A DNA stretch of 64,000 nucleotides. Source: Candidatus Parvarchaeota archaeon (GTDB lineage: Archaea > Nanobdellota > Nanobdellia > WJKC01). This document shows positions 1-64,000 of this stretch, piece after piece (the stretch's first letter is position 1; every line of letters starts with the position of its first letter). The DNA lies in the NCBI GenBank assembly GCA_030615175.1, contig JAUWZX010000001.1:263840-327839 (forward strand), given 5' to 3'. The translations under genes were made by a program, and so were the position numbers. The notes under the pieces were generated by a model. The model did no database searches and was not told the DNA's origin. It saw only the letters and a program-made list of their open reading frames with translations.

Positions 1-412
1 TCGGAACGTAATTCAATACTAATTCACCGTTGCTCTTGCCGCAGCCGAGAACGTCAGGACCATTTTTAATGATGACATATCCCTTGTAAGGATTCTTTAA
101 TTTTAATTTAAAACCGCGAGTCCAGTCATAAACTAATTCATCAGGGATTATTAGCACGTTTTTCTTGGCATTAATTAATTGAGCGCCCTCCATGGATAAA
201 CGGAACCCGTCACGCTCCAGCCTTCCAATGTACAATCCAGCGCCATCAGCATTAAATTTATTAGGATTAAAATTAATTAATCCGGAGACTAGGAAGACTT
301 TGTTCTTATTATTAATGAAGAACGCGCCCTTGATAACGTTGCCATACTGTTCCATCATTAAGGATTGTAATCTTTTAATATTCCCTGCCTTCATTTTCTT
401 AGCAGTAATCAC
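1..412 (-). CDS. PUA/RsmF-C-terminal-like RNA-binding protein (partial, runs off window start)
   Basis: Hand reverse translation gives MITAKKMKAGNIKRLQSLMMEQYGNVIKGAFFINNKNKVFLVSG...VIIKNGPDVLGCGKSNGELVLNYVP; GTG start overlaps the stop of the downstream-named methylase gene (GTGA). Confidence 0.7.
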   Translation of the reverse strand, partial: MITAKKMKAGNIKRLQSLMMEQYGNVIKGAFFINNKNKVFLVSGLINFNPNKFNADGAGLYIGRLERDGFRLSMEGAQLINAKKNVLIIPDELVYDWTRGFKLKLKNPYKGYVIIKNGPDVLGCGKSNGELVLNYVP

Positions 413-1329
413 CTCTTCCTCACCTTTGCAATGAAGAATCCTTCAGTATCATTATCCATCGGGTAAACGCGGGCGCAGTGCTTAATGCTTGAATCATAAG
501 ATTCTTTACCCCATTCAGTGATTCCTGGACGCGTTTTAAGCCCTTTAATCCTGAATGGAACTACCCGCGCGTCAGGAAATCTCTGCAGTAAACAGTCAAT
601 AACTCTTTCATTCTCTTCAGGAGTGAGCGTGCAAGTGGAATAGACAAGCACGCCGCCCGGCTTTAAAGCAGTGAATGCAGAGTAAATAAGGAAGCGCTGT
701 AGGCGTGACAATTTATTAATCATGCGCAGATTCCATTGATTAAGAATTGACCATTTCTTGCGAACAGCTCCTTCAGCACTGCAAGGAGCGTCAACCAGCA
801 CTTTGTCAAACATGCAGGGGTTTTTCCTGTAATTCCCGCCGTCGCGTCGCGTAATAATCACGGAACTAACACCAATTCTTTGAAGATTAATCTTCAATAT
901 CTTAATCCTGTTAATTTGCACGTCATTAGCAAAGATTAAGCCTTCATCATTCATCATTGCAGCAATCTGTGAAGTCTTAGACCCAGGTGATGCTGCTAAG
1001 TCAAGGATTAATTCACCAGGCTTTGGATTCATCACTAATGGTGGAATCATGCTTGCTGGTTCCTGGCTGTAAAAGTAGCCGAGGAAGTGTTCAATGCAGT
1101 TACCAATGTGCTTAGGACCTTTTAGTACCCAGAATCCTTGTTTAATGAATGGAACTTGTTTTAACACCCAGTCCTTTCCTTCAAGCCTCTTAACAAGTGA
1201 TTTAATATTAATCTTTAATGTGTTAACGCGTAAACTCTTAATTAATGGTTTTTTAAGTATTTCAAAGTAATCCTCAGCTTCACTGCCTAATAATTTGACT
1301 GCACGTTCCTTAAATTGTTTTTTCATCAT
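409..1329 (-). CDS. NOL1/NOP2/Sun (RsmB/F-like) RNA cytosine-C5 methyltransferase
   Basis: LDLAASPGSKTSQIAAMM, VLVDAPCSAEGAVRK and YSTCTLTPEENE motifs. Confidence 0.93.
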   Translation of the reverse strand: MMKKQFKERAVKLLGSEAEDYFEILKKPLIKSLRVNTLKINIKSLVKRLEGKDWVLKQVPFIKQGFWVLKGPKHIGNCIEHFLGYFYSQEPASMIPPLVMNPKPGELILDLAASPGSKTSQIAAMMNDEGLIFANDVQINRIKILKINLQRIGVSSVIITRRDGGNYRKNPCMFDKVLVDAPCSAEGAVRKKWSILNQWNLRMINKLSRLQRFLIYSAFTALKPGGVLVYSTCTLTPEENERVIDCLLQRFPDARVVPFRIKGLKTRPGITEWGKESYDSSIKHCARVYPMDNDTEGFFIAKVRKR

Positions 1330-1934
1330 AATTTAATTGTATTAATTAATAAGGCAAGGAGCGAGGCATGGACTAATGGGGCTGTTAAATTGTCATAAGA
1401 ACTCCTGCTTTTAATTTCAGAAATTGCTGTGAAAAATGCAGCACCAAGACTTGTTAAGATGATTAATTGAATGCTTAAGCATGAAGGGGCATTAATAAAT
1501 CCCTGAACAAAGGGGATAAACCTTAATGATATTGCTGTGCCAATAAATGAGAATGCGAACATTGAGAAACTGCCAATAAGGGTGCTGTCACGAGTTATTT
1601 GCCTCCTGCCGTACTTCCTGCCCAGGAGTGTTGCGAAGCCGTCACCCCATGCCAGGGTTAGGATTCCAGCGCCAGCCAAGCGGTAATCAAAGAATATTGA
1701 TAATAAAAGCATTGACGTAATGTAATGAATAACTCTCCATAATGCACTTGTTCTCTTCTCCCCTGTTCTCATAATGATTGAGTAAATCCTTTTGTAACGC
1801 CTGCTGAATAGTGCTGCAATGATTAATAAAATGCATAGAATAATTATTATTAACCTGTCAAGGAAAAAATAAGTGATTACGAAGAATCCTACTATTATAT
1901 GCACTAACTTCCTCTTAAATTCCTGCTCGACCAC
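1326..1934 (-). CDS. Dolichol kinase/phosphatidate cytidylyltransferase-like membrane protein
   Basis: Multi-TM; LAWGDGFATLLGRKYGRR motif. Confidence 0.75.
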   Translation of the reverse strand: MVEQEFKRKLVHIIVGFFVITYFFLDRLIIIILCILLIIAALFSRRYKRIYSIIMRTGEKRTSALWRVIHYITSMLLLSIFFDYRLAGAGILTLAWGDGFATLLGRKYGRRQITRDSTLIGSFSMFAFSFIGTAISLRFIPFVQGFINAPSCLSIQLIILTSLGAAFFTAISEIKSRSSYDNLTAPLVHASLLALLINTIKL

Positions 1935-1940
1935 GATTAA

Positions 1941-2588
1941 TCACTCAATAACTGTGCCAATAAATCTCTTACCATTAATAACTTTCCTTAAATTACCAAG
2001 TCCTTTAATGAAGATTAACTTAATACCTTCTTTCTTTGCCAGTCTGCACGCTTTTAAGTCGAATATGAAGTTAGATCCTAACCCAAGCACTTCTTTTTCA
2101 GCAAGCATTATTAATTCATCGTAATTCATTTTTTTATACATTTTAGCATCTTTATGCTTTACAGGGTCCTTGTTATAAACTCCTTTAACGTTTGATAAAT
2201 TAATTACTACATCAGCTTTTATTAGTCCTGCAGCCATTACGCTGTCAGCGTCAGTAGTCATGCCTGGAAAGTAACCGTAGCCAGTAATGAATTTATCCTT
2301 ATTAGTCCTTATTTCGCGCAGATTGTTTGCTGCCTTGCAGCCAAGGATTTTGGCAACTAGTGTTGCATTCAACTCTGTTGCTTTCATGCCAATTAAGTCC
2401 ATATTAGTCTTACTCATCTTGAATTCCTTAGCAGCATTTATGTAATTCCGAGCCGTTTTCCCGCCACCGCAGACGAGAACAAATTCATGCCTTGACTTTG
2501 TTAATAATGCCTTTAATTCTTTTAAGAATTTAATATCAACTTCATTAGGAACTATTAATGAGCCGCCAAGACTGATAATGAACTTCAT
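1941..2588 (-). CDS. pyrH: Amino acid kinase family, archaeal UMP kinase-like
   Basis: MKFIISLGGSLIVP start, VCGGGKTARNYI, DADSVMAAGLIKADVVINLSNVKGVYNKDP. Confidence 0.8.
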   Translation of the reverse strand: MKFIISLGGSLIVPNEVDIKFLKELKALLTKSRHEFVLVCGGGKTARNYINAAKEFKMSKTNMDLIGMKATELNATLVAKILGCKAANNLREIRTNKDKFITGYGYFPGMTTDADSVMAAGLIKADVVINLSNVKGVYNKDPVKHKDAKMYKKMNYDELIMLAEKEVLGLGSNFIFDLKACRLAKKEGIKLIFIKGLGNLRKVINGKRFIGTVIE

Positions 2589-2608
2589 ATAAGATTACAA
2601 GGCGTTTC

Positions 2609-3892
2609 TTATTTAAAAAATACGTGCAAAATTCCTAGTTTAACTCTTTGTTCCTTTCCAGTCAGTAAGTTCCTAACCGTTACTTTTCCTTCCTTTAAGT
2701 CGCGCTCGCCAACTATTAATATGTACTTGATTCCTTTCTTGGCTGCGTACTCAATATTCTTTGTCAAGCTCCTGTTCTTCAAGTCTGTTTCAACATTAAT
2801 GCCTTTTTTCCTTAACTTGCTTGTAATGCTTAATGCCTTAATTAATTGCGCTTCACTGACTGGTGCCACGTAAGCCATGGTCATTGTTTTCTTAAGTTCT
2901 TTTTTCTTGGCAAGCGTTTGATAAACTGGTTCTATGCCTATGCTGATACCTACTGCTGGTATCTTTGTTCCAATGAATTGCTGAATCATGTCATCATACC
3001 TTCCGCCGCCTGCAAAGGAAACATTAAGTTCTTTAGCGCTTACTTCAAAAATTGTTCCAGTATAGTAATCAAGTCCTCTTACCAGACTTAAATCAATTGA
3101 GTAACCTTTCTTTATTCCCATTGCATTAAGGTAGTTGATTAATTCCTTTAACTCCTTAATTCCTGCGTTTCCCGGAACCCATTTTTTTACTTTCTTCAGT
3201 ACCTCGCTTGGCATCCCTTTTATCTTAATGATTCTTAACAAGTTCTTTACTGATTCATTGCTTATTCCATTATCTTCCAGTTCCTTCTGTAATCTCTTAA
3301 TTCCTATTTTATCTAATTTATCTATTGCCCTGTAAGCCTGTAATGTCCTGTCAGGACGCACTCCAGCGTAATTCATTAACCCTTGCAGTAGTTTCCTGTT
3401 ATTAATTCTTACTTCATAGTTCTTGAATCCTAATTCCTTAAAGCAGTCTATTGCGACTGCTATGCATTCAGCGTCAGCCATTAATGACTTGGTTCCGTAA
3501 ACGTCAGCGTCTAACTGGTAGAATTCCCTGAGTCGTCCTGGCTTTACTTCTCCATACCTGAATACCCTGCCGTACTGGTATCTTTTGAATGGCATTGGCA
3601 TTCTTGGATTCATTGCAAGCACTCGAGCGCTTGGTACGGTTAAATCAAATCTTAATCCAAGCCTCCTTCCTCCCTGGTCCTTAAAATTATAAGTTTCCTT
3701 TGCTATTGCTTCTCCACTGCCGCTCTTGATAGTGAGTGTTTCCCATCTCTCAAGTACTGGCGTGTCAAGAGGTAGGAACCCGTACTTCTCGAATACTTTA
3801 ATACAGGTATTAACTATCTCGTTTCGCAGTAATTGCTCTGGCGGCAAGTAATCAGCAGTTCCCCTAACCCTTTCTAACTCCATGTTAATCAT
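2609..3892 (-). CDS. hisS: Histidyl-tRNA synthetase
   Basis: RGTADYLPPEQ, FRYGEVKPGRLREFYQLDADVYG, RGLDYYTGTIFEV, AGGGRYDDM motifs. Confidence 0.96.
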   Translation of the reverse strand: MINMELERVRGTADYLPPEQLLRNEIVNTCIKVFEKYGFLPLDTPVLERWETLTIKSGSGEAIAKETYNFKDQGGRRLGLRFDLTVPSARVLAMNPRMPMPFKRYQYGRVFRYGEVKPGRLREFYQLDADVYGTKSLMADAECIAVAIDCFKELGFKNYEVRINNRKLLQGLMNYAGVRPDRTLQAYRAIDKLDKIGIKRLQKELEDNGISNESVKNLLRIIKIKGMPSEVLKKVKKWVPGNAGIKELKELINYLNAMGIKKGYSIDLSLVRGLDYYTGTIFEVSAKELNVSFAGGGRYDDMIQQFIGTKIPAVGISIGIEPVYQTLAKKKELKKTMTMAYVAPVSEAQLIKALSITSKLRKKGINVETDLKNRSLTKNIEYAAKKGIKYILIVGERDLKEGKVTVRNLLTGKEQRVKLGILHVFFK

Positions 3893-4407
3893 AATAAATC
3901 ACTTCTTTTTATTATTTGTTTAACAAGCATGATTGCTTGTTCAGGAGTGTCTGCTGTAATAAATAACTCTTTTCTTCTTTTATCCAAATATTTGTTTTCA
4001 AGTTTACCAGACCATCCTTCAGTTCCTTTAATAATAACAACCGGTATCTTGTTTTGGTATGCAACACTTAGTTCATTTAGCGTTCCACTGCCACCATTTA
4101 TTGAAATAATTGCTTGACAAGCTAAAGGTAATAAATATTCTCTTAACCCTATGGCTCCATAAACTGGTATGCAGATATCCACTTCTGGAGCAACGTTTTT
4201 CTTATCTCTGACAATGCCTATTACTAACCCATTTCTGGATTTAGCTCCTCTCATTGAAGCTTGCACTAAGCCTCCCTGCTCTTCTCCACCACAAATTAAT
4301 GCAAATCCATTATCAGCAATTAACTCTCCAATTTGTACTGCAATCTTTTCTAATCTCTTGTCATACTCAATATCCGAGTAGGATCCAATAACACCCACTT
4401 GCTTCAT
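3889..4407 (-). CDS. LOG/TIGR00725-like nucleotide-binding family protein
   Basis: GVIGSY, ALICGGEEQGGLVQASMRGAK, INGGSGTLNELSVAY. Confidence 0.8.
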   Translation of the reverse strand: MKQVGVIGSYSDIEYDKRLEKIAVQIGELIADNGFALICGGEEQGGLVQASMRGAKSRNGLVIGIVRDKKNVAPEVDICIPVYGAIGLREYLLPLACQAIISINGGSGTLNELSVAYQNKIPVVIIKGTEGWSGKLENKYLDKRRKELFITADTPEQAIMLVKQIIKRSDLL

Positions 4408-4561
4408 GCTGCCACGTCCCTATTAATGTTGCACATCCCGCATTTATCTTCTAAAGTGCTTAATAACTCATTTAGCTTCCTGTTTTTCTTACTTAAGGTG
4501 AACTAATTCACCACTTTCATTTTTCATATTAATCCTCCTCTTTTTATTATTTTAGAAATGG

Positions 4562-4637
4562 GGCCTGGACCGGGATTTGAACCCGGGTCAGGGGATCCAC
4601 AGTCCCCTATACTAAACCAAGCTATACAATCCAGGCC
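4562..4637 (-). tRNA. tRNA-His (GTG)
   Basis: Reverse complement folds: G-1 then GCCTGGA/TCCAGGC acceptor, C73, anticodon arm GGGGA-CTGTGGA-TCCCC, T-arm CCGGG-TTCAAAT-CCCGG. Confidence 0.95.
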
Positions 4638-4753
4638 ATAAATGAACTACATCACTGTAGCACTCAATAATTTTATTATAGGCGAGACTAAGAAAAACTT
4701 TTCTGTCAATGAACTAAATCAACTCTGGCCATAAGAAAGTAAAATAAACCTGT

Positions 4754-5530
4754 TCATTTATAAAGTTTTCTGAAGTAAAGTATTGCTCTCGTAATCACGT
4801 TCAAATTCTCTAAGTCAGAGTATTTCTGCCCTACTATCCTGGCTGCTGCTTTCTTGAATCCAATGCTTGCCCTGCAGTTAGGTTTGTAATCAACTACTGA
4901 ATGATTCTTAACTTGACTAATCTTCACATGCTCATCGTTAGGTACTATTGAGAGTAATGGAATGTTTAGGAATTCCTTAACATTCTCAGGCGATAATTCA
5001 TACTTGCGGCCGTTATGCCTGTTAAGTATGAATCCAATTGCTGGGACTCCTAGACTCTTGCTTAATTCAATAGTCTTGAGAGAATCAGTAATGCTTGGAA
5101 GGTTAGGGTTGGTTATGATGAGTAATTCATCGCTGGCTTCAATTGCAGTTCTTGCTTCATTCCTAATGCCTGCACTGCAGTCAAGTAATATTATGTCGCA
5201 GATGCCGTCAAGTTTTCGCAATTCTTTGCCTAAATTCTTTTTTGTTTTCTTGCTTAACTCCCACATACTCATTCCTGCAGGCACTATCTTAATGCCATTG
5301 GGATGAGCGTATACTGCTTCGTAAATGCTTTTATTATTTGCTAGCACGTCATGAAGAGTTGTCCCTACTCTCGGCATGCCTAAGTGTAATGATAAGTTTG
5401 GAGTTCCCATGTTAGCGTCAATTATAATTGTGTCATAACCGAACTTGTTAAGTGCAGAGCCGAGGTTAACCACTGAAGTGGTCTTGCCAACGCCGCCCTT
5501 GCCAGAAGCAACGCAGATAACTCGAGTCAT
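4754..5530 (-). CDS. MinD/ParA-like P-loop ATPase
   Basis: CVASGKGGVGKTTSVVNLG deviant Walker A, IILLDCSAGI. Confidence 0.92.
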   Translation of the reverse strand: MTRVICVASGKGGVGKTTSVVNLGSALNKFGYDTIIIDANMGTPNLSLHLGMPRVGTTLHDVLANNKSIYEAVYAHPNGIKIVPAGMSMWELSKKTKKNLGKELRKLDGICDIILLDCSAGIRNEARTAIEASDELLIITNPNLPSITDSLKTIELSKSLGVPAIGFILNRHNGRKYELSPENVKEFLNIPLLSIVPNDEHVKISQVKNHSVVDYKPNCRASIGFKKAAARIVGQKYSDLENLNVITRAILYFRKLYK

Positions 5531-5628
5531 AACAAGTTTTAGTCAACGTAGTTATTTATAAGTTTTGTGATGCCCTTTTTCTATTAAAGAAATGCTTAAA
5601 TAATTATTAATCCTAATAAATAATTATC

Positions 5629-6207
5629 ATGCCGGACAAGGATGTGATTATATTATCTAGTTTGGGCATTGCCTTTACATTTAATTTATTCCTGCTAGGA
5701 TTCTTTGCTTATGGAGAGGGGCAATTACTAATAACAGCGCTTGCGAGTTATGAGGAGGACTCCACTTCAGTAACAGCAACTGTTTCAGAGTTTGTTGATG
5801 TTTCACTAACAAATCCTAGCCCGGATTGGAGCAGTATTGACCCTGGTGACGTGAATGAGACTGCTGGTACAAATCCAACAATGACTATAAGTTCTGCAAG
5901 CGCTACGAATCTTGCAACTGATATTTACATAAGGTGCACTAATTTCACTTCAGGGGATTATAATATAACGCCGAATTATCTTTACTTTGAGAATGATGCT
6001 CCTGTGAATTTCTCATGCGATCCTGCTTATGATGTTGTTACCAAGGTAGCGGACTTGACCTGTCCTTGCGGTGGCAGTGCGCAGACACAGGATGTGGACT
6101 GGATGCTTAGCATTCCATCTGGTCAGGCAGCAGGGTCATATACTTCAACGGCCTATATCTGCTTGACAAAGGATGGTACATCAGTAACGGGGAGTACATG
6201 TTCATGA
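5629..6207 (+). CDS. Secreted beta-rich surface protein, cassette component A1
   Basis: N-terminal hydrophobic segment, NxT/S-rich; near-identical core to 6896..7492. Confidence 0.8.
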   Translation: MPDKDVIILSSLGIAFTFNLFLLGFFAYGEGQLLITALASYEEDSTSVTATVSEFVDVSLTNPSPDWSSIDPGDVNETAGTNPTMTISSASATNLATDIYIRCTNFTSGDYNITPNYLYFENDAPVNFSCDPAYDVVTKVADLTCPCGGSAQTQDVDWMLSIPSGQAAGSYTSTAYICLTKDGTSVTGSTCS

Positions 6208-6896
6208 AAAAATTAATTATGATTGGGCTTGCATTGATTATGATTTCTGCAGCAGGTGCTCAGGTGTATAATTATGCTTCTGTGCAGCCTGGTAAAGTTC
6301 TTAATGTTATTCCTGGTGGGGAAGTGACAACTAAGTTATTGTTTTATAATTATTATGGTGACGCAATCACGCACATATCTCTTTTTCCGATATCAATTCC
6401 TGATGGCTGGATACTTGAGATAATTCCCTCGGTGCATAATGATACTTTTGATGTTAGCGGTGAGTTAGTTACTGTTAGTGAAAACTTGTTCGTGGCTCCT
6501 GAGGAAGCGTATCTTGAGAAAATGGTTGAGGAGGGTTATGAGTATCTTGAAGTTGCGGGAGTGGATGGTTATGTTCGAGCCAAGGTTGTTAATGTTATAA
6601 TTAAAGTGCCTGAAGATGCAGAGGTGAGGGAGGTTTTTGATGTTAAGATAGGCAGCCGCGCTGCTTGGCTTGGTCTTCGTAGTGGTACTATAAGCGTTAA
6701 GCAGGAGAGGGGGTTCAGTTATCAGGTTAAGATTGTTCCTGAGGAGGAGTACATAAGGTTTGTTGAGCCGACAGGTTTTTCAGTGTTAGATTTTGTTCAG
6801 GAAAAGGCTGTTTTAATATTAATATTTACACTAATAATATTAAGCATCACAATGTCTTACATGGTATTCCTGTTAAAGAAGAAGAGGAAGAAGTAA
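6198..6896 (+). CDS. Signal-peptide + C-terminal TM surface protein, cassette component B1
   Basis: Signal peptide, extracellular domain, TM, then KKKRKK tail; paralog of 7489..8205. Confidence 0.8.
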   Translation: MFMKKLIMIGLALIMISAAGAQVYNYASVQPGKVLNVIPGGEVTTKLLFYNYYGDAITHISLFPISIPDGWILEIIPSVHNDTFDVSGELVTVSENLFVAPEEAYLEKMVEEGYEYLEVAGVDGYVRAKVVNVIIKVPEDAEVREVFDVKIGSRAAWLGLRSGTISVKQERGFSYQVKIVPEEEYIRFVEPTGFSVLDFVQEKAVLILIFTLIILSITMSYMVFLLKKKRKK

Positions 6897-7492
6897 TGAA
6901 AAAAAACTTATTGTTGGATAAGGATACGATTATAACCTTTAGTTTAGGCGTTGCCTTTGTATTTAATTTATTCCTGTTGGGCTACTTTGCTTATGGAGGG
7001 GGGCAATTACTAATAACAGCTCTTGCAAGTTATGAGGAAGATACTACTACTGCAGTAGTTGATGTTTCAGAGTTCGTTGATGTTTCACTAACAAATCCTA
7101 GCCCTGACTGGGGCAGTATGGACCCTGGTGACGTGAATGAGACTGCTGGTACAAATCCGACAATGACTATAAGTTCTGCAAGCGCTACGAATCTTGCAAC
7201 TGATATTTACATAAGGTGCACTAATTTCACTTCAGGGGATTATAATATAACGCCGAATTATCTTTACTTTGAGAATGATGCTCCTGCGAATTTCTCATGC
7301 GATCCTGCTTATGATGTTGTTACCAAAGTAGCGGACTTGACCTGTCCTTGCGGCGGCAGTGCGCAGACACAGGACGTGGACTGGATGCTTAGCATTCCAA
7401 CTGGTCAGGCAGCAGCAACTGATTACACTTCAAATGTTTATATTTGCTTGACAAAGGATGGGACTGCAATAAGTGGGAGTACATGCGAATGA
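6896..7492 (+). CDS. Secreted beta-rich surface protein, cassette component A2
   Basis: Paralog of 5629..6207 (shared PGDVNETAGTNPTMTISSASATNLATDIYIRCTNFTSGDYNITPNYLYFEND). Confidence 0.8.
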   Translation: MKKNLLLDKDTIITFSLGVAFVFNLFLLGYFAYGGGQLLITALASYEEDTTTAVVDVSEFVDVSLTNPSPDWGSMDPGDVNETAGTNPTMTISSASATNLATDIYIRCTNFTSGDYNITPNYLYFENDAPANFSCDPAYDVVTKVADLTCPCGGSAQTQDVDWMLSIPTGQAAATDYTSNVYICLTKDGTAISGSTCE

Positions 7493-8205
7493 AGAAGGCA
7501 ATAATAATCGGACTTGTATTGATTATGATATCAATAGCAAGTGCTCAGGTGTATAATTATGCTTCTGTGCAGCCTGGTAAAGTTCTTAATGTTATTCCTG
7601 GCGGTGAAGTGACAACTAAGTTATTGTTTTATAATTATTACGGCGACGCAATCACGCACATATCTCTTTTTCCGATATCAATTCCTGAGGGTTGGGTGTT
7701 GGAAATAGACCCAGCAGTGCATAATGATACTTTTGATGTTAGCGGTGAGTTAGTTACTGTTAGTGAGAACTTGTTCGTTTCTCCTGAGGAAGCGTATCCT
7801 GAGAAGAGGGTTGAGGAGGGTTATGAGTACCTTGAAGTTGCGGGAGTGGATGGTTATGTTCGAGCCAAGGTTGTTAATATTGTGATAAGAGTGCCTGAAG
7901 ATGCAGAGGTGAGGGAGGTTTTTGATGTTAAGATAGGCAGCCGCGCTGCCTGGTTAGGTCTTCAGAGTGGGACTATAAGCGTTAAGCAGGAGAGGGGGTT
8001 CAGTTATCAGGTTAAGATTGTTCCTGAGGAGGAGTACATAAGGTTTGTTGAGCCGACAGGTTTTTCAGTGTTAGGGTTTGTTCAGGAAAATACTGTTATA
8101 ATATTAATATTTACGTTAATAATATTAAGCATCACAATGTTTTACATGGCATTCATGTTAAAGAAGAAGGGTAAAATAGCAAGTAAGAGGCGTAAGAAAA
8201 AATGA
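7489..8205 (+). CDS. Signal-peptide + C-terminal TM surface protein, cassette component B2
   Basis: Tracked ORF opens at 7444 but the signal peptide MKKAIIIGLVLIMISIASAQ begins near 7489; paralog of 6198..6896. Confidence 0.78.
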   Translation: MKKAIIIGLVLIMISIASAQVYNYASVQPGKVLNVIPGGEVTTKLLFYNYYGDAITHISLFPISIPEGWVLEIDPAVHNDTFDVSGELVTVSENLFVSPEEAYPEKRVEEGYEYLEVAGVDGYVRAKVVNIVIRVPEDAEVREVFDVKIGSRAAWLGLQSGTISVKQERGFSYQVKIVPEEEYIRFVEPTGFSVLGFVQENTVIILIFTLIILSITMFYMAFMLKKKGKIASKRRKKK

Positions 8206-10393
8206 AAAAAAAAAAAAATTAATACTGGTTATTTTTTTATGCATTAATTGTGCTTTATCACAGTCATTAGATGAAGGGTCTTCCACTGCTACAGTCACTG
8301 TTAATGAAATGTACAGCGTTCTAAGCGTAAGCCCTGTAATAATAGATGACATGGTTTACCCTGGTCATGATTATGCAACCAATATAAGTGTTTCTGCAAG
8401 GACTGGTAATAAAAGGATGAATGCAACTTGTTCAATAACAGGGGACTTGGCTGAGATAACTAGTCTTGAATGGAGGGGTTATGATTTTTCGCCAGTAAAG
8501 ACGAAGACTAATACAATTAGCCTTGAGGCACCGACTACTGAGGGTTATTATGCGAGTATTATAACTATTAATGTAAGTAATGCAAATAAAGGATGTTGCA
8601 ATGGACAGAATGAACAGGAAATTAATGTAACCTTTAACCTTAATGTTACGAGTCACTCATCACAATTGAATCTCACTATTTTTGAATGCGGGACTAGTGA
8701 TGCAATTGCAGACGCTAATGTTACTTTTAATGGAGTTACTTACGAGACTGATTCTAATGGCAATTTTAAGAGCCCGTGGGTTGCGCTTGGCGCTTATGCT
8801 GTTAATGTAAGCAAGTATCGTTATGAGGATAATAGTTCCACTTTTACTCTAAGTTATGGTATGAATAATGAAACAATATGCCTTGTAGCCCAGCCTTATG
8901 GCAACCTCACTGTTTCTCCCACGAGTATTAGTTCAACAATTGATGCTGGCGAGAGCGAGAACCACATATTGACTCTTTCAAACACTGAGGATAGCAATGA
9001 TGTTGATAACATTACTTTGACAGCAAGTGTTAACTGGATTCATCTTGGGGAAACAAGTATTAGTTCAATAAGTGCTAATGATTACACTCAAGTAGGGCTT
9101 ACTATTGGACCAATCAGCACTGCTGGGACTTATAATGGTGAAGTGCAGGTAAACTCGTCAAATGGCGGGAATGTTTCAGTGTCACTGGCAGTTACTGTTG
9201 AATCTGTAAGTGCTGGACCCAGTCCAGCATGGATTGTAGATACAAGAGTCTTTGAAGAAGTTGAGGAGGAAGAAGTTGAAGAAGTTGAGGAAGAGGAAGT
9301 GATAACTCCTAGTATTGCTGAACTCATAAAAAAGTCTTCATTTAGCGTTGATATTCCGCATATTATTGAGCTTGCAGAGGGCTCGGCAGTGACTATTCAT
9401 GTAGGCGTTAATAATATTGGGCAAGTGGATTTGGAGAATGTCTGGATTAGGACTTATGAATTGCCTGATTGTATTAGCATGATTATAACGCCAAAATTGT
9501 ATAATTATATTCCTGTGGGCGTGGAGAGGTTGTTCATTATTGAAATGCTCGCGAATGAGAATTGCGCTGTCAATATCCTGAATTTCACTATTGTTTCTGA
9601 TTACTTAAGCACTATTAACTTGGTTGAAGTCAGGATTATTCCTAAAGTTACGGTTAGTGTCAGGAAAAGGCTTTTGGATGAGCTTTTGAGGATTGTGGAA
9701 ATAACTAATAATTTGCATGAGGGCATCCTTAAGATAATGGAGAGTGGTTTAAGCGCTGAGGAAGCTGATGAACTACTTACTGAAGTGGAGGATAAAATAA
9801 ATGTAGTGCAGCAGTTAATTGATAATAAGGATTATTCTGTAGCAATTGATACCATATCTGAATTAAAGAATGGTGTTAAGGAAGTGAATTCTGAAATCAC
9901 GCTTGTTTACGAGCGCGAGAGGATTAAGTACATGTCCATTCTCTGGTTTAATAGCGTAGCCACTATTTTCATGCTTATTTTCACGTTTGCAGCAGTAGTA
10001 GTTGTGTTAATGAGGCGCGGGCAGGAGGTTTCGAGGAGGTTAATAAGAAGAGCGATGAGAAGAGCGGAAAGAGGAGTTAGGAAGCCGGAGCACGCGGAGG
10101 TTCTGCATGATAAACCTGCAATAGAAGTAAGGCCTAGGAGAAGAGTTAAGTCAGGCAGTGTTTTACATGTAATTAGGGGGGTTAGTGTTGGGGAGAGGGT
10201 CCTTTTAGTTGAAGTGAAATCCAGTTATCTTAAGAAAACGTCTAAGGGATTTATATTAAATTTAACAGATAAGACTGGAAGCATTCATGGTTTATTTAAG
10301 GAGAAGGTTGAGGGAAGCGTCTTAGTGGAGGGTAAAGTGGGTGTTGACGAGAAAGGACGCAAATATATTAGTATTAAGAGGATTAGAAAATAA
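8202..10393 (+). CDS. Large membrane-anchored surface protein with predicted cytoplasmic OB-fold; N-terminus out of frame at poly-A tract
   Basis: Tracked ORF from 8309; the in-frame upstream sequence LILVIFLCINCALSQSLDEGSSTATVTVNE looks like a signal peptide. ATG at 8202 is followed by 14 A, one nt short of frame. TM near YMSILWFNSVATIFMLIFTFAAVVVVLM; C-terminal OB-like SVGERVLLVEVKSSY..LNLTDKTGSIHGLFKE. Confidence 0.65.
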
Positions 10394-10425
10394 TTATAAA
10401 TAGGTAGTGATTAATAATTTAATGA

Positions 10426-10779
10426 ATGGTTGATATTTTACAACCCAAGGAGAAGGGCAGTTTTCACTTTAAGATTGGCAGGGTCAATAAGAAGTTAAAG
10501 GATTGGCTGAAAAGAGTTAAGACAAAAACAGAGAGGACTGAGGGTTTATTAAGTGAGAAGGAGTTAATTGAGGAAAAGTTGGATAAGAGTATTAAAGACC
10601 TTAAACAAGAAGAGGTTACTTTATTAGAAATGTTAAAAGAGGTTCAGGATGAAATAGACCAAGTTTCTAAAGAGAAGAAATTAGTTTTTGGTGATATTAA
10701 GAAGTTACGCTTAAGGAAGGAGAAGTTATTGAAGGATATAGAGTTTGTAAGGAATGCATTGAACAGGGAGTTAAAGTAG
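10426..10779 (+). CDS. Coiled-coil protein, unknown function
   Basis: 117 aa, Lys/Glu heptad-like composition, start shortly after the OB-fold gene. Confidence 0.65.
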   Translation: MVDILQPKEKGSFHFKIGRVNKKLKDWLKRVKTKTERTEGLLSEKELIEEKLDKSIKDLKQEEVTLLEMLKEVQDEIDQVSKEKKLVFGDIKKLRLRKEKLLKDIEFVRNALNRELK

Positions 10780-10849
10780 TATAATCCTTTTTTTCAGAGT
10801 ATAGTGAAATATATTAAGATTAATATATTAAAAGGATTTATCAATTAAT

Positions 10850-12319
10850 GTGAAAATCATTTATTTATTAATCCTTATCTTATTGGCTGGGATGGTATTC
10901 TTAAGCCCTGGCATTACTGGTTTTATGGTTGCTAATGCTTCACCAGTTCGCGCTAATCTACGCTTTAAGAACAGCGCTGGAATGGAGTTGCCTGCAGAGA
11001 AGAAGATATACAAGCAGGGCTTGTTAGTTAATAAGTCAAGTAATGGGACAATCATGTCAGGCAGGTACGAAGTTGACGTGAACTTTCAGGATAGCGTTGT
11101 CAAGAAGATTAAATTCAAGAACATTAAATTAGACAGGGATGAGTTATTATTCAGTATTGACGAGCTAGAGAACCATGATTATGCCCAGATTTACAATATT
11201 GACCCCAAGGACCTTGATTTTGATTTAGCAGAAGTAACTGTTAATGCAAAGGGCAGGATGCTGTACAAGTGCGTTGATTACGTTGACGGCGCGTGCTTAA
11301 GCGACTGGCTGTTCATCATGGATTTAACTCCTGGCATGGATTACACTTTTACCTTAATACCTGAGGACCCTACTTATGTTGAATTGCAAACGCCTGTTTC
11401 ATGCACTAAGTATTCTGGCGGCAAGGACGCGGCTTGCGCTGACGTGGCAAACATGCAGACTGCTGACTCAAATTATGAAGAGGCAAGCACGGCTAGCGGC
11501 ACTGTTGCGTGGATTCTAAGTAATCATACTAATTCCGATTTAATACCTGCTGCCGCGACTAGTATTAATTGCTCTTACATATGCGTTATCTGGTGGAAGG
11601 AAACTACAACCATTGATACTAACTGCCAGGTGGATTTCAGCGTTGATATGGGAGCTAATTTTGATACTGTCTGGAGCAGCGCTGACTGTTCAGGTCTTGG
11701 TACAAGCGACCCAGGGGATACTGTGCCTGATAACTGCGTTGGGGGCTGGATAAATGTTACTACTTATGTTGATACTATTGCAAAGGCTGAAAAGGTTGCA
11801 GTAAAGATGTCTGGCACAAAATCAGGAGCTGCCGGTGGAAGCAAGGATGTACGTGTTGATTACGTTGTGTTTAACGTGAGTTTTGAATCAGCAGCAGTGA
11901 CTGTTGACATTTCATTAACTAATACTCCGATTCTTTTCTGCCCAACTGGTATTGGGAATGTTCAGGCAGATGACGGCGGCGCAACTTATGACTGTAGTGG
12001 AGGGACTTCAAGCGAGCCTGACGGTTATCCTCTGGTTGTTTCAGTTGAGTCTGGAACAACAGTTAATGTTGACCTTTGGATTAAGGGGTCTGGTGATTTA
12101 GTGAATAATTCTGATTCAGTACTTCTTGCAAACCTGACATTTGATAATAGTACTAGCGGGACGCCAACGAATACAACAACAGATTATCAGATAGTGTATA
12201 AGAATTCAGGGCACCCGTCAACTAACAATATTTACTGGTGGATGTTCATTCCAGGCGGCGCGAAAGCCCTTACTTACGAGAATACCATAACTATAAAGGC
12301 AAATGAGACTTCAGCATAA
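10850..12319 (+). CDS. Secreted protein, unknown function
   Basis: GTG start, signal sequence MKIIYLLILILLAGMVFLSPGITGFMVANA, long Thr/Ser/Asn-rich extracellular region. Confidence 0.75.
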   Translation: MKIIYLLILILLAGMVFLSPGITGFMVANASPVRANLRFKNSAGMELPAEKKIYKQGLLVNKSSNGTIMSGRYEVDVNFQDSVVKKIKFKNIKLDRDELLFSIDELENHDYAQIYNIDPKDLDFDLAEVTVNAKGRMLYKCVDYVDGACLSDWLFIMDLTPGMDYTFTLIPEDPTYVELQTPVSCTKYSGGKDAACADVANMQTADSNYEEASTASGTVAWILSNHTNSDLIPAAATSINCSYICVIWWKETTTIDTNCQVDFSVDMGANFDTVWSSADCSGLGTSDPGDTVPDNCVGGWINVTTYVDTIAKAEKVAVKMSGTKSGAAGGSKDVRVDYVVFNVSFESAAVTVDISLTNTPILFCPTGIGNVQADDGGATYDCSGGTSSEPDGYPLVVSVESGTTVNVDLWIKGSGDLVNNSDSVLLANLTFDNSTSGTPTNTTTDYQIVYKNSGHPSTNNIYWWMFIPGGAKALTYENTITIKANETSA

Positions 12320-12330
12320 TAGAAAATGAA

Positions 12331-12437
12331 TGGGACGGGTGAGATTTGAACTCACGACTTCATGGTCTTCAGCTTTGCAGGAATAATAACGCACTGTTAA
12401 TATCCTCATGCACTCTCCCATGCTGAGTTACCGTCCC
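12331..12437 (-). tRNA. tRNA-Phe (GAA) with 33-nt intron in anticodon stem (30/31; intron 12374..12406)
   Basis: GGGACGG TA ACTC AGCATGGGA GAGT G CATG[33-nt intron]G CTGAAGA CCATG AAGTC GTGAG TTCAAAT CTCAC CCGTCCC A; all helices pair after removal. Confidence 0.88.
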
Positions 12438-13009
12438 AATATTTTTTCTCCATAAAGAGAAAGTTTAAATGCTTTTTTATTTGTTCCTTTATACTTTCTT
12501 AAGTGTGTATTGAATCCTTTATCCTTTAAAATTTTAACCATTTAGTCTATTATCTAAAATTCTTTTCTTTTAGGTGCGAGTTCTTTCAGTATGCATGACC
12601 GCGAAACTTGTGTTTCATTGTTTCTGGTAATATTCAAGAACCATTCGGTACCAGTAAAAATTCCATTGTAACTCATTTTTATTCCATTACTTTAAAATTT
12701 CATACTTTCTTAAAAAAGGTAAAGTGAGTGAAAAAAGGCATGGACACAAAAAATCAAAGTAAACGCTGCGTACTTGGGTTTTAAGAGCAGTATCTTATTC
12801 ACGATTTCAGGTTTTTAAGTATTTTCCTTTTTGCGCCAGGAGTCACTTACCAAACTTAGGAATTGTTCCGTTGTAGGGTTCACTGATTAATTCCGTTAAT
12901 CTTTCATTGCGCGCGGTTTGGAACTCTAATGAAAGTAGTAATTTACTCTTAATTATTAGTTTTCCGTTCTCGCAAATCTTATATAGAACTTGCTGTTTAA
13001 TTTATATTA

Positions 13010-13522
13010 ATGTTTAAGCGGTTGTTTGGGATTCATAAAATAGAGAAAAAAATTGATGGTTTTACAGATTCTTTAGTAAGGTCCTGGGGGTGGATTAAGC
13101 ACTTGAATAATATAACAGAACTCTATGAGGAGCGTATTAAGAGGTTAGAACAAAGCAATATTCAGTTGATAGAACTTACTAGTCAATTAATCGGCAGCAT
13201 GGAAGAAGAGGAATATGAAGAAGTGGAAGAGCAAAAACAGCAACTTGTTTCTTCAAGGATTGAGTTGCCTAATAAGGATATTGCTTTAATGCAAATCCTT
13301 TACCAGTACGCTGCTTTTGACAGGAATAATGCTGTATCAACTCAAGAAGTATATAATAATTTAACATATAAGATTACTGAGAGGGGTTTAAGAAAGAAGT
13401 TAATGAGTTTGATACAGTCTGGTTTGATTAATAGTATTAAGAAAGGGAACACGAGACATTGGTTTATTAATACAGGCAGTTTGGCAAAAATTAAGAAAGC
13501 GATTAAGGAAAAAGAGGAATAA
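13010..13522 (+). CDS. Winged-helix DNA-binding protein with N-terminal coiled coil
   Basis: C-terminal YNNLTYKITERGLRKKLMSLIQSGLINSIKKGNTRHWFI looks like wHTH. Confidence 0.65.
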   Translation: MFKRLFGIHKIEKKIDGFTDSLVRSWGWIKHLNNITELYEERIKRLEQSNIQLIELTSQLIGSMEEEEYEEVEEQKQQLVSSRIELPNKDIALMQILYQYAAFDRNNAVSTQEVYNNLTYKITERGLRKKLMSLIQSGLINSIKKGNTRHWFINTGSLAKIKKAIKEKEE

Positions 13523-13730
13523 GTTCCGTTAGGGGTGTTCCTGTTCTTGAGAACTTCTGTATTAGTTCCGTTTGATTCCTTAAGGTTCCTCTTCGTGTGA
13601 GACCTCCTTCCCGGCACCCAAGACGAAGAAAGCCGGAGTTAATCAGTATCATGCAGGTTCTTTAATAAGCCGGTTATTTTATTAATATCAAAAGGATTTA
13701 AAAGTGATTAATTATTAAGAATTATTGATA

Positions 13731-13801
13731 GCCCCGTAGTCTAGCGGCCAAGGATAACTGGCTCTGGACCAGTAGACCCAGGTTCGAATCCTGGCGGGGC
13801 T
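13731..13801 (+). tRNA. tRNA-Gln (CTG)
   Basis: GCCCCGT...ACTGG-CTCTGGA-CCAGT...CCAGG-TTCGAAT-CCTGG-CGGGGC. Confidence 0.93.
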
Positions 13802-13854
13802 ATTCCATTAATTATTTAAATAGTTAAAGGATTCTAAAAGTTAAGGTGAAATAA

Positions 13855-14307
13855 ATGCCGGTAATAAATGTGCAATTAAAAGGGATTAACATTAATAGGG
13901 AAGACTTTATAGGTAAGATGCAACTGAAGAACATTCATAACAATGTTTTGGTAAAAGATGTAAGAGAACAGAAAGTTAATATGGGTAATATCAAGAAAGC
14001 TCTTGTGTTTACATTTAACTTTAAGAGCGAGTACTTGTTGGATAAGCCCAAGGATAAGAAGTTCGGAACTTTAGAATTAATTGGAGATGTAGTCTACGTT
14101 ACTGAAGAAAAATTGATGAATTCCATTATTAAACAATGGAAGAAGGACAAGAAGATTAAGGAATCAGTGTTAGTGGAAGTATTGCAAGCAGCCTTTGATA
14201 TGGCAAAAGTGGAAGCAATATACTTGTCCAGGAAAGTAATGTTGCCAAGCCCAATAGAATTACCTAAGGTTAGGCCTCCAAGTCAAAATCAAGGATACAT
14301 TGGTTAA
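13855..14307 (+). CDS. Conserved-looking hypothetical protein
   Basis: 150 aa, no family recognised; start/stop overlap with next gene. Confidence 0.6.
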   Translation: MPVINVQLKGININREDFIGKMQLKNIHNNVLVKDVREQKVNMGNIKKALVFTFNFKSEYLLDKPKDKKFGTLELIGDVVYVTEEKLMNSIIKQWKKDKKIKESVLVEVLQAAFDMAKVEAIYLSRKVMLPSPIELPKVRPPSQNQGYIG

Positions 14308-14723
14308 TGTCATTTAAGTTTTTCTTTGTGGTCTTTGTACTTTTAGTAGCAGTAGTAGTTAGTTCCGTTTTAATCGGAACTTTAGTTCTGAAAGAAACAA
14401 CAGTTGTTTACGTTCCTTCGGAACAATTAATTATTAACTTCTTTTTATGGGCTGATGGTTCTTGGAATTTAAAAATTAAGAATGACCATTCGCAGAACAT
14501 TACTTTAAACAGTCTTTTTATAAGCATAAGTGATGTTGTGGTTAATTCCTCACTTTCCGATATTATGCCTGTACAGGGATTAAAGACTCTTAAATCAAAT
14601 TATATAACGAGGACCGCGTCAGGAGTTGCTAATCTTGATTATTATGGGTTTATTCGCCTTGTTTATACTCTTGATAATAAGGTAAGGATATTAACCAAGG
14701 AGGTTACCGGCTTTTACAAGTAG
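14307..14723 (+). CDS. Small membrane/secreted protein with N-terminal TM
   Basis: FKFFFVVFVLLVAVVVSSVLIGTLVL hydrophobic start. Confidence 0.6.
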   Translation: MSFKFFFVVFVLLVAVVVSSVLIGTLVLKETTVVYVPSEQLIINFFLWADGSWNLKIKNDHSQNITLNSLFISISDVVVNSSLSDIMPVQGLKTLKSNYITRTASGVANLDYYGFIRLVYTLDNKVRILTKEVTGFYK

Positions 14724-14944
14724 GCTTAAACTCTCACTTTTACTTAAAAACCCCTTTTTCTTTAATGAATTATCTATCCTTTTTATGTTCTAATAGATTG
14801 TTTGTGCTTAGCCAGCTCTCACTTTTATAATGATTCCATAGGGGGCTGCATTTAACTCACTTTTGACGAAAAAACACACGCGTCCTTTACAGTACAGTCA
14901 TCAATTCCGAAACATATCTTGTAATCTATATTTAGTAGTGCTTG

Positions 14945-14998
14945 TGTTGGATGTGTTGGAACAGGTGTTGGAACAAGTGTTGGATGTGTTGGAACACA
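14945..14998 (+). promoter_or_regulatory. Array of five TGTTGG boxes (14945, 14954, 14966, 14978, 14987)
   Basis: Spacing 9/12/12/9; array ends just before AT-rich TATA-like tttaataaac and the ATG at 15032. Confidence 0.55.
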
Positions 14999-15031
14999 AC
15001 TTTAATAAACTTAAAATACTTTAATTATACT

Positions 15032-15592
15032 ATGGGGTTCTTTGACAGATTTAAAAAGAAAAAGAAAAAAAAAGGAAGAAAAAGTAAAAGAAGTGTTGGA
15101 ACACAAAAAACAATTCAAAAAAAGAGGGAAAAAATTGTTGAACCAAGTAGCGTCTTGCTAAAAGAGTGGACTCAGATAATTAAAAAAGTTGAAAACCACC
15201 CTTTATCCCAGGCAAGATTGATAAACACAAAAATTCTGGAGCAGTTAACAGAGATTTTGACAAGCATGGACCAAAAACTTGAAAGTTTAAAGAAATTAGA
15301 TGAAATAATTAGCCTGCTTAGCAGGGAAAGGGAGGAATTAGAGCAGGCTGGGATGCCTACAGAATCACTGGATGCTGCTATTGCAAAGCTTAAAGGCTTA
15401 AGCACCAAAGACAAAGAAGCGGTTGATGTGTTAAAAAAACACAAGTCAATTACAACTGAACAGTTTGCAAAGAAGGTTGGATTAAGCAGGTCAACTGCAT
15501 CAAGCAGATTAAACAAACTGCACAGCCTTGGGCTGCTTAAAAAAATGACAAAAGAGAGGAGAATAATATTTAAAATGGATAAAAACTTTTAA
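15032..15592 (+). CDS. Winged-helix regulator with Lys-rich N-terminus and coiled coil
   Basis: Tracked ORF opens at 14942 inside the repeat array; more likely ATG at 15032 (MGFFDRFKKKKKKK). C-terminal VLKKHKSITTEQFAKKVGLSRSTASSRLNKLHSLGLLKK is HTH. Confidence 0.75.
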   Translation: MGFFDRFKKKKKKKGRKSKRSVGTQKTIQKKREKIVEPSSVLLKEWTQIIKKVENHPLSQARLINTKILEQLTEILTSMDQKLESLKKLDEIISLLSREREELEQAGMPTESLDAAIAKLKGLSTKDKEAVDVLKKHKSITTEQFAKKVGLSRSTASSRLNKLHSLGLLKKMTKERRIIFKMDKNF

Positions 15593-15634
15593 GCAAAGAT
15601 TAAATCATTTATAACAATATCTTTTAAGCAAAGA
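15586..15634 (+). repeat. Direct repeat CTTTTAAGCAAAGA (15586-15599 and 15621-15634)
   Basis: Two identical 14-nt copies 35 nt apart, first overlaps the wHTH stop. Confidence 0.7.
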
Positions 15635-16000
15635 CAGTATTTTTATGTTCAAAAACACGCCCTAAAAGGGCATAATTAACACAAAAAGTTAGGTTATTTG
15701 TGAACACAAAATCAGACATTTTTGTATACGTATTCCTTTGCTATACTTTTTGTATAATAGGGATTTGTATTATTTTGTCCAACAAAAGCAGTCATTTGGA
15801 ATATATTACTTGAAGTGTAATAACTCCACCTTGTGTAAGGTAAGCTTGCTTATGCGTGTCAAACATGTAAAAACATATGTTTTAAGCCGTTTTTCCGGAG
15901 TGTTCCTTTTTTTCGGAAAAATGTGTTCAAATTGCCTAAATTTCAGGGTCAATAAAATCGATAAAATTTTATGGACAAAACCATACATATTGCAAACTGC

Positions 16001-16375
16001 TTAGACTTCAATTATTTCGTCAAGCATTTTTAGCATTATTTGCTTTTCGTGTTTGCTTATTAACTGTTTTTCTATTGCTTTGGCAAATAGCGTTGGCATG
16101 AATTCGTACTTGTGCAGTTTGGTGCCAATATCTGTTCTTTTAATCAGCCCTAAGCGCTGCCATTGCTTGATTATCTCATATGAGCGGCTGCTCTTTAATG
16201 GCAGGTCCGTTGTTGCGAATTTCTTATTAAATACTCTAATGATGAAGTTCATGTGCTTGCTTAATTCTTTATACTCATTGCACAGCCATTTAGTGATTAG
16301 TAATTGGTATATCAGTTTTTCGTTGCTTTTCTCAAAATCCTTTTTAATTACTCTTTCTTCCTTGCTTAATTCCAT
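16001..16375 (-). CDS. Winged-helix-like small protein
   Basis: 124 aa, RSYEIIKQWQRLGLIKRTDIGTKLHKYEF wHTH-like. Confidence 0.6.
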   Translation of the reverse strand: MELSKEERVIKKDFEKSNEKLIYQLLITKWLCNEYKELSKHMNFIIRVFNKKFATTDLPLKSSRSYEIIKQWQRLGLIKRTDIGTKLHKYEFMPTLFAKAIEKQLISKHEKQIMLKMLDEIIEV

Positions 16376-16430
16376 ATTAATATTATTACTATAAACTTTT
16401 TTAAGTATTTACTTATTCTAATAATCATTA

Positions 16431-16715
16431 ATGGCTGAGGTTCCTGAAATCGTTTCTGAAGGTGATGAGGGTGGGGATGTTGTTTTCACTCCTTCTGATT
16501 ACGGCGGGTCCGAGACTTTAGAGCATGCTGATAAAGTAAATGCCCCTGTTCCTGATGAGAATAAGCCTGCTGAAGAGCCCGGGTCATGGCTTGAGAATAA
16601 GAAAACAGCTTTAATAATTGGTGTTATTGGTTTTATAGTAGTAATTATTGTATTTGTATTCTTATTCGGCACTATTGACTGGGATTTAATAATGAATCCT
16701 CCAATGAATTCTTAA
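16431..16715 (+). CDS. Small single-TM protein, acidic N-terminus
   Basis: 94 aa; TALIIGVIGFIVVIIVFVFLFG TM. Confidence 0.65.
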   Translation: MAEVPEIVSEGDEGGDVVFTPSDYGGSETLEHADKVNAPVPDENKPAEEPGSWLENKKTALIIGVIGFIVVIIVFVFLFGTIDWDLIMNPPMNS

Positions 16716-16768
16716 AGAATTTCATGCAGGGGACGAGCCCAATACAAAGTGTTAATTGAGTGATCTAG

Positions 16769-17155
16769 TCACTTTATTTCTTTTAGCACTTCATTAATAT
16801 CTTTTTTTCGTTTAATTGATGGATGGAAATAAAACATGCATTTAGTGTTATGTTCCCCAATTGCATAAATTAATGGTCTTTGAAACAAGATATTAGATAA
16901 AATTGCAGCCCCTAACTCCGCGTGCAATCCCTTACCATAATCATTACCAATTATTATGAATACATCGCAGTCCTTAAGTCCATTAATATCCTCACTAGCA
17001 TATTGCTTTGCAAGTTCTTGATTCTCTTTATACGGCTTTATAGCTTTATGTAAAGTCCAATCAACAGTAATTTCATGACCCTTACTTTTTAACAAGTCAT
17101 ATAACTTTCTAACTTCCTGCTTGCTCTCAAACTTAGCTGCAACATAGAACTTCAT
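16769..17155 (-). CDS. Nucleoside 2-deoxyribosyltransferase-like protein
   Basis: MKFYVAAKFESK..., DINGLKDCDVFIII, GLHAELGAAI. Confidence 0.75.
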   Translation of the reverse strand: MKFYVAAKFESKQEVRKLYDLLKSKGHEITVDWTLHKAIKPYKENQELAKQYASEDINGLKDCDVFIIIGNDYGKGLHAELGAAILSNILFQRPLIYAIGEHNTKCMFYFHPSIKRKKDINEVLKEIK

Positions 17156-17190
17156 GATAAGAATACAAGAATCAACTAATATAAAAAATG

Positions 17191-17326
17191 TGCGGGGGAC
17201 GAGATTTTCTAAACCCCAAGCGTTTTTCCGTGAACGCTTTTTCTAAAAGGGTTCTTTGAACTCGCGCAGGCACTAAGCCACTGGATTCTTAGTCCAGCCC
17301 GTTTGACCAGACTCCGGCACCCCCGC
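17191..17326 (-). tRNA. tRNA-Leu (AAG as read) with 50-nt intron in the T-loop (intron about 17205..17254)
   Basis: GCGGGGG/CCCCCGC acceptor, CTGGA-CTAAGAA-TCCAG anticodon arm, long variable arm TGGCTTAGTGCCTGC, T-stem GCGAG/CTCGT with TTCAAA[intron]T. Confidence 0.85.
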
Positions 17327-17348
17327 AATGAGTAATTAAGATATTAAC

Positions 17349-17987
17349 TTAGTATTTTAAAGTTTTTCTTACGCTGCTCATAACTATGCTTTTAAAATAG
17401 CATTTGTACCTCTTTAGTCCAATACTTTTCTTCAGGATTCTTCCCTGCTTGCAGAGTAATTTTTCTATTGCTTCATCAATTGTTTCAGCGTTTACTTCAG
17501 TTATTAATTGACCTATTTCTTCATAGTAATGAGCATCACTGCCCCCTATTAATGGGAGCTTATACTTTTCTGAGAATTTTAGTACTTTGTTATTAAAGTT
17601 CTTGAGCAGGCACCTGCCGTTTAATTCAATGAAGTCAAAATTTCTTAACTCAAAAACGTGTTTTTTAACGCCCCTCCTGAACGGGTCAAAAACGTGTGGC
17701 AGTATCACTATCCCCCCCATCGCTTTTATTAAGTTAATTGTTTTCTGAGCGTCAAGTCCTGGCTTGATTGGTTCCTTAATGAATAATCCGATTATTTCTC
17801 CCTGCTTTGCCCTGATTTCCTCTCCTATTATGACTTTAAAGTTTCTGTCATTATATTTTAATAATTTATCATGATTAACTAGTGCTATAGCATCTAATCC
17901 TTTTTTCCTAGCAATTTTCACTGCTAGTTTTGGCTTGATTGCAGCGCATGGTGATAAATTAGTATGTACGTGAAAGTCTATTTTCAT
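17349..17987 (-). CDS. PHP domain metal-dependent phosphoesterase
   Basis: MKIDFHVHTNLSPCA, LVNHDKL, GGSDAHYYEEIG. Confidence 0.88.
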   Translation of the reverse strand: MKIDFHVHTNLSPCAAIKPKLAVKIARKKGLDAIALVNHDKLLKYNDRNFKVIIGEEIRAKQGEIIGLFIKEPIKPGLDAQKTINLIKAMGGIVILPHVFDPFRRGVKKHVFELRNFDFIELNGRCLLKNFNNKVLKFSEKYKLPLIGGSDAHYYEEIGQLITEVNAETIDEAIEKLLCKQGRILKKSIGLKRYKCYFKSIVMSSVRKTLKY

Positions 17988-18149
17988 AAGAATCTTTATT
18001 AAGAATTATCTTTATAAATCTTTAGTGTTTCCTCATCTTTCTCTTTCTTTTTCGTTCTTTCATTTTCTTCTTGCGAGTACTCCATCTAGAACTTTTATAT
18101 TTTTTCCAAGTTCTTGAACTCCTCTTCATTAAATATTAAGATACAGGGA

Positions 18150-18704
18150 TTATTTTTTAAGCTTTTTCATTTTCCTTGCTGGCACGCCAACATAAACACT
18201 ATTACTGTCTAATTTCTTATTCTTTGGCACGAAAGCATGAGCCCCCACTATTGTGTTGTCGCCAATAGTGACTCCTGGACTAATAATTGCATAAGCGCCT
18301 ATGGTGCAGTTCTTGCCAATCCTTGTTCTCTTAATTTTAAGCTTATCTCCTTTAATATAATGTGCAAGGATTAAACTATTATTACCAATTATAGTGTTAT
18401 CACCTATCTCAGTTAAGCAGGGATCGTGAATTAAACCAGCTGTTATTCTAAGCCTGCCAATCTTTGCTTTAAGGGCTTTACGGTAAACCCACAACACACC
18501 GTCCTGTGGGACTCCTAGTATGGTCATTAAGTGATTAAGCATGCCAACGAACAGGTTATTACCCATCCAGGCATCAGCTTCTTTTGAGTGAAGTTTAAAC
18601 TCTCCTTCGCGAGGGAAGCCGCAAATCCTGACTATTAAGTAAGCAGTCATAACCCTTAGTATTAGGTAAGTGATTAATGCTGTAAATGCGCTAAGCGGAA
18701 GCAA
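18150..18704 (-). CDS. Left-handed beta-helix hexapeptide acyltransferase, possibly truncated by an upstream frameshift
   Basis: IGKNCTIGAYAIISPGVTIGDNTIVGAHAFVPKN hexapeptides; in-frame hydrophobic extension upstream. Confidence 0.8.
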   Translation of the reverse strand: MLPLSAFTALITYLILRVMTAYLIVRICGFPREGEFKLHSKEADAWMGNNLFVGMLNHLMTILGVPQDGVLWVYRKALKAKIGRLRITAGLIHDPCLTEIGDNTIIGNNSLILAHYIKGDKLKIKRTRIGKNCTIGAYAIISPGVTIGDNTIVGAHAFVPKNKKLDSNSVYVGVPARKMKKLKK

Positions 18705-18871
18705 TATGTAAAAGAGGATTCCACTAAATAATAATGAGTGCAGGTAAATAATTAAACCAGTTAATGGTAATGGAGCAATCCAGATGAGTAATATGTAAAT
18801 TACCCATTTATCATATGAATACCCGTTCCTGTTTATAATTAATATTCACCCTTTTTTTAATTAATATTTAA

Positions 18872-18946
18872 TGCTCCCGCCGGGATTTGAACCCGGGTCC
18901 CTGGCTCGAAAGGCCAGAATCCTTGACCGGACTAGACCACAGGAGC
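18872..18946 (-). tRNA. tRNA-Glu (TTC)
   Basis: GCTCCTG...CTGGC-CTTTCGA-GCCAG...CCGGG-TTCAAAT-CCCGG-CGGGAGC-A. Confidence 0.95.
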
Positions 18947-18984
18947 ATTACTTTTAAAAGAGATTTATTCCTTTTTTAAACCTT

Positions 18985-19620
18985 TCACTTCTTAAAAACT
19001 TCAGTAACTAAGCACAGGGACTTGATAAGGAATTCATTTTTAACTTTTAAAAAACGATTAGTTATTCCTAACTTCTTAAAACCAATATTAAACATAATAT
19101 TGTTAAAATCATTTAATGAAGGAACAAAAATGTGTGTATCATCAGGATAAAAGAATTTGTTAATAAACCTGCTTATGAAATTATTAACAGTTGGTATCTC
19201 AACTATGAATAATCCCTGCTTTTTTAATTTAGAGTAAATATTATTTAAAGCCTTAACAGGATTATTTAAATGTTCAATAACATCAATGGCTGTGATGACA
19301 TCAAATTTTTTGTTAAAAGGTATTTCTCTTTGCACATCGCCTTGTTTTAGATTTTTTAAATTAAATTTCTGCTTTGCTCTTTTAATCGCAAATTCTGATA
19401 TGTCCACACCATGAACATTGAAATCATTTCTAGCAGCATTAAGTAAATGCCCGTAAGCGCATCCAATATCTAGTAAATCCCCTGAAGTCCTGTACTCTTT
19501 TAATAATTTAATCACTGATTGCCAGTTCTTAAATAATTTCATTTTTTCCTCATAATTCCCAAAAGTTTTAAGTGGAACTCTTTTACCTTCAAAATAATCT
19601 TTATCAAATAAATTTTTCAT
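18985..19620 (-). CDS. Class I SAM-dependent methyltransferase
   Basis: DLLDIGCAYGHLL, FDVITAIDVIEHLNNP. Confidence 0.88.
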   Translation of the reverse strand: MKNLFDKDYFEGKRVPLKTFGNYEEKMKLFKNWQSVIKLLKEYRTSGDLLDIGCAYGHLLNAARNDFNVHGVDISEFAIKRAKQKFNLKNLKQGDVQREIPFNKKFDVITAIDVIEHLNNPVKALNNIYSKLKKQGLFIVEIPTVNNFISRFINKFFYPDDTHIFVPSLNDFNNIMFNIGFKKLGITNRFLKVKNEFLIKSLCLVTEVFKK

Positions 19621-20609
19621 TTGTACTCTTCAAAGATTTTTATTATCTTATTTGTTGTTCTTTCGCAGTCGTATTTTTTTGCCATTTTATATGCATTTAA
19701 GCCTAATTTTTTCCTCAGACTTTTTGAATTAATTAATTGATTTATCCTTTTAATAAAGTTATTATAATCATTGCATAGGAATCCATTTTTACCATTACTT
19801 ATTTTTTCCTTGATTGGTGGAATGTTTGTCGCAATTATTGGGCGCTTGCAAGCGCCTGCTTCAAGAATTGGCAGCCCTTCATTCTCAGCTCTTGTTGGGC
19901 ATAAAAAAATGTCTGCTCCGCAGTAAGCAGAAACAATATCATTAATATACCCTGTGAAGAAAAGATTCTTTGGTTTTTGCTTGACTAGTCTCATGATTTT
20001 AAGCCAGTTCTTCTTAAATGGGAATTCACTGCCAACCCAGATAAATTTTACTTCAGGAAATTCACGCGCTAATTTTATGAAAGTATCAATGCCTTTTCTC
20101 CAGATAAGTGTTCCAACATTAATAATTAGTGTTTCATCTTTCTTTATTCCATATCCATTCCTGAATTTATCTCTTTTCTTCTTTGAGTACTTGAATTTCT
20201 CAAGGTTAACGCCGCAGCTTACAACGTCAATTTTTTTATTAATGCCTGTCTTAATTATGCATTCCTTTGCAAACTCTGATATAGTGATTACTCTATCAGC
20301 AAGTGAATAAATTTTTTTAAGGTATTTCACTATCAGGTTATAAAACAGGTCGAAGAAAAAGCATACGTCTTTTAAGTCGCTAGGAGTTGTTGTAACAAAT
20401 ATGATTCTTGGCTTGCTTTTAATCCTTTTCAGTTTTAAGTAAGAAATGGGGTCAATAACTGGTGCATAGGCTATATCATAATTGTTTCCTTTTTTAATGA
20501 TTTCATGATCTTTATTAATTAAGCCTTGCTTTAAGTAGTCCCAAGCAGTTCTGGTCCCTGAAGTTATAAATGCGTCAGGTGAGATTTGCTTTATTATCAT
20601 ATTTTTCAA
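19617..20609 (-). CDS. GT4-family glycosyltransferase
   Basis: VVSCGVNLEKFKY, VGTLIWRKGIDTFIKL, CPTRAENEGLPILEAGACKRPIIATN. Confidence 0.9.
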   Translation of the reverse strand: MKNMIIKQISPDAFITSGTRTAWDYLKQGLINKDHEIIKKGNNYDIAYAPVIDPISYLKLKRIKSKPRIIFVTTTPSDLKDVCFFFDLFYNLIVKYLKKIYSLADRVITISEFAKECIIKTGINKKIDVVSCGVNLEKFKYSKKKRDKFRNGYGIKKDETLIINVGTLIWRKGIDTFIKLAREFPEVKFIWVGSEFPFKKNWLKIMRLVKQKPKNLFFTGYINDIVSAYCGADIFLCPTRAENEGLPILEAGACKRPIIATNIPPIKEKISNGKNGFLCNDYNNFIKRINQLINSKSLRKKLGLNAYKMAKKYDCERTTNKIIKIFEEYK

Positions 20610-21232
20610 ATCCTTTTACAAATATAGCCTGTTTCTATAATGAATTTTTTGCAATAAATTGTTTTCAATCCATTTTTTTCTAATAATCTTATTCCATTTT
20701 TAGCACTAATCGGTTTTTCGTAACCAAAAGGCCATTCTCCTTTAACCTTCTCTACTACACCTCTCCACATTTTATAATATATTGAAGGTCTTGGAGCAGT
20801 TATTAATGCAATCCCATTTTTTTTAAGGAATTCCCAATGCTTTTTAATAATCATATTCTGTCTTTCACCCTTGAAGTGCTCTATTAATCCTTGGCTGTGT
20901 ACTAAATCATACTTCTTTTTTAGTTTTAATCTTGTTATATCTTCATTTACTAACTTTACTTTCATTTTATTTTTGCTGTATAATTCTTTTGAGAATTTTA
21001 ATGACTCTCTTGAGTAGTCTACAATGGTTGCTTTCCCTCCATACTCTTTAAGCAGCCATAACGTTATTATTCCTGAACCGCATCCAAGTTCTAATATTTC
21101 CGGGTTTTTTGGCAATTTAACATTTTTTAATAAATTTTTATAATTATTATACGTCCCCTTTGATAAAAATATGAATAACTTACTATGCTTCTTAGCTCTA
21201 ATCCACCACGTGGCCCAATTTTTTTTAGCCAT
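20606..21232 (-). CDS. Class I SAM-dependent methyltransferase
   Basis: EILELGCGSGIITLWL, YDLVHSQGLIEHFKG. Confidence 0.88.
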   Translation of the reverse strand: MAKKNWATWWIRAKKHSKLFIFLSKGTYNNYKNLLKNVKLPKNPEILELGCGSGIITLWLLKEYGGKATIVDYSRESLKFSKELYSKNKMKVKLVNEDITRLKLKKKYDLVHSQGLIEHFKGERQNMIIKKHWEFLKKNGIALITAPRPSIYYKMWRGVVEKVKGEWPFGYEKPISAKNGIRLLEKNGLKTIYCKKFIIETGYICKRI

Positions 21233-21301
21233 TTTAAATAAATTTTACTATCTTTCCTTTTAAAAAACTTTTTTAAAATACTCATTAATTAAAAATATAC
21301 A

Positions 21302-22309
21302 ATGAAAGCAAATCTAACCTTTGAATACCCTTCCAAAGGCCATGGCTCTAAAACAGCGTATAATAATTTTATTAAAGGCTTGATTAAGAATAACATTGAA
21401 GTTGACACTAATTCATTAAGCAAGGATTCCGATTTAACTCATGCATTAATACCAGGACCTGTTTCCTTTATTCAAACTTTTATTAGGAAGAAGCCGTTAA
21501 TTTATGCATTACTTTTTCATCCAGAGGAGTTAAGAGTTGTTAAGGGTGGAGGGTTAATGAATTGGGTTTCTAATTATTATATCAGGAAGGCAAGGGTGAT
21601 AACTGTTTGTTCAAAATTCAGTAAAGATGAATTAGAAAAGTTTGTTAATAAACCAATAAGCGTGGTTAGTTGCGGAGTTAATACAACTGTTTTTAAGAAA
21701 AACAAACAAAAAAGAAGGCGTTTCAGGAAGAAGTATGGCATAAGTAAGGATGAATTATTAATTTATGATGTTGGCAGTTTAAATCATAAAAAAGGCATTG
21801 ACGGATTTCTTAAAATGGCAAATGTTTTCAAAGATGTTAAGTTCTTATGGGCTGGCAGGAATTTTCCTCATTTTAAAGGAAAATATGACTCAAAACGCAT
21901 TATTAAGAAGTATAGCAATGTAATACTTACTGGTTTTGTTGAAGATGTATCAATGGTTCACGCAGCAGGTGATGTACTATTATACCCTAGTTATTTTGAG
22001 TTGCAGGGCATACCTGTATTAGAGGCAATGGCAAGCGAGAACCCTGTTGTTGTTAGGGATATAAAAGTATTTGATGATTGGTTAATGCATGGTAAGAATT
22101 GCTTAAAAGCAAAGAGCACCAGTGATTTCAAGGATTCATTAAATCAATTAATTAATAATAAGCGGCTATTTAACAAGTTATCAAAGAATGGACATGAAAC
22201 AGCAGTTAAACATGATTTAAAAAGTGTTGGTAAAAAATTAAAAAGAGTTTATGAACTTGCTTTAGCAAAGGATTTTAAACCAATATATAATGATTATTCC
22301 TATGAGTAA
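21302..22309 (+). CDS. GT4-family glycosyltransferase
   Basis: VVSCGVNTTVFKKN, YPSYFELQGIPVLEAMASENPVVV. Confidence 0.9.
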   Translation: MKANLTFEYPSKGHGSKTAYNNFIKGLIKNNIEVDTNSLSKDSDLTHALIPGPVSFIQTFIRKKPLIYALLFHPEELRVVKGGGLMNWVSNYYIRKARVITVCSKFSKDELEKFVNKPISVVSCGVNTTVFKKNKQKRRRFRKKYGISKDELLIYDVGSLNHKKGIDGFLKMANVFKDVKFLWAGRNFPHFKGKYDSKRIIKKYSNVILTGFVEDVSMVHAAGDVLLYPSYFELQGIPVLEAMASENPVVVRDIKVFDDWLMHGKNCLKAKSTSDFKDSLNQLINNKRLFNKLSKNGHETAVKHDLKSVGKKLKRVYELALAKDFKPIYNDYSYE

Positions 22310-23339
22310 AATAATGAAAATAAAGCCTGGAACATTTTTCCTTAAGACTACTCCAAAGGCTTTATGGGGTTTTTTCAAGTACAAGATTGGGAGGCCCAAT
22401 CCAATTGTTGCTCAGTGGGAGATAACTTATAATTGTAATTTTAAGTGTAAGTACTGCAATGTTTGGAGAAATAAGAATAACAAGATGAAGGAATTAAGCC
22501 TTGACGAGATTAAGGATATTATTGACCAGTTGGACAGGATTGGAGTTATATGGATTACTTTTACTGGAGGCGAGCCATTACTAAAGAAAGAACTTCCTGA
22601 AATTATAAAGTACTGCAGTGAGAAAGGGATTATTACTTTAGTGAATGATAATGGTTCTTTATTAAAGCGTAAATTGCCTGAATTAAAGGATTGCCTGAAT
22701 AGTATTAGTGTTTCAATTGACTCGCCTGATGAAAGAATTAATGATGACCTTCGTGGCGTTAAGGGCGCGTTTAAGAAGGCATTTAGTGCTGCAATTAAAT
22801 CAAAAGATTATATTAAGACGGTTGTTAACATGACTGTTACTTCTAATTCCTTGAATTCTCTTGAAAAAATGGTTGCTTTATGCAGGAAGAAGGGTTTAAA
22901 AGTTGAATTTACTCCTGTATCCATTATCCCTACTGAGGGTTATGAAAAAACTTGTGCAAAAAATGATTTGGTAGACCCAGTGAAGTTTCATGACACTGTT
23001 ATTGAATTAAGGAAGAAGTATAATAACATTGTATTCTTTAAGCCTTACATGGAATTAATCAAGAGGGGGGGTGTTTCAAAGAGTAATTTTGTATGCCGGG
23101 CGCCTGAATTAATGATTAATCTTAAGCCTAATGGTGACGTTGTTTACCCCTGCGGTTACTTCCCTGTTAAGAGGTTCTCAGCAAAGAAAATGAGAATTAA
23201 GGATATAATTAAGAAGTCTAAGGGCTTTGCTGGAAAACATTTTGATTTCTGTAATAATTGTACTTTGTTTTGCTTTTTAGCTTCTTCATTAGCTGTTAAT
23301 AATGTTAAGGACCTTAAGGAATTTGCATTAATGATTTAA
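22290..23339 (+). CDS. Radical SAM protein with Cys-rich C-terminus
   Basis: EITYNCNFKCKYCNVW CxxxCxxC, FTGGEPLL, C-terminal CGYF..CNNCTLFC. Confidence 0.9.
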   Translation: MIIPMSKIMKIKPGTFFLKTTPKALWGFFKYKIGRPNPIVAQWEITYNCNFKCKYCNVWRNKNNKMKELSLDEIKDIIDQLDRIGVIWITFTGGEPLLKKELPEIIKYCSEKGIITLVNDNGSLLKRKLPELKDCLNSISVSIDSPDERINDDLRGVKGAFKKAFSAAIKSKDYIKTVVNMTVTSNSLNSLEKMVALCRKKGLKVEFTPVSIIPTEGYEKTCAKNDLVDPVKFHDTVIELRKKYNNIVFFKPYMELIKRGGVSKSNFVCRAPELMINLKPNGDVVYPCGYFPVKRFSAKKMRIKDIIKKSKGFAGKHFDFCNNCTLFCFLASSLAVNNVKDLKEFALMI

Positions 23340-23340
23340 A

Positions 23341-24351
23341 ATGATAAAGAATGTTTTGCTTAGGAAGCCTGTGCTAGTAGTGTTTGATGTTACTAAGAGA
23401 TGCAATTCTCGCTGCACTATGTGCAACATTTGGAGGAAGCAGAGCAAGTTAAGGGATGAGTTGAAACTTAGTGAAATTAATGAAATATTTAGTGACTTGA
23501 AGTCTTCAAGGGTTAGGCATGTCTTCCTTCAAGGAGGAGAGCCGTTGCTTAGAAGAGATATACTTGAAATCATTAAGTTATCAATCAGTGCTGGATTGAC
23601 TCCTTCCTTAATAACTAATGGCTTGTTGCTTAATAAGAAACTTGCAGTTAAGATAGCTGGGCTTAAATGTAATGTTAGTATAAGCCTTGATACATTAAAG
23701 AGAGGGAGGTACAAGCTAATTAGGGGAGTTGATAGATTGGATTTAGTTTTAAGGAATATTAAAGCGTGCAGTAAAATAAGGGGCAAGAACGGAGTGTGGG
23801 ATATTAATTCTACAATTAGCAGGGTTAATTATGATGAAGTCACTGACTTATTTAATTTTGCAGTTAAGTATGGTTTTAAGCATTTTGCCTGCCCGTATAA
23901 TTATTCAATATGTAATGTTAGTGCTAGGAGTTCTAAACTGGCCTTTGATAAAGAAGTTAGTAATGTTATTAAGGCTTTCAAGAAATTGTATTCATTGTCA
24001 AGGGATAATGGATTAATAATTAACTGCCTTTATTATGACGAAATTATTAAATTTTTAAGAGGCGATTACGAGAAGCCCTGCGACGCCTTGAAGTATTCAG
24101 TAATGATTAATGAGAAAGGTGAGTTAGCGCCTTGCTTGGAGTTAAAGCCATTTATTAGTCTTAAAAGCAACAAGTTCAGGGATGCAGTTAAGAATTTTGA
24201 TTATTCAATTATAAGGAAGTGTTATGAGAGCACTCCTTGTTTTTATGGCTGTACAAGGGGTTCAGGGATTGTTGTTAATAATTTTCATAAAGTTTTATTA
24301 CATGTTTTAAGACATCCTAAAAAATTTAAGGAACTTAAACATCTTTTTTAA
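23341..24351 (+). CDS. Radical SAM protein with Cys-rich C-terminus
   Basis: DVTKRCNSRCTMCNIW CxxxCxxC, LQGGEPLLR. Confidence 0.9.
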   Translation: MIKNVLLRKPVLVVFDVTKRCNSRCTMCNIWRKQSKLRDELKLSEINEIFSDLKSSRVRHVFLQGGEPLLRRDILEIIKLSISAGLTPSLITNGLLLNKKLAVKIAGLKCNVSISLDTLKRGRYKLIRGVDRLDLVLRNIKACSKIRGKNGVWDINSTISRVNYDEVTDLFNFAVKYGFKHFACPYNYSICNVSARSSKLAFDKEVSNVIKAFKKLYSLSRDNGLIINCLYYDEIIKFLRGDYEKPCDALKYSVMINEKGELAPCLELKPFISLKSNKFRDAVKNFDYSIIRKCYESTPCFYGCTRGSGIVVNNFHKVLLHVLRHPKKFKELKHLF

Positions 24352-24359
24352 TTATAGTT

Positions 24360-24992
24360 ATGGTTTTACGTAAAACAAATTGGGGTAAGTATGGTGGTTA
24401 TGAAGATTCATTCTTAATGAGATTATTCTTGAACAGAATATGGGCTGGTTATGATAAATTATTATCTGGAGTGAATTTAAAGAGTGGAATTAAGATTCTG
24501 GAGTTAGGGGCTGGTTCAGGTTATAACAGTTTAAATCTGGCAGTGAAGTTTAAAGCATCTAAAGTAGTGTTGGTTGATTTTAATGATAATGCACTGAAGT
24601 CGTCAAGAAATAGGTTTAAGGGAAGATTTAATTCACAGTTTCTTAAAAAAGATGTTTTTGATTTAAATATTAATGGAAAATTTGACATTGTTCATTCTCA
24701 GGGACTAATTGAGCATTTTCAGGGCAGGAAATTAAAAGAGCTTTTGAGGATTCATTTAAGATTTGCTAAAAAGAATGGTTTAATAATACTTATTTACCCG
24801 ACACCAACGATTTCTTACCGAATCATTAGGAAATTAGCTGAGATTGCTAAAAAATGGATTTTCGCAGACGAGGTTCCATTAAGGAAAGAGCAATTAATTA
24901 ATTTAATGAGTGAGAATAATGTTGAATTAATTAATTCAACAAGGATACATTGCGGCATAACAGAAGATGGCTTGTTATTTATGAAAAAGTAA
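24360..24992 (+). CDS. Class I SAM-dependent methyltransferase
   Basis: KILELGAGSGYNSLNL, FDIVHSQGLIEHFQG; paralog of 20606..21232. Confidence 0.88.
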   Translation: MVLRKTNWGKYGGYEDSFLMRLFLNRIWAGYDKLLSGVNLKSGIKILELGAGSGYNSLNLAVKFKASKVVLVDFNDNALKSSRNRFKGRFNSQFLKKDVFDLNINGKFDIVHSQGLIEHFQGRKLKELLRIHLRFAKKNGLIILIYPTPTISYRIIRKLAEIAKKWIFADEVPLRKEQLINLMSENNVELINSTRIHCGITEDGLLFMKK

Positions 24993-25979
24993 TTATTTTA
25001 TTATTGATTCATAAAACTTTAATAATTTTTTTCCTTGTTTTTTAATGCCAAATTTATTTTTAATTTTTAATGGTTTTTTAATATAATTATTCACGTTTGC
25101 CTTATTTATTAATAAATTAATTTTTCTTGAAAACCCATTAATTGTTTTTGAATAAAAAACATTGTTATTGAATAAACTTTTATAAACTTTTAATTCTCTG
25201 CAAATTACTGGTAATCCAGATGATGTGGCTTCTATAATTGTAAGACCAAATGTTTCGCTATAAGAAGGTGTTAAGAAAATATTTGCCGAAGAGTAAGCTT
25301 TTCTAACGTCATCAATGAATCCGTAAAATATTAAGTTTTCATACTTTTTCTTCATTAATTTCTTAATTTTAAAATAGTTTTTTGAGAAAATAGAGTATGG
25401 TTGTCCTCCTATCCAAATAAATTGTAAATCCTTGTTTTTCTCCGCAATTTTTATAAAGTCATAAATGCCTTTACGAGGTGATAATTGAGCAACATTTAAA
25501 ATAATTATTTTATTTTCTTCAATGCCTAAACTTGACCTGAACTCCTTATTTAATTTCTTGTTCTTCTTAAAATAATTTGTATTAATGGCATTATAAGATA
25601 TGTCTATGTTTTTAAAACCATTTTTAATAAGCCATTCTTTAATGAATTCTGAAACCGCTAGTAAGTAATCACTTTTTTTGTATATCCAATTATAATACTT
25701 TTTTTCTAATTTATATGAACCAATTGTGTTGCCTCTATTTGTTTCTGGTATTGAGTGTACTGTGTAGACTATTATTGCACCTTTCTTTTTGTATTTCATT
25801 GCTTTTAAGATAGACAATGGCGAAATTGAATGTACATGTACAATATCATACTCTTTACCTGCTCCGTTTAAGTCAATATCAATTTTTTGTTTTAAATAAT
25901 TGTAGTAATATTTTGGAGCTGTTGAAGACCCAAAGTATTTTAATAATTTATGGTCATCTATCAAGAAATTTACTTTCAT
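24993..25979 (-). CDS. GT4-family glycosyltransferase
   Basis: YNAINTNYFKK, LNVAQLSPRKGIYDFI, TPSYSETFGLTIIEATSSGLPVI. Confidence 0.9.
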   Translation of the reverse strand: MKVNFLIDDHKLLKYFGSSTAPKYYYNYLKQKIDIDLNGAGKEYDIVHVHSISPLSILKAMKYKKKGAIIVYTVHSIPETNRGNTIGSYKLEKKYYNWIYKKSDYLLAVSEFIKEWLIKNGFKNIDISYNAINTNYFKKNKKLNKEFRSSLGIEENKIIILNVAQLSPRKGIYDFIKIAEKNKDLQFIWIGGQPYSIFSKNYFKIKKLMKKKYENLIFYGFIDDVRKAYSSANIFLTPSYSETFGLTIIEATSSGLPVICRELKVYKSLFNNNVFYSKTINGFSRKINLLINKANVNNYIKKPLKIKNKFGIKKQGKKLLKFYESIIK

Positions 25980-26560
25980 AATACCACCAAGTAGTCAAGA
26001 CCAATTTCTTTAATCATTTTTGGCTTGAACTTCATGAAGAAGTTGTAAACTTCTTTTTTATTCTTAAACCACTTGCTCCTGTTATCGAAACTATTAAACC
26101 CGTCGTCATCTCCAAACATCTTATCTAATAGTTTATAAACCCACTTAATTTTGTTATTGGTGTAAAAATTCACGTGCGGTTCCAGGATTATTAACTTCTT
26201 TGTTCTTCCCTGAGCATTCCTTATTAATTCTTCATGCCTTGGAGTTATATGGTGTAGCAAGTCAGATATTACTATCACATCTGTTTTTGGATAATTGTTA
26301 TAATCAAAAGCGTCTTTTAATTTAACATTAATTCCTTTATTATTCTTTATGAAGTGCTCGTTAAGGTCCCATCCTTCATAACTGCATGACGTATCTAAGT
26401 ATTTATATAGCAAGCAAGTTCCGCACCCCAAGTCCAGCACTTTTTTGTTCTTGCCAATTATTCTTGCAATTTCCTTGTACCTTATTGGTAAGTATTTTCC
26501 ATGAACAAGTTTTAATAATAAGTTATACAGTCTTGGAAACCGGTACATTAAGGAAGTCAT
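25976..26560 (-). CDS. Class I SAM-dependent methyltransferase
   Basis: KVLDLGCGTCLLYKYL, VIVISDLLHHITP. Confidence 0.82.
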   Translation of the reverse strand: MTSLMYRFPRLYNLLLKLVHGKYLPIRYKEIARIIGKNKKVLDLGCGTCLLYKYLDTSCSYEGWDLNEHFIKNNKGINVKLKDAFDYNNYPKTDVIVISDLLHHITPRHEELIRNAQGRTKKLIILEPHVNFYTNNKIKWVYKLLDKMFGDDDGFNSFDNRSKWFKNKKEVYNFFMKFKPKMIKEIGLDYLVVL

Positions 26561-26579
26561 TTTTCATCTCATAATTGAA

Positions 26580-26721
26580 TGGGCCTGCCGAGATTTTCTA
26601 AACCCCAAGCGTTTTTCCGTGAACGCTTTTTCTAAAAGGGTTCTTTGAACTCGGGACCTCTGGTTATCCTAGAGTGAAGGTCATATAAGACCAGCGCTCT
26701 ACCAAACTGAGCTACAGGCCC
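26580..26721 (-). tRNA. Probable tRNA-Ile (TAT) with two introns: 18 nt after anticodon (about 26666..26683) and 50 nt in the T-loop (about 26594..26643)
   Basis: GGGCCTG TA GCTC AGTTTGGTA GAGC G CTGGT CTTATA[18]A ACCAG AGGTC CCGAG TTCAAA[50]T CTCGG CAGGCCC A. Confidence 0.8.
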
Positions 26722-26764
26722 ATTAAATAATTAGAGTTTTTAATTCTCTTTTATAGATTTCTAT

Positions 26765-27586
26765 TTAACTTATTAATACTAAATTTAGTCCAAGTATTAA
26801 TGCTGCTGTTAGATTCTTGATTTTAATGAAGGATGAACTTAAACCTTTCTGCTTATAATGAGGGTACATGATGATTGATGCAATTAATGCGATGATTACT
26901 GCTATAATAATTTTAAGACTTATTTCCTTATCAAAAAGGATTGATAAGGGCATTACTATTGCAAAGAACACTACTAATAGTATTAGTTTATGATTAAAAT
27001 ATTCTTTATCTAGTAATCCACCTTTGTAAATGAGTATGTAAAATGCGAAAATCATTGAAGGCACTAACAAGGTTATCCAGGGGATTAATTTAATGCTTTC
27101 ACTGATAATGCTCCACCCGCAGATTAATTTAACATAAGTGTTTAATATATGCCAGTAAGGGATTAAGTTAATATGCTTCTTTATTTTATAAGTGTAAGCA
27201 ATGTTTAGTATTAATAGCCATGTTATGGTTGTCGTAAATAATGAATTAATGAGTAGTGAAGCAGTCAAGCCTGAAGCAATAAGTGTTAATGCTGTAATTC
27301 TTGCTTGTTTAACACTTACTTCGCCAGTGAGTAATGGCCTTTTCCTCTTCCATGAAATTTCATGCTTCTTGTCATACTCTATGTCACGCAAGTCATTAAT
27401 TATGTAAGCAGCGCTGTAAGTAATAGTGAAGATTAACACTCCTAAAATGAATTTAATTAAATCAAAACTCTGCGTTAAAGTATAAGCTGCGGCCGAGCCC
27501 ATTGTAAATAATGCAATATTAAGTGGGTTAATCCTCATTAACTTGATTATGTTCTTAATCATCTTACTTTTACCTTCTGGTGCCAA
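26765..27586 (-). CDS. UbiA family prenyltransferase
   Basis: Multi-TM; YIINDLRDIEYDKKHEISWKRKRPLLTGEVS. Confidence 0.85.
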   Translation of the reverse strand: MAPEGKSKMIKNIIKLMRINPLNIALFTMGSAAAYTLTQSFDLIKFILGVLIFTITYSAAYIINDLRDIEYDKKHEISWKRKRPLLTGEVSVKQARITALTLIASGLTASLLINSLFTTTITWLLILNIAYTYKIKKHINLIPYWHILNTYVKLICGWSIISESIKLIPWITLLVPSMIFAFYILIYKGGLLDKEYFNHKLILLVVFFAIVMPLSILFDKEISLKIIIAVIIALIASIIMYPHYKQKGLSSSFIKIKNLTAALILGLNLVLIS

Positions 27587-28875
27587 TATTCGCGCAGTCC
27601 GTATCCTATTTCACCAAGCGCTAGTAAATAATAGTAAAAAATGGCTGCTATGCCGTACTTAAGGAAGCTGCTAACCTGCTTTGATGTTTTAGTATTACTA
27701 GCTTTAGTATAGACTCCTTGAAGCAAGTTTGTGATGTTGTTAATGTCTGTGTAGTCCTTTATATCACTTGATGTGCTGTTTAATTCATTATTTTCTAATA
27801 ATGAATCTATTTGTAATGCATACTCTCTTGGGTCATCATTCTTTACTATTATTCCATTAACTCCGTGCTTGACAAAGTCAGTTGCTCCTGATTTTTTATT
27901 AATTATGACTGGCGTGTTATAAATTAAGGATTCGGCAACGCAATTATTAAAAGTGTCATAAATTGCTGGGCTTACAAAAACATCTGCTTTATTATAATAA
28001 TCAATTAATTTTTTCTTACTAATGATCCCTGTGAATTTCACTTTGTCAGCAATATCTTCTTGTATTGCAAGTTTTTCAAGATGATTTCTTAATAGACCAT
28101 CGCTTGTTATCACGCACTTAAAGTCATGCTTCACATGCTTTAATGCCTTTATTAGTACATCAACTTTTTTCTCAGGGCTTAACCTTCCAACATGCAGTAT
28201 TAATGGTTTCTTATTTTTCACTTTCTTTTTTACTTTTCTTGTTTCAATTGGGTTAGGGACAACAACTATTTTTTTATTGTTAATTCCCTTCTTGATTAAG
28301 ATTTTTTTTGCAAACTTGCTTGGAGTAATCAGCCATGAACCTAGGTTATAGTATAAAAGCCACCACCATATTGCTTTGTCATTCATCCTTATCAATAATT
28401 TATCAATCCTTGTCCTTTCCATCACCCTTACCACTCTTATCTTTTCATGTGAATCCTTTGTCTTGTAATTTTCATTGTAGTATTCAATGAATGCCTGAGA
28501 GTATTGCGGGACTAGGGTGTGGAATGTCATGATTAATGGAATTTTTTTAACCCTGCTTAATAGTAAGGCACAGAAACCCATGCTTAAATGAAGATGCGAG
28601 TGAATTACGTCAAATTTCTCTTTCTTAGCAATCTTAAAAATTTTCCTTATTGGTGAGGTGAACCTTATCCTATAATCCTTGTAAGTTTTGAGTTCTCTTG
28701 CCTTGAACTTGTGAATGAATACTCCATCAACCACTTCATTAGAATTAGTGTCTGATAAGGCGAATAAATGAACTTTATTACCCGCCTTTCTTAATCCCTT
28801 GGCTGTGCGCCATACAGCGTCCGCCACGCCGTTAGTGCATGGCTTAAAAGTGTCAGTAAAGATTGCTATGTTCAT
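27559..28875 (-). CDS. GT4-family glycosyltransferase
   Basis: FTDTFKPCTNGVADAVWRTAKGL, LHVGRLSPEKKVDVLIKAL, NTPVIINKKSGATDFVKHGVNG. Confidence 0.93.
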   Translation of the reverse strand: MNIAIFTDTFKPCTNGVADAVWRTAKGLRKAGNKVHLFALSDTNSNEVVDGVFIHKFKARELKTYKDYRIRFTSPIRKIFKIAKKEKFDVIHSHLHLSMGFCALLLSRVKKIPLIMTFHTLVPQYSQAFIEYYNENYKTKDSHEKIRVVRVMERTRIDKLLIRMNDKAIWWWLLYYNLGSWLITPSKFAKKILIKKGINNKKIVVVPNPIETRKVKKKVKNKKPLILHVGRLSPEKKVDVLIKALKHVKHDFKCVITSDGLLRNHLEKLAIQEDIADKVKFTGIISKKKLIDYYNKADVFVSPAIYDTFNNCVAESLIYNTPVIINKKSGATDFVKHGVNGIIVKNDDPREYALQIDSLLENNELNSTSSDIKDYTDINNITNLLQGVYTKASNTKTSKQVSSFLKYGIAAIFYYYLLALGEIGYGLREYWHQKVKVR

Positions 28876-28902
28876 TTAAAGGATTTCAATTTTTAGAGGT
28901 TT

Positions 28903-30309
28903 TTAAAGATTGTCTTTCCCCTTTATAACATCCAAAAAATCCTTACGATTTGCATTTTTTATTTTAAAAATAAATGATAGCTCCCCAAGCCTCAATAGTT
29001 TGTAAAATACTCTTAAAAGTCTGCGGGGGTTTTTATAAAAAGATTTTACGAAATCATCCTGCACTTCCTTTAATTCCTTGTAAGTGAAATTTGATAATTT
29101 CTTATTAGCAAAAACCATGTTTTGGTTTTCTTTTATTAATCCTTTTTTACAAGCATCATCCCATAATCTTGAACCTTTAATATAAATTAAAATCGAGGCT
29201 ATTGCAATGTCTAGTTTTATGTCATTAACAAATTTTTTGTTGTTCTCAAAATGTTTTTTTGTTTCGATTGGTGCGCCAATAATGAAATAACCAAATGTTA
29301 AAATACCCACCTTATTAGCAAGCCTGACTGCTTCTTTTATTTTTTCGACAGAGATTCTCTTGTTGTAGAAGTCAAGTACGTCTTGATTAGTGCTTTCAAT
29401 ACCGAACATTATCATAATAACTCCTGCCTTTCTTAACTTCTTGTATAATTCATAATCAGCTGAGTCAACTCTTCCTTGAATAATCATTTTAACATTTATT
29501 TTTTCTTTAATTATCCTGTCCATTATTTTAAGAGCCCTGCGTTTATTTAATAAAAAGTTATCATCACAGAAAACAATGTGCTTGTAACCTTTATTAAGGC
29601 TGCTTTTAATTTCTTCAATAACATTATCAACGCTTCTCTCTCTATACTTAATCCTCCCGCTGTGAGTGCAGTAATTGCAACTGAAAGGGCAGCCTCTTGA
29701 ACTCATTATTGGAGCAAAAGGTATTTTAAAGCCAGCAAAGCTCCCATAATTTTTATTATCAATTAACTCCAATGCTGGGAACTTGCTTAAATCTAAATCT
29801 TCAACTTTCATGATTCCAGGATTCCTCACTACCCTGCCATTCTTCTTGTATATCAAGCCTGGAATGCCCTTTAATGATTTCTTAAATCTTATAGCATCCA
29901 GTATTCTCGTTATGTAAGCCTCTGCCTCACCAATAGCTGTTACGTGCGAACCATTGATGTATTCTTCACTCATATTGCAGTGAGGACCGCCGCACAAAAT
30001 TATTGTATTATTATTAAACCTTTTAACATCATTTATGATTTTTTTAGCATTACTTAGCGAATCCGTATAACAAGATATTAAAATGAAATCATTATCTTTA
30101 ATTTGTTTAATGAATTTCTTCCTTTCGAATTTGTTAACATTCAAGTCAATGAACTTAACATTATAACCTGCACTTATTAATGGTGATGCTAAGTACATTA
30201 ATCCTAAAGGAGGAGTAAGGCTTTCAGTTTCTTTCCATTTGTCACCAAAGGCGTAACCATTAAAAGAGGGCTGAATTAATAAAACATTCCTGCCTTTAGC
30301 GGAGTTCAT
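28903..30309 (-). CDS. B12-binding-domain radical SAM protein
   Basis: LIQPSFNGYAFG...TPPLGLMYLAS; SSRGCPFSCNYCTHSG; MFGIESTNQDVLDFYNK. Confidence 0.92.
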   Translation of the reverse strand: MNSAKGRNVLLIQPSFNGYAFGDKWKETESLTPPLGLMYLASPLISAGYNVKFIDLNVNKFERKKFIKQIKDNDFILISCYTDSLSNAKKIINDVKRFNNNTIILCGGPHCNMSEEYINGSHVTAIGEAEAYITRILDAIRFKKSLKGIPGLIYKKNGRVVRNPGIMKVEDLDLSKFPALELIDNKNYGSFAGFKIPFAPIMSSRGCPFSCNYCTHSGRIKYRERSVDNVIEEIKSSLNKGYKHIVFCDDNFLLNKRRALKIMDRIIKEKINVKMIIQGRVDSADYELYKKLRKAGVIMIMFGIESTNQDVLDFYNKRISVEKIKEAVRLANKVGILTFGYFIIGAPIETKKHFENNKKFVNDIKLDIAIASILIYIKGSRLWDDACKKGLIKENQNMVFANKKLSNFTYKELKEVQDDFVKSFYKNPRRLLRVFYKLLRLGELSFIFKIKNANRKDFLDVIKGKDNL

Positions 30310-30329
30310 TGCATTCTTTAATAAAAAAC

Positions 30330-30782
30330 TTATATAAAAAGTATTATTAGGCCTATCATTAATATCACGCTTTCAATCAGTATTTCCTTGGTATTATAGA
30401 GCCAGTTCTTTATTGCTATTATTGGAGTGTCTTCCTTGAATTTTTTTGATTGTTTTGATTTTAATATGTAAAATTTCTTCCTGCTGAATGGGTATAATAA
30501 CATTATTCCCGGGTAACTTATTGAATCAATTATTAGGTGTGATAGTATTCCAAAACTTATTGGAGTCATGAATCCGTAAAAGAATGCTGGTATTATGAAT
30601 GCTAGCAGGAATAATAGTGAGTGCGTTAGTTTCCTGTGATAATCATACCAGTGTCGTCCTGTCAGGCACATTAAGATATCAAGGTCTGGCAGCACGGCTC
30701 CAATAATTGTTAGTACTGGGTTTAATTTGAGCAGTCCTGCGGTTATTAGTGCTGCTCCTATGTGCCCGCAGAAGGTCATCAT
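30330..30782 (-). CDS. YdjM/DUF457-like membrane-bound metal-dependent hydrolase
   Basis: TFCGHIGAAL, VLPDLDIL, HRKLTHSLLF. Confidence 0.75.
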   Translation of the reverse strand: MMTFCGHIGAALITAGLLKLNPVLTIIGAVLPDLDILMCLTGRHWYDYHRKLTHSLLFLLAFIIPAFFYGFMTPISFGILSHLIIDSISYPGIMLLYPFSRKKFYILKSKQSKKFKEDTPIIAIKNWLYNTKEILIESVILMIGLIILFI

Positions 30783-30851
30783 GATTAACTTATTAGGATT
30801 TACGTATTCTTTTTATTGTTTTCTCTTTATTTAAGTTTGGATGTGTGTGAG

Positions 30852-30924
30852 CGCCTCGAGCAGGACTCGAACCTGCGACCACGTGGTTAACAGCCACGCG
30901 CTCTACCTACTGAGCTACCGAGGC
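30852..30924 (-). tRNA. tRNA-Asn (GTT)
   Basis: GCCTCGG TA GCTC..GAGC G CGTGG-CTGTTAA-CCACG TGGTC GCAGG-TTCGAGT-CCTGC TCGAGGC. Confidence 0.95.
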
Positions 30925-31069
30925 ATTAATAAGAATAAAATTTGGACTCATATTAAAAGTTTTTTGGTGTATAATGCTTTAGGGGGTTTCTCAAGGGGGC
31001 TTGCCCCCTGAGTTAAGAATAAAATTTGTATACTTATTAAAAGTTTTTCTATTTATTTCCTTTGGACAC

Positions 31070-32167
31070 TTATTCAAGCCAGTCCTTCTCGCTTAATTTT
31101 TGAGGTAAGTAAGTTTTGGCAGCGAATTCCAAGCCTTTCTTGCTCAAAGCCTCTAATTCTAATTTAATGCCTTTCTTCATCATGTGCTTAATCTCTTTCT
31201 GCCATGACTTCTTTTGAAACCATGGGTACTCAAGAATCTGGCGGCAGCGAGTAATGTCAGTCTTATTAAGTTTAATAGTCACATTATTAGGGATGTCGAA
31301 CTTTTCCTGGTCAAAACTGGATAAACCAATGAATTTAGCTTCAGGCACAGCCATACGCTTACTCTCGTACGCCAAATTAATACTGCCCTGCTTGTAAACT
31401 GAGTAAATATAGAAACCCCAAGGGTCATTATCAACGAATACGTAGACAGGCAGTTTTAATTCATGATTCAAACGCCATAATAAGCGTCTAACTCCTCGCG
31501 GAGCCATGCCCTGACCATGCATGAGTACGCAATTATTTTTTTTCCAGAACTTATCTTCATTAAGTCTCCGCCACATAGCATCCTTCTCAACAACGAGTAC
31601 GAACTTTGCATCAACATTCTTGAATTGAATGACTTCACTCTCAACAATTGATGGAATACCCCATCCACCAGAACCCATTTTACGCAAGTTAATTGTGTCA
31701 CCTGAATCAACAATAGTGACATTACCAACCATTGAGCCCCTAGTGCTCGCGAATAAGTGAAGGTTCTCCCTTAAAACGTCAAGAGCGACTTCTAAGTCTT
31801 CAATAATTGGATTGCTTTCATCCTGGTCTTCGAAAGTGTTCTCCTTACCAGTGCCTATTGTATGCTTGGTCATGTAGAATAAGTCCCTAATACTCGTTGT
31901 CTTGCCGGACTTAATTAATTCCTTGCACTCTGATGCGAGGAGTAATGTCTGCATAAACTTCTTAGTGTGAGCAGAGTTAAAGTAAGTCCTTACCTGCTTC
32001 TTACTGCCAATTTTAAGTATCTGATTTTTCTTATCAAAAATAGTGTTAGACAAACTCCTTAAAGGAATCTTAATATCAGGACTTCTCATTTTCTTAACCT
32101 GCTCAAGCACTTGCCTGCCGAAATCCTCTAACTTCACTATTTCCTCAGTTCTTTTCAATTTCTTCAT
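31070..32167 (-). CDS. top6A: DNA topoisomerase VI subunit A
   Basis: Follows Top6B with 1-nt overlap; HGQGMAPRGVRRLLWRL, PVYVFVDNDPWGFYIYSVYKQGS. Confidence 0.95.
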   Translation of the reverse strand: MKKLKRTEEIVKLEDFGRQVLEQVKKMRSPDIKIPLRSLSNTIFDKKNQILKIGSKKQVRTYFNSAHTKKFMQTLLLASECKELIKSGKTTSIRDLFYMTKHTIGTGKENTFEDQDESNPIIEDLEVALDVLRENLHLFASTRGSMVGNVTIVDSGDTINLRKMGSGGWGIPSIVESEVIQFKNVDAKFVLVVEKDAMWRRLNEDKFWKKNNCVLMHGQGMAPRGVRRLLWRLNHELKLPVYVFVDNDPWGFYIYSVYKQGSINLAYESKRMAVPEAKFIGLSSFDQEKFDIPNNVTIKLNKTDITRCRQILEYPWFQKKSWQKEIKHMMKKGIKLELEALSKKGLEFAAKTYLPQKLSEKDWLE

Positions 32168-33846
32168 TATTCATCACCTTCTTTAATGAATTCATCAATA
32201 TTCTCGAATTCATCATTACTTTTACTCTTTTCCTCTTCACTCCCCCCTGCTTCTGCAAGTGAAGTTCCAGTATTGCTTTCAATTAATTTATCAAATGATT
32301 TCCTAATCCCTTCCTCTTTCTCGCCTGTAAGAATTACTAGTGACTTAACTGATTCATTAGAGTATTTAATAAAGGTTGAAATCCTCTCCTGCTGCTTTAA
32401 TGCCTTATGCTTTCTTGATAAGTAAATCCTTAAATCACGCGCGCAGTCCTGTAATGCTAATCGCATCTCTTTCATAATTGTATTATAATGGGCAATAGCG
32501 CTCTTGCCTTCGGAAGTGTAAGGAATCCATGTTGAACCCATGTGGACTAGTATTATTGCAGGACCAGTCGGCATTCCCCTGCCACCAGTCTGGTTTAACC
32601 CGTAACGCCTCCAGTCAATGCCTGAAATGGCTTCAGTGATTGCGCAAGCCCCTGCATCATACTGTAGTGGCATCTTATTAGCGAAGCGGATAATCTTAAC
32701 TTGTTTGTCAGTACTCAGACTGCCTCCAAAAGCAATTGCTGCCTCTATTAAGAAAGGCCTGCCTTTGTAAACGCTTGGATTCCTGCTAACAGTTGTTACG
32801 AATTCAGCATCAAGTCCTGTGCTTAAACTCTTCCTTAACGTATTACTCCCTATAGGGCTTAGGCAGTCAAGCGGCGGCGCCATGAATTTCGTGGCCTGCA
32901 TTAATTTAACAATTTCTGCTGCTTGGTCCCTGCTAATCTTTCCTGGCATATGCCTGAGGTTAACCCCTACTTTATTAAGTATTTCCTTGGCAGTTCTTGA
33001 ACTAACCCTTGAGAATTCCTGAGTCAGGAATGACTTTACGGTTTTGGACTTAGTTAATTTAGATATCCTAATTAAGTCTCCTACTTCAATCCCATAAGGA
33101 TGAGGCTTTATTGACTTTGATTCCTTTGGAACGCTCTCACTTGTTCTTGGGAAAATAATCTTCTTGCCTTCAGGGTCGATGAATGTAATCCTGACGTGGG
33201 GGTTAACAATGCTGGTTCTTCTTAAATATTCATAAATGCTTTTCTCACCCTTGTTAAGATAAGTTCCTACTACTTCCATTTCTACCTGCGTTCCGTGGTC
33301 CCATTTAAATCTTTCCAGCATTCCACTATTAACTATTTCAGGGCGATTCTTAGAAGTGTCAATCCTTAAGTCATAAAAGTATGCTGGGCTCCGAAGACTT
33401 GTTTTTGAAACAACATGGGTTGCCTTGCCAGTTGTTAATTGAGAGTATAATACTGCTGCTGAAACGCCTATTCCTTGCTGCCCCCTGCCCTGTTTTTCTT
33501 TATAGAATTTTGAACCGTATAATAATCTTGTGAAGACATGGGGTATTTGGCCTTTAACGATTCCTGTGCCGTTATCAATAACTCTTACTACATATCTTTC
33601 CCCTCCTATCTTCCTAACCCTGACATTGATTTCAGGCAGCACGTAGTCCTTTCCTTTCTTCTTGCTTTTATAAATCATTTCCTCACAAGCATCAATGCAG
33701 TTGTCAATTATTTCTTTAATGCACGTAAGCATTGCCTTAATTTTGGAATCGTATCCTAATAGGTGCCTGTTTCTTTCAAAGAATTCAGCAACGCTGGTTT
33801 GCTTCATTTCTTTTGCTAAATCTTCAGCAATTGTTCCATCCGTCAT
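32167..33846 (-). CDS. top6B: DNA topoisomerase VI subunit B
   Basis: GHKL ATPase: EIIDNCIDACEE, VIDNGTGI, GRGQQGIGVSAAVLYSQ. Confidence 0.96.
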   Translation of the reverse strand: MTDGTIAEDLAKEMKQTSVAEFFERNRHLLGYDSKIKAMLTCIKEIIDNCIDACEEMIYKSKKKGKDYVLPEINVRVRKIGGERYVVRVIDNGTGIVKGQIPHVFTRLLYGSKFYKEKQGRGQQGIGVSAAVLYSQLTTGKATHVVSKTSLRSPAYFYDLRIDTSKNRPEIVNSGMLERFKWDHGTQVEMEVVGTYLNKGEKSIYEYLRRTSIVNPHVRITFIDPEGKKIIFPRTSESVPKESKSIKPHPYGIEVGDLIRISKLTKSKTVKSFLTQEFSRVSSRTAKEILNKVGVNLRHMPGKISRDQAAEIVKLMQATKFMAPPLDCLSPIGSNTLRKSLSTGLDAEFVTTVSRNPSVYKGRPFLIEAAIAFGGSLSTDKQVKIIRFANKMPLQYDAGACAITEAISGIDWRRYGLNQTGGRGMPTGPAIILVHMGSTWIPYTSEGKSAIAHYNTIMKEMRLALQDCARDLRIYLSRKHKALKQQERISTFIKYSNESVKSLVILTGEKEEGIRKSFDKLIESNTGTSLAEAGGSEEEKSKSNDEFENIDEFIKEGDE

Positions 33847-33957
33847 TAATTAGATAAATTATCAGGAACTTTTAAAGTTTATGGTAAAAAAGAATATATT
33901 AAAGTGAATATTTTATAAAAATACTCTTAAATTAAAATTATTTCTTTAAAAGATGCT

Positions 33958-34506
33958 TTAAAATGTTCTTAATTTCCTTTTCTTTAGTTTTTTAGCTTCC
34001 TTTTGAATGTAATTGTATGCTGTGTTGTGCTGAGCTCCATTTAAAAGTATTGCAACAGCATTACTTGCAATGTTTGCCCACTCATCTGATCCTATAATAC
34101 TTATTGTTTTGCCGTAAACGCTGACATGACATCCTGTCTCTTTTTCAATGAACTTTCTTGTCTTTCCTTCCTCGCCAATTATTCGCCCCTTGATGCGAAC
34201 CTTGCCTTTCCTTGTTCTTTCAAAATCAGTTATGTCCATTATTTCAAGTTTGTAACCATCGTTAAGCAGTATTAACGCCTTTGACGGCTTAAAACCTCTT
34301 CCAATTGCCTTAATAATTAATTGAGTAATCCATGCCTTATAGGAGTCATCGCTGTTGATTGTTACTTCTTCTTCTTTAATAATTATTTTAGTGCTTGTTC
34401 TTTGCTCAATCATTTTTTTCATCTTCCCGCCCTCGCCTAGAAGCACTGCTACGCGTTCTTTTGGAATTAACACTTTATAACTAACTTTCATTTTTAACCC
34501 TTTCAT
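33958..34506 (-). CDS. KH-domain RNA-binding protein (archaeal Pno1/Dim2-like)
   Basis: Two KH-like GxxG regions (LGEGGKMKKMIE, IIGEEGKTRKFIEKETG), adjacent to Rio1. Confidence 0.85.
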   Translation of the reverse strand: MKGLKMKVSYKVLIPKERVAVLLGEGGKMKKMIEQRTSTKIIIKEEEVTINSDDSYKAWITQLIIKAIGRGFKPSKALILLNDGYKLEIMDITDFERTRKGKVRIKGRIIGEEGKTRKFIEKETGCHVSVYGKTISIIGSDEWANIASNAVAILLNGAQHNTAYNYIQKEAKKLKKRKLRTF

Positions 34507-35188
34507 ACCATTTGATTAAGCTCTTATCATCTACTCCTAACTTATTAAACCAATTGCTTATTATCCTGACATCCCTTTCCAGTAATTTCATGCTTAACGG
34601 ATGTTCCTTTAATACTGCCTGGCTGATGTCAATTAATACTGGTTTTTCATTATAATTTATTAAGTTAAACTTGTTTAAGTCGCCGTGAACTAAGTTAGCT
34701 TTGTTCCATAAGTTACGAACCCATTTGTATACTTCCCTGCGCCACGCTATAGGGTTTTTTGGAGGCAGCTTGTTGGCTGTTGGTGCTGGAATGTCATTTT
34801 CTCCTATGAACTCCATTACTAGTGCGTTCTTCTCTACTGCGATTGGTTTTGGAACCCTGACTCCTACCTTGCTTGCCCTTTCTAAATTCTTGTATTCCTT
34901 TTTCGCCCATGCGAATATCACATCACGCGGCCTGTTGCGCACGTGGTCAAATCTCGGGTCGCCATTAATGTATTTGTAAATATCCTTGTAAGCTCTGGCG
35001 ACCATTCTGTATAATTTTATTGCAACTTTTCCCTCTCCTTTCTCTGCTAAATAAACATCTGCTTCCTTTCCTGTGGCTATTACGAATCTCAGCCTGTCAA
35101 AGTGCTTAGCGTATAACTTGTATAGAGCGCTCAGCGTTGTTTTGTCAAAAACTCCCTGCTCCACCTTCCATTCCTCGCGAGGCTTCAT
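34481..35188 (-). CDS. rio1: Rio1-like serine/threonine protein kinase
   Basis: VIATGKEADVYLAEKGE, LVHGDLNKFNLINYNEKPVLIDISQAV. Confidence 0.93.
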   Translation of the reverse strand: MKPREEWKVEQGVFDKTTLSALYKLYAKHFDRLRFVIATGKEADVYLAEKGEGKVAIKLYRMVARAYKDIYKYINGDPRFDHVRNRPRDVIFAWAKKEYKNLERASKVGVRVPKPIAVEKNALVMEFIGENDIPAPTANKLPPKNPIAWRREVYKWVRNLWNKANLVHGDLNKFNLINYNEKPVLIDISQAVLKEHPLSMKLLERDVRIISNWFNKLGVDDKSLIKWYERVKNES

Positions 35189-35293
35189 ATGAATTTTTAA
35201 GAGTTTTAAGAATTAAAAATTATTGCCTTGATGATTATCCTCATTAACCTTCATATAACTAATATGAACAACCCAGGGCCCTATAAAACATTG

Positions 35294-35557
35294 TTAATAC
35301 ATTCTTATCCCATTTTTACTTCTTAACACTTTTTTATATAATATATCACAAACTTTTAAAAAACAAGGGTCTCCACATGGTTTAGAATACTCATAAGGAA
35401 CTTCATCAGGCATTTTACTCCAGTAAGTCTTTATAAATTCTTTACAGTCATTAATTGTTTTATGCAGAGTAATGCCATCAGGTCTTATACCCCAACCTCT
35501 TTCACTTTCAATCCAGTCCTGCTTTACCATAATTTTTGATTCTAAATCATCTTCCAT
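35294..35557 (-). CDS. Hypothetical protein
   Basis: 87 aa ORF with coding-like composition, no family recognised. Confidence 0.5.
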   Translation of the reverse strand: MEDDLESKIMVKQDWIESERGWGIRPDGITLHKTINDCKEFIKTYWSKMPDEVPYEYSKPCGDPCFLKVCDILYKKVLRSKNGIRMY

Positions 35558-35668
35558 TTTTATTACCTACAATAATAAATTAGCACTGAGGTAATAAATA
35601 TTTTAAACTATTACAAAAAAATTGTAATATGACAAACTATAAAAAGAGAATTTTAATAAAAAACCAGT

Positions 35669-36517
35669 ATGGAGAAGAAATTAACTGCGCAAGGACCGAG
35701 AGACAGGAAATCATACACTGTTACTCTCCCCAAGGAGTGGGTGAAAAAAGAGAAATTAGACGAGTTAAGGCTTGTAGAGCTTAAAGTAGTTGGAAATAAA
35801 CTTGTTATTTCGCCTAGCAAGGAAATACAGGAAGAGGCTATTATTAATGCTGATGACTATAATAAGAGTTTAATTAAGGTTATCCCTGGATTATACAGGT
35901 TAGGAATTAATAAAATCAGGATTAACTTACTTGATAATAATTTATTGGAAAAAATAATTGAGATTATAAATAAAAGATTAATTGGTTACGAAATTATTGA
36001 ACAAAGAAAGGATTTCATAATAGTAAAGGATATTACAAAGGAATCTGGGGAGGATTTCAAGACTATCTTAAGAAGAGTATTCCTTCTTTTATTAGAACTC
36101 TCAAATAGCGAAGACGCAGTTCAAGTAAGAACTCTTGACAAGAATATAAAGAGGCTGATTAATTACTGCCAGAGAATATTAATAAAAAATGGGCATACTG
36201 AATTCTTAAGGACGCCCCTGTATTACTTATTGCTTGACCAGCTTGAAAAGATTGGTGATGAGTTAAAGTGGATTTTAAGCATTAAGAGGAGAAAGGAGAT
36301 TCTAGACAAGATTACTAAGGTTTTCAGGCAGGGTTATGAAGTATTCTATAAGTTTGACCCTAAGAAATTTGATGAATACAGTAATAAGGCATATCAATTA
36401 AAAAATGAAATTAGGTTAGGTGATAAAATTAATACTGGTGATATGTATCTGCATAATCTTGCAAGATTGATTAATTCCTTATCAGGAACCATGCTTATGA
36501 TAAGATTTAATGATTAG
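35669..36517 (+). CDS. AbrB-like + PhoU-like phosphate uptake regulator
   Basis: N-terminal SYTVTLPKEWVKKEKLDE; C-terminal helical PhoU-like region. Confidence 0.78.
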   Translation: MEKKLTAQGPRDRKSYTVTLPKEWVKKEKLDELRLVELKVVGNKLVISPSKEIQEEAIINADDYNKSLIKVIPGLYRLGINKIRINLLDNNLLEKIIEIINKRLIGYEIIEQRKDFIIVKDITKESGEDFKTILRRVFLLLLELSNSEDAVQVRTLDKNIKRLINYCQRILIKNGHTEFLRTPLYYLLLDQLEKIGDELKWILSIKRRKEILDKITKVFRQGYEVFYKFDPKKFDEYSNKAYQLKNEIRLGDKINTGDMYLHNLARLINSLSGTMLMIRFND

Positions 36518-36537
36518 AATTCTTCCTCTAATAAAAA

Positions 36538-36978
36538 TTATTGATTTCCCCATCTGTGTCTGTGCCTGCCGTGAACTCTTTTACTTCTAAGGTTTTTTTC
36601 AGGCACAACGTAAATGTTTTGAGCATCTTCTTCGCTTATGCCATACTTGTCTTTATAATTACTGTTTATTTTCATGCCTAGGGCAAGTCCTAGTTTTTCA
36701 TCAATCCTTTCTATTATATACTCTTTTCCTTCAGTAATGTCTGATAATCGTATGTGAGCATATATTTTTTTCATAAGACCTCCTCCTATTGCAAATTTAG
36801 AGCCTTTAATAAGTACTATGTATCCTAAACTTTTTAGTAATACTTCTACTTCAACATCTGGATACACGCCTAAGTTAGCAAGCCTTGTTTTTGCTTTTCT
36901 TCCTGCATCTACATGTATTACTACTGCTTTCCCAATTATTTCATCCAGCGTGCAAGTAAATTCATTTATTTTTTCCAT
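36538..36978 (-). CDS. FeoA-like SH3 domain protein with His/Arg-rich tail
   Basis: TRLANLGVYPDVEVEVLLKSLGYIVLIKGSKFAIGGGLMKKI resembles FeoA. Confidence 0.6.
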   Translation of the reverse strand: MEKINEFTCTLDEIIGKAVVIHVDAGRKAKTRLANLGVYPDVEVEVLLKSLGYIVLIKGSKFAIGGGLMKKIYAHIRLSDITEGKEYIIERIDEKLGLALGMKINSNYKDKYGISEEDAQNIYVVPEKNLRSKRVHGRHRHRWGNQ

Positions 36979-36993
36979 TTTTGTTTTTTCCTT

Positions 36994-37329
36994 TTAGAAT
37001 TCTTCCTCTAATCTCTTTATGTAGCCTTTCCTTCTGAGCCATGATTCCTGAGTTTTTGAGTATTTGTAAATAACATCTCCTTTAGTTTCGCCTTCAATGT
37101 CCCATGGTTCGACAATTACTAAGTTGCTTTCCTTTAACCATAATCTGCGCCTGAACCTTCCTGGAACCCTGCACCGTCTAGTCCTGCCGTCAACGCATTG
37201 CACATCCATTCTTGCAGCACCAAGTAATTTAATAATGATGCCTATAACTTGTTTGCCTTTAGGTAGTTTAACCCTGATTAATTGCTTACCCTCGCGGAAT
37301 TCCTCTTCACCTTTGAACTTTTTTCTCAT
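36994..37329 (-). CDS. Translation initiation factor aIF1A
   Basis: GAARMDVQCVDGRTRRCRVPGRFRRRLWLKESNLVIVEPWD. Confidence 0.95.
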   Translation of the reverse strand: MRKKFKGEEEFREGKQLIRVKLPKGKQVIGIIIKLLGAARMDVQCVDGRTRRCRVPGRFRRRLWLKESNLVIVEPWDIEGETKGDVIYKYSKTQESWLRRKGYIKRLEEEF

Positions 37330-37378
37330 TAAGGAATAATTAATTGATTCATTAATTAAAAAACTTATTATTACTATT

Positions 37379-37666
37379 CTAAAGAATTTTTACCCACTGA
37401 GCGTGGGGCACTCCCTGTATTTCAGTTACATTTATTATTTTTTTTACTTTTCTTAAAGTATTAATTGATTCCTTGCCAAGAACATTAATAATTGTTGCCT
37501 TGCTTAATTCATTAATTACTTCCTCCTCGCTTGCTTTTAAGTTGCCGTAGAATCCTTTACTTACTTTAATCTTTAAACCGTTTTCCTTTAATATTTTGCC
37601 AAGCAAGTCTTCATCGCACACACAGACTAAGTAGTTATTCCCTGCCATCCTTTTATTCATTATCAT
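37379..37666 (-). CDS. DUF424-like protein
   Basis: 95 aa, between aIF1A and aIF2-beta; YLVCVCDEDLLGK, GVPHAQWVKI. Confidence 0.72.
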   Translation of the reverse strand: MIMNKRMAGNNYLVCVCDEDLLGKILKENGLKIKVSKGFYGNLKASEEEVINELSKATIINVLGKESINTLRKVKKIINVTEIQGVPHAQWVKIL

Positions 37667-38103
37667 TTAATACTCCTTACTGGTTTCTTGCCGCCGCAAG
37701 CCATGCATTTAATAAAGGTTAGCCTGTCTTCCTTTACTAGTTTGGTGTCAGGCTTGCCGCATTCCTTGCATTTAACGAATTCATTAACGTACTTGTTAAC
37801 TTTCTCATTTAATGCAGTGCTTGAGAACCTGCCAGTGAATACTGCTCTTGGACCGTTAATATCGCCTTGCGTTGCCAGTTCTCTTAGTAAGTATTTCATT
37901 AAGTGTTCAGGTTTTCTTGCAATGTAATCAGTAATTGTCTTGAAATTATTAATTATTGTTTTATTTCCTTGAACCAGGCCCCTAACTCTTGGGACTTCAA
38001 AACGTTTTTTTTCAAAGACAACGCTGGGCAGTTGACTCCTCGCTTTCTTTAATAATTCATCATAATTATGTTTCCAAGCCATAAGCATAGAAAATGCAGG
38101 CAC
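37663..38103 (-). CDS. Translation initiation factor aIF2 subunit beta
   Basis: LLRELATQGDINGPRAVFTGRFSSTALNEKV and CxxC zinc ribbon. Confidence 0.93.
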   Translation of the reverse strand: MPAFSMLMAWKHNYDELLKKARSQLPSVVFEKKRFEVPRVRGLVQGNKTIINNFKTITDYIARKPEHLMKYLLRELATQGDINGPRAVFTGRFSSTALNEKVNKYVNEFVKCKECGKPDTKLVKEDRLTFIKCMACGGKKPVRSIK

Positions 38104-38156
38104 TTCCTTTTAACTTTTTCGGCAGGAAATTCACAGATTATTAAGCAAGCACTTGC

Positions 38157-38780
38157 TTAATCAAGTACTTTGTACTTGCCTGCCTTTGGCTCAAAGACAG
38201 AGCCGTCAGCCATTAACTCACGGATTAATTTAAGGCATTCAGGCTTCTTAAGTTCCAATTTATTCATCACGTTTTTTAATTCAGCACCTTTACCTTTATC
38301 CAGTTTCTTAATGATTTCATAAACTTCATTTTTACTTATTGCGCGCAGGACTTTCTTCTCCTCTTTCTCCTTTTTTTCTTTGATTTTCTTAGGTTTGCTG
38401 CTTAACTCAAGTTTTCTTAAAACAAAGAGGTCAGGCACTGCCTTACTTATTATTTCAGGAACAAGGTATGTTTCCTCATTATACTGCCTAACCCTTCCCA
38501 CTAAGTCAATTAAGTCACCTATAACTACTTTATCGATTACTTCAAAATTATTCTCCCATACACGAGCCCTGATAGTCTCTGTGCCGTCATCAAGCACTAA
38601 GAAACCGCTGTTATTATCAAAAGTCATCTTATTAACCACTGTTGCCATCACTCTTGTCCTAGCAACTTTTAAGTCCTTAATTTCAACGTAATCAACTTCC
38701 CCTTCCTTTTTAATGTAAGGATTGCTGACTAAGTCTTTAATTATTAATTTATAAGCAGTATGCCTTTGAGTGAACATCAA
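38157..38780 (-). CDS. RPA-like OB-fold ssDNA-binding protein
   Basis: GFLVLDDGTETIRARVWENNF, C-terminal winged-helix-like region. Confidence 0.8.
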   Translation of the reverse strand: MMFTQRHTAYKLIIKDLVSNPYIKKEGEVDYVEIKDLKVARTRVMATVVNKMTFDNNSGFLVLDDGTETIRARVWENNFEVIDKVVIGDLIDLVGRVRQYNEETYLVPEIISKAVPDLFVLRKLELSSKPKKIKEKKEKEEKKVLRAISKNEVYEIIKKLDKGKGAELKNVMNKLELKKPECLKLIRELMADGSVFEPKAGKYKVLD

Positions 38781-38829
38781 TACTTTTTAATTCAATGAGT
38801 TAATTATAAGCATTTATGTACTGCCGGAA

Positions 38830-40857
38830 TTATCTTGGCAGCATCCTGATAGTGCCATGCTTTGGCTCAAATATTTCTCCCTCGCGTTTCATTTTCTGAA
38901 TTATTTCTTCAGTTTTTCCTTCACTAATGCCTCGAGTCTTTGCTTCTTCAATGATGTTGCCCATTGGTATATTATTACCTAATCTATTAGCAAGGTCTTT
39001 TAGGACTTCTTTAATTATTAAAATCTTATTACGCTGGGAAGCAGTTATTCCAGAAACTATAAGGTCAATGTCTAACTCACCTGTTTCTGGGTCAACACCA
39101 ATCTTTGACAAGCAGAATTTAAGCAAGTTAATAGCTCTCTCAGCATCCTTTCTCGTAACTTTATTAGATAACCTAATCCGCGCGTAAGCCTCGCTTATGC
39201 GCACTAATGCTTCTAACTGCCTTGGACTAATGGGTATTGGTCTAACTTCATCATCACCCATTACGCGCTTATTGCGCAGTGAAACATAAAAATCCTTTAA
39301 TTCATTCATTGCTGAATCAGTTAATTGAGGATTAATCCTCTTAGCATAAGCAATGTACTTGCGCAAGTATTTCTGAGCAAAAATTCCTCTCTCCTTCTTA
39401 GGTGTTTTGGCAACGTCTAGCATGTGGCGTGCAATTTTCTCATCACGCTCCCTGTCAGGTATGTCCTTCATAGGGAATATCAAGTCAAAACGGTTAACTA
39501 GAGTGGCGGGCAGGTCAATTTGTTCAGCCACCGGAGTGTAAGGATTAAACCTTGCGTACTTAGGGTTAGCGGCAGCAAGCACGCTCGCCTGCGCATTAAG
39601 AGTGGCATGAATATTAGCTTTTGCAATAGTAACCACTTGTGATTCCAAGGCTTCATGCATGGCTACTCTGTCTTCATTACTCATTTTATCTAACTCATCA
39701 ATGATTGCGATTCCTTTATTAGCAAGGACTAAAACGCCTGCTTCAAGACTCCAGCCTCTCACGAATTCATCTTTTACTACAGAAGCAGTTAAGCCAACGC
39801 CTGAAGCTCCTTTGCCTGAAACATAACGCGCTTTAGGTGCGAGTGTTGAAACATACTTCAGCATTTGAGTTTTAGAAACACCAGGGTCACCGACTAATAG
39901 TATATGCAGGTCTCCTCTAACTATTGTCCCATCAGACCTTTTCTTCCTGACGCCGCCGAATAATTGCACTACAATAGCTTCCTTTATTTTTTCATAACCA
40001 TAAATTGTTGGGGCTATGGAACCAACTAATTTATCATAAATTTTAGGGTCGCTTGCGATTTTCTTAATTTCATTAACATCTTCATCGCTTAATTCAATTT
40101 CAATGAACTCATATTCCATTGGAGTTATTGAATTAGCATTAATGTGGATGTCAAATCTTGTGCTCTTAGCGCCTGTTCTTAAATAAATAGGGACTTCCTC
40201 AACAATACCTACTATCTGAACTCTCGAGCCAGGACATGTTTTTAAAACAATTGTTGGATCAACCAAGTCCTTGTTTAGTATTACACTAATTCTTTGAGGC
40301 TGCTCGCCTCCTTCCATCATTTCAGGTGATTCTTCAATAACTATTTTTTGAACATCCTCTAATAATTTTTCATGAACCGTGAACTTCCCTCTGCGGCCGC
40401 ATTGAGGGCATCTCTTAGGTTCTTTAACCCTGCTAGTTGTCTGCTTTTGCTCTATTAATTGAGCGCATGCAGGGCATTCAAAAATAATTAATGAACTTGC
40501 AGGCCTCACTTCTGATGCCTGCCTCACTAATCCATCAATTTGTACTAACTTGCTTAAATGCTTTGTCCTGATGTTCTTTACCTTAATAATGTTTGATTCA
40601 GGCAGGTTAGTGAATCTTGGCTCTAAATTAAATCCTAGTTCTTCATAAGCCTTTCTCGCGGTTTCTAAGAATTCCTTAGGGTCTTTAAGTAATTCATCGC
40701 TTATTTTAGGTTCTTGATTGTCAAGTACTGTGAAGTCAATGAAGAATGAGTCCTCACCCCTGCTTGAAGCCAGGGCTATTTTCTTGCCATAATTGTTAGT
40801 TATGAAGTCGCGGAACGTCCTTAATAATTCATCCAATTCAAAATTCCCCCCATTCAA
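38830..40857 (-). CDS. mcm: Replicative helicase MCM
   Basis: LLVGDPGVSKTQMLK, CPQCGRRG zinc region, GIAIIDELDKM, LVNRFDLIFP. Confidence 0.97.
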   Translation of the reverse strand: MNGGNFELDELLRTFRDFITNNYGKKIALASSRGEDSFFIDFTVLDNQEPKISDELLKDPKEFLETARKAYEELGFNLEPRFTNLPESNIIKVKNIRTKHLSKLVQIDGLVRQASEVRPASSLIIFECPACAQLIEQKQTTSRVKEPKRCPQCGRRGKFTVHEKLLEDVQKIVIEESPEMMEGGEQPQRISVILNKDLVDPTIVLKTCPGSRVQIVGIVEEVPIYLRTGAKSTRFDIHINANSITPMEYEFIEIELSDEDVNEIKKIASDPKIYDKLVGSIAPTIYGYEKIKEAIVVQLFGGVRKKRSDGTIVRGDLHILLVGDPGVSKTQMLKYVSTLAPKARYVSGKGASGVGLTASVVKDEFVRGWSLEAGVLVLANKGIAIIDELDKMSNEDRVAMHEALESQVVTIAKANIHATLNAQASVLAAANPKYARFNPYTPVAEQIDLPATLVNRFDLIFPMKDIPDRERDEKIARHMLDVAKTPKKERGIFAQKYLRKYIAYAKRINPQLTDSAMNELKDFYVSLRNKRVMGDDEVRPIPISPRQLEALVRISEAYARIRLSNKVTRKDAERAINLLKFCLSKIGVDPETGELDIDLIVSGITASQRNKILIIKEVLKDLANRLGNNIPMGNIIEEAKTRGISEGKTEEIIQKMKREGEIFEPKHGTIRMLPR

Positions 40858-40958
40858 AGATTATTTATATTCATTGAAATAAAAACTTATTGATTTTATA
40901 AAGTTTAAATAAAAATGTAATGCCTTAACTTCTTATGGAAAAGTAAAAATAAAGAAAT

Positions 40959-41504
40959 TTAAGATTTTTTAACTAATTTTTTAAGTGTTACTGTCAGTTC
41001 CTTAACACTGTCATTTACTTCTTTTGCATTCTTTGCTCCTGTGCAGACTATCTTGCCTGTGCCGAATAACAGGAATGTTATGTGACTGTTCGGTACTTTG
41101 TAAACCAGTCCTGGGAATTGCTCTGGCTCGTACTCTGCGTTCTCAAGTTTGAGTACAAGAGAGTTTAAATTAAGTTTCATGTGCAAGTTTCCTGAGGCAA
41201 CCATGTTCTGTATTGTTATTTCAGGCTTCTTTTTAGTGATTAAATTAACTTTTCTTAATTCTTTTAATATTTCCTTTACTCCTACCTTGACCATTTCTTC
41301 TGATTTAGCGCCTGTGCAGACCATTTTCCCTGAACTAAACACGAGCGCGGTTATTCCTATATGTTTAAGTCTTAGTACTAGTCCTGGGAATTGTTCTGGA
41401 TTGTATTCAGTGTTTGGTAGTGTTGTCGCTAGTTTCTCTAATGGAATGTCCATGAATGTTGTGACGCTTGCAACCACATTTTCAATTTTTATATCTTCAG
41501 GCAT
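40959..41504 (-). CDS. tbp: TATA-box binding protein
   Basis: Two direct TBP repeats: YNPEQFPGLVLRLKHIGITALVFSSGKMVCTGAKSEE and YEPEQFPGLVYKVPNSHITFLLFGTGKIVCTGAK. Confidence 0.98.
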   Translation of the reverse strand: MPEDIKIENVVASVTTFMDIPLEKLATTLPNTEYNPEQFPGLVLRLKHIGITALVFSSGKMVCTGAKSEEMVKVGVKEILKELRKVNLITKKKPEITIQNMVASGNLHMKLNLNSLVLKLENAEYEPEQFPGLVYKVPNSHITFLLFGTGKIVCTGAKNAKEVNDSVKELTVTLKKLVKKS

Positions 41505-41556
41505 TTATAAAACTCCCTTTATAAATGATTTGTAAATGAATTGCCCTTTATAAATA

Positions 41557-41922
41557 CTAATGGTCGTGCCTGTCATAGTAGAATACGTGTTCTCTTTCAT
41601 TAATGAATGAAACATTAAGCGTCATAAATGCTTGTTTTAATAGCTTTTCAGCATCAGTGAGTGGCTGCGTGTTATTAGCGTAATTAAATATTATTTCAGA
41701 AATTTTAAATCCATTAATGTATTGCAGTATTTTCATTACTTGATTAATTATTTCAGCAACATTAAGTTTTCTTCCATGCTCAGTGACTAAGTTAATGAAT
41801 GCTTTATTCTTAAAGCACATGACTTTTGGCTTAATAATTAACCCGTCATGCGTTCTCAGAAATAATGTATAGCCTTCATTAGTATCCAACACCTCAACCA
41901 ATTCAAGCTCAAAAGACTTCAT
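41557..41922 (-). CDS. Hypothetical protein
   Basis: 121 aa, coding-like composition. Confidence 0.55.
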   Translation of the reverse strand: MKSFELELVEVLDTNEGYTLFLRTHDGLIIKPKVMCFKNKAFINLVTEHGRKLNVAEIINQVMKILQYINGFKISEIIFNYANNTQPLTDAEKLLKQAFMTLNVSFINEREHVFYYDRHDH

Positions 41923-42026
41923 CTAAAATCATGTATTGCTGTGTTAAATAAAAAGTCATGGTTTAAAAATTGATAAACTAAAAAGTTTATTAAATTATAT
42001 AAATAAGTTTAGTCTTTGTTTTCTTT

Positions 42027-42896
42027 ATGGGTCTTAATTTCTTCGTTCCATTCTCAGGAACCAAGCATGGGGTTAAGGATCATGTTATTACAATTCTCTC
42101 TTATAATTGGCCTCTAAGCGTTAAGAAGATTTATAATCTAATTAGGAAGAAGTATTCATTAAACATTACTTATCAGGCTGTTTATAAGACTGTTCATGAA
42201 TTAATTAAGATGAGGATTCTGGTACGGGCAGGCGAGAGGAATTATAAATTAAATCTCAAATGGCTTAAGGATCTTCACTCTTACACTGAATTGACTGAGA
42301 CTAATTATTATACTAAGAAAAGACATAATTTGATTATGGGCATCTTGGACGCTAAGGAGGAGGGTTCAATGAGTCTGCTTGTTTTTGAAACATTTTTTGA
42401 TGTTGAAAAGTACTTGTACTACTTGCAAAAGAATTTCGTGTTGAATAATAATGATAAAAGTGTTATCTGCATTCACCATAATCATGAGTGGAGGCCTTTG
42501 TTTTATTTGCGCGCTGAATATAATTGGGTTCGCAAGATTCAGGAACTCGGAGGAGAGACTTATGTTTTATGCGCTGGCAGGACTCCATTGGATAAGTGGT
42601 GCGCGAAGTTCTATAAGAGTATTGGCTTGAAGATTAAGACTGGCGTTAACTGCGCTGGCTTGAGTGAAATCATGGTTTTCGGCAACCTGGTTATTCAAAT
42701 ATTCCTTCCGAGCATGATTAAGAATAAATTACACGAGTACGCTGTTAAGTCAGGCAGTATTGAAGAACTTAAACTGTCACGTCTTGCAATGGACGTTTTT
42801 GAAAAGAAAGCAGAGATTAAGGTTGTTATTAATAAGGACTCTAAACTTGCAGAGCAGATAAGGAAGGAGACAATGAGTCATTTTAAACAGTCCTAA
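42027..42896 (+). CDS. Winged-helix regulator with unknown C-terminal domain
   Basis: LSVKKIYNLIRKKYSLNITYQAVYKTVHELIKMRILVRAGERNYKLN. Confidence 0.72.
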   Translation: MGLNFFVPFSGTKHGVKDHVITILSYNWPLSVKKIYNLIRKKYSLNITYQAVYKTVHELIKMRILVRAGERNYKLNLKWLKDLHSYTELTETNYYTKKRHNLIMGILDAKEEGSMSLLVFETFFDVEKYLYYLQKNFVLNNNDKSVICIHHNHEWRPLFYLRAEYNWVRKIQELGGETYVLCAGRTPLDKWCAKFYKSIGLKIKTGVNCAGLSEIMVFGNLVIQIFLPSMIKNKLHEYAVKSGSIEELKLSRLAMDVFEKKAEIKVVINKDSKLAEQIRKETMSHFKQS

Positions 42897-45800
42897 TATT
42901 AATCCTTAATTCCTTGCCCTTTATCCTGTACTCAACAGCATCTGCTGAAGTCTTGTTAAATAATAATTCTGAATTAGTCTGTTTAGTAACCCAGTCCAAG
43001 TGCTTTTTAAGCATTGTCTTTAATTCATTGTCACATTTAAGAATTATTTTAATCTTCTGGTTTCTCTTTAAGCCAAACTTTTTGCGGGTTTCCTGAATTC
43101 TCCTAATTACTTCGCGGGTGAATCCCTCACTGATTAATTCAGGACCCTGCTTTGTGTCAAGGTAAACGCTTAATGCGTCAGAAATTCTTTCACTGAGAAT
43201 GTTATTAGGTAATTTCTCAGTTATTATAAAAGCATTTTCTGGCAGCACGTAATCCTTACTTTCAACATTAATCTTAACTGACTTTAACTCTAAGAGTCCT
43301 CTTTTAATGTACTCCTGACTTAATTGCGTTAGCCTGCCAATGATTTGTGCAACAACGCCTGGGAATAATTGATTAAGCACTTTATAATCAGGTTTAACAC
43401 TAAAGTCAACCATTGGATTTTCAAATTTTAATTCTTTAATATTCGCCTGCTCCTTAATTATTTCAGTGAATTCATTTAATAATTTAGCATCCTTAGCAGC
43501 CACGTAAGCAGTCATTAAAGGCCACCTCTTATTAATCCCTGCTTTCTCCCTTAAGTGAAGAATTGCTTGAGAAATACTCCTTGCTAATTCAAAACCATTA
43601 ATGAATGATTTATTAAATGGTCTTGCCTTGGGCCATGAAAGCATGAAAACACTCTCTTCTTTAAATCTTAAGCAATTCCTTAAGTTTAAGTACATTTCCT
43701 CAGCAATGAAAGGCGAAACAATTGAAAGCATCCTGATACTGGCACTTAGGACTTTATCAATTATTGCAAGAGCATTCTTTTTCTCTTCCTTGCTCCCGAG
43801 CAATACCCTGTTCTTAATTAATTTTAAGTATTCCCTGCTGAAGTCTTCGACAAGTAATTTCTTAATTAACCGCGGAACTAAATGAATAAAGTAATTATCC
43901 ATGCACTTAGTTGTTTCACTAACTGTCTGGTTTAATCTGTTAATTATCCATTTATCCTCAGGCAATTTAATGACTAGTTCCATCACAGGCTTGTAATGTT
44001 CTATTTTAAAATTCTTTAAAGCATATAAGTGAGTGTTCCAAATCACGTTCAAAGCTCTGTGAGCATCCTTTAAATCTTTAATATTAAATTTTGGGTCAAC
44101 CCCCGGACTAGTTGAGCCAATCTGGTAAAAGCGCAGGCTGTCTGCTCCGAACTTGTTAACCATCTCCTTTGGTTCAATAACATTGCCAGCACTCTTGCTC
44201 ATCTTCTTACCTTTCTCATCAACAACGAAGCCGTGCATGAAAATCTTCTTATAAGGAGCGATGCCCCAACTCGCATTGCTTAAGCAGATAAGCGAGTTAA
44301 ACCAGCCTCTAATCTGGTCCTTGCCTTCAATTATGAATTCCATTGGGAAACTGCCTTTAAAGTAATTCTTCTTCCTTGGGAAGTTAAGACTGCTCCATGG
44401 AGCAGAGCCTGAGTCAAGCCACACGTCTAGGACGTCAGGAACCCGTTTCATTAATCCTTTGCATTTCTTACACTTAAAAGTGACTTTGTCAATGTGAGGT
44501 CTGTGAAAATCAATTTCCTTCTTAAGATTGCTTAACTTTTTTAATTCAGTCCAGGAGCCAACAAGTGTTTTTTCACCGCACTCATCGCAAATCCATATTG
44601 GTAATGGAATGCCCCAGTAGCGCTGCCTGCTAATGCACCAGTCATCAAGTTCTTTAAGCCATGAATCAAACCACGCGCTGCCAGCCCAGTCAGGAATCCA
44701 GTAAACTTTTCTGTTCTGGGCGCGCATCTTATTCCTTAACTTGCTTGTCTTAATGAACCACTGCTTGCTTGCTCTGAAAATTACAGGATTCTTTGAGCGC
44801 CAGCAGTGAGGGTATTCATGCTCAATCATTACATTAGTTAACACGCTGTTGCCGAGCATTTCAGTAATTTTTTTATCATCATCCTTAGCTCTTAAGCCAT
44901 TTAATTCTCCTGACTTATTACCGAAGTAGCCGTCATCATCCAAGTCATTAAAAACAGGCAGTTTATACTTCTTACCGACTTCATAGTCTTCTGGACCGCA
45001 GCCAGGAGCGCAGTGAACAAGTCCTGAACCAGCGCTTGTATCAACATATTTCTTGCTCAGGATTACTGTATGAACATTCTTTTTCTTAGAGTACTCTTTT
45101 AATTCAGGTATCTTGTTAGACAATGGGTGCTCATAATTTAATCCTAATAATTTATCACCTTTAAATTCCTTAATGAATTTGTATTCCTTGTTCATTAATC
45201 CTTGAATGAATGGTTCTGCCAATACCTTGGCAATAATCCAGAATTCATCACCCACTCCTGCCTTGACGTAATCTATTTCCGGATTAACCATTACTGCCAT
45301 ATTAAATGGTATTGTCCATGGAGTAGTAGTCCAAATAATTAAGTACTCATTAGGATTTTCTGTTTTGAATTTGATGTATATTGAATTTTCCTTAATTGTT
45401 TTATAATCAAGTTCATGCTTTGCCAGGGCTGTGGCGCAGACAGGGCACCAAGTAATAACTTTCCTTCCTTTGTATAATAATTTATTCTCCCATGCCTTTT
45501 TTAAAGCCCACCAACTGCCTTCAATGTAAGTATTATTTATTGACATATAAGGATTATCCCAGTCCTGCCAGATGCCTAATCGCTTGAACTCCTTATTCAT
45601 TGCTTCAAGCATTTCTAATGCATATTTCCTGCACATCTTTGTGAATTTATCAATACCTATCCTGAGGATTTCCTTCCTGTTCTTAATATTGAACTTTTTC
45701 TGTACTTGAACTTCTATTGGCAAGCCATGCATGTCATATCCTGGCTGGTCATTAACAATGAATCCCTGTATGCGTTTGTAGCGCAGTATCATATCCTTCA

Positions 45801-45975
45801 TTGCCTTATTCCACGAGTGACCTAAGTGTATGTAGCCGCTGGTGAATGGCGGTCCGTCAATGAATAAGAATTTCTTCTTGCCTCCTCTTTTCTTTACCTT
45901 CTTGTAAACATGGTTTTTCTCCCAGAACTTAATTATTTTAGGCTCTATTTTCTGCGGGTTATACCTTACTTCCAT
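42883..45975 (-). CDS. ileS: Isoleucyl-tRNA synthetase
   Basis: DGPPFTSGYIHLGHSWNKAMKD (HIGH), DQPGYDMHGLPIEVQVQKKF, KMSKSAGNVIEP (KMSKS). Confidence 0.97.
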   Translation of the reverse strand: MEVRYNPQKIEPKIIKFWEKNHVYKKVKKRGGKKKFLFIDGPPFTSGYIHLGHSWNKAMKDMILRYKRIQGFIVNDQPGYDMHGLPIEVQVQKKFNIKNRKEILRIGIDKFTKMCRKYALEMLEAMNKEFKRLGIWQDWDNPYMSINNTYIEGSWWALKKAWENKLLYKGRKVITWCPVCATALAKHELDYKTIKENSIYIKFKTENPNEYLIIWTTTPWTIPFNMAVMVNPEIDYVKAGVGDEFWIIAKVLAEPFIQGLMNKEYKFIKEFKGDKLLGLNYEHPLSNKIPELKEYSKKKNVHTVILSKKYVDTSAGSGLVHCAPGCGPEDYEVGKKYKLPVFNDLDDDGYFGNKSGELNGLRAKDDDKKITEMLGNSVLTNVMIEHEYPHCWRSKNPVIFRASKQWFIKTSKLRNKMRAQNRKVYWIPDWAGSAWFDSWLKELDDWCISRQRYWGIPLPIWICDECGEKTLVGSWTELKKLSNLKKEIDFHRPHIDKVTFKCKKCKGLMKRVPDVLDVWLDSGSAPWSSLNFPRKKNYFKGSFPMEFIIEGKDQIRGWFNSLICLSNASWGIAPYKKIFMHGFVVDEKGKKMSKSAGNVIEPKEMVNKFGADSLRFYQIGSTSPGVDPKFNIKDLKDAHRALNVIWNTHLYALKNFKIEHYKPVMELVIKLPEDKWIINRLNQTVSETTKCMDNYFIHLVPRLIKKLLVEDFSREYLKLIKNRVLLGSKEEKKNALAIIDKVLSASIRMLSIVSPFIAEEMYLNLRNCLRFKEESVFMLSWPKARPFNKSFINGFELARSISQAILHLREKAGINKRWPLMTAYVAAKDAKLLNEFTEIIKEQANIKELKFENPMVDFSVKPDYKVLNQLFPGVVAQIIGRLTQLSQEYIKRGLLELKSVKINVESKDYVLPENAFIITEKLPNNILSERISDALSVYLDTKQGPELISEGFTREVIRRIQETRKKFGLKRNQKIKIILKCDNELKTMLKKHLDWVTKQTNSELLFNKTSADAVEYRIKGKELRINIRTV

Positions 45976-46085
45976 AAAGAGTGGATTAGAAATTTTTCAT
46001 TTTTAAACCCTTTGATTAATTTACTAAAACTTATCCTTAGAAGCCGTAAATATTTAAAAGTAGTAGTGCTATCACAATTAAGATT

Positions 46086-47045
46086 ATGAGTGCTCTTGAT
46101 ATTTGGACTGAGAAGTACAGACCAAAGCGATTAAATGACGTTTATGGTCAGGTAGGCATTATTAAGCGATTAAAATCATTTGTTAAGGCTAAGAGCATGC
46201 CGCACTTATTATTTGCTGGTCCTGCAGGCACAGGAAAAACCACCTGTGCTTTGGCAATTGCCAGGGAGTTATATAGTGATGAATGGGGTCATAATTTTAT
46301 GGAATTAAATGCGAGTGATATGAGAGGGATTGATGTTGTTAGAGGCAGGATTAAGAATTTTGCGAGGACAATGCCCTTTGGAGGATTATCTTTTAAGTTA
46401 ATACTATTAGATGAGGCTGATGCGTTAACAAGGGATGCGCAGCACGCTTTAAGGAGGACTATGGAGAAATATGCTTCAACTTGCAGGTTCATACTTGACT
46501 GTAATTATTCATCAAAAATTATTGACCCAATCCAGTCAAGGTGTGCTGTATTCAGGTTTAAGCCGTTAAATGAGCCGGTAGTTACTGAATTATTACGTGA
46601 CGTTTCAAGGAAGGAAGGATTAAAAATCACTGAGAATGCATTAAAAATCTTGTATGAAGTTTCACGAGGCGACTTGAGGAAGTCATTAAATTTATTGCAG
46701 GCAACTTCAAGCATAACTAAGGTGATTAATGAATCATTAATTCATGAAGTAGCGAGTTATGCAAAACCTGAAGAAATGAATAAAGTGATTAAATTAGCTC
46801 TTAACAATGAATTTGATAAGTCAAAGGACTTAGTGATGAACTTAATGATTAAGTACGGCTTGTCAGGGGTTGATGCAATAAAACAATTACACTCGCAAGT
46901 AATCAGGATGGACCTGCCAAGAGAACTGAAGGTGTCATTAATAGACAGGATAGGGGAGTACGAGTTTAGAATGATTGAAGGAGCAGACGAGTTCTTGCAA
47001 ATGGATGCATTAATAGCTCAGATATGCTACTTAGGGAATAAGTGA
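46086..47045 (+). CDS. rfcS: Replication factor C small subunit
   Basis: EKYRPKRLNDVYGQ, FAGPAGTGKTTCALAIA, LLDEADALTRDAQHALRRTME. Confidence 0.97.
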   Translation: MSALDIWTEKYRPKRLNDVYGQVGIIKRLKSFVKAKSMPHLLFAGPAGTGKTTCALAIARELYSDEWGHNFMELNASDMRGIDVVRGRIKNFARTMPFGGLSFKLILLDEADALTRDAQHALRRTMEKYASTCRFILDCNYSSKIIDPIQSRCAVFRFKPLNEPVVTELLRDVSRKEGLKITENALKILYEVSRGDLRKSLNLLQATSSITKVINESLIHEVASYAKPEEMNKVIKLALNNEFDKSKDLVMNLMIKYGLSGVDAIKQLHSQVIRMDLPRELKVSLIDRIGEYEFRMIEGADEFLQMDALIAQICYLGNK

Positions 47046-47049
47046 TTTT

Positions 47050-48171
47050 ATGAATCTTCCATGGTATGACAAGCACGCGCCAAGAGAATTAAAAGAGATT
47101 ATTGGACAGGGAACTGCAAGAGTGCTGGAATGCGTAAGAAAAAATAAAACTTGTCTTATTACTGGACCATCAGGGACTGGGAAAACAGTGACTGCGCATG
47201 CAATAGCTCATGAGTGTGGAATGCAGTTAGTTGAGTTAAGTGCTGACGAGAAAAGAAATAAGGATTACATAAATAGCGTTCTCAGTAATACATTAGTGAC
47301 AAAAGGATTGTTTGGCAAAAAATTAGTGCTCGTTGACGATGTTGACTTGCTGGATAGAGGAGGCATGCCTGAATTAATTAAGTGCATAAAAAAGAGCATG
47401 GTGCCAGTGATACTTACTGCAAGAGATAAGTGGGACAAGAAACTAAGAACATTAAGGAATTACTGCGAGATAATTGAGTACAGGAAGTTAAGGACTGCGT
47501 GGACTGCAAAAGTGCTTAAAAGAATAAGTGAGGAGGAAGGCATAAAAGTAAGTGATGAGAATTTATATAAGATTGCAGTGAACGCAATTGGTGACTTAAG
47601 AGCTGCAATAAATGACTTGGAGTTACTCGGCAAGGATGGAGAGATAACAAATTATGAGGTAAAATCCTTAACTTACAGGGAGAAGCCGATAAGCATTCAT
47701 GAGGGATTAACAAGGCTATTCAATGCAACGAGTTTTGAAGAAGCTCATAATTCATTAATTAATGTTGAAATGGATATTAACGAGAAAATGCTCTGGATAA
47801 GTGAAAACGCATCAAAGAATTCTTACAATAATTTATCAAGGGCTGACGTGTTCATAGGCAGAGTCAGAAGGTGGCAGTATTACAGGTACTGGGCTTACGC
47901 TAACGCGTTAATGACTGCAGGCGTTAAAGGAAAATCTTATTATGGATTCAGCCGGCCGAGTAAAATCATGAAGTTATGGAAAAGCAAGAGCGAGCGCGTG
48001 TTAAGAGATAATGTCCTAACACTTCTAAAGGAAAGAATTCATGCAAGCAAGAAGAAAATAATGAGTGAACACCTGCCTTACTTGAAAGTCATGTGTAAGA
48101 ATAAGGAATTCAAAAATTCATTAATAAGTGAATTAGGGTTAAGCCCTAAAGAAGCAGGAATATTATCTTAA
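47050..48171 (+). CDS. rfcL: Replication factor C large subunit
   Basis: YDKHAPRELKEIIGQ, ITGPSGTGKTVTAHAIAHE; directly follows rfcS. Confidence 0.95.
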   Translation: MNLPWYDKHAPRELKEIIGQGTARVLECVRKNKTCLITGPSGTGKTVTAHAIAHECGMQLVELSADEKRNKDYINSVLSNTLVTKGLFGKKLVLVDDVDLLDRGGMPELIKCIKKSMVPVILTARDKWDKKLRTLRNYCEIIEYRKLRTAWTAKVLKRISEEEGIKVSDENLYKIAVNAIGDLRAAINDLELLGKDGEITNYEVKSLTYREKPISIHEGLTRLFNATSFEEAHNSLINVEMDINEKMLWISENASKNSYNNLSRADVFIGRVRRWQYYRYWAYANALMTAGVKGKSYYGFSRPSKIMKLWKSKSERVLRDNVLTLLKERIHASKKKIMSEHLPYLKVMCKNKEFKNSLISELGLSPKEAGILS

Positions 48172-48789
48172 TCTTCTAATTTCCTTTTTTATTTTAGTGA
48201 GTAAATCTTCATTGTCTTTAAACGGGATTAATTTAGGTTCATGGCTTTTATCCCTTTCCTGATAATCTTTTAATAAAATGACATCCAAGTCAGACCATCC
48301 TTCTTCTTCCTGTTTCCATTCTGGAATATTTATGTAAATGTCTTCATTACAGTTTTCACAATACATTATAAATAAATCTTCTTTAAATCTAGAGAAGTCT
48401 GATAATTCTTCATGACTGCATTTCTGTTTAGGCAACTCATAATTTTTTGAAGTGTAAAATCCTTTCTTAATCTTTCCCTGCTCTTCAAGTTCATAGAATT
48501 CCTTTACAGACATGTCTATGAATTCTGAACAATCGCAAAGCCAGCAATGAATATTTTTCTCAAAATCATGGCCAGATACATTCATACTTCTGTCTGTCAT
48601 ATAAAATGATGCTGAGTGACAGTTCTTGCATAAAAAAGGAGAAAACCCAAACCCCTTTTTTAAAATATCGCATTCAGGGCAGTATGAATGCTCATAAGAC
48701 AAACCGACAAGGTTAACGAACGTCTTTAAGTCACTTTCACACCCAGGGCAATTCAATGGATTCCCCATAATGTTTTTATTGCTTTTCAT
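48163..48789 (-). CDS. Multi-zinc-ribbon protein
   Basis: CPGC, CPEC, CKNC, CENC pairs. Confidence 0.65.
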   Translation of the reverse strand: MKSNKNIMGNPLNCPGCESDLKTFVNLVGLSYEHSYCPECDILKKGFGFSPFLCKNCHSASFYMTDRSMNVSGHDFEKNIHCWLCDCSEFIDMSVKEFYELEEQGKIKKGFYTSKNYELPKQKCSHEELSDFSRFKEDLFIMYCENCNEDIYINIPEWKQEEEGWSDLDVILLKDYQERDKSHEPKLIPFKDNEDLLTKIKKEIRRLR

Positions 48790-51602
48790 GAATGCTCGCT
48801 TAAACTAAACTCATAACTAGTGATATTATACTCTGATGATACTTCCCAATTATTAGTAACTAATTCATGCAAGTGAGCAGATGGCTCTTCATTAATGAGG
48901 AACCTGTAAGTGCCTGATTTATAAGCCTTCAAGCGTAGGGTGGAATCATTAATGTGCACGGAATTATTATAAGAAAGGTCTCTTGGTTTGAAAATGACAG
49001 AGAGCGTATCATTTGCAGCAGTCTTGCGAACATAATTAATGACATTCCCTAAATTAACCTTGTTAATGTAATTATCAGTGTCACTTTCATTCAAGAAGCC
49101 GGAGCCCAGGTAGTCATAATAAAGAGTGTCAGAATTATTTAACTTAAAATCAGGACCAAAGGTTACTTCCACAGTTGAATTAACTATAACGTCAAACATT
49201 GAAGCATTATAATAAAACAAGAAGTAATAATTAGTGTTGGAAGCATTAGCATATAAAACAACTCTGGCAGGACCATACTCCAAGAATTTAATGTTTGAAA
49301 GTCCATTAACGCATGAAGGGTCGCAAGTAGTCCACCCGCTACTCCAGTCAACGCCGTTAACAATGAAGTCTGAATCATCAAGGTCGAAACTAAAAAAAGA
49401 ATTATTAATCTCGTAATCACTTAAATCATAACTTAAGTCACTGCTCTGATTCTTGCTATTGTAGTAAGAACCAGTGTTATAATAATAATAAAAATTCTTA
49501 GGAACCGTACTCGTAATTCCATAAGATATTAAATTAATATTTGGATTATCAGGGTCAATGCAGAATAATTCATTAACGCAAGCGTAACGCAGACTGGAAT
49601 TAACAAGTGCGGGACTAGTACTATCAAGAGTTAATTTGTAATAACAACCGTCAAGGCATTTGGAAACAATTGAGTTAAGGGCTAAAGTGCTGCCGTTATC
49701 AGTGCTTAAAGTGTTATTCAAATAATCAATTAATTTAGCAGTCCTTGAATAAGTATTAACTGACATGTTCACTTCAGTCACTGATTCGTTAACAACGAAG
49801 GACAGTTCATTAAAATGCGCGTGAGCAGGCAGCCCGACAATTAACTTAGGCGATGAGGAATTAACAAAGAATAAAGGATTGCTGCCATTAAATGAGACAT
49901 TATAAAAACCAGACTGATTAACATTCTTTAACTCAATATTATAAAAATCAGCATTAACGTCATAAAAATTAATTAAAGTGCCATTAGGGTAGTAAGTGTA
50001 AGCGCTTAAAGCACCAGTTACTTGCTTGTTAATGCTAACATTAAAATCCCTGCCATCCAAGTTTAATAATAAAATTGAATTATTATACAATGAATTATTA
50101 AGCAAAGGACTCATTGATTCATTCAAGTAATTATTAGTTGATAACTGCCCCACTAACGCTCCTTCCCTGCCCACTAACTCAACGGAATTAGGGTCAAAAC
50201 CACTGCTGAATAATCCATCAATAACTAAAGGATTCTTTGAATCCCCGCCAGCAACGTTAATGCTTGAACGCTTAGTCAAGTTATCATGCCAGTAAGACCG
50301 GTTATTATAAAATTCCAAATTCTTTGAACTGCTCACTAAGACAGTAACAAAGGAATTGAACTGGATAAAGTACCTGTTAAGAATGTTTAATAAAATAAGC
50401 ATTTCATCAATTAAATCCTCATCAAAGTTATCAGTCATGACAGTGTAATTCAACTTGTTAATCTTAATTGAGTCATTATGCATTGGTAAGAGCGTCAAGG
50501 TATTATTATAATAAGTGCCTTTGGTTAAAGGCGAGCCATTAAAACTCCTTAATATCAATGAATTACTTGAAGCAGTGCTCTTAAGAAGAATTTCAGTAGA
50601 AGTGCTACTAATTAATGATCCTAAAGCATAATTAGTGTCATAAAACGTACTCCAATCCCCGGAACTAATAATTATCTCATCCTGCTCTGGAACTGGCTCA
50701 TAAGAATTGCCTGCTGAATCATTGTAATCGCTTAAATCACTCTTTGAAACGTCAACAGCGAATTCCCAGGTATTGCAACTGGAATTAGCGGCAACAGTTA
50801 AGTAGTCATAAATAATAATCCTATCAGGTAAGAAGTATTCTTTAATTTCATAACTGCTGTTAGTGAATCTCGAACCAGTAATTATGACTTCCAAGAAGTA
50901 TTTATAGTCATTAACTGTGTAAACCTGATTAGAACTCTCTGAAAGATTATAATAATTATTAGAACAGTTAAGTCTTGCTTCAAGAAAATTCAGAACACTA
51001 CCCCTGCCTGAAATATTAAGATTATCAAATGAACCGCCAAGACTCTTATTAATCCTTAAAGAGTAAAGACCAGTCCTTATATCAATGAATTCTGAAGTAT
51101 CATTATAAACAATCATTGATTCAGTGAACTCATTGTCCTTTTTAGGGCTTGAAATCTTATTATAATATAAATAATACTTGGAGTTGTCCATGGAATTCAT
51201 TGAGGACTGGAAGTAAAGCATGCCAGTCTTCTCACTCACATTAGACCATGACACGCCGAAAGGAACTCTGCTCTTATTCTCGTCAATAAGTATTAATGAC
51301 TCTGCATGAATGTCATTAGGCAGGTTAATACTCATGCTAATCATGTTATCCTTTAATGAGAAATTATTATACACCTTAATAATTGTCCTTGAATCATAAG
51401 GCAGAAGCCATTCATTAATGAAGTACTCATTAAATGAATTCTTTAGCGTGTCCTTAACGAAACGCAAGTTCTTAACATCCTGCAAGTCAACCTCAAAGTC
51501 ACGATACTTTAATTCATTAGGAATTGTTAAAATATTGGTTATTACTGAAACCGCCATTGCTACGAGCACTATTGTGCTAACAAAGAATTGAGCTCTTTTC
51601 AC
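48786..51602 (-). CDS. Very large pilin-like/adhesin protein of the Tad-like locus
   Basis: 938 aa, N-terminal pilin-like hydrophobic segment MKRAQFFVSTIVLVAMAVSVITN, Asn/Ser/Tyr-rich ectodomain. Confidence 0.7.
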   Translation of the reverse strand: MKRAQFFVSTIVLVAMAVSVITNILTIPNELKYRDFEVDLQDVKNLRFVKDTLKNSFNEYFINEWLLPYDSRTIIKVYNNFSLKDNMISMSINLPNDIHAESLILIDENKSRVPFGVSWSNVSEKTGMLYFQSSMNSMDNSKYYLYYNKISSPKKDNEFTESMIVYNDTSEFIDIRTGLYSLRINKSLGGSFDNLNISGRGSVLNFLEARLNCSNNYYNLSESSNQVYTVNDYKYFLEVIITGSRFTNSSYEIKEYFLPDRIIIYDYLTVAANSSCNTWEFAVDVSKSDLSDYNDSAGNSYEPVPEQDEIIISSGDWSTFYDTNYALGSLISSTSTEILLKSTASSNSLILRSFNGSPLTKGTYYNNTLTLLPMHNDSIKINKLNYTVMTDNFDEDLIDEMLILLNILNRYFIQFNSFVTVLVSSSKNLEFYNNRSYWHDNLTKRSSINVAGGDSKNPLVIDGLFSSGFDPNSVELVGREGALVGQLSTNNYLNESMSPLLNNSLYNNSILLLNLDGRDFNVSINKQVTGALSAYTYYPNGTLINFYDVNADFYNIELKNVNQSGFYNVSFNGSNPLFFVNSSSPKLIVGLPAHAHFNELSFVVNESVTEVNMSVNTYSRTAKLIDYLNNTLSTDNGSTLALNSIVSKCLDGCYYKLTLDSTSPALVNSSLRYACVNELFCIDPDNPNINLISYGITSTVPKNFYYYYNTGSYYNSKNQSSDLSYDLSDYEINNSFFSFDLDDSDFIVNGVDWSSGWTTCDPSCVNGLSNIKFLEYGPARVVLYANASNTNYYFLFYYNASMFDVIVNSTVEVTFGPDFKLNNSDTLYYDYLGSGFLNESDTDNYINKVNLGNVINYVRKTAANDTLSVIFKPRDLSYNNSVHINDSTLRLKAYKSGTYRFLINEEPSAHLHELVTNNWEVSSEYNITSYEFSLSEHS

Positions 51603-52615
51603 GGGTACCCACCATAAATAGTTAATTTAACAAATCCTCCTTCCTTAGGGAATACTCTGCTCGCTGAGTACTTGCCCATGAAAGTTGTGTAAACAGGAGT
51701 CGAGCCCTGTTTAAGGTAATTTAACTCAGGGGTAATTGTGATGCCTGAGTTATTAACTAATGTAATATTAGCGTAATTATCATCCTGATTTGAGTATAAT
51801 ATGTAAGTAATGTAATAAGTATCAGTGCTAACTGAACTAACATTTACTGGAGTAAAAACCACCTGCCCCATTGTTGACTTAAAAGTGCTGAAGTAATTGT
51901 AATTAACATCCACTGTCTTAGTGAGGGAAGGATAAGTGAAGTTGATTAAACTATTATTCTGCGCGCAGTAAACATAAGTTTTAATATTCTTCTTAACTTC
52001 AGGCACGAATAATACCAGTGTGACATTAAAAACATTTCCACTAATGAGAGACCAGTTATGAATGTCAAGGCTTGAACGCTTGTCATTAACAAAGTACATT
52101 AATGTTTTATTATCAATCCCTTGAGCGTCAATTGTTATGTTAACTTCAACATAAGTGTTATTCAAGTCAGTATCAAAGACTATTGGCGTGGCATACCAGT
52201 TAAACAAGGCGTTAGTGGGAAGCGCGTACACTGAATTCGTAACACTCACTGAATTCTTGTCAGTACCTAATGGGAAGTGATACGTGAAACTAATGTTGGG
52301 CATTGATTCATTAATGCTTGCCTTGACCTTTACGCGCTCAAAATAAGTTGGTTCAAATGAGTAATAAATTGACTTTAAGAATAATTTACGAAAAAGATTG
52401 TCAATTGATGTATAGTCATAGTCATTAATTGCTTCATTAATTAAACCGTTATTATTAATCATTCTTAAGAAATCATTCAGTATGGCTATTGGATTGCGCT
52501 GGAACACGCCTAATTGCTCATTAACGTGCGTCTGCACTATCATGTACATTGATAAGATAATGGCTGCAGCGTATATTGCTTCAACGGTTTTAACAAAGCT
52601 TAACCTGTCCACCAT
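51599..52615 (-). CDS. Pilin-like secreted protein
   Basis: N-terminal VKTVEAIYAAAIILSMYMIVQ hydrophobic segment; overlapping neighbours in the pilus operon. Confidence 0.7.
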   Translation of the reverse strand: MVDRLSFVKTVEAIYAAAIILSMYMIVQTHVNEQLGVFQRNPIAILNDFLRMINNNGLINEAINDYDYTSIDNLFRKLFLKSIYYSFEPTYFERVKVKASINESMPNISFTYHFPLGTDKNSVSVTNSVYALPTNALFNWYATPIVFDTDLNNTYVEVNITIDAQGIDNKTLMYFVNDKRSSLDIHNWSLISGNVFNVTLVLFVPEVKKNIKTYVYCAQNNSLINFTYPSLTKTVDVNYNYFSTFKSTMGQVVFTPVNVSSVSTDTYYITYILYSNQDDNYANITLVNNSGITITPELNYLKQGSTPVYTTFMGKYSASRVFPKEGGFVKLTIYGGYP

Positions 52616-53400
52616 ATATCACCATTAATTTTTATTGGATAAAATTCCTGTGCATGCGTTAGCGTTCCGTAACGAGTGAAGGATGATTGAACGCCCTTGA
52701 AACCTCTTGTCCCGCAACTATTATTAAATCTTAAGTCACCAACGTATTGACTTCCAATTGAAACATTATAAACTTCAGGGATTACTAAAGTTCTTTTACT
52801 AAATGGTCCTATAAGAACTTCATCAATGTCTCCATCACTAACTCTTGACTGTATTTTAACAACGAAATTATTTAAGGAATCATAATAAACGCTTAAGTTT
52901 TCTAAAGACTCAAGACTCTTATTTAAAACCGTTGTGCCGTAATCCATGTAAAGGTATAAAGTAACATCAGTTATTGGCGAGCCATTAGAGCCAATCATAA
53001 CCCTTAAGTAATTATTATCTCTTAAGAATAAAACTCCAGCGTCACTGCTTAAATTAGGCATTGAATAATCAGCATCCTTCTTAGGCATGAAGAATCCTAA
53101 AATATTATACTTAATGCTCTTAGTCCTAATGTTTGAATAATTCATTTCATTGCATAAATCATTAATGTCACTGCTCTTAAAGTCTGTACTGATTAATTCA
53201 GAAGCGCTTACAATATTCTTCTCCCTTGAAAGAGTGCGGAAGTCAGTGCTGAAAGGAATTATAAGCCCTAATGTTAGTTGCACGACTATAATAATTAAAC
53301 CCATGAATAACATGTACGCTACTATTAAGTCAATATCTACTACCGCACCCTTCCTATCTGACAGTGATTTGAACATTTGCAACTGCTTCAAGTCCCTCAT
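52600..53400 (-). CDS. Pilin-like secreted protein
   Basis: KGAVVDIDLIVAYMLFMGLIIIVVQLTLG; probable true start at internal Met (MFKSLSDRKG). Confidence 0.68.
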   Translation of the reverse strand: MRDLKQLQMFKSLSDRKGAVVDIDLIVAYMLFMGLIIIVVQLTLGLIIPFSTDFRTLSREKNIVSASELISTDFKSSDINDLCNEMNYSNIRTKSIKYNILGFFMPKKDADYSMPNLSSDAGVLFLRDNNYLRVMIGSNGSPITDVTLYLYMDYGTTVLNKSLESLENLSVYYDSLNNFVVKIQSRVSDGDIDEVLIGPFSKRTLVIPEVYNVSIGSQYVGDLRFNNSCGTRGFKGVQSSFTRYGTLTHAQEFYPIKINGDIWWTG

Positions 53401-54472
53401 AGTTAGAATTCACCTCTGCATTGTAAGTACCTTCAACGGTTGGAGCTTTAATTAATATGCTGAAGTCACCGTACTCGTCAGTACTTGCCACCCCGATGTT
53501 GCCTCCGAAATTCGCTTTTACTTCAATACCTACAAGAGGCTCATTCTCTAAGGTTACTGAACCATACAATTCAACCATTTCACTGGTTGTGATTTCAGTT
53601 TTAGAGCTCATTAAATTAATTGTAAACATTTTAGGGAAGATGAACATGGCAAAAGTTAAAAGCGCCACGCTAAGCATTATTCCAGCATGCTTAGCGCCTG
53701 CTGCTAAACTGCCTTCTTTAGTTACTCCAGCAACCATTCCATTACCAAATGACTGTATAGTCATTGTTAAGAAGAAAAGTAGTTTATAAAAGTCAAGTGG
53801 GGGTGGCTTGCCTCCGCCGAATGTAGCAACTAAACCTGCACCGCCTCCTCCCTGAAAGCTTAGCAGTGGAATTAATATTGTATACAATGCTACCAGTATT
53901 CCAATGAATATAAAGTGAATTAAGTAAACAATTATTAATTGCTGCTGGAGCGTTGACTCCCTGTCCTTTTCAACCTCTTTAAGCATCCTCGTGCTTTCAG
54001 CAACAGCATCCATTGAATCCTCAATCCTCCCGCCAGTGAAGTATGCTTCAAGAAGTATTGCCAAACCCCTCTTAATGTAAATACTGTACTTAACTCTATC
54101 CTGCAGCAACCTTATTGATTCAGGGAATGGGATGCCCCATGACAGTAAATTACTAAACCTCTTAACCTCTTTTGTTAATGGACCATAATCTGTTTCAGCG
54201 CTTAAGGCAATAGCGTTAGGAATAGTCATTCCAGCCCTCTTTGCTTCAGAAATGTCTTTTAGAAATGCAGGGAAATATTCCTCCATGCCCTTGGCATTGC
54301 GAACCCTTAAGTAGACAATTATTGAATAAGGAAAAATGATAATCATTAACGCTGTTATACCTAAGTAACCAATGTATAATATTTCAAAATTCGCTAAGAA
54401 GGTTCCTATAACGAATTGTATGACTGCTATAACTACTGACCATACAATTATTAACAAGTCTTTCTTTTCCAT
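53354..54472 (-). CDS. TadC/GspF-like membrane protein with C-terminal Ig/transthyretin-like domain
   Basis: TM clusters, RAGMTIPNAIALSAETDYGPLTKEVKRFSNLLSWGIPFPESI, followed by VTLENEPLVGIEVKANFGGNIGVASTDEYGDFSILIKAPTVEGTYNAEV. Confidence 0.85.
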   Translation of the reverse strand: MEKKDLLIIVWSVVIAVIQFVIGTFLANFEILYIGYLGITALMIIIFPYSIIVYLRVRNAKGMEEYFPAFLKDISEAKRAGMTIPNAIALSAETDYGPLTKEVKRFSNLLSWGIPFPESIRLLQDRVKYSIYIKRGLAILLEAYFTGGRIEDSMDAVAESTRMLKEVEKDRESTLQQQLIIVYLIHFIFIGILVALYTILIPLLSFQGGGGAGLVATFGGGKPPPLDFYKLLFFLTMTIQSFGNGMVAGVTKEGSLAAGAKHAGIMLSVALLTFAMFIFPKMFTINLMSSKTEITTSEMVELYGSVTLENEPLVGIEVKANFGGNIGVASTDEYGDFSILIKAPTVEGTYNAEVNSNYEGLEAVANVQITVR

Positions 54473-54475
54473 GAT

Positions 54476-55339
54476 TCACACTTCAGTCGGGCTTGATGAT
54501 TTAATTAATAAGATGAATATGCCTGACATCATTGGAAGCCCAACAGTTACTATTAAGATTTGCAATGTTTCAATACCTACAATGCCTCCACTAATGATTG
54601 ACATTATGGTTGTAAGCACGAGTGCTAAGACGCTTCCAACAATGACCATTGTGATGTAAATCTCCATGTATACTGCAAGAAGTTTCGTGAATTCTTCAAG
54701 TTTTCTTCTAAACTCATTAACAAATGCATTGGCTTTTTCTTCAAGATATTTTTTTAAGTCGCCTCCACTGGTTATGGTGCTCCTCATACCTAATAATAAT
54801 TCACGCAGGTTGCTGCTTGGAGTCTTCTCAGCAGCCCTGTTTATTGCTTCAACAGGGTCTAAGCCGAACATTTCAATATCCCTGCTAATCTTTCTTGAAA
54901 TATCAGCGATCTCTGAGAATTCTTCAAATGAGCCTAGTATCCTGAATAATATGTGAGGCGGGGCGCCTGTTCCTGCAAGAGTTTGCATGTAAATTGCTGC
55001 GAAGTGCAGGGAGTTATCAATCTTCTTCTTCCTGCCACTGGCAACCTGCGACGGGTAAACATAGAATAATGCTATTATCCCAACAAGCACTATTGAGTAG
55101 AATACGAATCCTGAAATAATTGATAATACTAAGTCATCAATTAGTGTGTAGAAGAAGAAGGCAATGACTCCGATTAATGGTGTTGAGAACAGTATTGAGA
55201 CAATCATCATTGCAAAATACTCTTCAAGCGAGTGAGGCAGGTTACTGATTTGCAAGTCTTCTTTAATGCCTTTAAAAAAATAACTGTACTTTTTTGCAAT
55301 ATTATGAACTAATTTATAACTGAATTCTCCAAAGTTCAT
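54476..55339 (-). CDS. TadC/GspF-like membrane protein
   Basis: TLAGTGAPPHILFRILG, MRSTITSGGDLKKYLEEKA, TM segments. Confidence 0.87.
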   Translation of the reverse strand: MNFGEFSYKLVHNIAKKYSYFFKGIKEDLQISNLPHSLEEYFAMMIVSILFSTPLIGVIAFFFYTLIDDLVLSIISGFVFYSIVLVGIIALFYVYPSQVASGRKKKIDNSLHFAAIYMQTLAGTGAPPHILFRILGSFEEFSEIADISRKISRDIEMFGLDPVEAINRAAEKTPSSNLRELLLGMRSTITSGGDLKKYLEEKANAFVNEFRRKLEEFTKLLAVYMEIYITMVIVGSVLALVLTTIMSIISGGIVGIETLQILIVTVGLPMMSGIFILLIKSSSPTEV

Positions 55340-57285
55340 TCAGCCCTCCTCACAAGCTTCTCAACTTTCTCAGGACTAGTGTAATACATCTTAAAGTAGC
55401 GGGCAACTTCCTTATAATCAGTTAAGTTATGTTTTTGAAGCCATTTAAGCAGTCTTATCCTCCTAACCATGTCAAGTTTTAATTCATCAATTGTGTAACC
55501 AAGTTTTTCTCTAATCTTGTCAAGTAAAATGCTTTTCAAGAGCACGAACTTATCATTGTCCGAATCCCACTTGAATGCCCTGTTAGTAACTAAATTCCTT
55601 GTCTTTGCATTATACCCTATTATTTCAATAATTTCATTAACCCGCCTAACGTACTCGCCTCTCTTCTTTGTTTGAACTAAGAACACTATTAAGTCAAGGT
55701 TTTCAAGCATTGATTTAGGAATATTAATTGGTTCAGTGGTTAAACGATCAATAACTGCCGCCATATTATCAGCGTGAAGCGTTCCGTACGAAGGATGACC
55801 AGTAGCCATGCCTTGGAACATGACGTAAGCCTCCTTGCCACGCACTTCTCCAACAATTACGTAGTTAGGTCTCTGCCTTAAAGCACTTTTAAGCAGGTCA
55901 AACATTGTTACTTCTCCATAACCTTTAATCCCGAATCCTGAACGAGCAACTTCTGGAATCCAATTAGGATGTGGAAGCCTGAGTTCTGGCGTGTCTTCAA
56001 TACTAATTATTTTTAATTCAGGGTTAATGAACATGCTTAACGAATTCAAGAAGCTTGTCTTTCCTGTAGCGGTTGCTCCAACAATTAAGCCGCTAAGCCC
56101 TGATTCAACAGCCATCCAAAGGTACGCGCATATCTCCGGGCTTGCAGTGCCAAAATTCATTTCATCAATAGGGGTTATTGGGTTCTCAGTGAATTTTCTG
56201 ATAGTAAAATTTGAACCTCTCATTGCTATGTCAGTGCCGAACGTTATTTGTACACGACTTCCATCAGGCAACGCGCCGTCAAGTAACGGCTCAGCAATGC
56301 TTAAAGCCTTACCGCACTTCTGGGCAAGCCTTAAAACGAATGAGTCAAGTTTTTCTTTATCCTTAAACATTATGTTTGTCTGCATTTCACCATATAATGG
56401 ATTCCTGTGGGTGACGAATAATGGGATGTTGAATCCGTCGCAGTGAATGTCCTCAAGCCCCTTGTCATGGAGTAATGATTCAATCTTGCCTAAGCCAATG
56501 AAGTCCCTGAAAACGTAGTAGTCAAGCACTACTTTTTCCTTGGAATCAACTTTAGCTCCAACCTCTGATAAGATGTTGTCAAACTTATTCATTAAGTATT
56601 CATATGCTTTCTCAACTCTAATCTTTGTGAAGTCAATGTCAAGTTTCTGCCTGAGAAGATGTCTTGCCTCTTCAAGTATTGCTTTTAATTTATCATTAAG
56701 TTTTGGTTCGTGGATGTAATAAATAAGGCTTCTTGTGGCTTCATTCCATTTAATATTAGCCCATGAAACAACGATGTCCTTGCCTTTAATCTTTAAAGTT
56801 ATTAATGGCACTTTTTCATCAACCTTAATTAATTTATCGACGAATTCCTTAGTCTTTCTCCCTAACTCTTCACCTACTGCTGTTTCAAATTCCTCAGGCA
56901 TCTCCATGCTTATTGGTTTGTATTTTAATTCAAATCCTCTCTCACTCCCTATCTCCATGCCTTCAGGCATTTCCATAACTTGTTCTTTAATAATCTGCGG
57001 CCTAGCAACTGGTGCTTGAATAATTACTTGCTGCGGCGGGACGAGTAATTTAGGAGCCCCTTCTTTAGGCATTAGCCCCTTAACAACAACTTTGGGCACT
57101 TCAGTAATCTTAGGCATTCCAGGAGCAGCGTATAATTCAGGCATCCTCCTAACCTGAACTGATTTAGGCAATGCAGGTTCATCAATTCTTTCCTCAGGAG
57201 CTTTAATCTTTTTTAATTCTTCCCTTTCAGCCTGCCTCCTTGCCTGACTGAGTTTTTTTGACATCCTTTTATAAAAATTAACCAT
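55336..57285 (-). CDS. TadA/VirB11-type secretion ATPase
   Basis: GLSGLIVGATATGKTSFLNSLSMFI Walker A, IEDTPELRLPHPNW, RQRPNYVIVGEVRGKEAYVMFQGMATGHPSYGTLHAD. Confidence 0.95.
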   Translation of the reverse strand: MVNFYKRMSKKLSQARRQAEREELKKIKAPEERIDEPALPKSVQVRRMPELYAAPGMPKITEVPKVVVKGLMPKEGAPKLLVPPQQVIIQAPVARPQIIKEQVMEMPEGMEIGSERGFELKYKPISMEMPEEFETAVGEELGRKTKEFVDKLIKVDEKVPLITLKIKGKDIVVSWANIKWNEATRSLIYYIHEPKLNDKLKAILEEARHLLRQKLDIDFTKIRVEKAYEYLMNKFDNILSEVGAKVDSKEKVVLDYYVFRDFIGLGKIESLLHDKGLEDIHCDGFNIPLFVTHRNPLYGEMQTNIMFKDKEKLDSFVLRLAQKCGKALSIAEPLLDGALPDGSRVQITFGTDIAMRGSNFTIRKFTENPITPIDEMNFGTASPEICAYLWMAVESGLSGLIVGATATGKTSFLNSLSMFINPELKIISIEDTPELRLPHPNWIPEVARSGFGIKGYGEVTMFDLLKSALRQRPNYVIVGEVRGKEAYVMFQGMATGHPSYGTLHADNMAAVIDRLTTEPINIPKSMLENLDLIVFLVQTKKRGEYVRRVNEIIEIIGYNAKTRNLVTNRAFKWDSDNDKFVLLKSILLDKIREKLGYTIDELKLDMVRRIRLLKWLQKHNLTDYKEVARYFKMYYTSPEKVEKLVRRAE

Positions 57286-57352
57286 TACTATCCCTCTTTA
57301 AGATTATAGTTTTTCCTGATTTAAGGATTTTATGGTTCAAAAAATGAGGATT

Positions 57353-58255
57353 TTATTCAAACTTAAGGTTTATGTAAAAGTAAGTAATATTTTCTGTTCT
57401 TTCAATACGGTCCCTTGACACTCTTAAAATCTTCCTGCCCTCGCCAGTTCTGCATCCACTGGTGCATTGAAGTATTGTCTTAGTCTCCCTGCCTTCAGCG
57501 TCAATTAATCCTCTGTAAACAAGCCTTAATTCAATATGCTGAGTCCTGCTTACTGGAGTGCTTTTCCCAATTATTATTCCTGCAGGGTCAGTGCCTAGTA
57601 CTCCAAGAGTTTCGACTTCAGGACCTGTCAGTATTACTTCAGTCCCCTCAGAGTCAAGCCATGACAGGGTGTAATCATTAACTCCCATAGTTAATGTTTG
57701 CCCTTCAGTAATGCATTCACTTGCCTCTGCTTCTTGTCCTTCATAAATGCATGCAACATCATAAGTGCCTGATGGACTTATATTATAAGTAGTGACATTG
57801 TAAACAGTAGTGTTCAGGGTGACATTGCCAAAGTGAATGTCAGTTCCAACTACATAATTAGTTGGCGTGTAAGTAGTGGTTGTATTAGTCTCTGTTGTGT
57901 TCACATCAATTAATTCACTTTCAGATGGGAGTTCAGTGTAACTGATTGGCACGTAAGTGTAAGAAGTTATTATTGGGATTATTGTTGTAGTCTCAATAGA
58001 GACTGCATTAATGCTTGGCTTAATAGCTACTACTGCGTCACTAATATCTAACTGCAGTTGTGATGGACTGCCTGACTGCTGGGCGTTGTCAATCCCATTC
58101 TTAATTGTTTCAAGCATTTCAGTTAAAGCATCAATCTTTATTTTATCAGTTGTTTTCTGAACTAATGGTTGACCCCAAATATAAGTTGCTGCAACTATTG
58201 AGAGTATTATGCCTGATAGTAGTACAGTGCTGATTATTGCGGACTGCGCTTTCAT
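57353..58255 (-). CDS. Pilin-like secreted protein
   Basis: KAQSAIISTVLLSGIILSIVAATYIWG. Confidence 0.7.
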   Translation of the reverse strand: MKAQSAIISTVLLSGIILSIVAATYIWGQPLVQKTTDKIKIDALTEMLETIKNGIDNAQQSGSPSQLQLDISDAVVAIKPSINAVSIETTTIIPIITSYTYVPISYTELPSESELIDVNTTETNTTTTYTPTNYVVGTDIHFGNVTLNTTVYNVTTYNISPSGTYDVACIYEGQEAEASECITEGQTLTMGVNDYTLSWLDSEGTEVILTGPEVETLGVLGTDPAGIIIGKSTPVSRTQHIELRLVYRGLIDAEGRETKTILQCTSGCRTGEGRKILRVSRDRIERTENITYFYINLKFE

Positions 58256-58288
58256 TTGATTAGTAATAAATGATTTTGAAACTTATAA

Positions 58289-58744
58289 TTATTGTGCTAT
58301 GCAGTCACTTGTCTGTTCTGCTCCTCCTGGCATAGTTATCTTCATGCCATAAGTCACATTCTCTGAAAAAACATCGATATCTGTATAATTAAAAGTTCTT
58401 ATCTGGTTTTGGGATAAGATAGCATCTAAAGTGCTTGTCGCTGTTTTTAATACCTTATCCTGAGTATCAGTAATTGTTAATGCCGTTGTTCCTATATCAA
58501 TATTATTTGTTCCAGTGTTTTGTACTGTAATATTAACAACCTCTTGAGTGAGATCGCAGATTACGCTGATAATGTTTAAACTAGTCGTGCTAGTAAGGGT
58601 GGTCTCGCTTACCTGTGTTCCTATTTGTCCTTGTATCCTGCTTTGAATAGTGGTCATCCAGAAGAATGCTGCTCCTCCTGCAGCGACTGTCATCATTAAT
58701 AATAGTACTACTGCAATGACTGGTGTTATTGCTTTCCTGTTCAT
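58289..58744 (-). CDS. Archaeal type IV pilin
   Basis: MNRKAITPVIAVVLLLMMTVAAGGAAFFWM class III signal peptide. Confidence 0.88.
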   Translation of the reverse strand: MNRKAITPVIAVVLLLMMTVAAGGAAFFWMTTIQSRIQGQIGTQVSETTLTSTTSLNIISVICDLTQEVVNITVQNTGTNNIDIGTTALTITDTQDKVLKTATSTLDAILSQNQIRTFNYTDIDVFSENVTYGMKITMPGGAEQTSDCIAQ

Positions 58745-59235
58745 TAATCTTTTAATAAATTGTTCAGAACTTATATACTTTATTACTTGCTCTTGCAGAC
58801 GCCTGTCTGTTCTGCTCCTCCTGGCAGGGTTATCTTGATTCCGTAAGTCGTGTTTGGCAGGAATGAAGTTGTTATGAATTGAATTGTGGTTATTCCTTCT
58901 TGAGAAAGGATATCACTCATTGTTGAAGTATTGGTTGCAACAACTTTTCCTTCAGTGTCAGTAACTGTTATTGCCGTTGTTCCAGAATCAATTAGTAATG
59001 AACCAACATTTTGTATTGTTACATTAACCCTGTTAATTGTGTGATTTGCGCATTCAACACTTATTATCTGCACCTGCCTGTTCTGTGATGCTGATTCACT
59101 TGCCTGTGTTCCTATTTGTCCTTGTATCCTGCTTTGAATAGTGGTCATCCAGAAGAATGCTGCTCCTGCTGCAGCGACTGTCATCATTAATAATAGTACT
59201 ACTGCAATGACTGGTGTTATTGCTTTCCTGTTCAC
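58612..59235 (-). repeat. 133-nt near-identical blocks at the pilin 5' ends (58612-58744 and 59103-59235)
   Basis: Essentially one visible mismatch (gctcctcctg vs gctcctgctg), while the middles of the genes diverge. Confidence 0.85.
58783..59235 (-). CDS. Archaeal type IV pilin (paralog)
   Basis: GTG start; MNRKAITPVIAVVLLLMMTVAAAGAAFFWM. Confidence 0.88.
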   Translation of the reverse strand: MNRKAITPVIAVVLLLMMTVAAAGAAFFWMTTIQSRIQGQIGTQASESASQNRQVQIISVECANHTINRVNVTIQNVGSLLIDSGTTAITVTDTEGKVVATNTSTMSDILSQEGITTIQFITTSFLPNTTYGIKITLPGGAEQTGVCKSK

Positions 59236-59744
59236 TTACTTTCACCTTCTGGCGGTTTTGGCAGTGGCGTTGGTGCAGGCACCGCCCTAGGCTTTGATTC
59301 TAATGCTCTTCCAAGCATTTCCCTTCTGCGACTCCTGAATAAGTATTCATTAAGTTTCTTAAACCCTTCAAGTATTTGCGCGTTTTGAGCGTTTATGCTT
59401 TTTAATTCATTAGTTACTGGTCCTAAGTCAATTTTTAGTTCTGGTTTTGCTTCAGGTCCCATCTCAACTTCTGAAGCCCTTTTTAGTAATTGAACCATTT
59501 CAGTGACTCCTTCTATTAATTCAGCATTCTTTATTAATAATTCAGTGATTTTTGCCTGCAAGTTAATATTAACTATTACTAACTTGCTTACTTGCTCGTT
59601 GAGTTTTTCAATATTATCCCCTAATTTCTCTACAGGTACTTGCGCTACCTTTCTTTTCTTTAATTCCTCTACTTCCCGTTCAAGCCTCTTGATTGGACTT
59701 ACAGGAACTAATTCATATTCTGCTTCAGGAGCCTTTCTAGGCAT
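59232..59744 (-). CDS. Coiled-coil protein of the pilus locus
   Basis: Coiled-coil composition, Pro-rich tail, overlaps the pilin start. Confidence 0.65.
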   Translation of the reverse strand: MPRKAPEAEYELVPVSPIKRLEREVEELKKRKVAQVPVEKLGDNIEKLNEQVSKLVIVNINLQAKITELLIKNAELIEGVTEMVQLLKRASEVEMGPEAKPELKIDLGPVTNELKSINAQNAQILEGFKKLNEYLFRSRRREMLGRALESKPRAVPAPTPLPKPPEGESK

Positions 59745-59855
59745 ATATTTTTTTTAATCACTTAGGAATTATAAAGGTTATTCTTCTCAATGAGCAATCC
59801 TCCTTTAAGAAAATCACTTGTTTTAGGATTTTTAGTATATTATTCTTTTATTTAC

Positions 59856-61346
59856 TTACTTCTTTCTTTGTTTTAAAATCATGTCATCAATTCTTAGTAT
59901 CATCTTACTTGCCTCGTAAGCAGTTTTAATTACCTGTTTTTTCAGTTCTAACGGTTCAATTATTCCTTGATTTAATGCATTAACTGGTTTGTCGCCAGCG
60001 CCCCAGTAATTCCCTGACTCATGTAATTTTATTAATTTAGGCATTAAATCCAGCACTTCGCCGCCACTATTAGTGATTAATGCTTTAGGGATTACTTCAA
60101 GCGCTTCTGCAAATGCTTTAACAGCTAATTGCTCCCTGCCACTGATTTTGTCAGCGTATTCAAGCAGTTTCTTCCTCTGCATTAACTCGCATGCTCCTGC
60201 ACCTGGTAATACCTTGTCATCCTTCATTACTGTTCTTAAGTTGCCTAACGCGTCATCAACCGCTCTTTTAACTTCGTCAAGTAATTGTTCCTGAGCACCC
60301 CTTAGTAGTATTGTTACTGCGCGTGGATTCGTGCAGTTATATATTATTGTCATCTCCTCATCCCCTACTCTTTTTGTTATCATGCTCGCATTACTCACAT
60401 CACTCTTTTTTAAATCCTTAAGATTGGTTGTTATATTCACGCCCAGGGCTTTTGATAATAATTCCATGTCAGTCTTCCTCACCCTGCGGATAGCTGTTAT
60501 TCCATTATTTGCAAGTAATTGCTGGGCTTCCTCATCAATTCCTTTCTGGCAGATAACCATATTCACTTTGACTTTAATTATTTCTTTAATCATTAATTTC
60601 AGAATTTCCTGCTCCTTATCCTTAAATGACTTTAATTGTTCAGGAATTTTTATTTCAATTTCCGATTCTGTTTCAAGAGTCTTGACTTCAATAGGCGCGT
60701 CAGTAAGTATTATCCTAGCATTATCTATTTTTTTGCTCATTTCACTGAATACTGGCTCCTTGTCTATTAGTATTCCATTAATCAGGCGGCTATTACTTAA
60801 TGATTGGCCTGTTTTTTTCTCAATCTTTATATTGTCAGGGTTTCCTGTTTTCCTGAATGCATTTATTATAATGCCTGCCAGTAATCCCTTTACTTTCTCA
60901 ACGTTCTTGCCTGTAAGCGCTGTTTGTATAATTTTCTTTAATTCTTTTTCTTCACTAATATTAATCTTTACTGCCTCTTCTTCAAGCACTTTTAATGCAT
61001 AATCACTTGCTAATTCATAACCCTTTATTATTACTGTTGGATGTAATCCTTTATTTTTTAATTTTAATGCATTCTTTAGCAATTCTCCTGTAATAACTAC
61101 CGCAGTTGTTGTGCCATCACCAACTTCCTCTTCCAATGCTTTTGCTGTTTCCGCTATCATCTTTGCTGCTGGATGTTTTAATTCAACTTCTTTAAGCACT
61201 GTTGCACCGTCATTAGTTACCACTATGTCCCCCACTGCATCAATTAACATCTTATCCATTCCTTTAGGACCAAGAGTAGTTTTTAACATGTCAGCAACTG
61301 CTTTGGCAATCATTACATTATCCGCTAAAGCATTGAATTTATCCAT
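59856..61346 (-). CDS. Thermosome subunit (group II chaperonin)
   Basis: TTLGPKGMDKML, NDGATVLKEVELKHPAAKMIAE, EVGDGTTTAVVI. Confidence 0.97.
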   Translation of the reverse strand: MDKFNALADNVMIAKAVADMLKTTLGPKGMDKMLIDAVGDIVVTNDGATVLKEVELKHPAAKMIAETAKALEEEVGDGTTTAVVITGELLKNALKLKNKGLHPTVIIKGYELASDYALKVLEEEAVKINISEEKELKKIIQTALTGKNVEKVKGLLAGIIINAFRKTGNPDNIKIEKKTGQSLSNSRLINGILIDKEPVFSEMSKKIDNARIILTDAPIEVKTLETESEIEIKIPEQLKSFKDKEQEILKLMIKEIIKVKVNMVICQKGIDEEAQQLLANNGITAIRRVRKTDMELLSKALGVNITTNLKDLKKSDVSNASMITKRVGDEEMTIIYNCTNPRAVTILLRGAQEQLLDEVKRAVDDALGNLRTVMKDDKVLPGAGACELMQRKKLLEYADKISGREQLAVKAFAEALEVIPKALITNSGGEVLDLMPKLIKLHESGNYWGAGDKPVNALNQGIIEPLELKKQVIKTAYEASKMILRIDDMILKQRKK

Positions 61347-61442
61347 TAATTAATGAATTAATTAGGATTTATTATTTAAAGTTTTCACTATTAACAAACT
61401 TTTTCTTTTAGAAAGAAAAACTTTGATGAAAAAGAAACTATT

Positions 61443-62201
61443 TCACTTCATCTTAAGTAAGTAGAACATATGGTCTTTCTTGAATGGTTCTAGTCTACGC
61501 TTATCAATTATGTGGAATTCATCTCTTAATTTCCTCTCAACTTCCTTAAATACTATTACTGGCTTCTTAGTGACATCAATGCTTCGAGCCTTGACTGCAA
61601 TCATTGCATAACCGCCATGCTTTATGAACGCCTTGCAATTCTTTATTAATATTTCTGCCTGATTTTTCTGAGCAACGTCTTGATAAACTAAGTCAACAGG
61701 TTCAAGTAATCCTTTATAATTTTTAGGGTGAAAAGCACTCTCAAGAATGGGTATTATGTTATTCCTGTCCTTTGCTACGAAGATTAAGTCCATTATTGCT
61801 CTGGGGCTGAATTCAACAGCAAATACTCGCCCGTTAAATGCTATGTCAGCCACATGGCTTACTGTTGTGCCATTAGCAGCGCCTAAGTAAAGAACTACTG
61901 AATCTTCATTTATTGGTACTTTGGGCAGTCCTTTCATTATAGCTACTGATAACTTACTCCTCCTCGGATCCCATTCCCTGAACTCACTTCTTCCTTTCTT
62001 TAGTATTCTTTCATCATAAACTCTTGTGCCTGGCGCTGCGCTCTTAGTATACAAATTCCTTCCTTTCCTGAATATCCCTTTACTTATCTCGCGCAAGAAT
62101 TTGTCTTTGCCCCTCGGAAACTTTCTGTTTTCGCTGGCACGGGACCGTGTTCCACTGCGCCCTGAAAATCGCGGATTTTCACGGGTTTTCAAAGTAATCA
62201 C
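61443..62201 (-). CDS. flpA: Fibrillarin-like rRNA 2'-O-methyltransferase
   Basis: VLYLGAANGTTVSHVADI, VYAVEFSPRA-like VFAVEFSPRAIMDL, DLVYQDVAQKNQAEI. Confidence 0.95.
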   Translation of the reverse strand: MITLKTRENPRFSGRSGTRSRASENRKFPRGKDKFLREISKGIFRKGRNLYTKSAAPGTRVYDERILKKGRSEFREWDPRRSKLSVAIMKGLPKVPINEDSVVLYLGAANGTTVSHVADIAFNGRVFAVEFSPRAIMDLIFVAKDRNNIIPILESAFHPKNYKGLLEPVDLVYQDVAQKNQAEILIKNCKAFIKHGGYAMIAVKARSIDVTKKPVIVFKEVERKLRDEFHIIDKRRLEPFKKDHMFYLLKMK

Positions 62202-63006
62202 TCCTCACTATTATGCTAATCTTATTTGACAACTTCCTTGCCGCCTTGCCCCTGTCCTTCTTCTTGGCTTTCTGAATTGATGAGTGCTGTATTATGATGC
62301 CATGCTTTGGAGGCTTGGCTCCAGTCCTTAAGTGTCTGAATAATGCTTTTTCAGCTCCTAATACTTGTATGGTGCTTGATGGCATTAATGCCAGTCTTTT
62401 AAAGCTGCCAGCGATTGTTATGAGCCTGGCTGCAAGCATTGGGCCAGCAAGTTCTGATAGTTTTGGAGCTATTTTCTTCATTTTCATAGTAACATAGTCT
62501 TCTAGTTTTTTTCTTAATTCAATCAAGTCGCCTAACTCGTCAGCAAATTCCTCTATCATTTCAAATTCTTCTTTGCCATACTCGTAGCCAATGCTTTTTG
62601 AAGTAATTCTTAATTTCTTGCTTACTTCTTTTCTTTCAGGATCTTCAAGCAGTCTGGCCAATTGTTTAGCATCCCTTACCTTTCTCACTGCTTCAGGATA
62701 ATATAAAGTGTATAATTCTCTTAAACGCTCGTATAAAATATTAATGTTCTTGTCAATCTCTTCAATTGCATTCGCTGCCTGTATTACTGGGATTTCAGGT
62801 TCAAAACTTTGTTTTAATTTATGGCTTACTAATTTAATTGCGAACTCATTCAAGTATTCTGTATATTCTTTTTCATTATTGACTAATCCACTCCTTACTG
62901 CCTTGCTTGGTTGATTAATGACTTTTCTTGGCTGCTCGCCTTTAATGTAATTAATCACTGCTTTTTCCACATCTTTATTAAACGTTTTTATCACATTTGC
63001 TTCCAT
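62179..63006 (-). CDS. Nop5/Nop56/58-like C/D sRNP protein
   Basis: LAGPMLAARLITIAGSFKRLALMPSSTIQVLGAEKALFRHLRTGAKPPKHGII. Confidence 0.96.
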   Translation of the reverse strand: MEANVIKTFNKDVEKAVINYIKGEQPRKVINQPSKAVRSGLVNNEKEYTEYLNEFAIKLVSHKLKQSFEPEIPVIQAANAIEEIDKNINILYERLRELYTLYYPEAVRKVRDAKQLARLLEDPERKEVSKKLRITSKSIGYEYGKEEFEMIEEFADELGDLIELRKKLEDYVTMKMKKIAPKLSELAGPMLAARLITIAGSFKRLALMPSSTIQVLGAEKALFRHLRTGAKPPKHGIIIQHSSIQKAKKKDRGKAARKLSNKISIIVRSDYFENP

Positions 63007-63090
63007 GACTTATTATTTAATTTTAAACCCTTTAAAAAACTTAGTTTTTTTAGAAATCTTTATAAAACCTTTTCATTTCCTCATTTCCTT

Positions 63091-63348
63091 ATGAAGGTTA
63101 ATTTTATTCAGCGGAATAGGGGTTCATGGGTTTTAGAGGCTGAAGGCGTTGGTCACACTTTGTTTAATGTTCTTAAGCGTAAGTTGCAGGATGACAAGAC
63201 TGTTAAGTTTGCTGGTTACTCCCAGCCTCATCCGTTAATTGATAAGTTCATCTTAACAGTTAGGAGCAGTAATGTTAAGTTATCAGTTAGCAAGGCTTTA
63301 AAGAGTTTAAAAACTGAAATCACTGCGCTTGATAAGGAAGTAAAATAA
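63091..63348 (+). CDS. rpoL: RNA polymerase subunit L (Rpb11-like)
   Basis: MKVNFIQRNRGSWVLEAEGVGHTLFNVLKRKLQDDKTVKFAGYSQPHPLIDKFILTVRS; the tracked ORF from 62911 is over-extended. Confidence 0.88.
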   Translation: MKVNFIQRNRGSWVLEAEGVGHTLFNVLKRKLQDDKTVKFAGYSQPHPLIDKFILTVRSSNVKLSVSKALKSLKTEITALDKEVK

Positions 63349-63567
63349 TATGGCTTTAGTTGAAAGCATTGAAGATTTTCAAGAATTTTACTTAGGGTGG
63401 TACATATTTCCTTCTGGAATTACTCATCAGGAAACGATTTAATAAAGCTGTTGAGAGAATTACTAAAGACAAGTTTCCTGTTTTGTCATTATTCATTGAA
63501 GTAATCGATGGTTAACTCTATTCTTTTTCAATTGATTTATAAATGTTTTCATCATTCTCTTTACTTA

Positions 63568-64000
63568 ATGATTAAGAGAGAGTTGCGCATTCTCGGAGTT
63601 GATGACGGTCCTTTCGAAAAGTTCAGCAATAAAAGGAAAGTCTTAGTGGTATGCACTGTTTACAGGGGCAAGAGCAGTATTGACGGTTTATTATCCTTTC
63701 ACGTGCGCAAGGATGGTTTTGACGCGACAGCGAAGTTAATCAAGGCTATTAATACATCTAAGCATAAAGCTCAGTTAAGCGTAGTGATGATTGACGGCGT
63801 GGCGCTCGGCGGATTCAACATCATTGACTTAGAGCGGGTTTACGAAGAGACAGGGCTGCCAGTGATAGCTGTTGTTAGGCGCAAACCAAACTTAAAATTA
63901 ATAAAGAAGGCGCTTAACAATCTTTCAAGAATTAAAAAAAGATGGTCCTTAATCGAGAAACTCCCTCCTGTTTCTATGATGGAATTGCCTGACGGCAGGA
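63568..64000 (+). CDS. DUF99/endonuclease dU-like protein (partial, runs off window end)
   Basis: MIKRELRILGVDDGPFEKFSNKRKVLVVCTVYRGKSSIDGLLSFHVRKDG...VVMIDGVALGGFNIIDLERVYEETGLPVIAVVRRKP. Confidence 0.85.
   Translation, partial: MIKRELRILGVDDGPFEKFSNKRKVLVVCTVYRGKSSIDGLLSFHVRKDGFDATAKLIKAINTSKHKAQLSVVMIDGVALGGFNIIDLERVYEETGLPVIAVVRRKPNLKLIKKALNNLSRIKKRWSLIEKLPPVSMMELPDGR

Follow-up and report, generated by a model that had tools for sequence, protein, structure and literature searches.

How does one and the same insert come to interrupt the T-loops of two different tRNA genes? The question is raised by a 64,000-nucleotide stretch of a Candidatus Parvarchaeota archaeon genome (hereafter the window), in which direct sequence comparison finds a 65-nt plus-strand block repeated identically at 17200-17264 and 26589-26653, as the first-pass annotation had claimed. 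Its core, AAAAGCGTTSACGGAAAA, has two occurrences in the window, against none in 100 dinucleotide shuffles when up to two mismatches were allowed. The origin of archaeal tRNA introns has long been open; moves between tRNAs are known and, to our knowledge, the moving unit has never been pinned down. Here, we argue that the two inserts are probably one tRNA intron built on a widespread archaeal family of mobile hairpins, a reading for which sequence comparison supplies the family, its structure and distribution, an empty site in a relative, bulge-helix-bulge (BHB) complementarity and flanking repeats, and to which splicing by the endonuclease EndA and mobility are added by inference.

ARAGORN recognised neither gene as a tRNA, nor did Rfam at gathering score, because the insert disrupts the T-arm; the Leu, Ser and Ile genes of such genomes escape the tRNA finders used here. 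Deleting 50-52 nt in silico (50 nt in the exact placement) recovered a class II tRNA-Leu(AAG) and a tRNA-Ile(TAT), so the earlier claim that removal of 50 nt restores both tRNAs was borne out. The Ile gene had been described as otherwise complete, which needs correction, as it also carries an 18-nt canonical intron in its anticodon loop (Table 1). That both genes fail the standard finders might suggest that they are pseudogenes, dead copies of intact genes located elsewhere. This we consider very improbable: the exon arms are still paired and the BHB partners conserved, and the proposed check for intact copies, in an assembly 87% complete, found no Leu or Ser tRNA gene free of an intron; every identified Leu and Ser gene bears the element and the tRNA matches above the Rfam cut-off include none for either amino acid, so that the interrupted genes are unlikely to be pseudogenes.

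Table 1. Features of the two interrupted tRNA genes, in window coordinates.
Feature	Position	Strand	Basis
tRNA-Leu(AAG), T-loop interrupted	17191..17326	-	direct reading; in-silico insert removal gives tRNA-Leu aag; G001 orthologue intronless
50-nt T-loop intron copy 1, between T-loop nucleotides 59 and 60	17205..17254	-	BHB geometry; minimum-free-energy fold
Conserved hairpin core and CGGAAAA tail, copy 1	17224..17254	-	model R1, 50.5 bits, E 1.4e-12; family covariation
tRNA-Ile(UAU), two introns (anticodon loop, T-loop)	26580..26721	-	tRNA-Ile tat with i(40,18) after T-loop insert removal
50-nt T-loop intron copy 2, identical to copy 1	26594..26643	-	sequence identity
Conserved hairpin core and CGGAAAA tail, copy 2	26613..26643	-	model R1, 50.5 bits
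18-nt canonical (37/38) anticodon-loop intron of tRNA-Ile(UAU), outside the element	26666..26683	-	in-silico tRNA reconstruction; related G001 intron

The insert had also been read as intron-like with a BHB-type fold, and its minimum-free-energy fold agrees, with two 3-nt bulges flanking a short helix; the BHB geometry of the window introns is h 4.6/5, H 3/4 and h' 4/5. Splicing at the T-loop would join GAGTTCAAA to TCTCG. Non-canonical archaeal BHB introns at position 59/60, as found in Thermoproteales and Nanoarchaeota, are alike in gene class, T-loop position and fold, and also in having near-identical copies across tRNAs and several introns per gene; an identical 50-nt intron in different tRNAs (Leu and Ile) is the Thermoproteales-type trait present here. 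What differs is that the present introns hold a defined hairpin core, covarying and ending in a fixed tail, found across phyla and at many tRNA positions, and that this core also lies outside tRNAs, with flanking duplications. The first-pass annotation had named a broad-specificity splicing endonuclease as a requirement of such introns, a need that may or may not apply here. One EndA gene was detected in this genome (PF01974, a 190-aa ORF at C5:246443), in a search that a diverged second subunit could escape. Its best PDB match is Nanoarchaeum 3iey_A, with M. jannaschii 1a79 next, among single-domain enzymes; the similarity thus extends both to the catalytic subunit of Nanoarchaeum, whose enzyme is heteromeric, and to the homotetramer of M. 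jannaschii. With three of four central pairs formed, the window introns might be rejected by a strictly homotetrameric EndA.

The family member is the 5' 31 nt of the 50-nt insert, with the pattern NNNC-C-CTTTT..loop..AAAAG-C-GNNN-ACGGAAAA, and covariance model R1 matches both window copies (Table 1). Across the family, the element measures about 29-55 nt and consists of a variable 4-bp outer stem, a conserved C.C mismatch, a CTTTT/AAAAG stem and a variable loop, followed by ACGGAAAA. Left/right counts at the outer base are C-G 65, G-C 50, T-A 1, A-T 2, T-G 1 and A-C 2; in the family alignment 99.7% of cells are paired, with 28 double-sided changes and a covariation of 0.277 against 0.079 in shuffles. 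This strong covariation of the outer pairs points to a structure formed in RNA or single-stranded DNA, the compensated arms differing by genome (GCAC/GTGC, CAGC/GCTG, CCGC/GCGG). Apparent hairpins with a G.G mismatch proved to be simply the complementary strand of the C.C element.

The CTTTT/AAAAG stem and the CGGAAAA tail are strongly conserved even where pairing with an exon is impossible, although conservation of the tail is overstated by the retrieval of many loci with the exact pattern. Such constancy would suit a non-mobile small RNA or protein-binding site selected inside introns and near genes. We think this improbable, given an element that is patchy (covariance-model matches in 33 of 371 genomes of the phylum), occupies varied positions, forms genome-specific subfamilies and is accompanied by flanking duplications, and for which neither gathering-score nor relaxed scans returned an Rfam family. 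Neither the window nor the insert sites tested matched the group I or group II covariance models of Rfam; in locus L119, a hit to group II is 6.6 kb distant from the element.

By record title, 105 of the 106 pattern loci are archaeal and represent many phyla, in a patchy spread over DPANN and euryarchaeal groups; the Elusimicrobia record (L192) has no outer arm, and its match was put down to chance or misassignment. Hosts elsewhere include tRNAs interrupted at several positions (D-arms and anticodon loops among them), 23S rRNA, RNase P RNA and intergenic DNA, a range that speaks against the earlier suggestion of the shared flank CGAGTTCAAATCTCG as the target, and the core also occurs within introns that are otherwise unrelated. 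Direct repeats ending at the 5' end of the element accompany 18 of 142 copies but just 8 of 2478 controls, and vary in length from about 11 to 79 nt; in the set found by covariance model the enrichment is weak (3/68 against 3/492), most copies having no flanking repeat. Designation as a classical MITE was rejected, as that calls for target-site duplications of fixed length. We propose that the element would insert at many sites, often with duplication of the flanking DNA.

Searching the genome for the insert, as the first-pass annotation had recommended, gave 13 covariance-model matches, the genome being read as stretches around them. At least six tRNA genes hold the element in the T-loop, namely Leu(AAG), Ile(TAT), Leu(TAG), Leu(CAA), Ser(CGA) and Ser(GCT), and two Pro(TGG) genes hold it in the anticodon loop, besides intergenic copies. 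In a genome of the same family (G001), Ile(TAT) has the exact empty site, reading CCGAGTTCAAATCTCGG, yet keeps a related version of the 18-nt anticodon-loop intron in the same place, and the orthologue of tRNA-Leu(AAG) has no intron. This empty site supports a lineage-specific gain or loss of the T-loop insert. The T-arm of Leu(AAG) here (G000), GCGAG..CTCGT, matches that of Ile, whereas that of G001 Leu(AAG) reads GGGGG..CCCTC; the sharing fits whole-intron copying between Leu(AAG) and Ile(UAU), for example by gene conversion. Most likely, the identical window introns descend one from the other through copying of the whole intron together with the T-arm, in a step that would resemble gene conversion.

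Could the same kind of copying explain the family as a whole? Ordinary proliferation of tRNA introns, as in Thermoproteales, would proceed from tRNA to tRNA by reverse splicing and recombination or by gene conversion, the core being a functional part of the intron and not a separate element. It would account for window introns that are identical over their full length and share T-arm flanks, and for a Leu(AAG) T-arm that departs from its G001 counterpart to match Ile, as a conversion tract would; transposition of introns among Thermoproteales tRNAs is established, which counts in its favour (PMC4090602). We see it as a real possibility, though one we would not expect to hold, because the core is also intergenic with flanking repeats, resides in rRNA and RNase P RNA and in several archaeal phyla, and sits inside introns whose remaining parts are unrelated. 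The transposition account, likewise one of copying between different tRNA genes, was drawn from other lineages and ties movement to a BHB context, whereas intergenic copies occur here. The first-pass idea of a spreading intron survives in part, backed by the G001 empty site and by related sequence in several tRNAs, but the spreading unit is not solely the 50-nt intron; it is the hairpin core of ~31 nt. An introner-like mobile hairpin is, in our view, the best reading.

What might move such a hairpin? A retroelement-like or TPRT-like process, in which a reverse transcriptase inserts copies of the hairpin RNA and produces target-site duplications of variable length, would be in keeping with the direct repeats, with the A-rich 3' end of the element and with partial tRNA copies that begin at the tRNA 5' end (L006, L128, L160). 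It is nonetheless unlikely, RVT_1 reverse transcriptase being absent from 12 of 14 element-bearing genomes, namely this one and 11 of the 13 others, including the chromosome-titled records CP070804 and CP061209. REP/PATE-type DNA hairpins moved by a Y1 (HUH) transposase also share much with the element: very small size, imperfect pairing with one mismatch conserved, conserved flanking nucleotides and many dispersed copies. We regard an origin of this type as highly improbable, since Y1_Tnp is likewise absent from 12 of the 14 bearing genomes (this one included), the mechanism is not expected to give flanking direct repeats, and the orientation and pairing of tRNA-borne copies point to the RNA; the element would, in addition, have a double role as a spliced intron. 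Each enzyme being found in just two of 14 bearing genomes, a resident reverse transcriptase or Y1 transposase found no support as the mobiliser.

The tRNA-borne copies are nearly all in the sense orientation and have tRNA-specific BHB partners, which together argue for constraint at the RNA level in tRNAs. Removal of the element yielded a tRNA for about 50 of 125 family copies, some low-scoring ones being doubtful; among reconstructed tRNAs scoring at least 22, 16 are sense and none antisense. Across 22 anticodon-loop copies, the exon-intron helix averages 3.55 of 4 pairs against 2.44 with permuted partners (maximum 3.02 in 10,000 permutations), for boundaries chosen partly in favour of BHB pairing. 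Many anticodon-loop copies satisfy the hBHBh' motif of 3-nt bulges and a 4-bp central helix, the T-loop copy in Leu(TAG) gives a full 3-4-3 BHB, and in the CAGC-arm subfamily the BHB partner varies together with the arm. A clear 3-4-3 BHB was not found for the rRNA and RNase P RNA insertions. Under the mobile-hairpin reading, sense insertion into a tRNA gene would give a precursor that forms the BHB motif, and insertion into rRNA or RNase P RNA, less certainly, would do likewise; EndA would then excise the element and the exons would be ligated, such that the essential RNA is still produced. Structural RNAs would thus tolerate the element because EndA removes it by splicing. Two further ideas were set aside. 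Target duplication alone could create the BHB in some T-loops but fails in anticodon loops, whose introns end in a complement of the exon and not in a repeat of it; and a guide-RNA role was looked for in inverted target copies downstream, which were not in general excess (13 of 120 exceeded the 95th percentile of the shuffles), clear complementarity being mostly restricted to the BHB partners.

The hairpin element is apparently undescribed before. That it constitutes a class of mobile element not described before and spread over archaeal phyla, in which a hairpin of about 30-50 nt, carrying no gene, duplicates its target and becomes an EndA-spliced intron once in a tRNA or structural RNA gene, seems to us an evenly balanced proposition. 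If true, archaea would have their own counterpart of introners, and tRNA introns a direct source. Eukaryotic introners are short mobile elements that turn into introns upon insertion, in mRNA genes and by way of the spliceosome; both would make introns by insertion, those described here being putative protein-spliced BHB introns in archaeal structural RNAs. With its defined sequence and structure, the element can be traced copy by copy, through the relative's empty site, the flanking duplications and the tRNA-specific splice partners, and cultivable archaea can be screened for it. At L006, L128, L130 and L160, a tRNA that is either intact or intron-bearing is preceded by a partial 5' tRNA copy. 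Such an upstream copy is shared with tRNA gene disruption in Caldiarchaeum, for which a 1.8-kb recombinase-encoding element was proposed (PMC3293823), in contrast to the gene-less ~30-50-nt element seen here.

Both tRNA genes with interrupted T-loops in the window have whole T-arms once 50 nt are removed, after which ARAGORN detects each of them, and the 65-nt block at 17200-17264 is identical in sequence to that at 26589-26653, as the first-pass annotation had claimed. That annotation read the insert correctly as a T-loop intron in two tRNAs and rightly described the Ile T-loop as restored by the removal, but its description of this gene as otherwise complete does not hold, since an 18-nt second intron occupies the anticodon loop. 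The core of the insert, a hairpin of about 31 nt with a CGGAAAA tail (the element), occurred in none of 100 shuffles of the window, which excludes chance. The tRNA-Leu anticodon AAG (A34; window 17191-17326, L285, L269) is shared with G001, the one further genome sampled from the same family, which also has a tRNA-Pro(AGG); A34 anticodons are unusual among archaea. Both family members likewise have the anticodon UAU on tRNA-Ile (window 26580-26721, L275), a rare alternative to Ile(CAU).

Copies of the element and other inserts in the window and elsewhere in the source genome (G000); C5 denotes a contig of that genome
Feature	Location	Strand	Detail
tRNA-Leu(AAG), T-loop interrupted	window 17191-17326	minus	insert 17205-17254
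tRNA-Ile(UAU), T-loop interrupted	window 26580-26721	minus	insert 26594-26643
T-loop hosts			Leu(AAG), Leu(TAG), Leu(CAA), Ser(CGA), Ser(GCT), Ile(TAT)
Anticodon-loop hosts, two Pro(TGG) genes (L041, L042)	C5:583367, C5:588952		~5.6 kb apart, identical including 65-nt intron with element
Intergenic copy	beside 5S rRNA		39-bp direct repeat
Intergenic copy	C5:605454		19-bp direct repeat
More diverged copy	upstream of Val(CAC)		BLAST
Weak covariance-model match, possibly decayed copy or chance	window 61395-61433		18.5 bits, E 0.002
tRNA, probably Phe(GAA)	window 12331-12437		long anticodon-arm insert outside the element family
Probable tRNA-Ile(GAT) (L050)	C5:101240 region		separate D-arm and anticodon-loop inserts outside the element family

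The broader result is that the element, a conserved hairpin with the look of a mobile unit, provides structural RNA genes of archaea with introns. Read side by side, the copies give the consensus S-AAC-C-CTTTT, a variable loop, AAAAG-C-GTT-S and then ACGGAAAA, where the two S positions pair (C-G in 65 copies, G-C in 50, A-T in 2, T-A and T-G in 1 each, with an unpaired A/C in 2). Other copies have compensated arms (CGGC/GCCG, GGGC/GCCC, GCAC/GTGC), and in a formal count 99.7% of cells are paired, with covariation scoring 0.277 where shuffles score 0.079. Conservation of the tail is partly a product of the pattern used to fetch loci; CGGAAAA or a near form is also kept in variants found incidentally or by the covariance model. 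Loci of four genomes (G098, G099, G101 and G095; for example L176, L190, L199), at least some of them Micrarchaeota, have a second conserved motif, CTCCAGATGGGNACG, in the apical loop.

No Rfam family matches the insert, and no description of the hairpin family was found in a search of open-access papers (preprints excluded, few subscription papers), and one may exist beyond that scope. Related phenomena are the transposition of tRNA introns in Thermoproteales (PMC4090602), the intron-rich tRNAs of Asgard archaea (PMC11291895) and, for Caldiarchaeum, a model of tRNA gene disruption that includes a stray 5' piece of a tRNA (PMC3293823). Scanned for the exact pattern, 84,980 species genomes gave at least 106 loci, all but one of those listed being archaeal by record title (Aenigmatarchaeota, Micrarchaeota, Diapherotrites, Nanoarchaeota, Woesearchaeota, Altiarchaeota, Methanophagales, Methanocellales, Thermoplasmata and Bathyarchaeota). 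Within the phylum of G000, 33 of 371 genomes have matches, with up to 16 copies each and genome-specific arms. The element also lies inside 23S rRNA (L116, L374) and RNase P RNA (L119), where no clean bulge-helix-bulge (BHB) was found.

Genome-wide, the covariance model R1 finds 13 copies in G000. None of its tRNA genes above the cut-off reads as Leu or Ser by anticodon, and all the Leu and Ser genes that were identified in this assembly bear the insert. The assembly is 87% complete and may lack an intronless copy, but dead tRNA genes are an unlikely explanation. In G001, by comparison, Leu(AAG), Leu(TAG), Ser(CGA), Ser(GCT) and Pro(TGG) are without the insert, Leu(CAA) has none in its T-loop, and tRNA-Ile(TAT) has a related anticodon intron and an uninterrupted T-arm, CCGAGTTCAAATCTCGG. 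The Leu(AAG) T-arm differs between the two genomes, that of G000 matching the Ile T-arm, as expected if the Ile intron had been copied into Leu(AAG) together with its flanks.

The self-folding, BHB-type insert proposed in the first-pass annotation is supported by the predicted fold of the window copies, which has three of four central pairs and 3-nt bulges. Twenty-two anticodon-loop copies from many genomes, their exon-intron boundaries set by what the tRNA requires, form the 3-4-3 BHB known from archaea, and its central helix is particular to each tRNA. On average 3.55 of the 4 pairs form, and swapping introns among the genes lowers this to 2.44 (maximum 3.02 in 10,000 permutations), a comparison in which boundary choice somewhat favours the true pairs. 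In T-loop copies, intron GAA pairs with exon TTC and GGGTT with AACCC, and in the CAGCCC-arm subfamily the BHB partner varies along with the arm. All 16 copies whose removal restores a good tRNA are in sense orientation, with none antisense. We infer that the inserts are spliced by the tRNA splicing endonuclease, EndA, of which one gene was detected in G000. Its product is most like the catalytic subunit of Nanoarchaeum equitans EndA and resembles M. jannaschii EndA as well. Across element-bearing genomes, EndA occurs in short single-domain, fused and long forms; two Aenigmatarchaeota (G093, G097) each encode two EndA-type proteins, one short and one long.

Of 142 copies, 18 are flanked by direct repeats that end at the 5' end of the element, compared with 8 among 2478 control positions, an enrichment that is weaker in the set found by covariance model (3/68 against 3/492). 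Several of these repeats leave the neighbouring gene restored to its full form, the order being part of a tRNA, 5S gene or coding end, then the element, then the intact gene. Such variable-length duplications, with the A-rich end, resemble target-primed insertion of the reverse-transcriptase type, although no reverse transcriptase is at hand: RVT_1 occurs in only 2 of 14 element-bearing genomes, as does the Y1 transposase family Y1_Tnp, and neither was found in G000. The mobilizing enzyme could instead be supplied by the host or be transient, or movement may proceed by RNA reverse splicing followed by recombination. Partial tRNA copies before the element (L006, L128, L130, L160) start at the tRNA 5' end or within 1-2 nt of it, which would fit a role of the RNase P cleavage site in the duplication. 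Tandem arrays in which elements alternate with short direct repeats were seen at L356 (G029), where the repeat is atgcttcgcaat, and at L128 (G097), where it is the first 15 nt of a tRNA.
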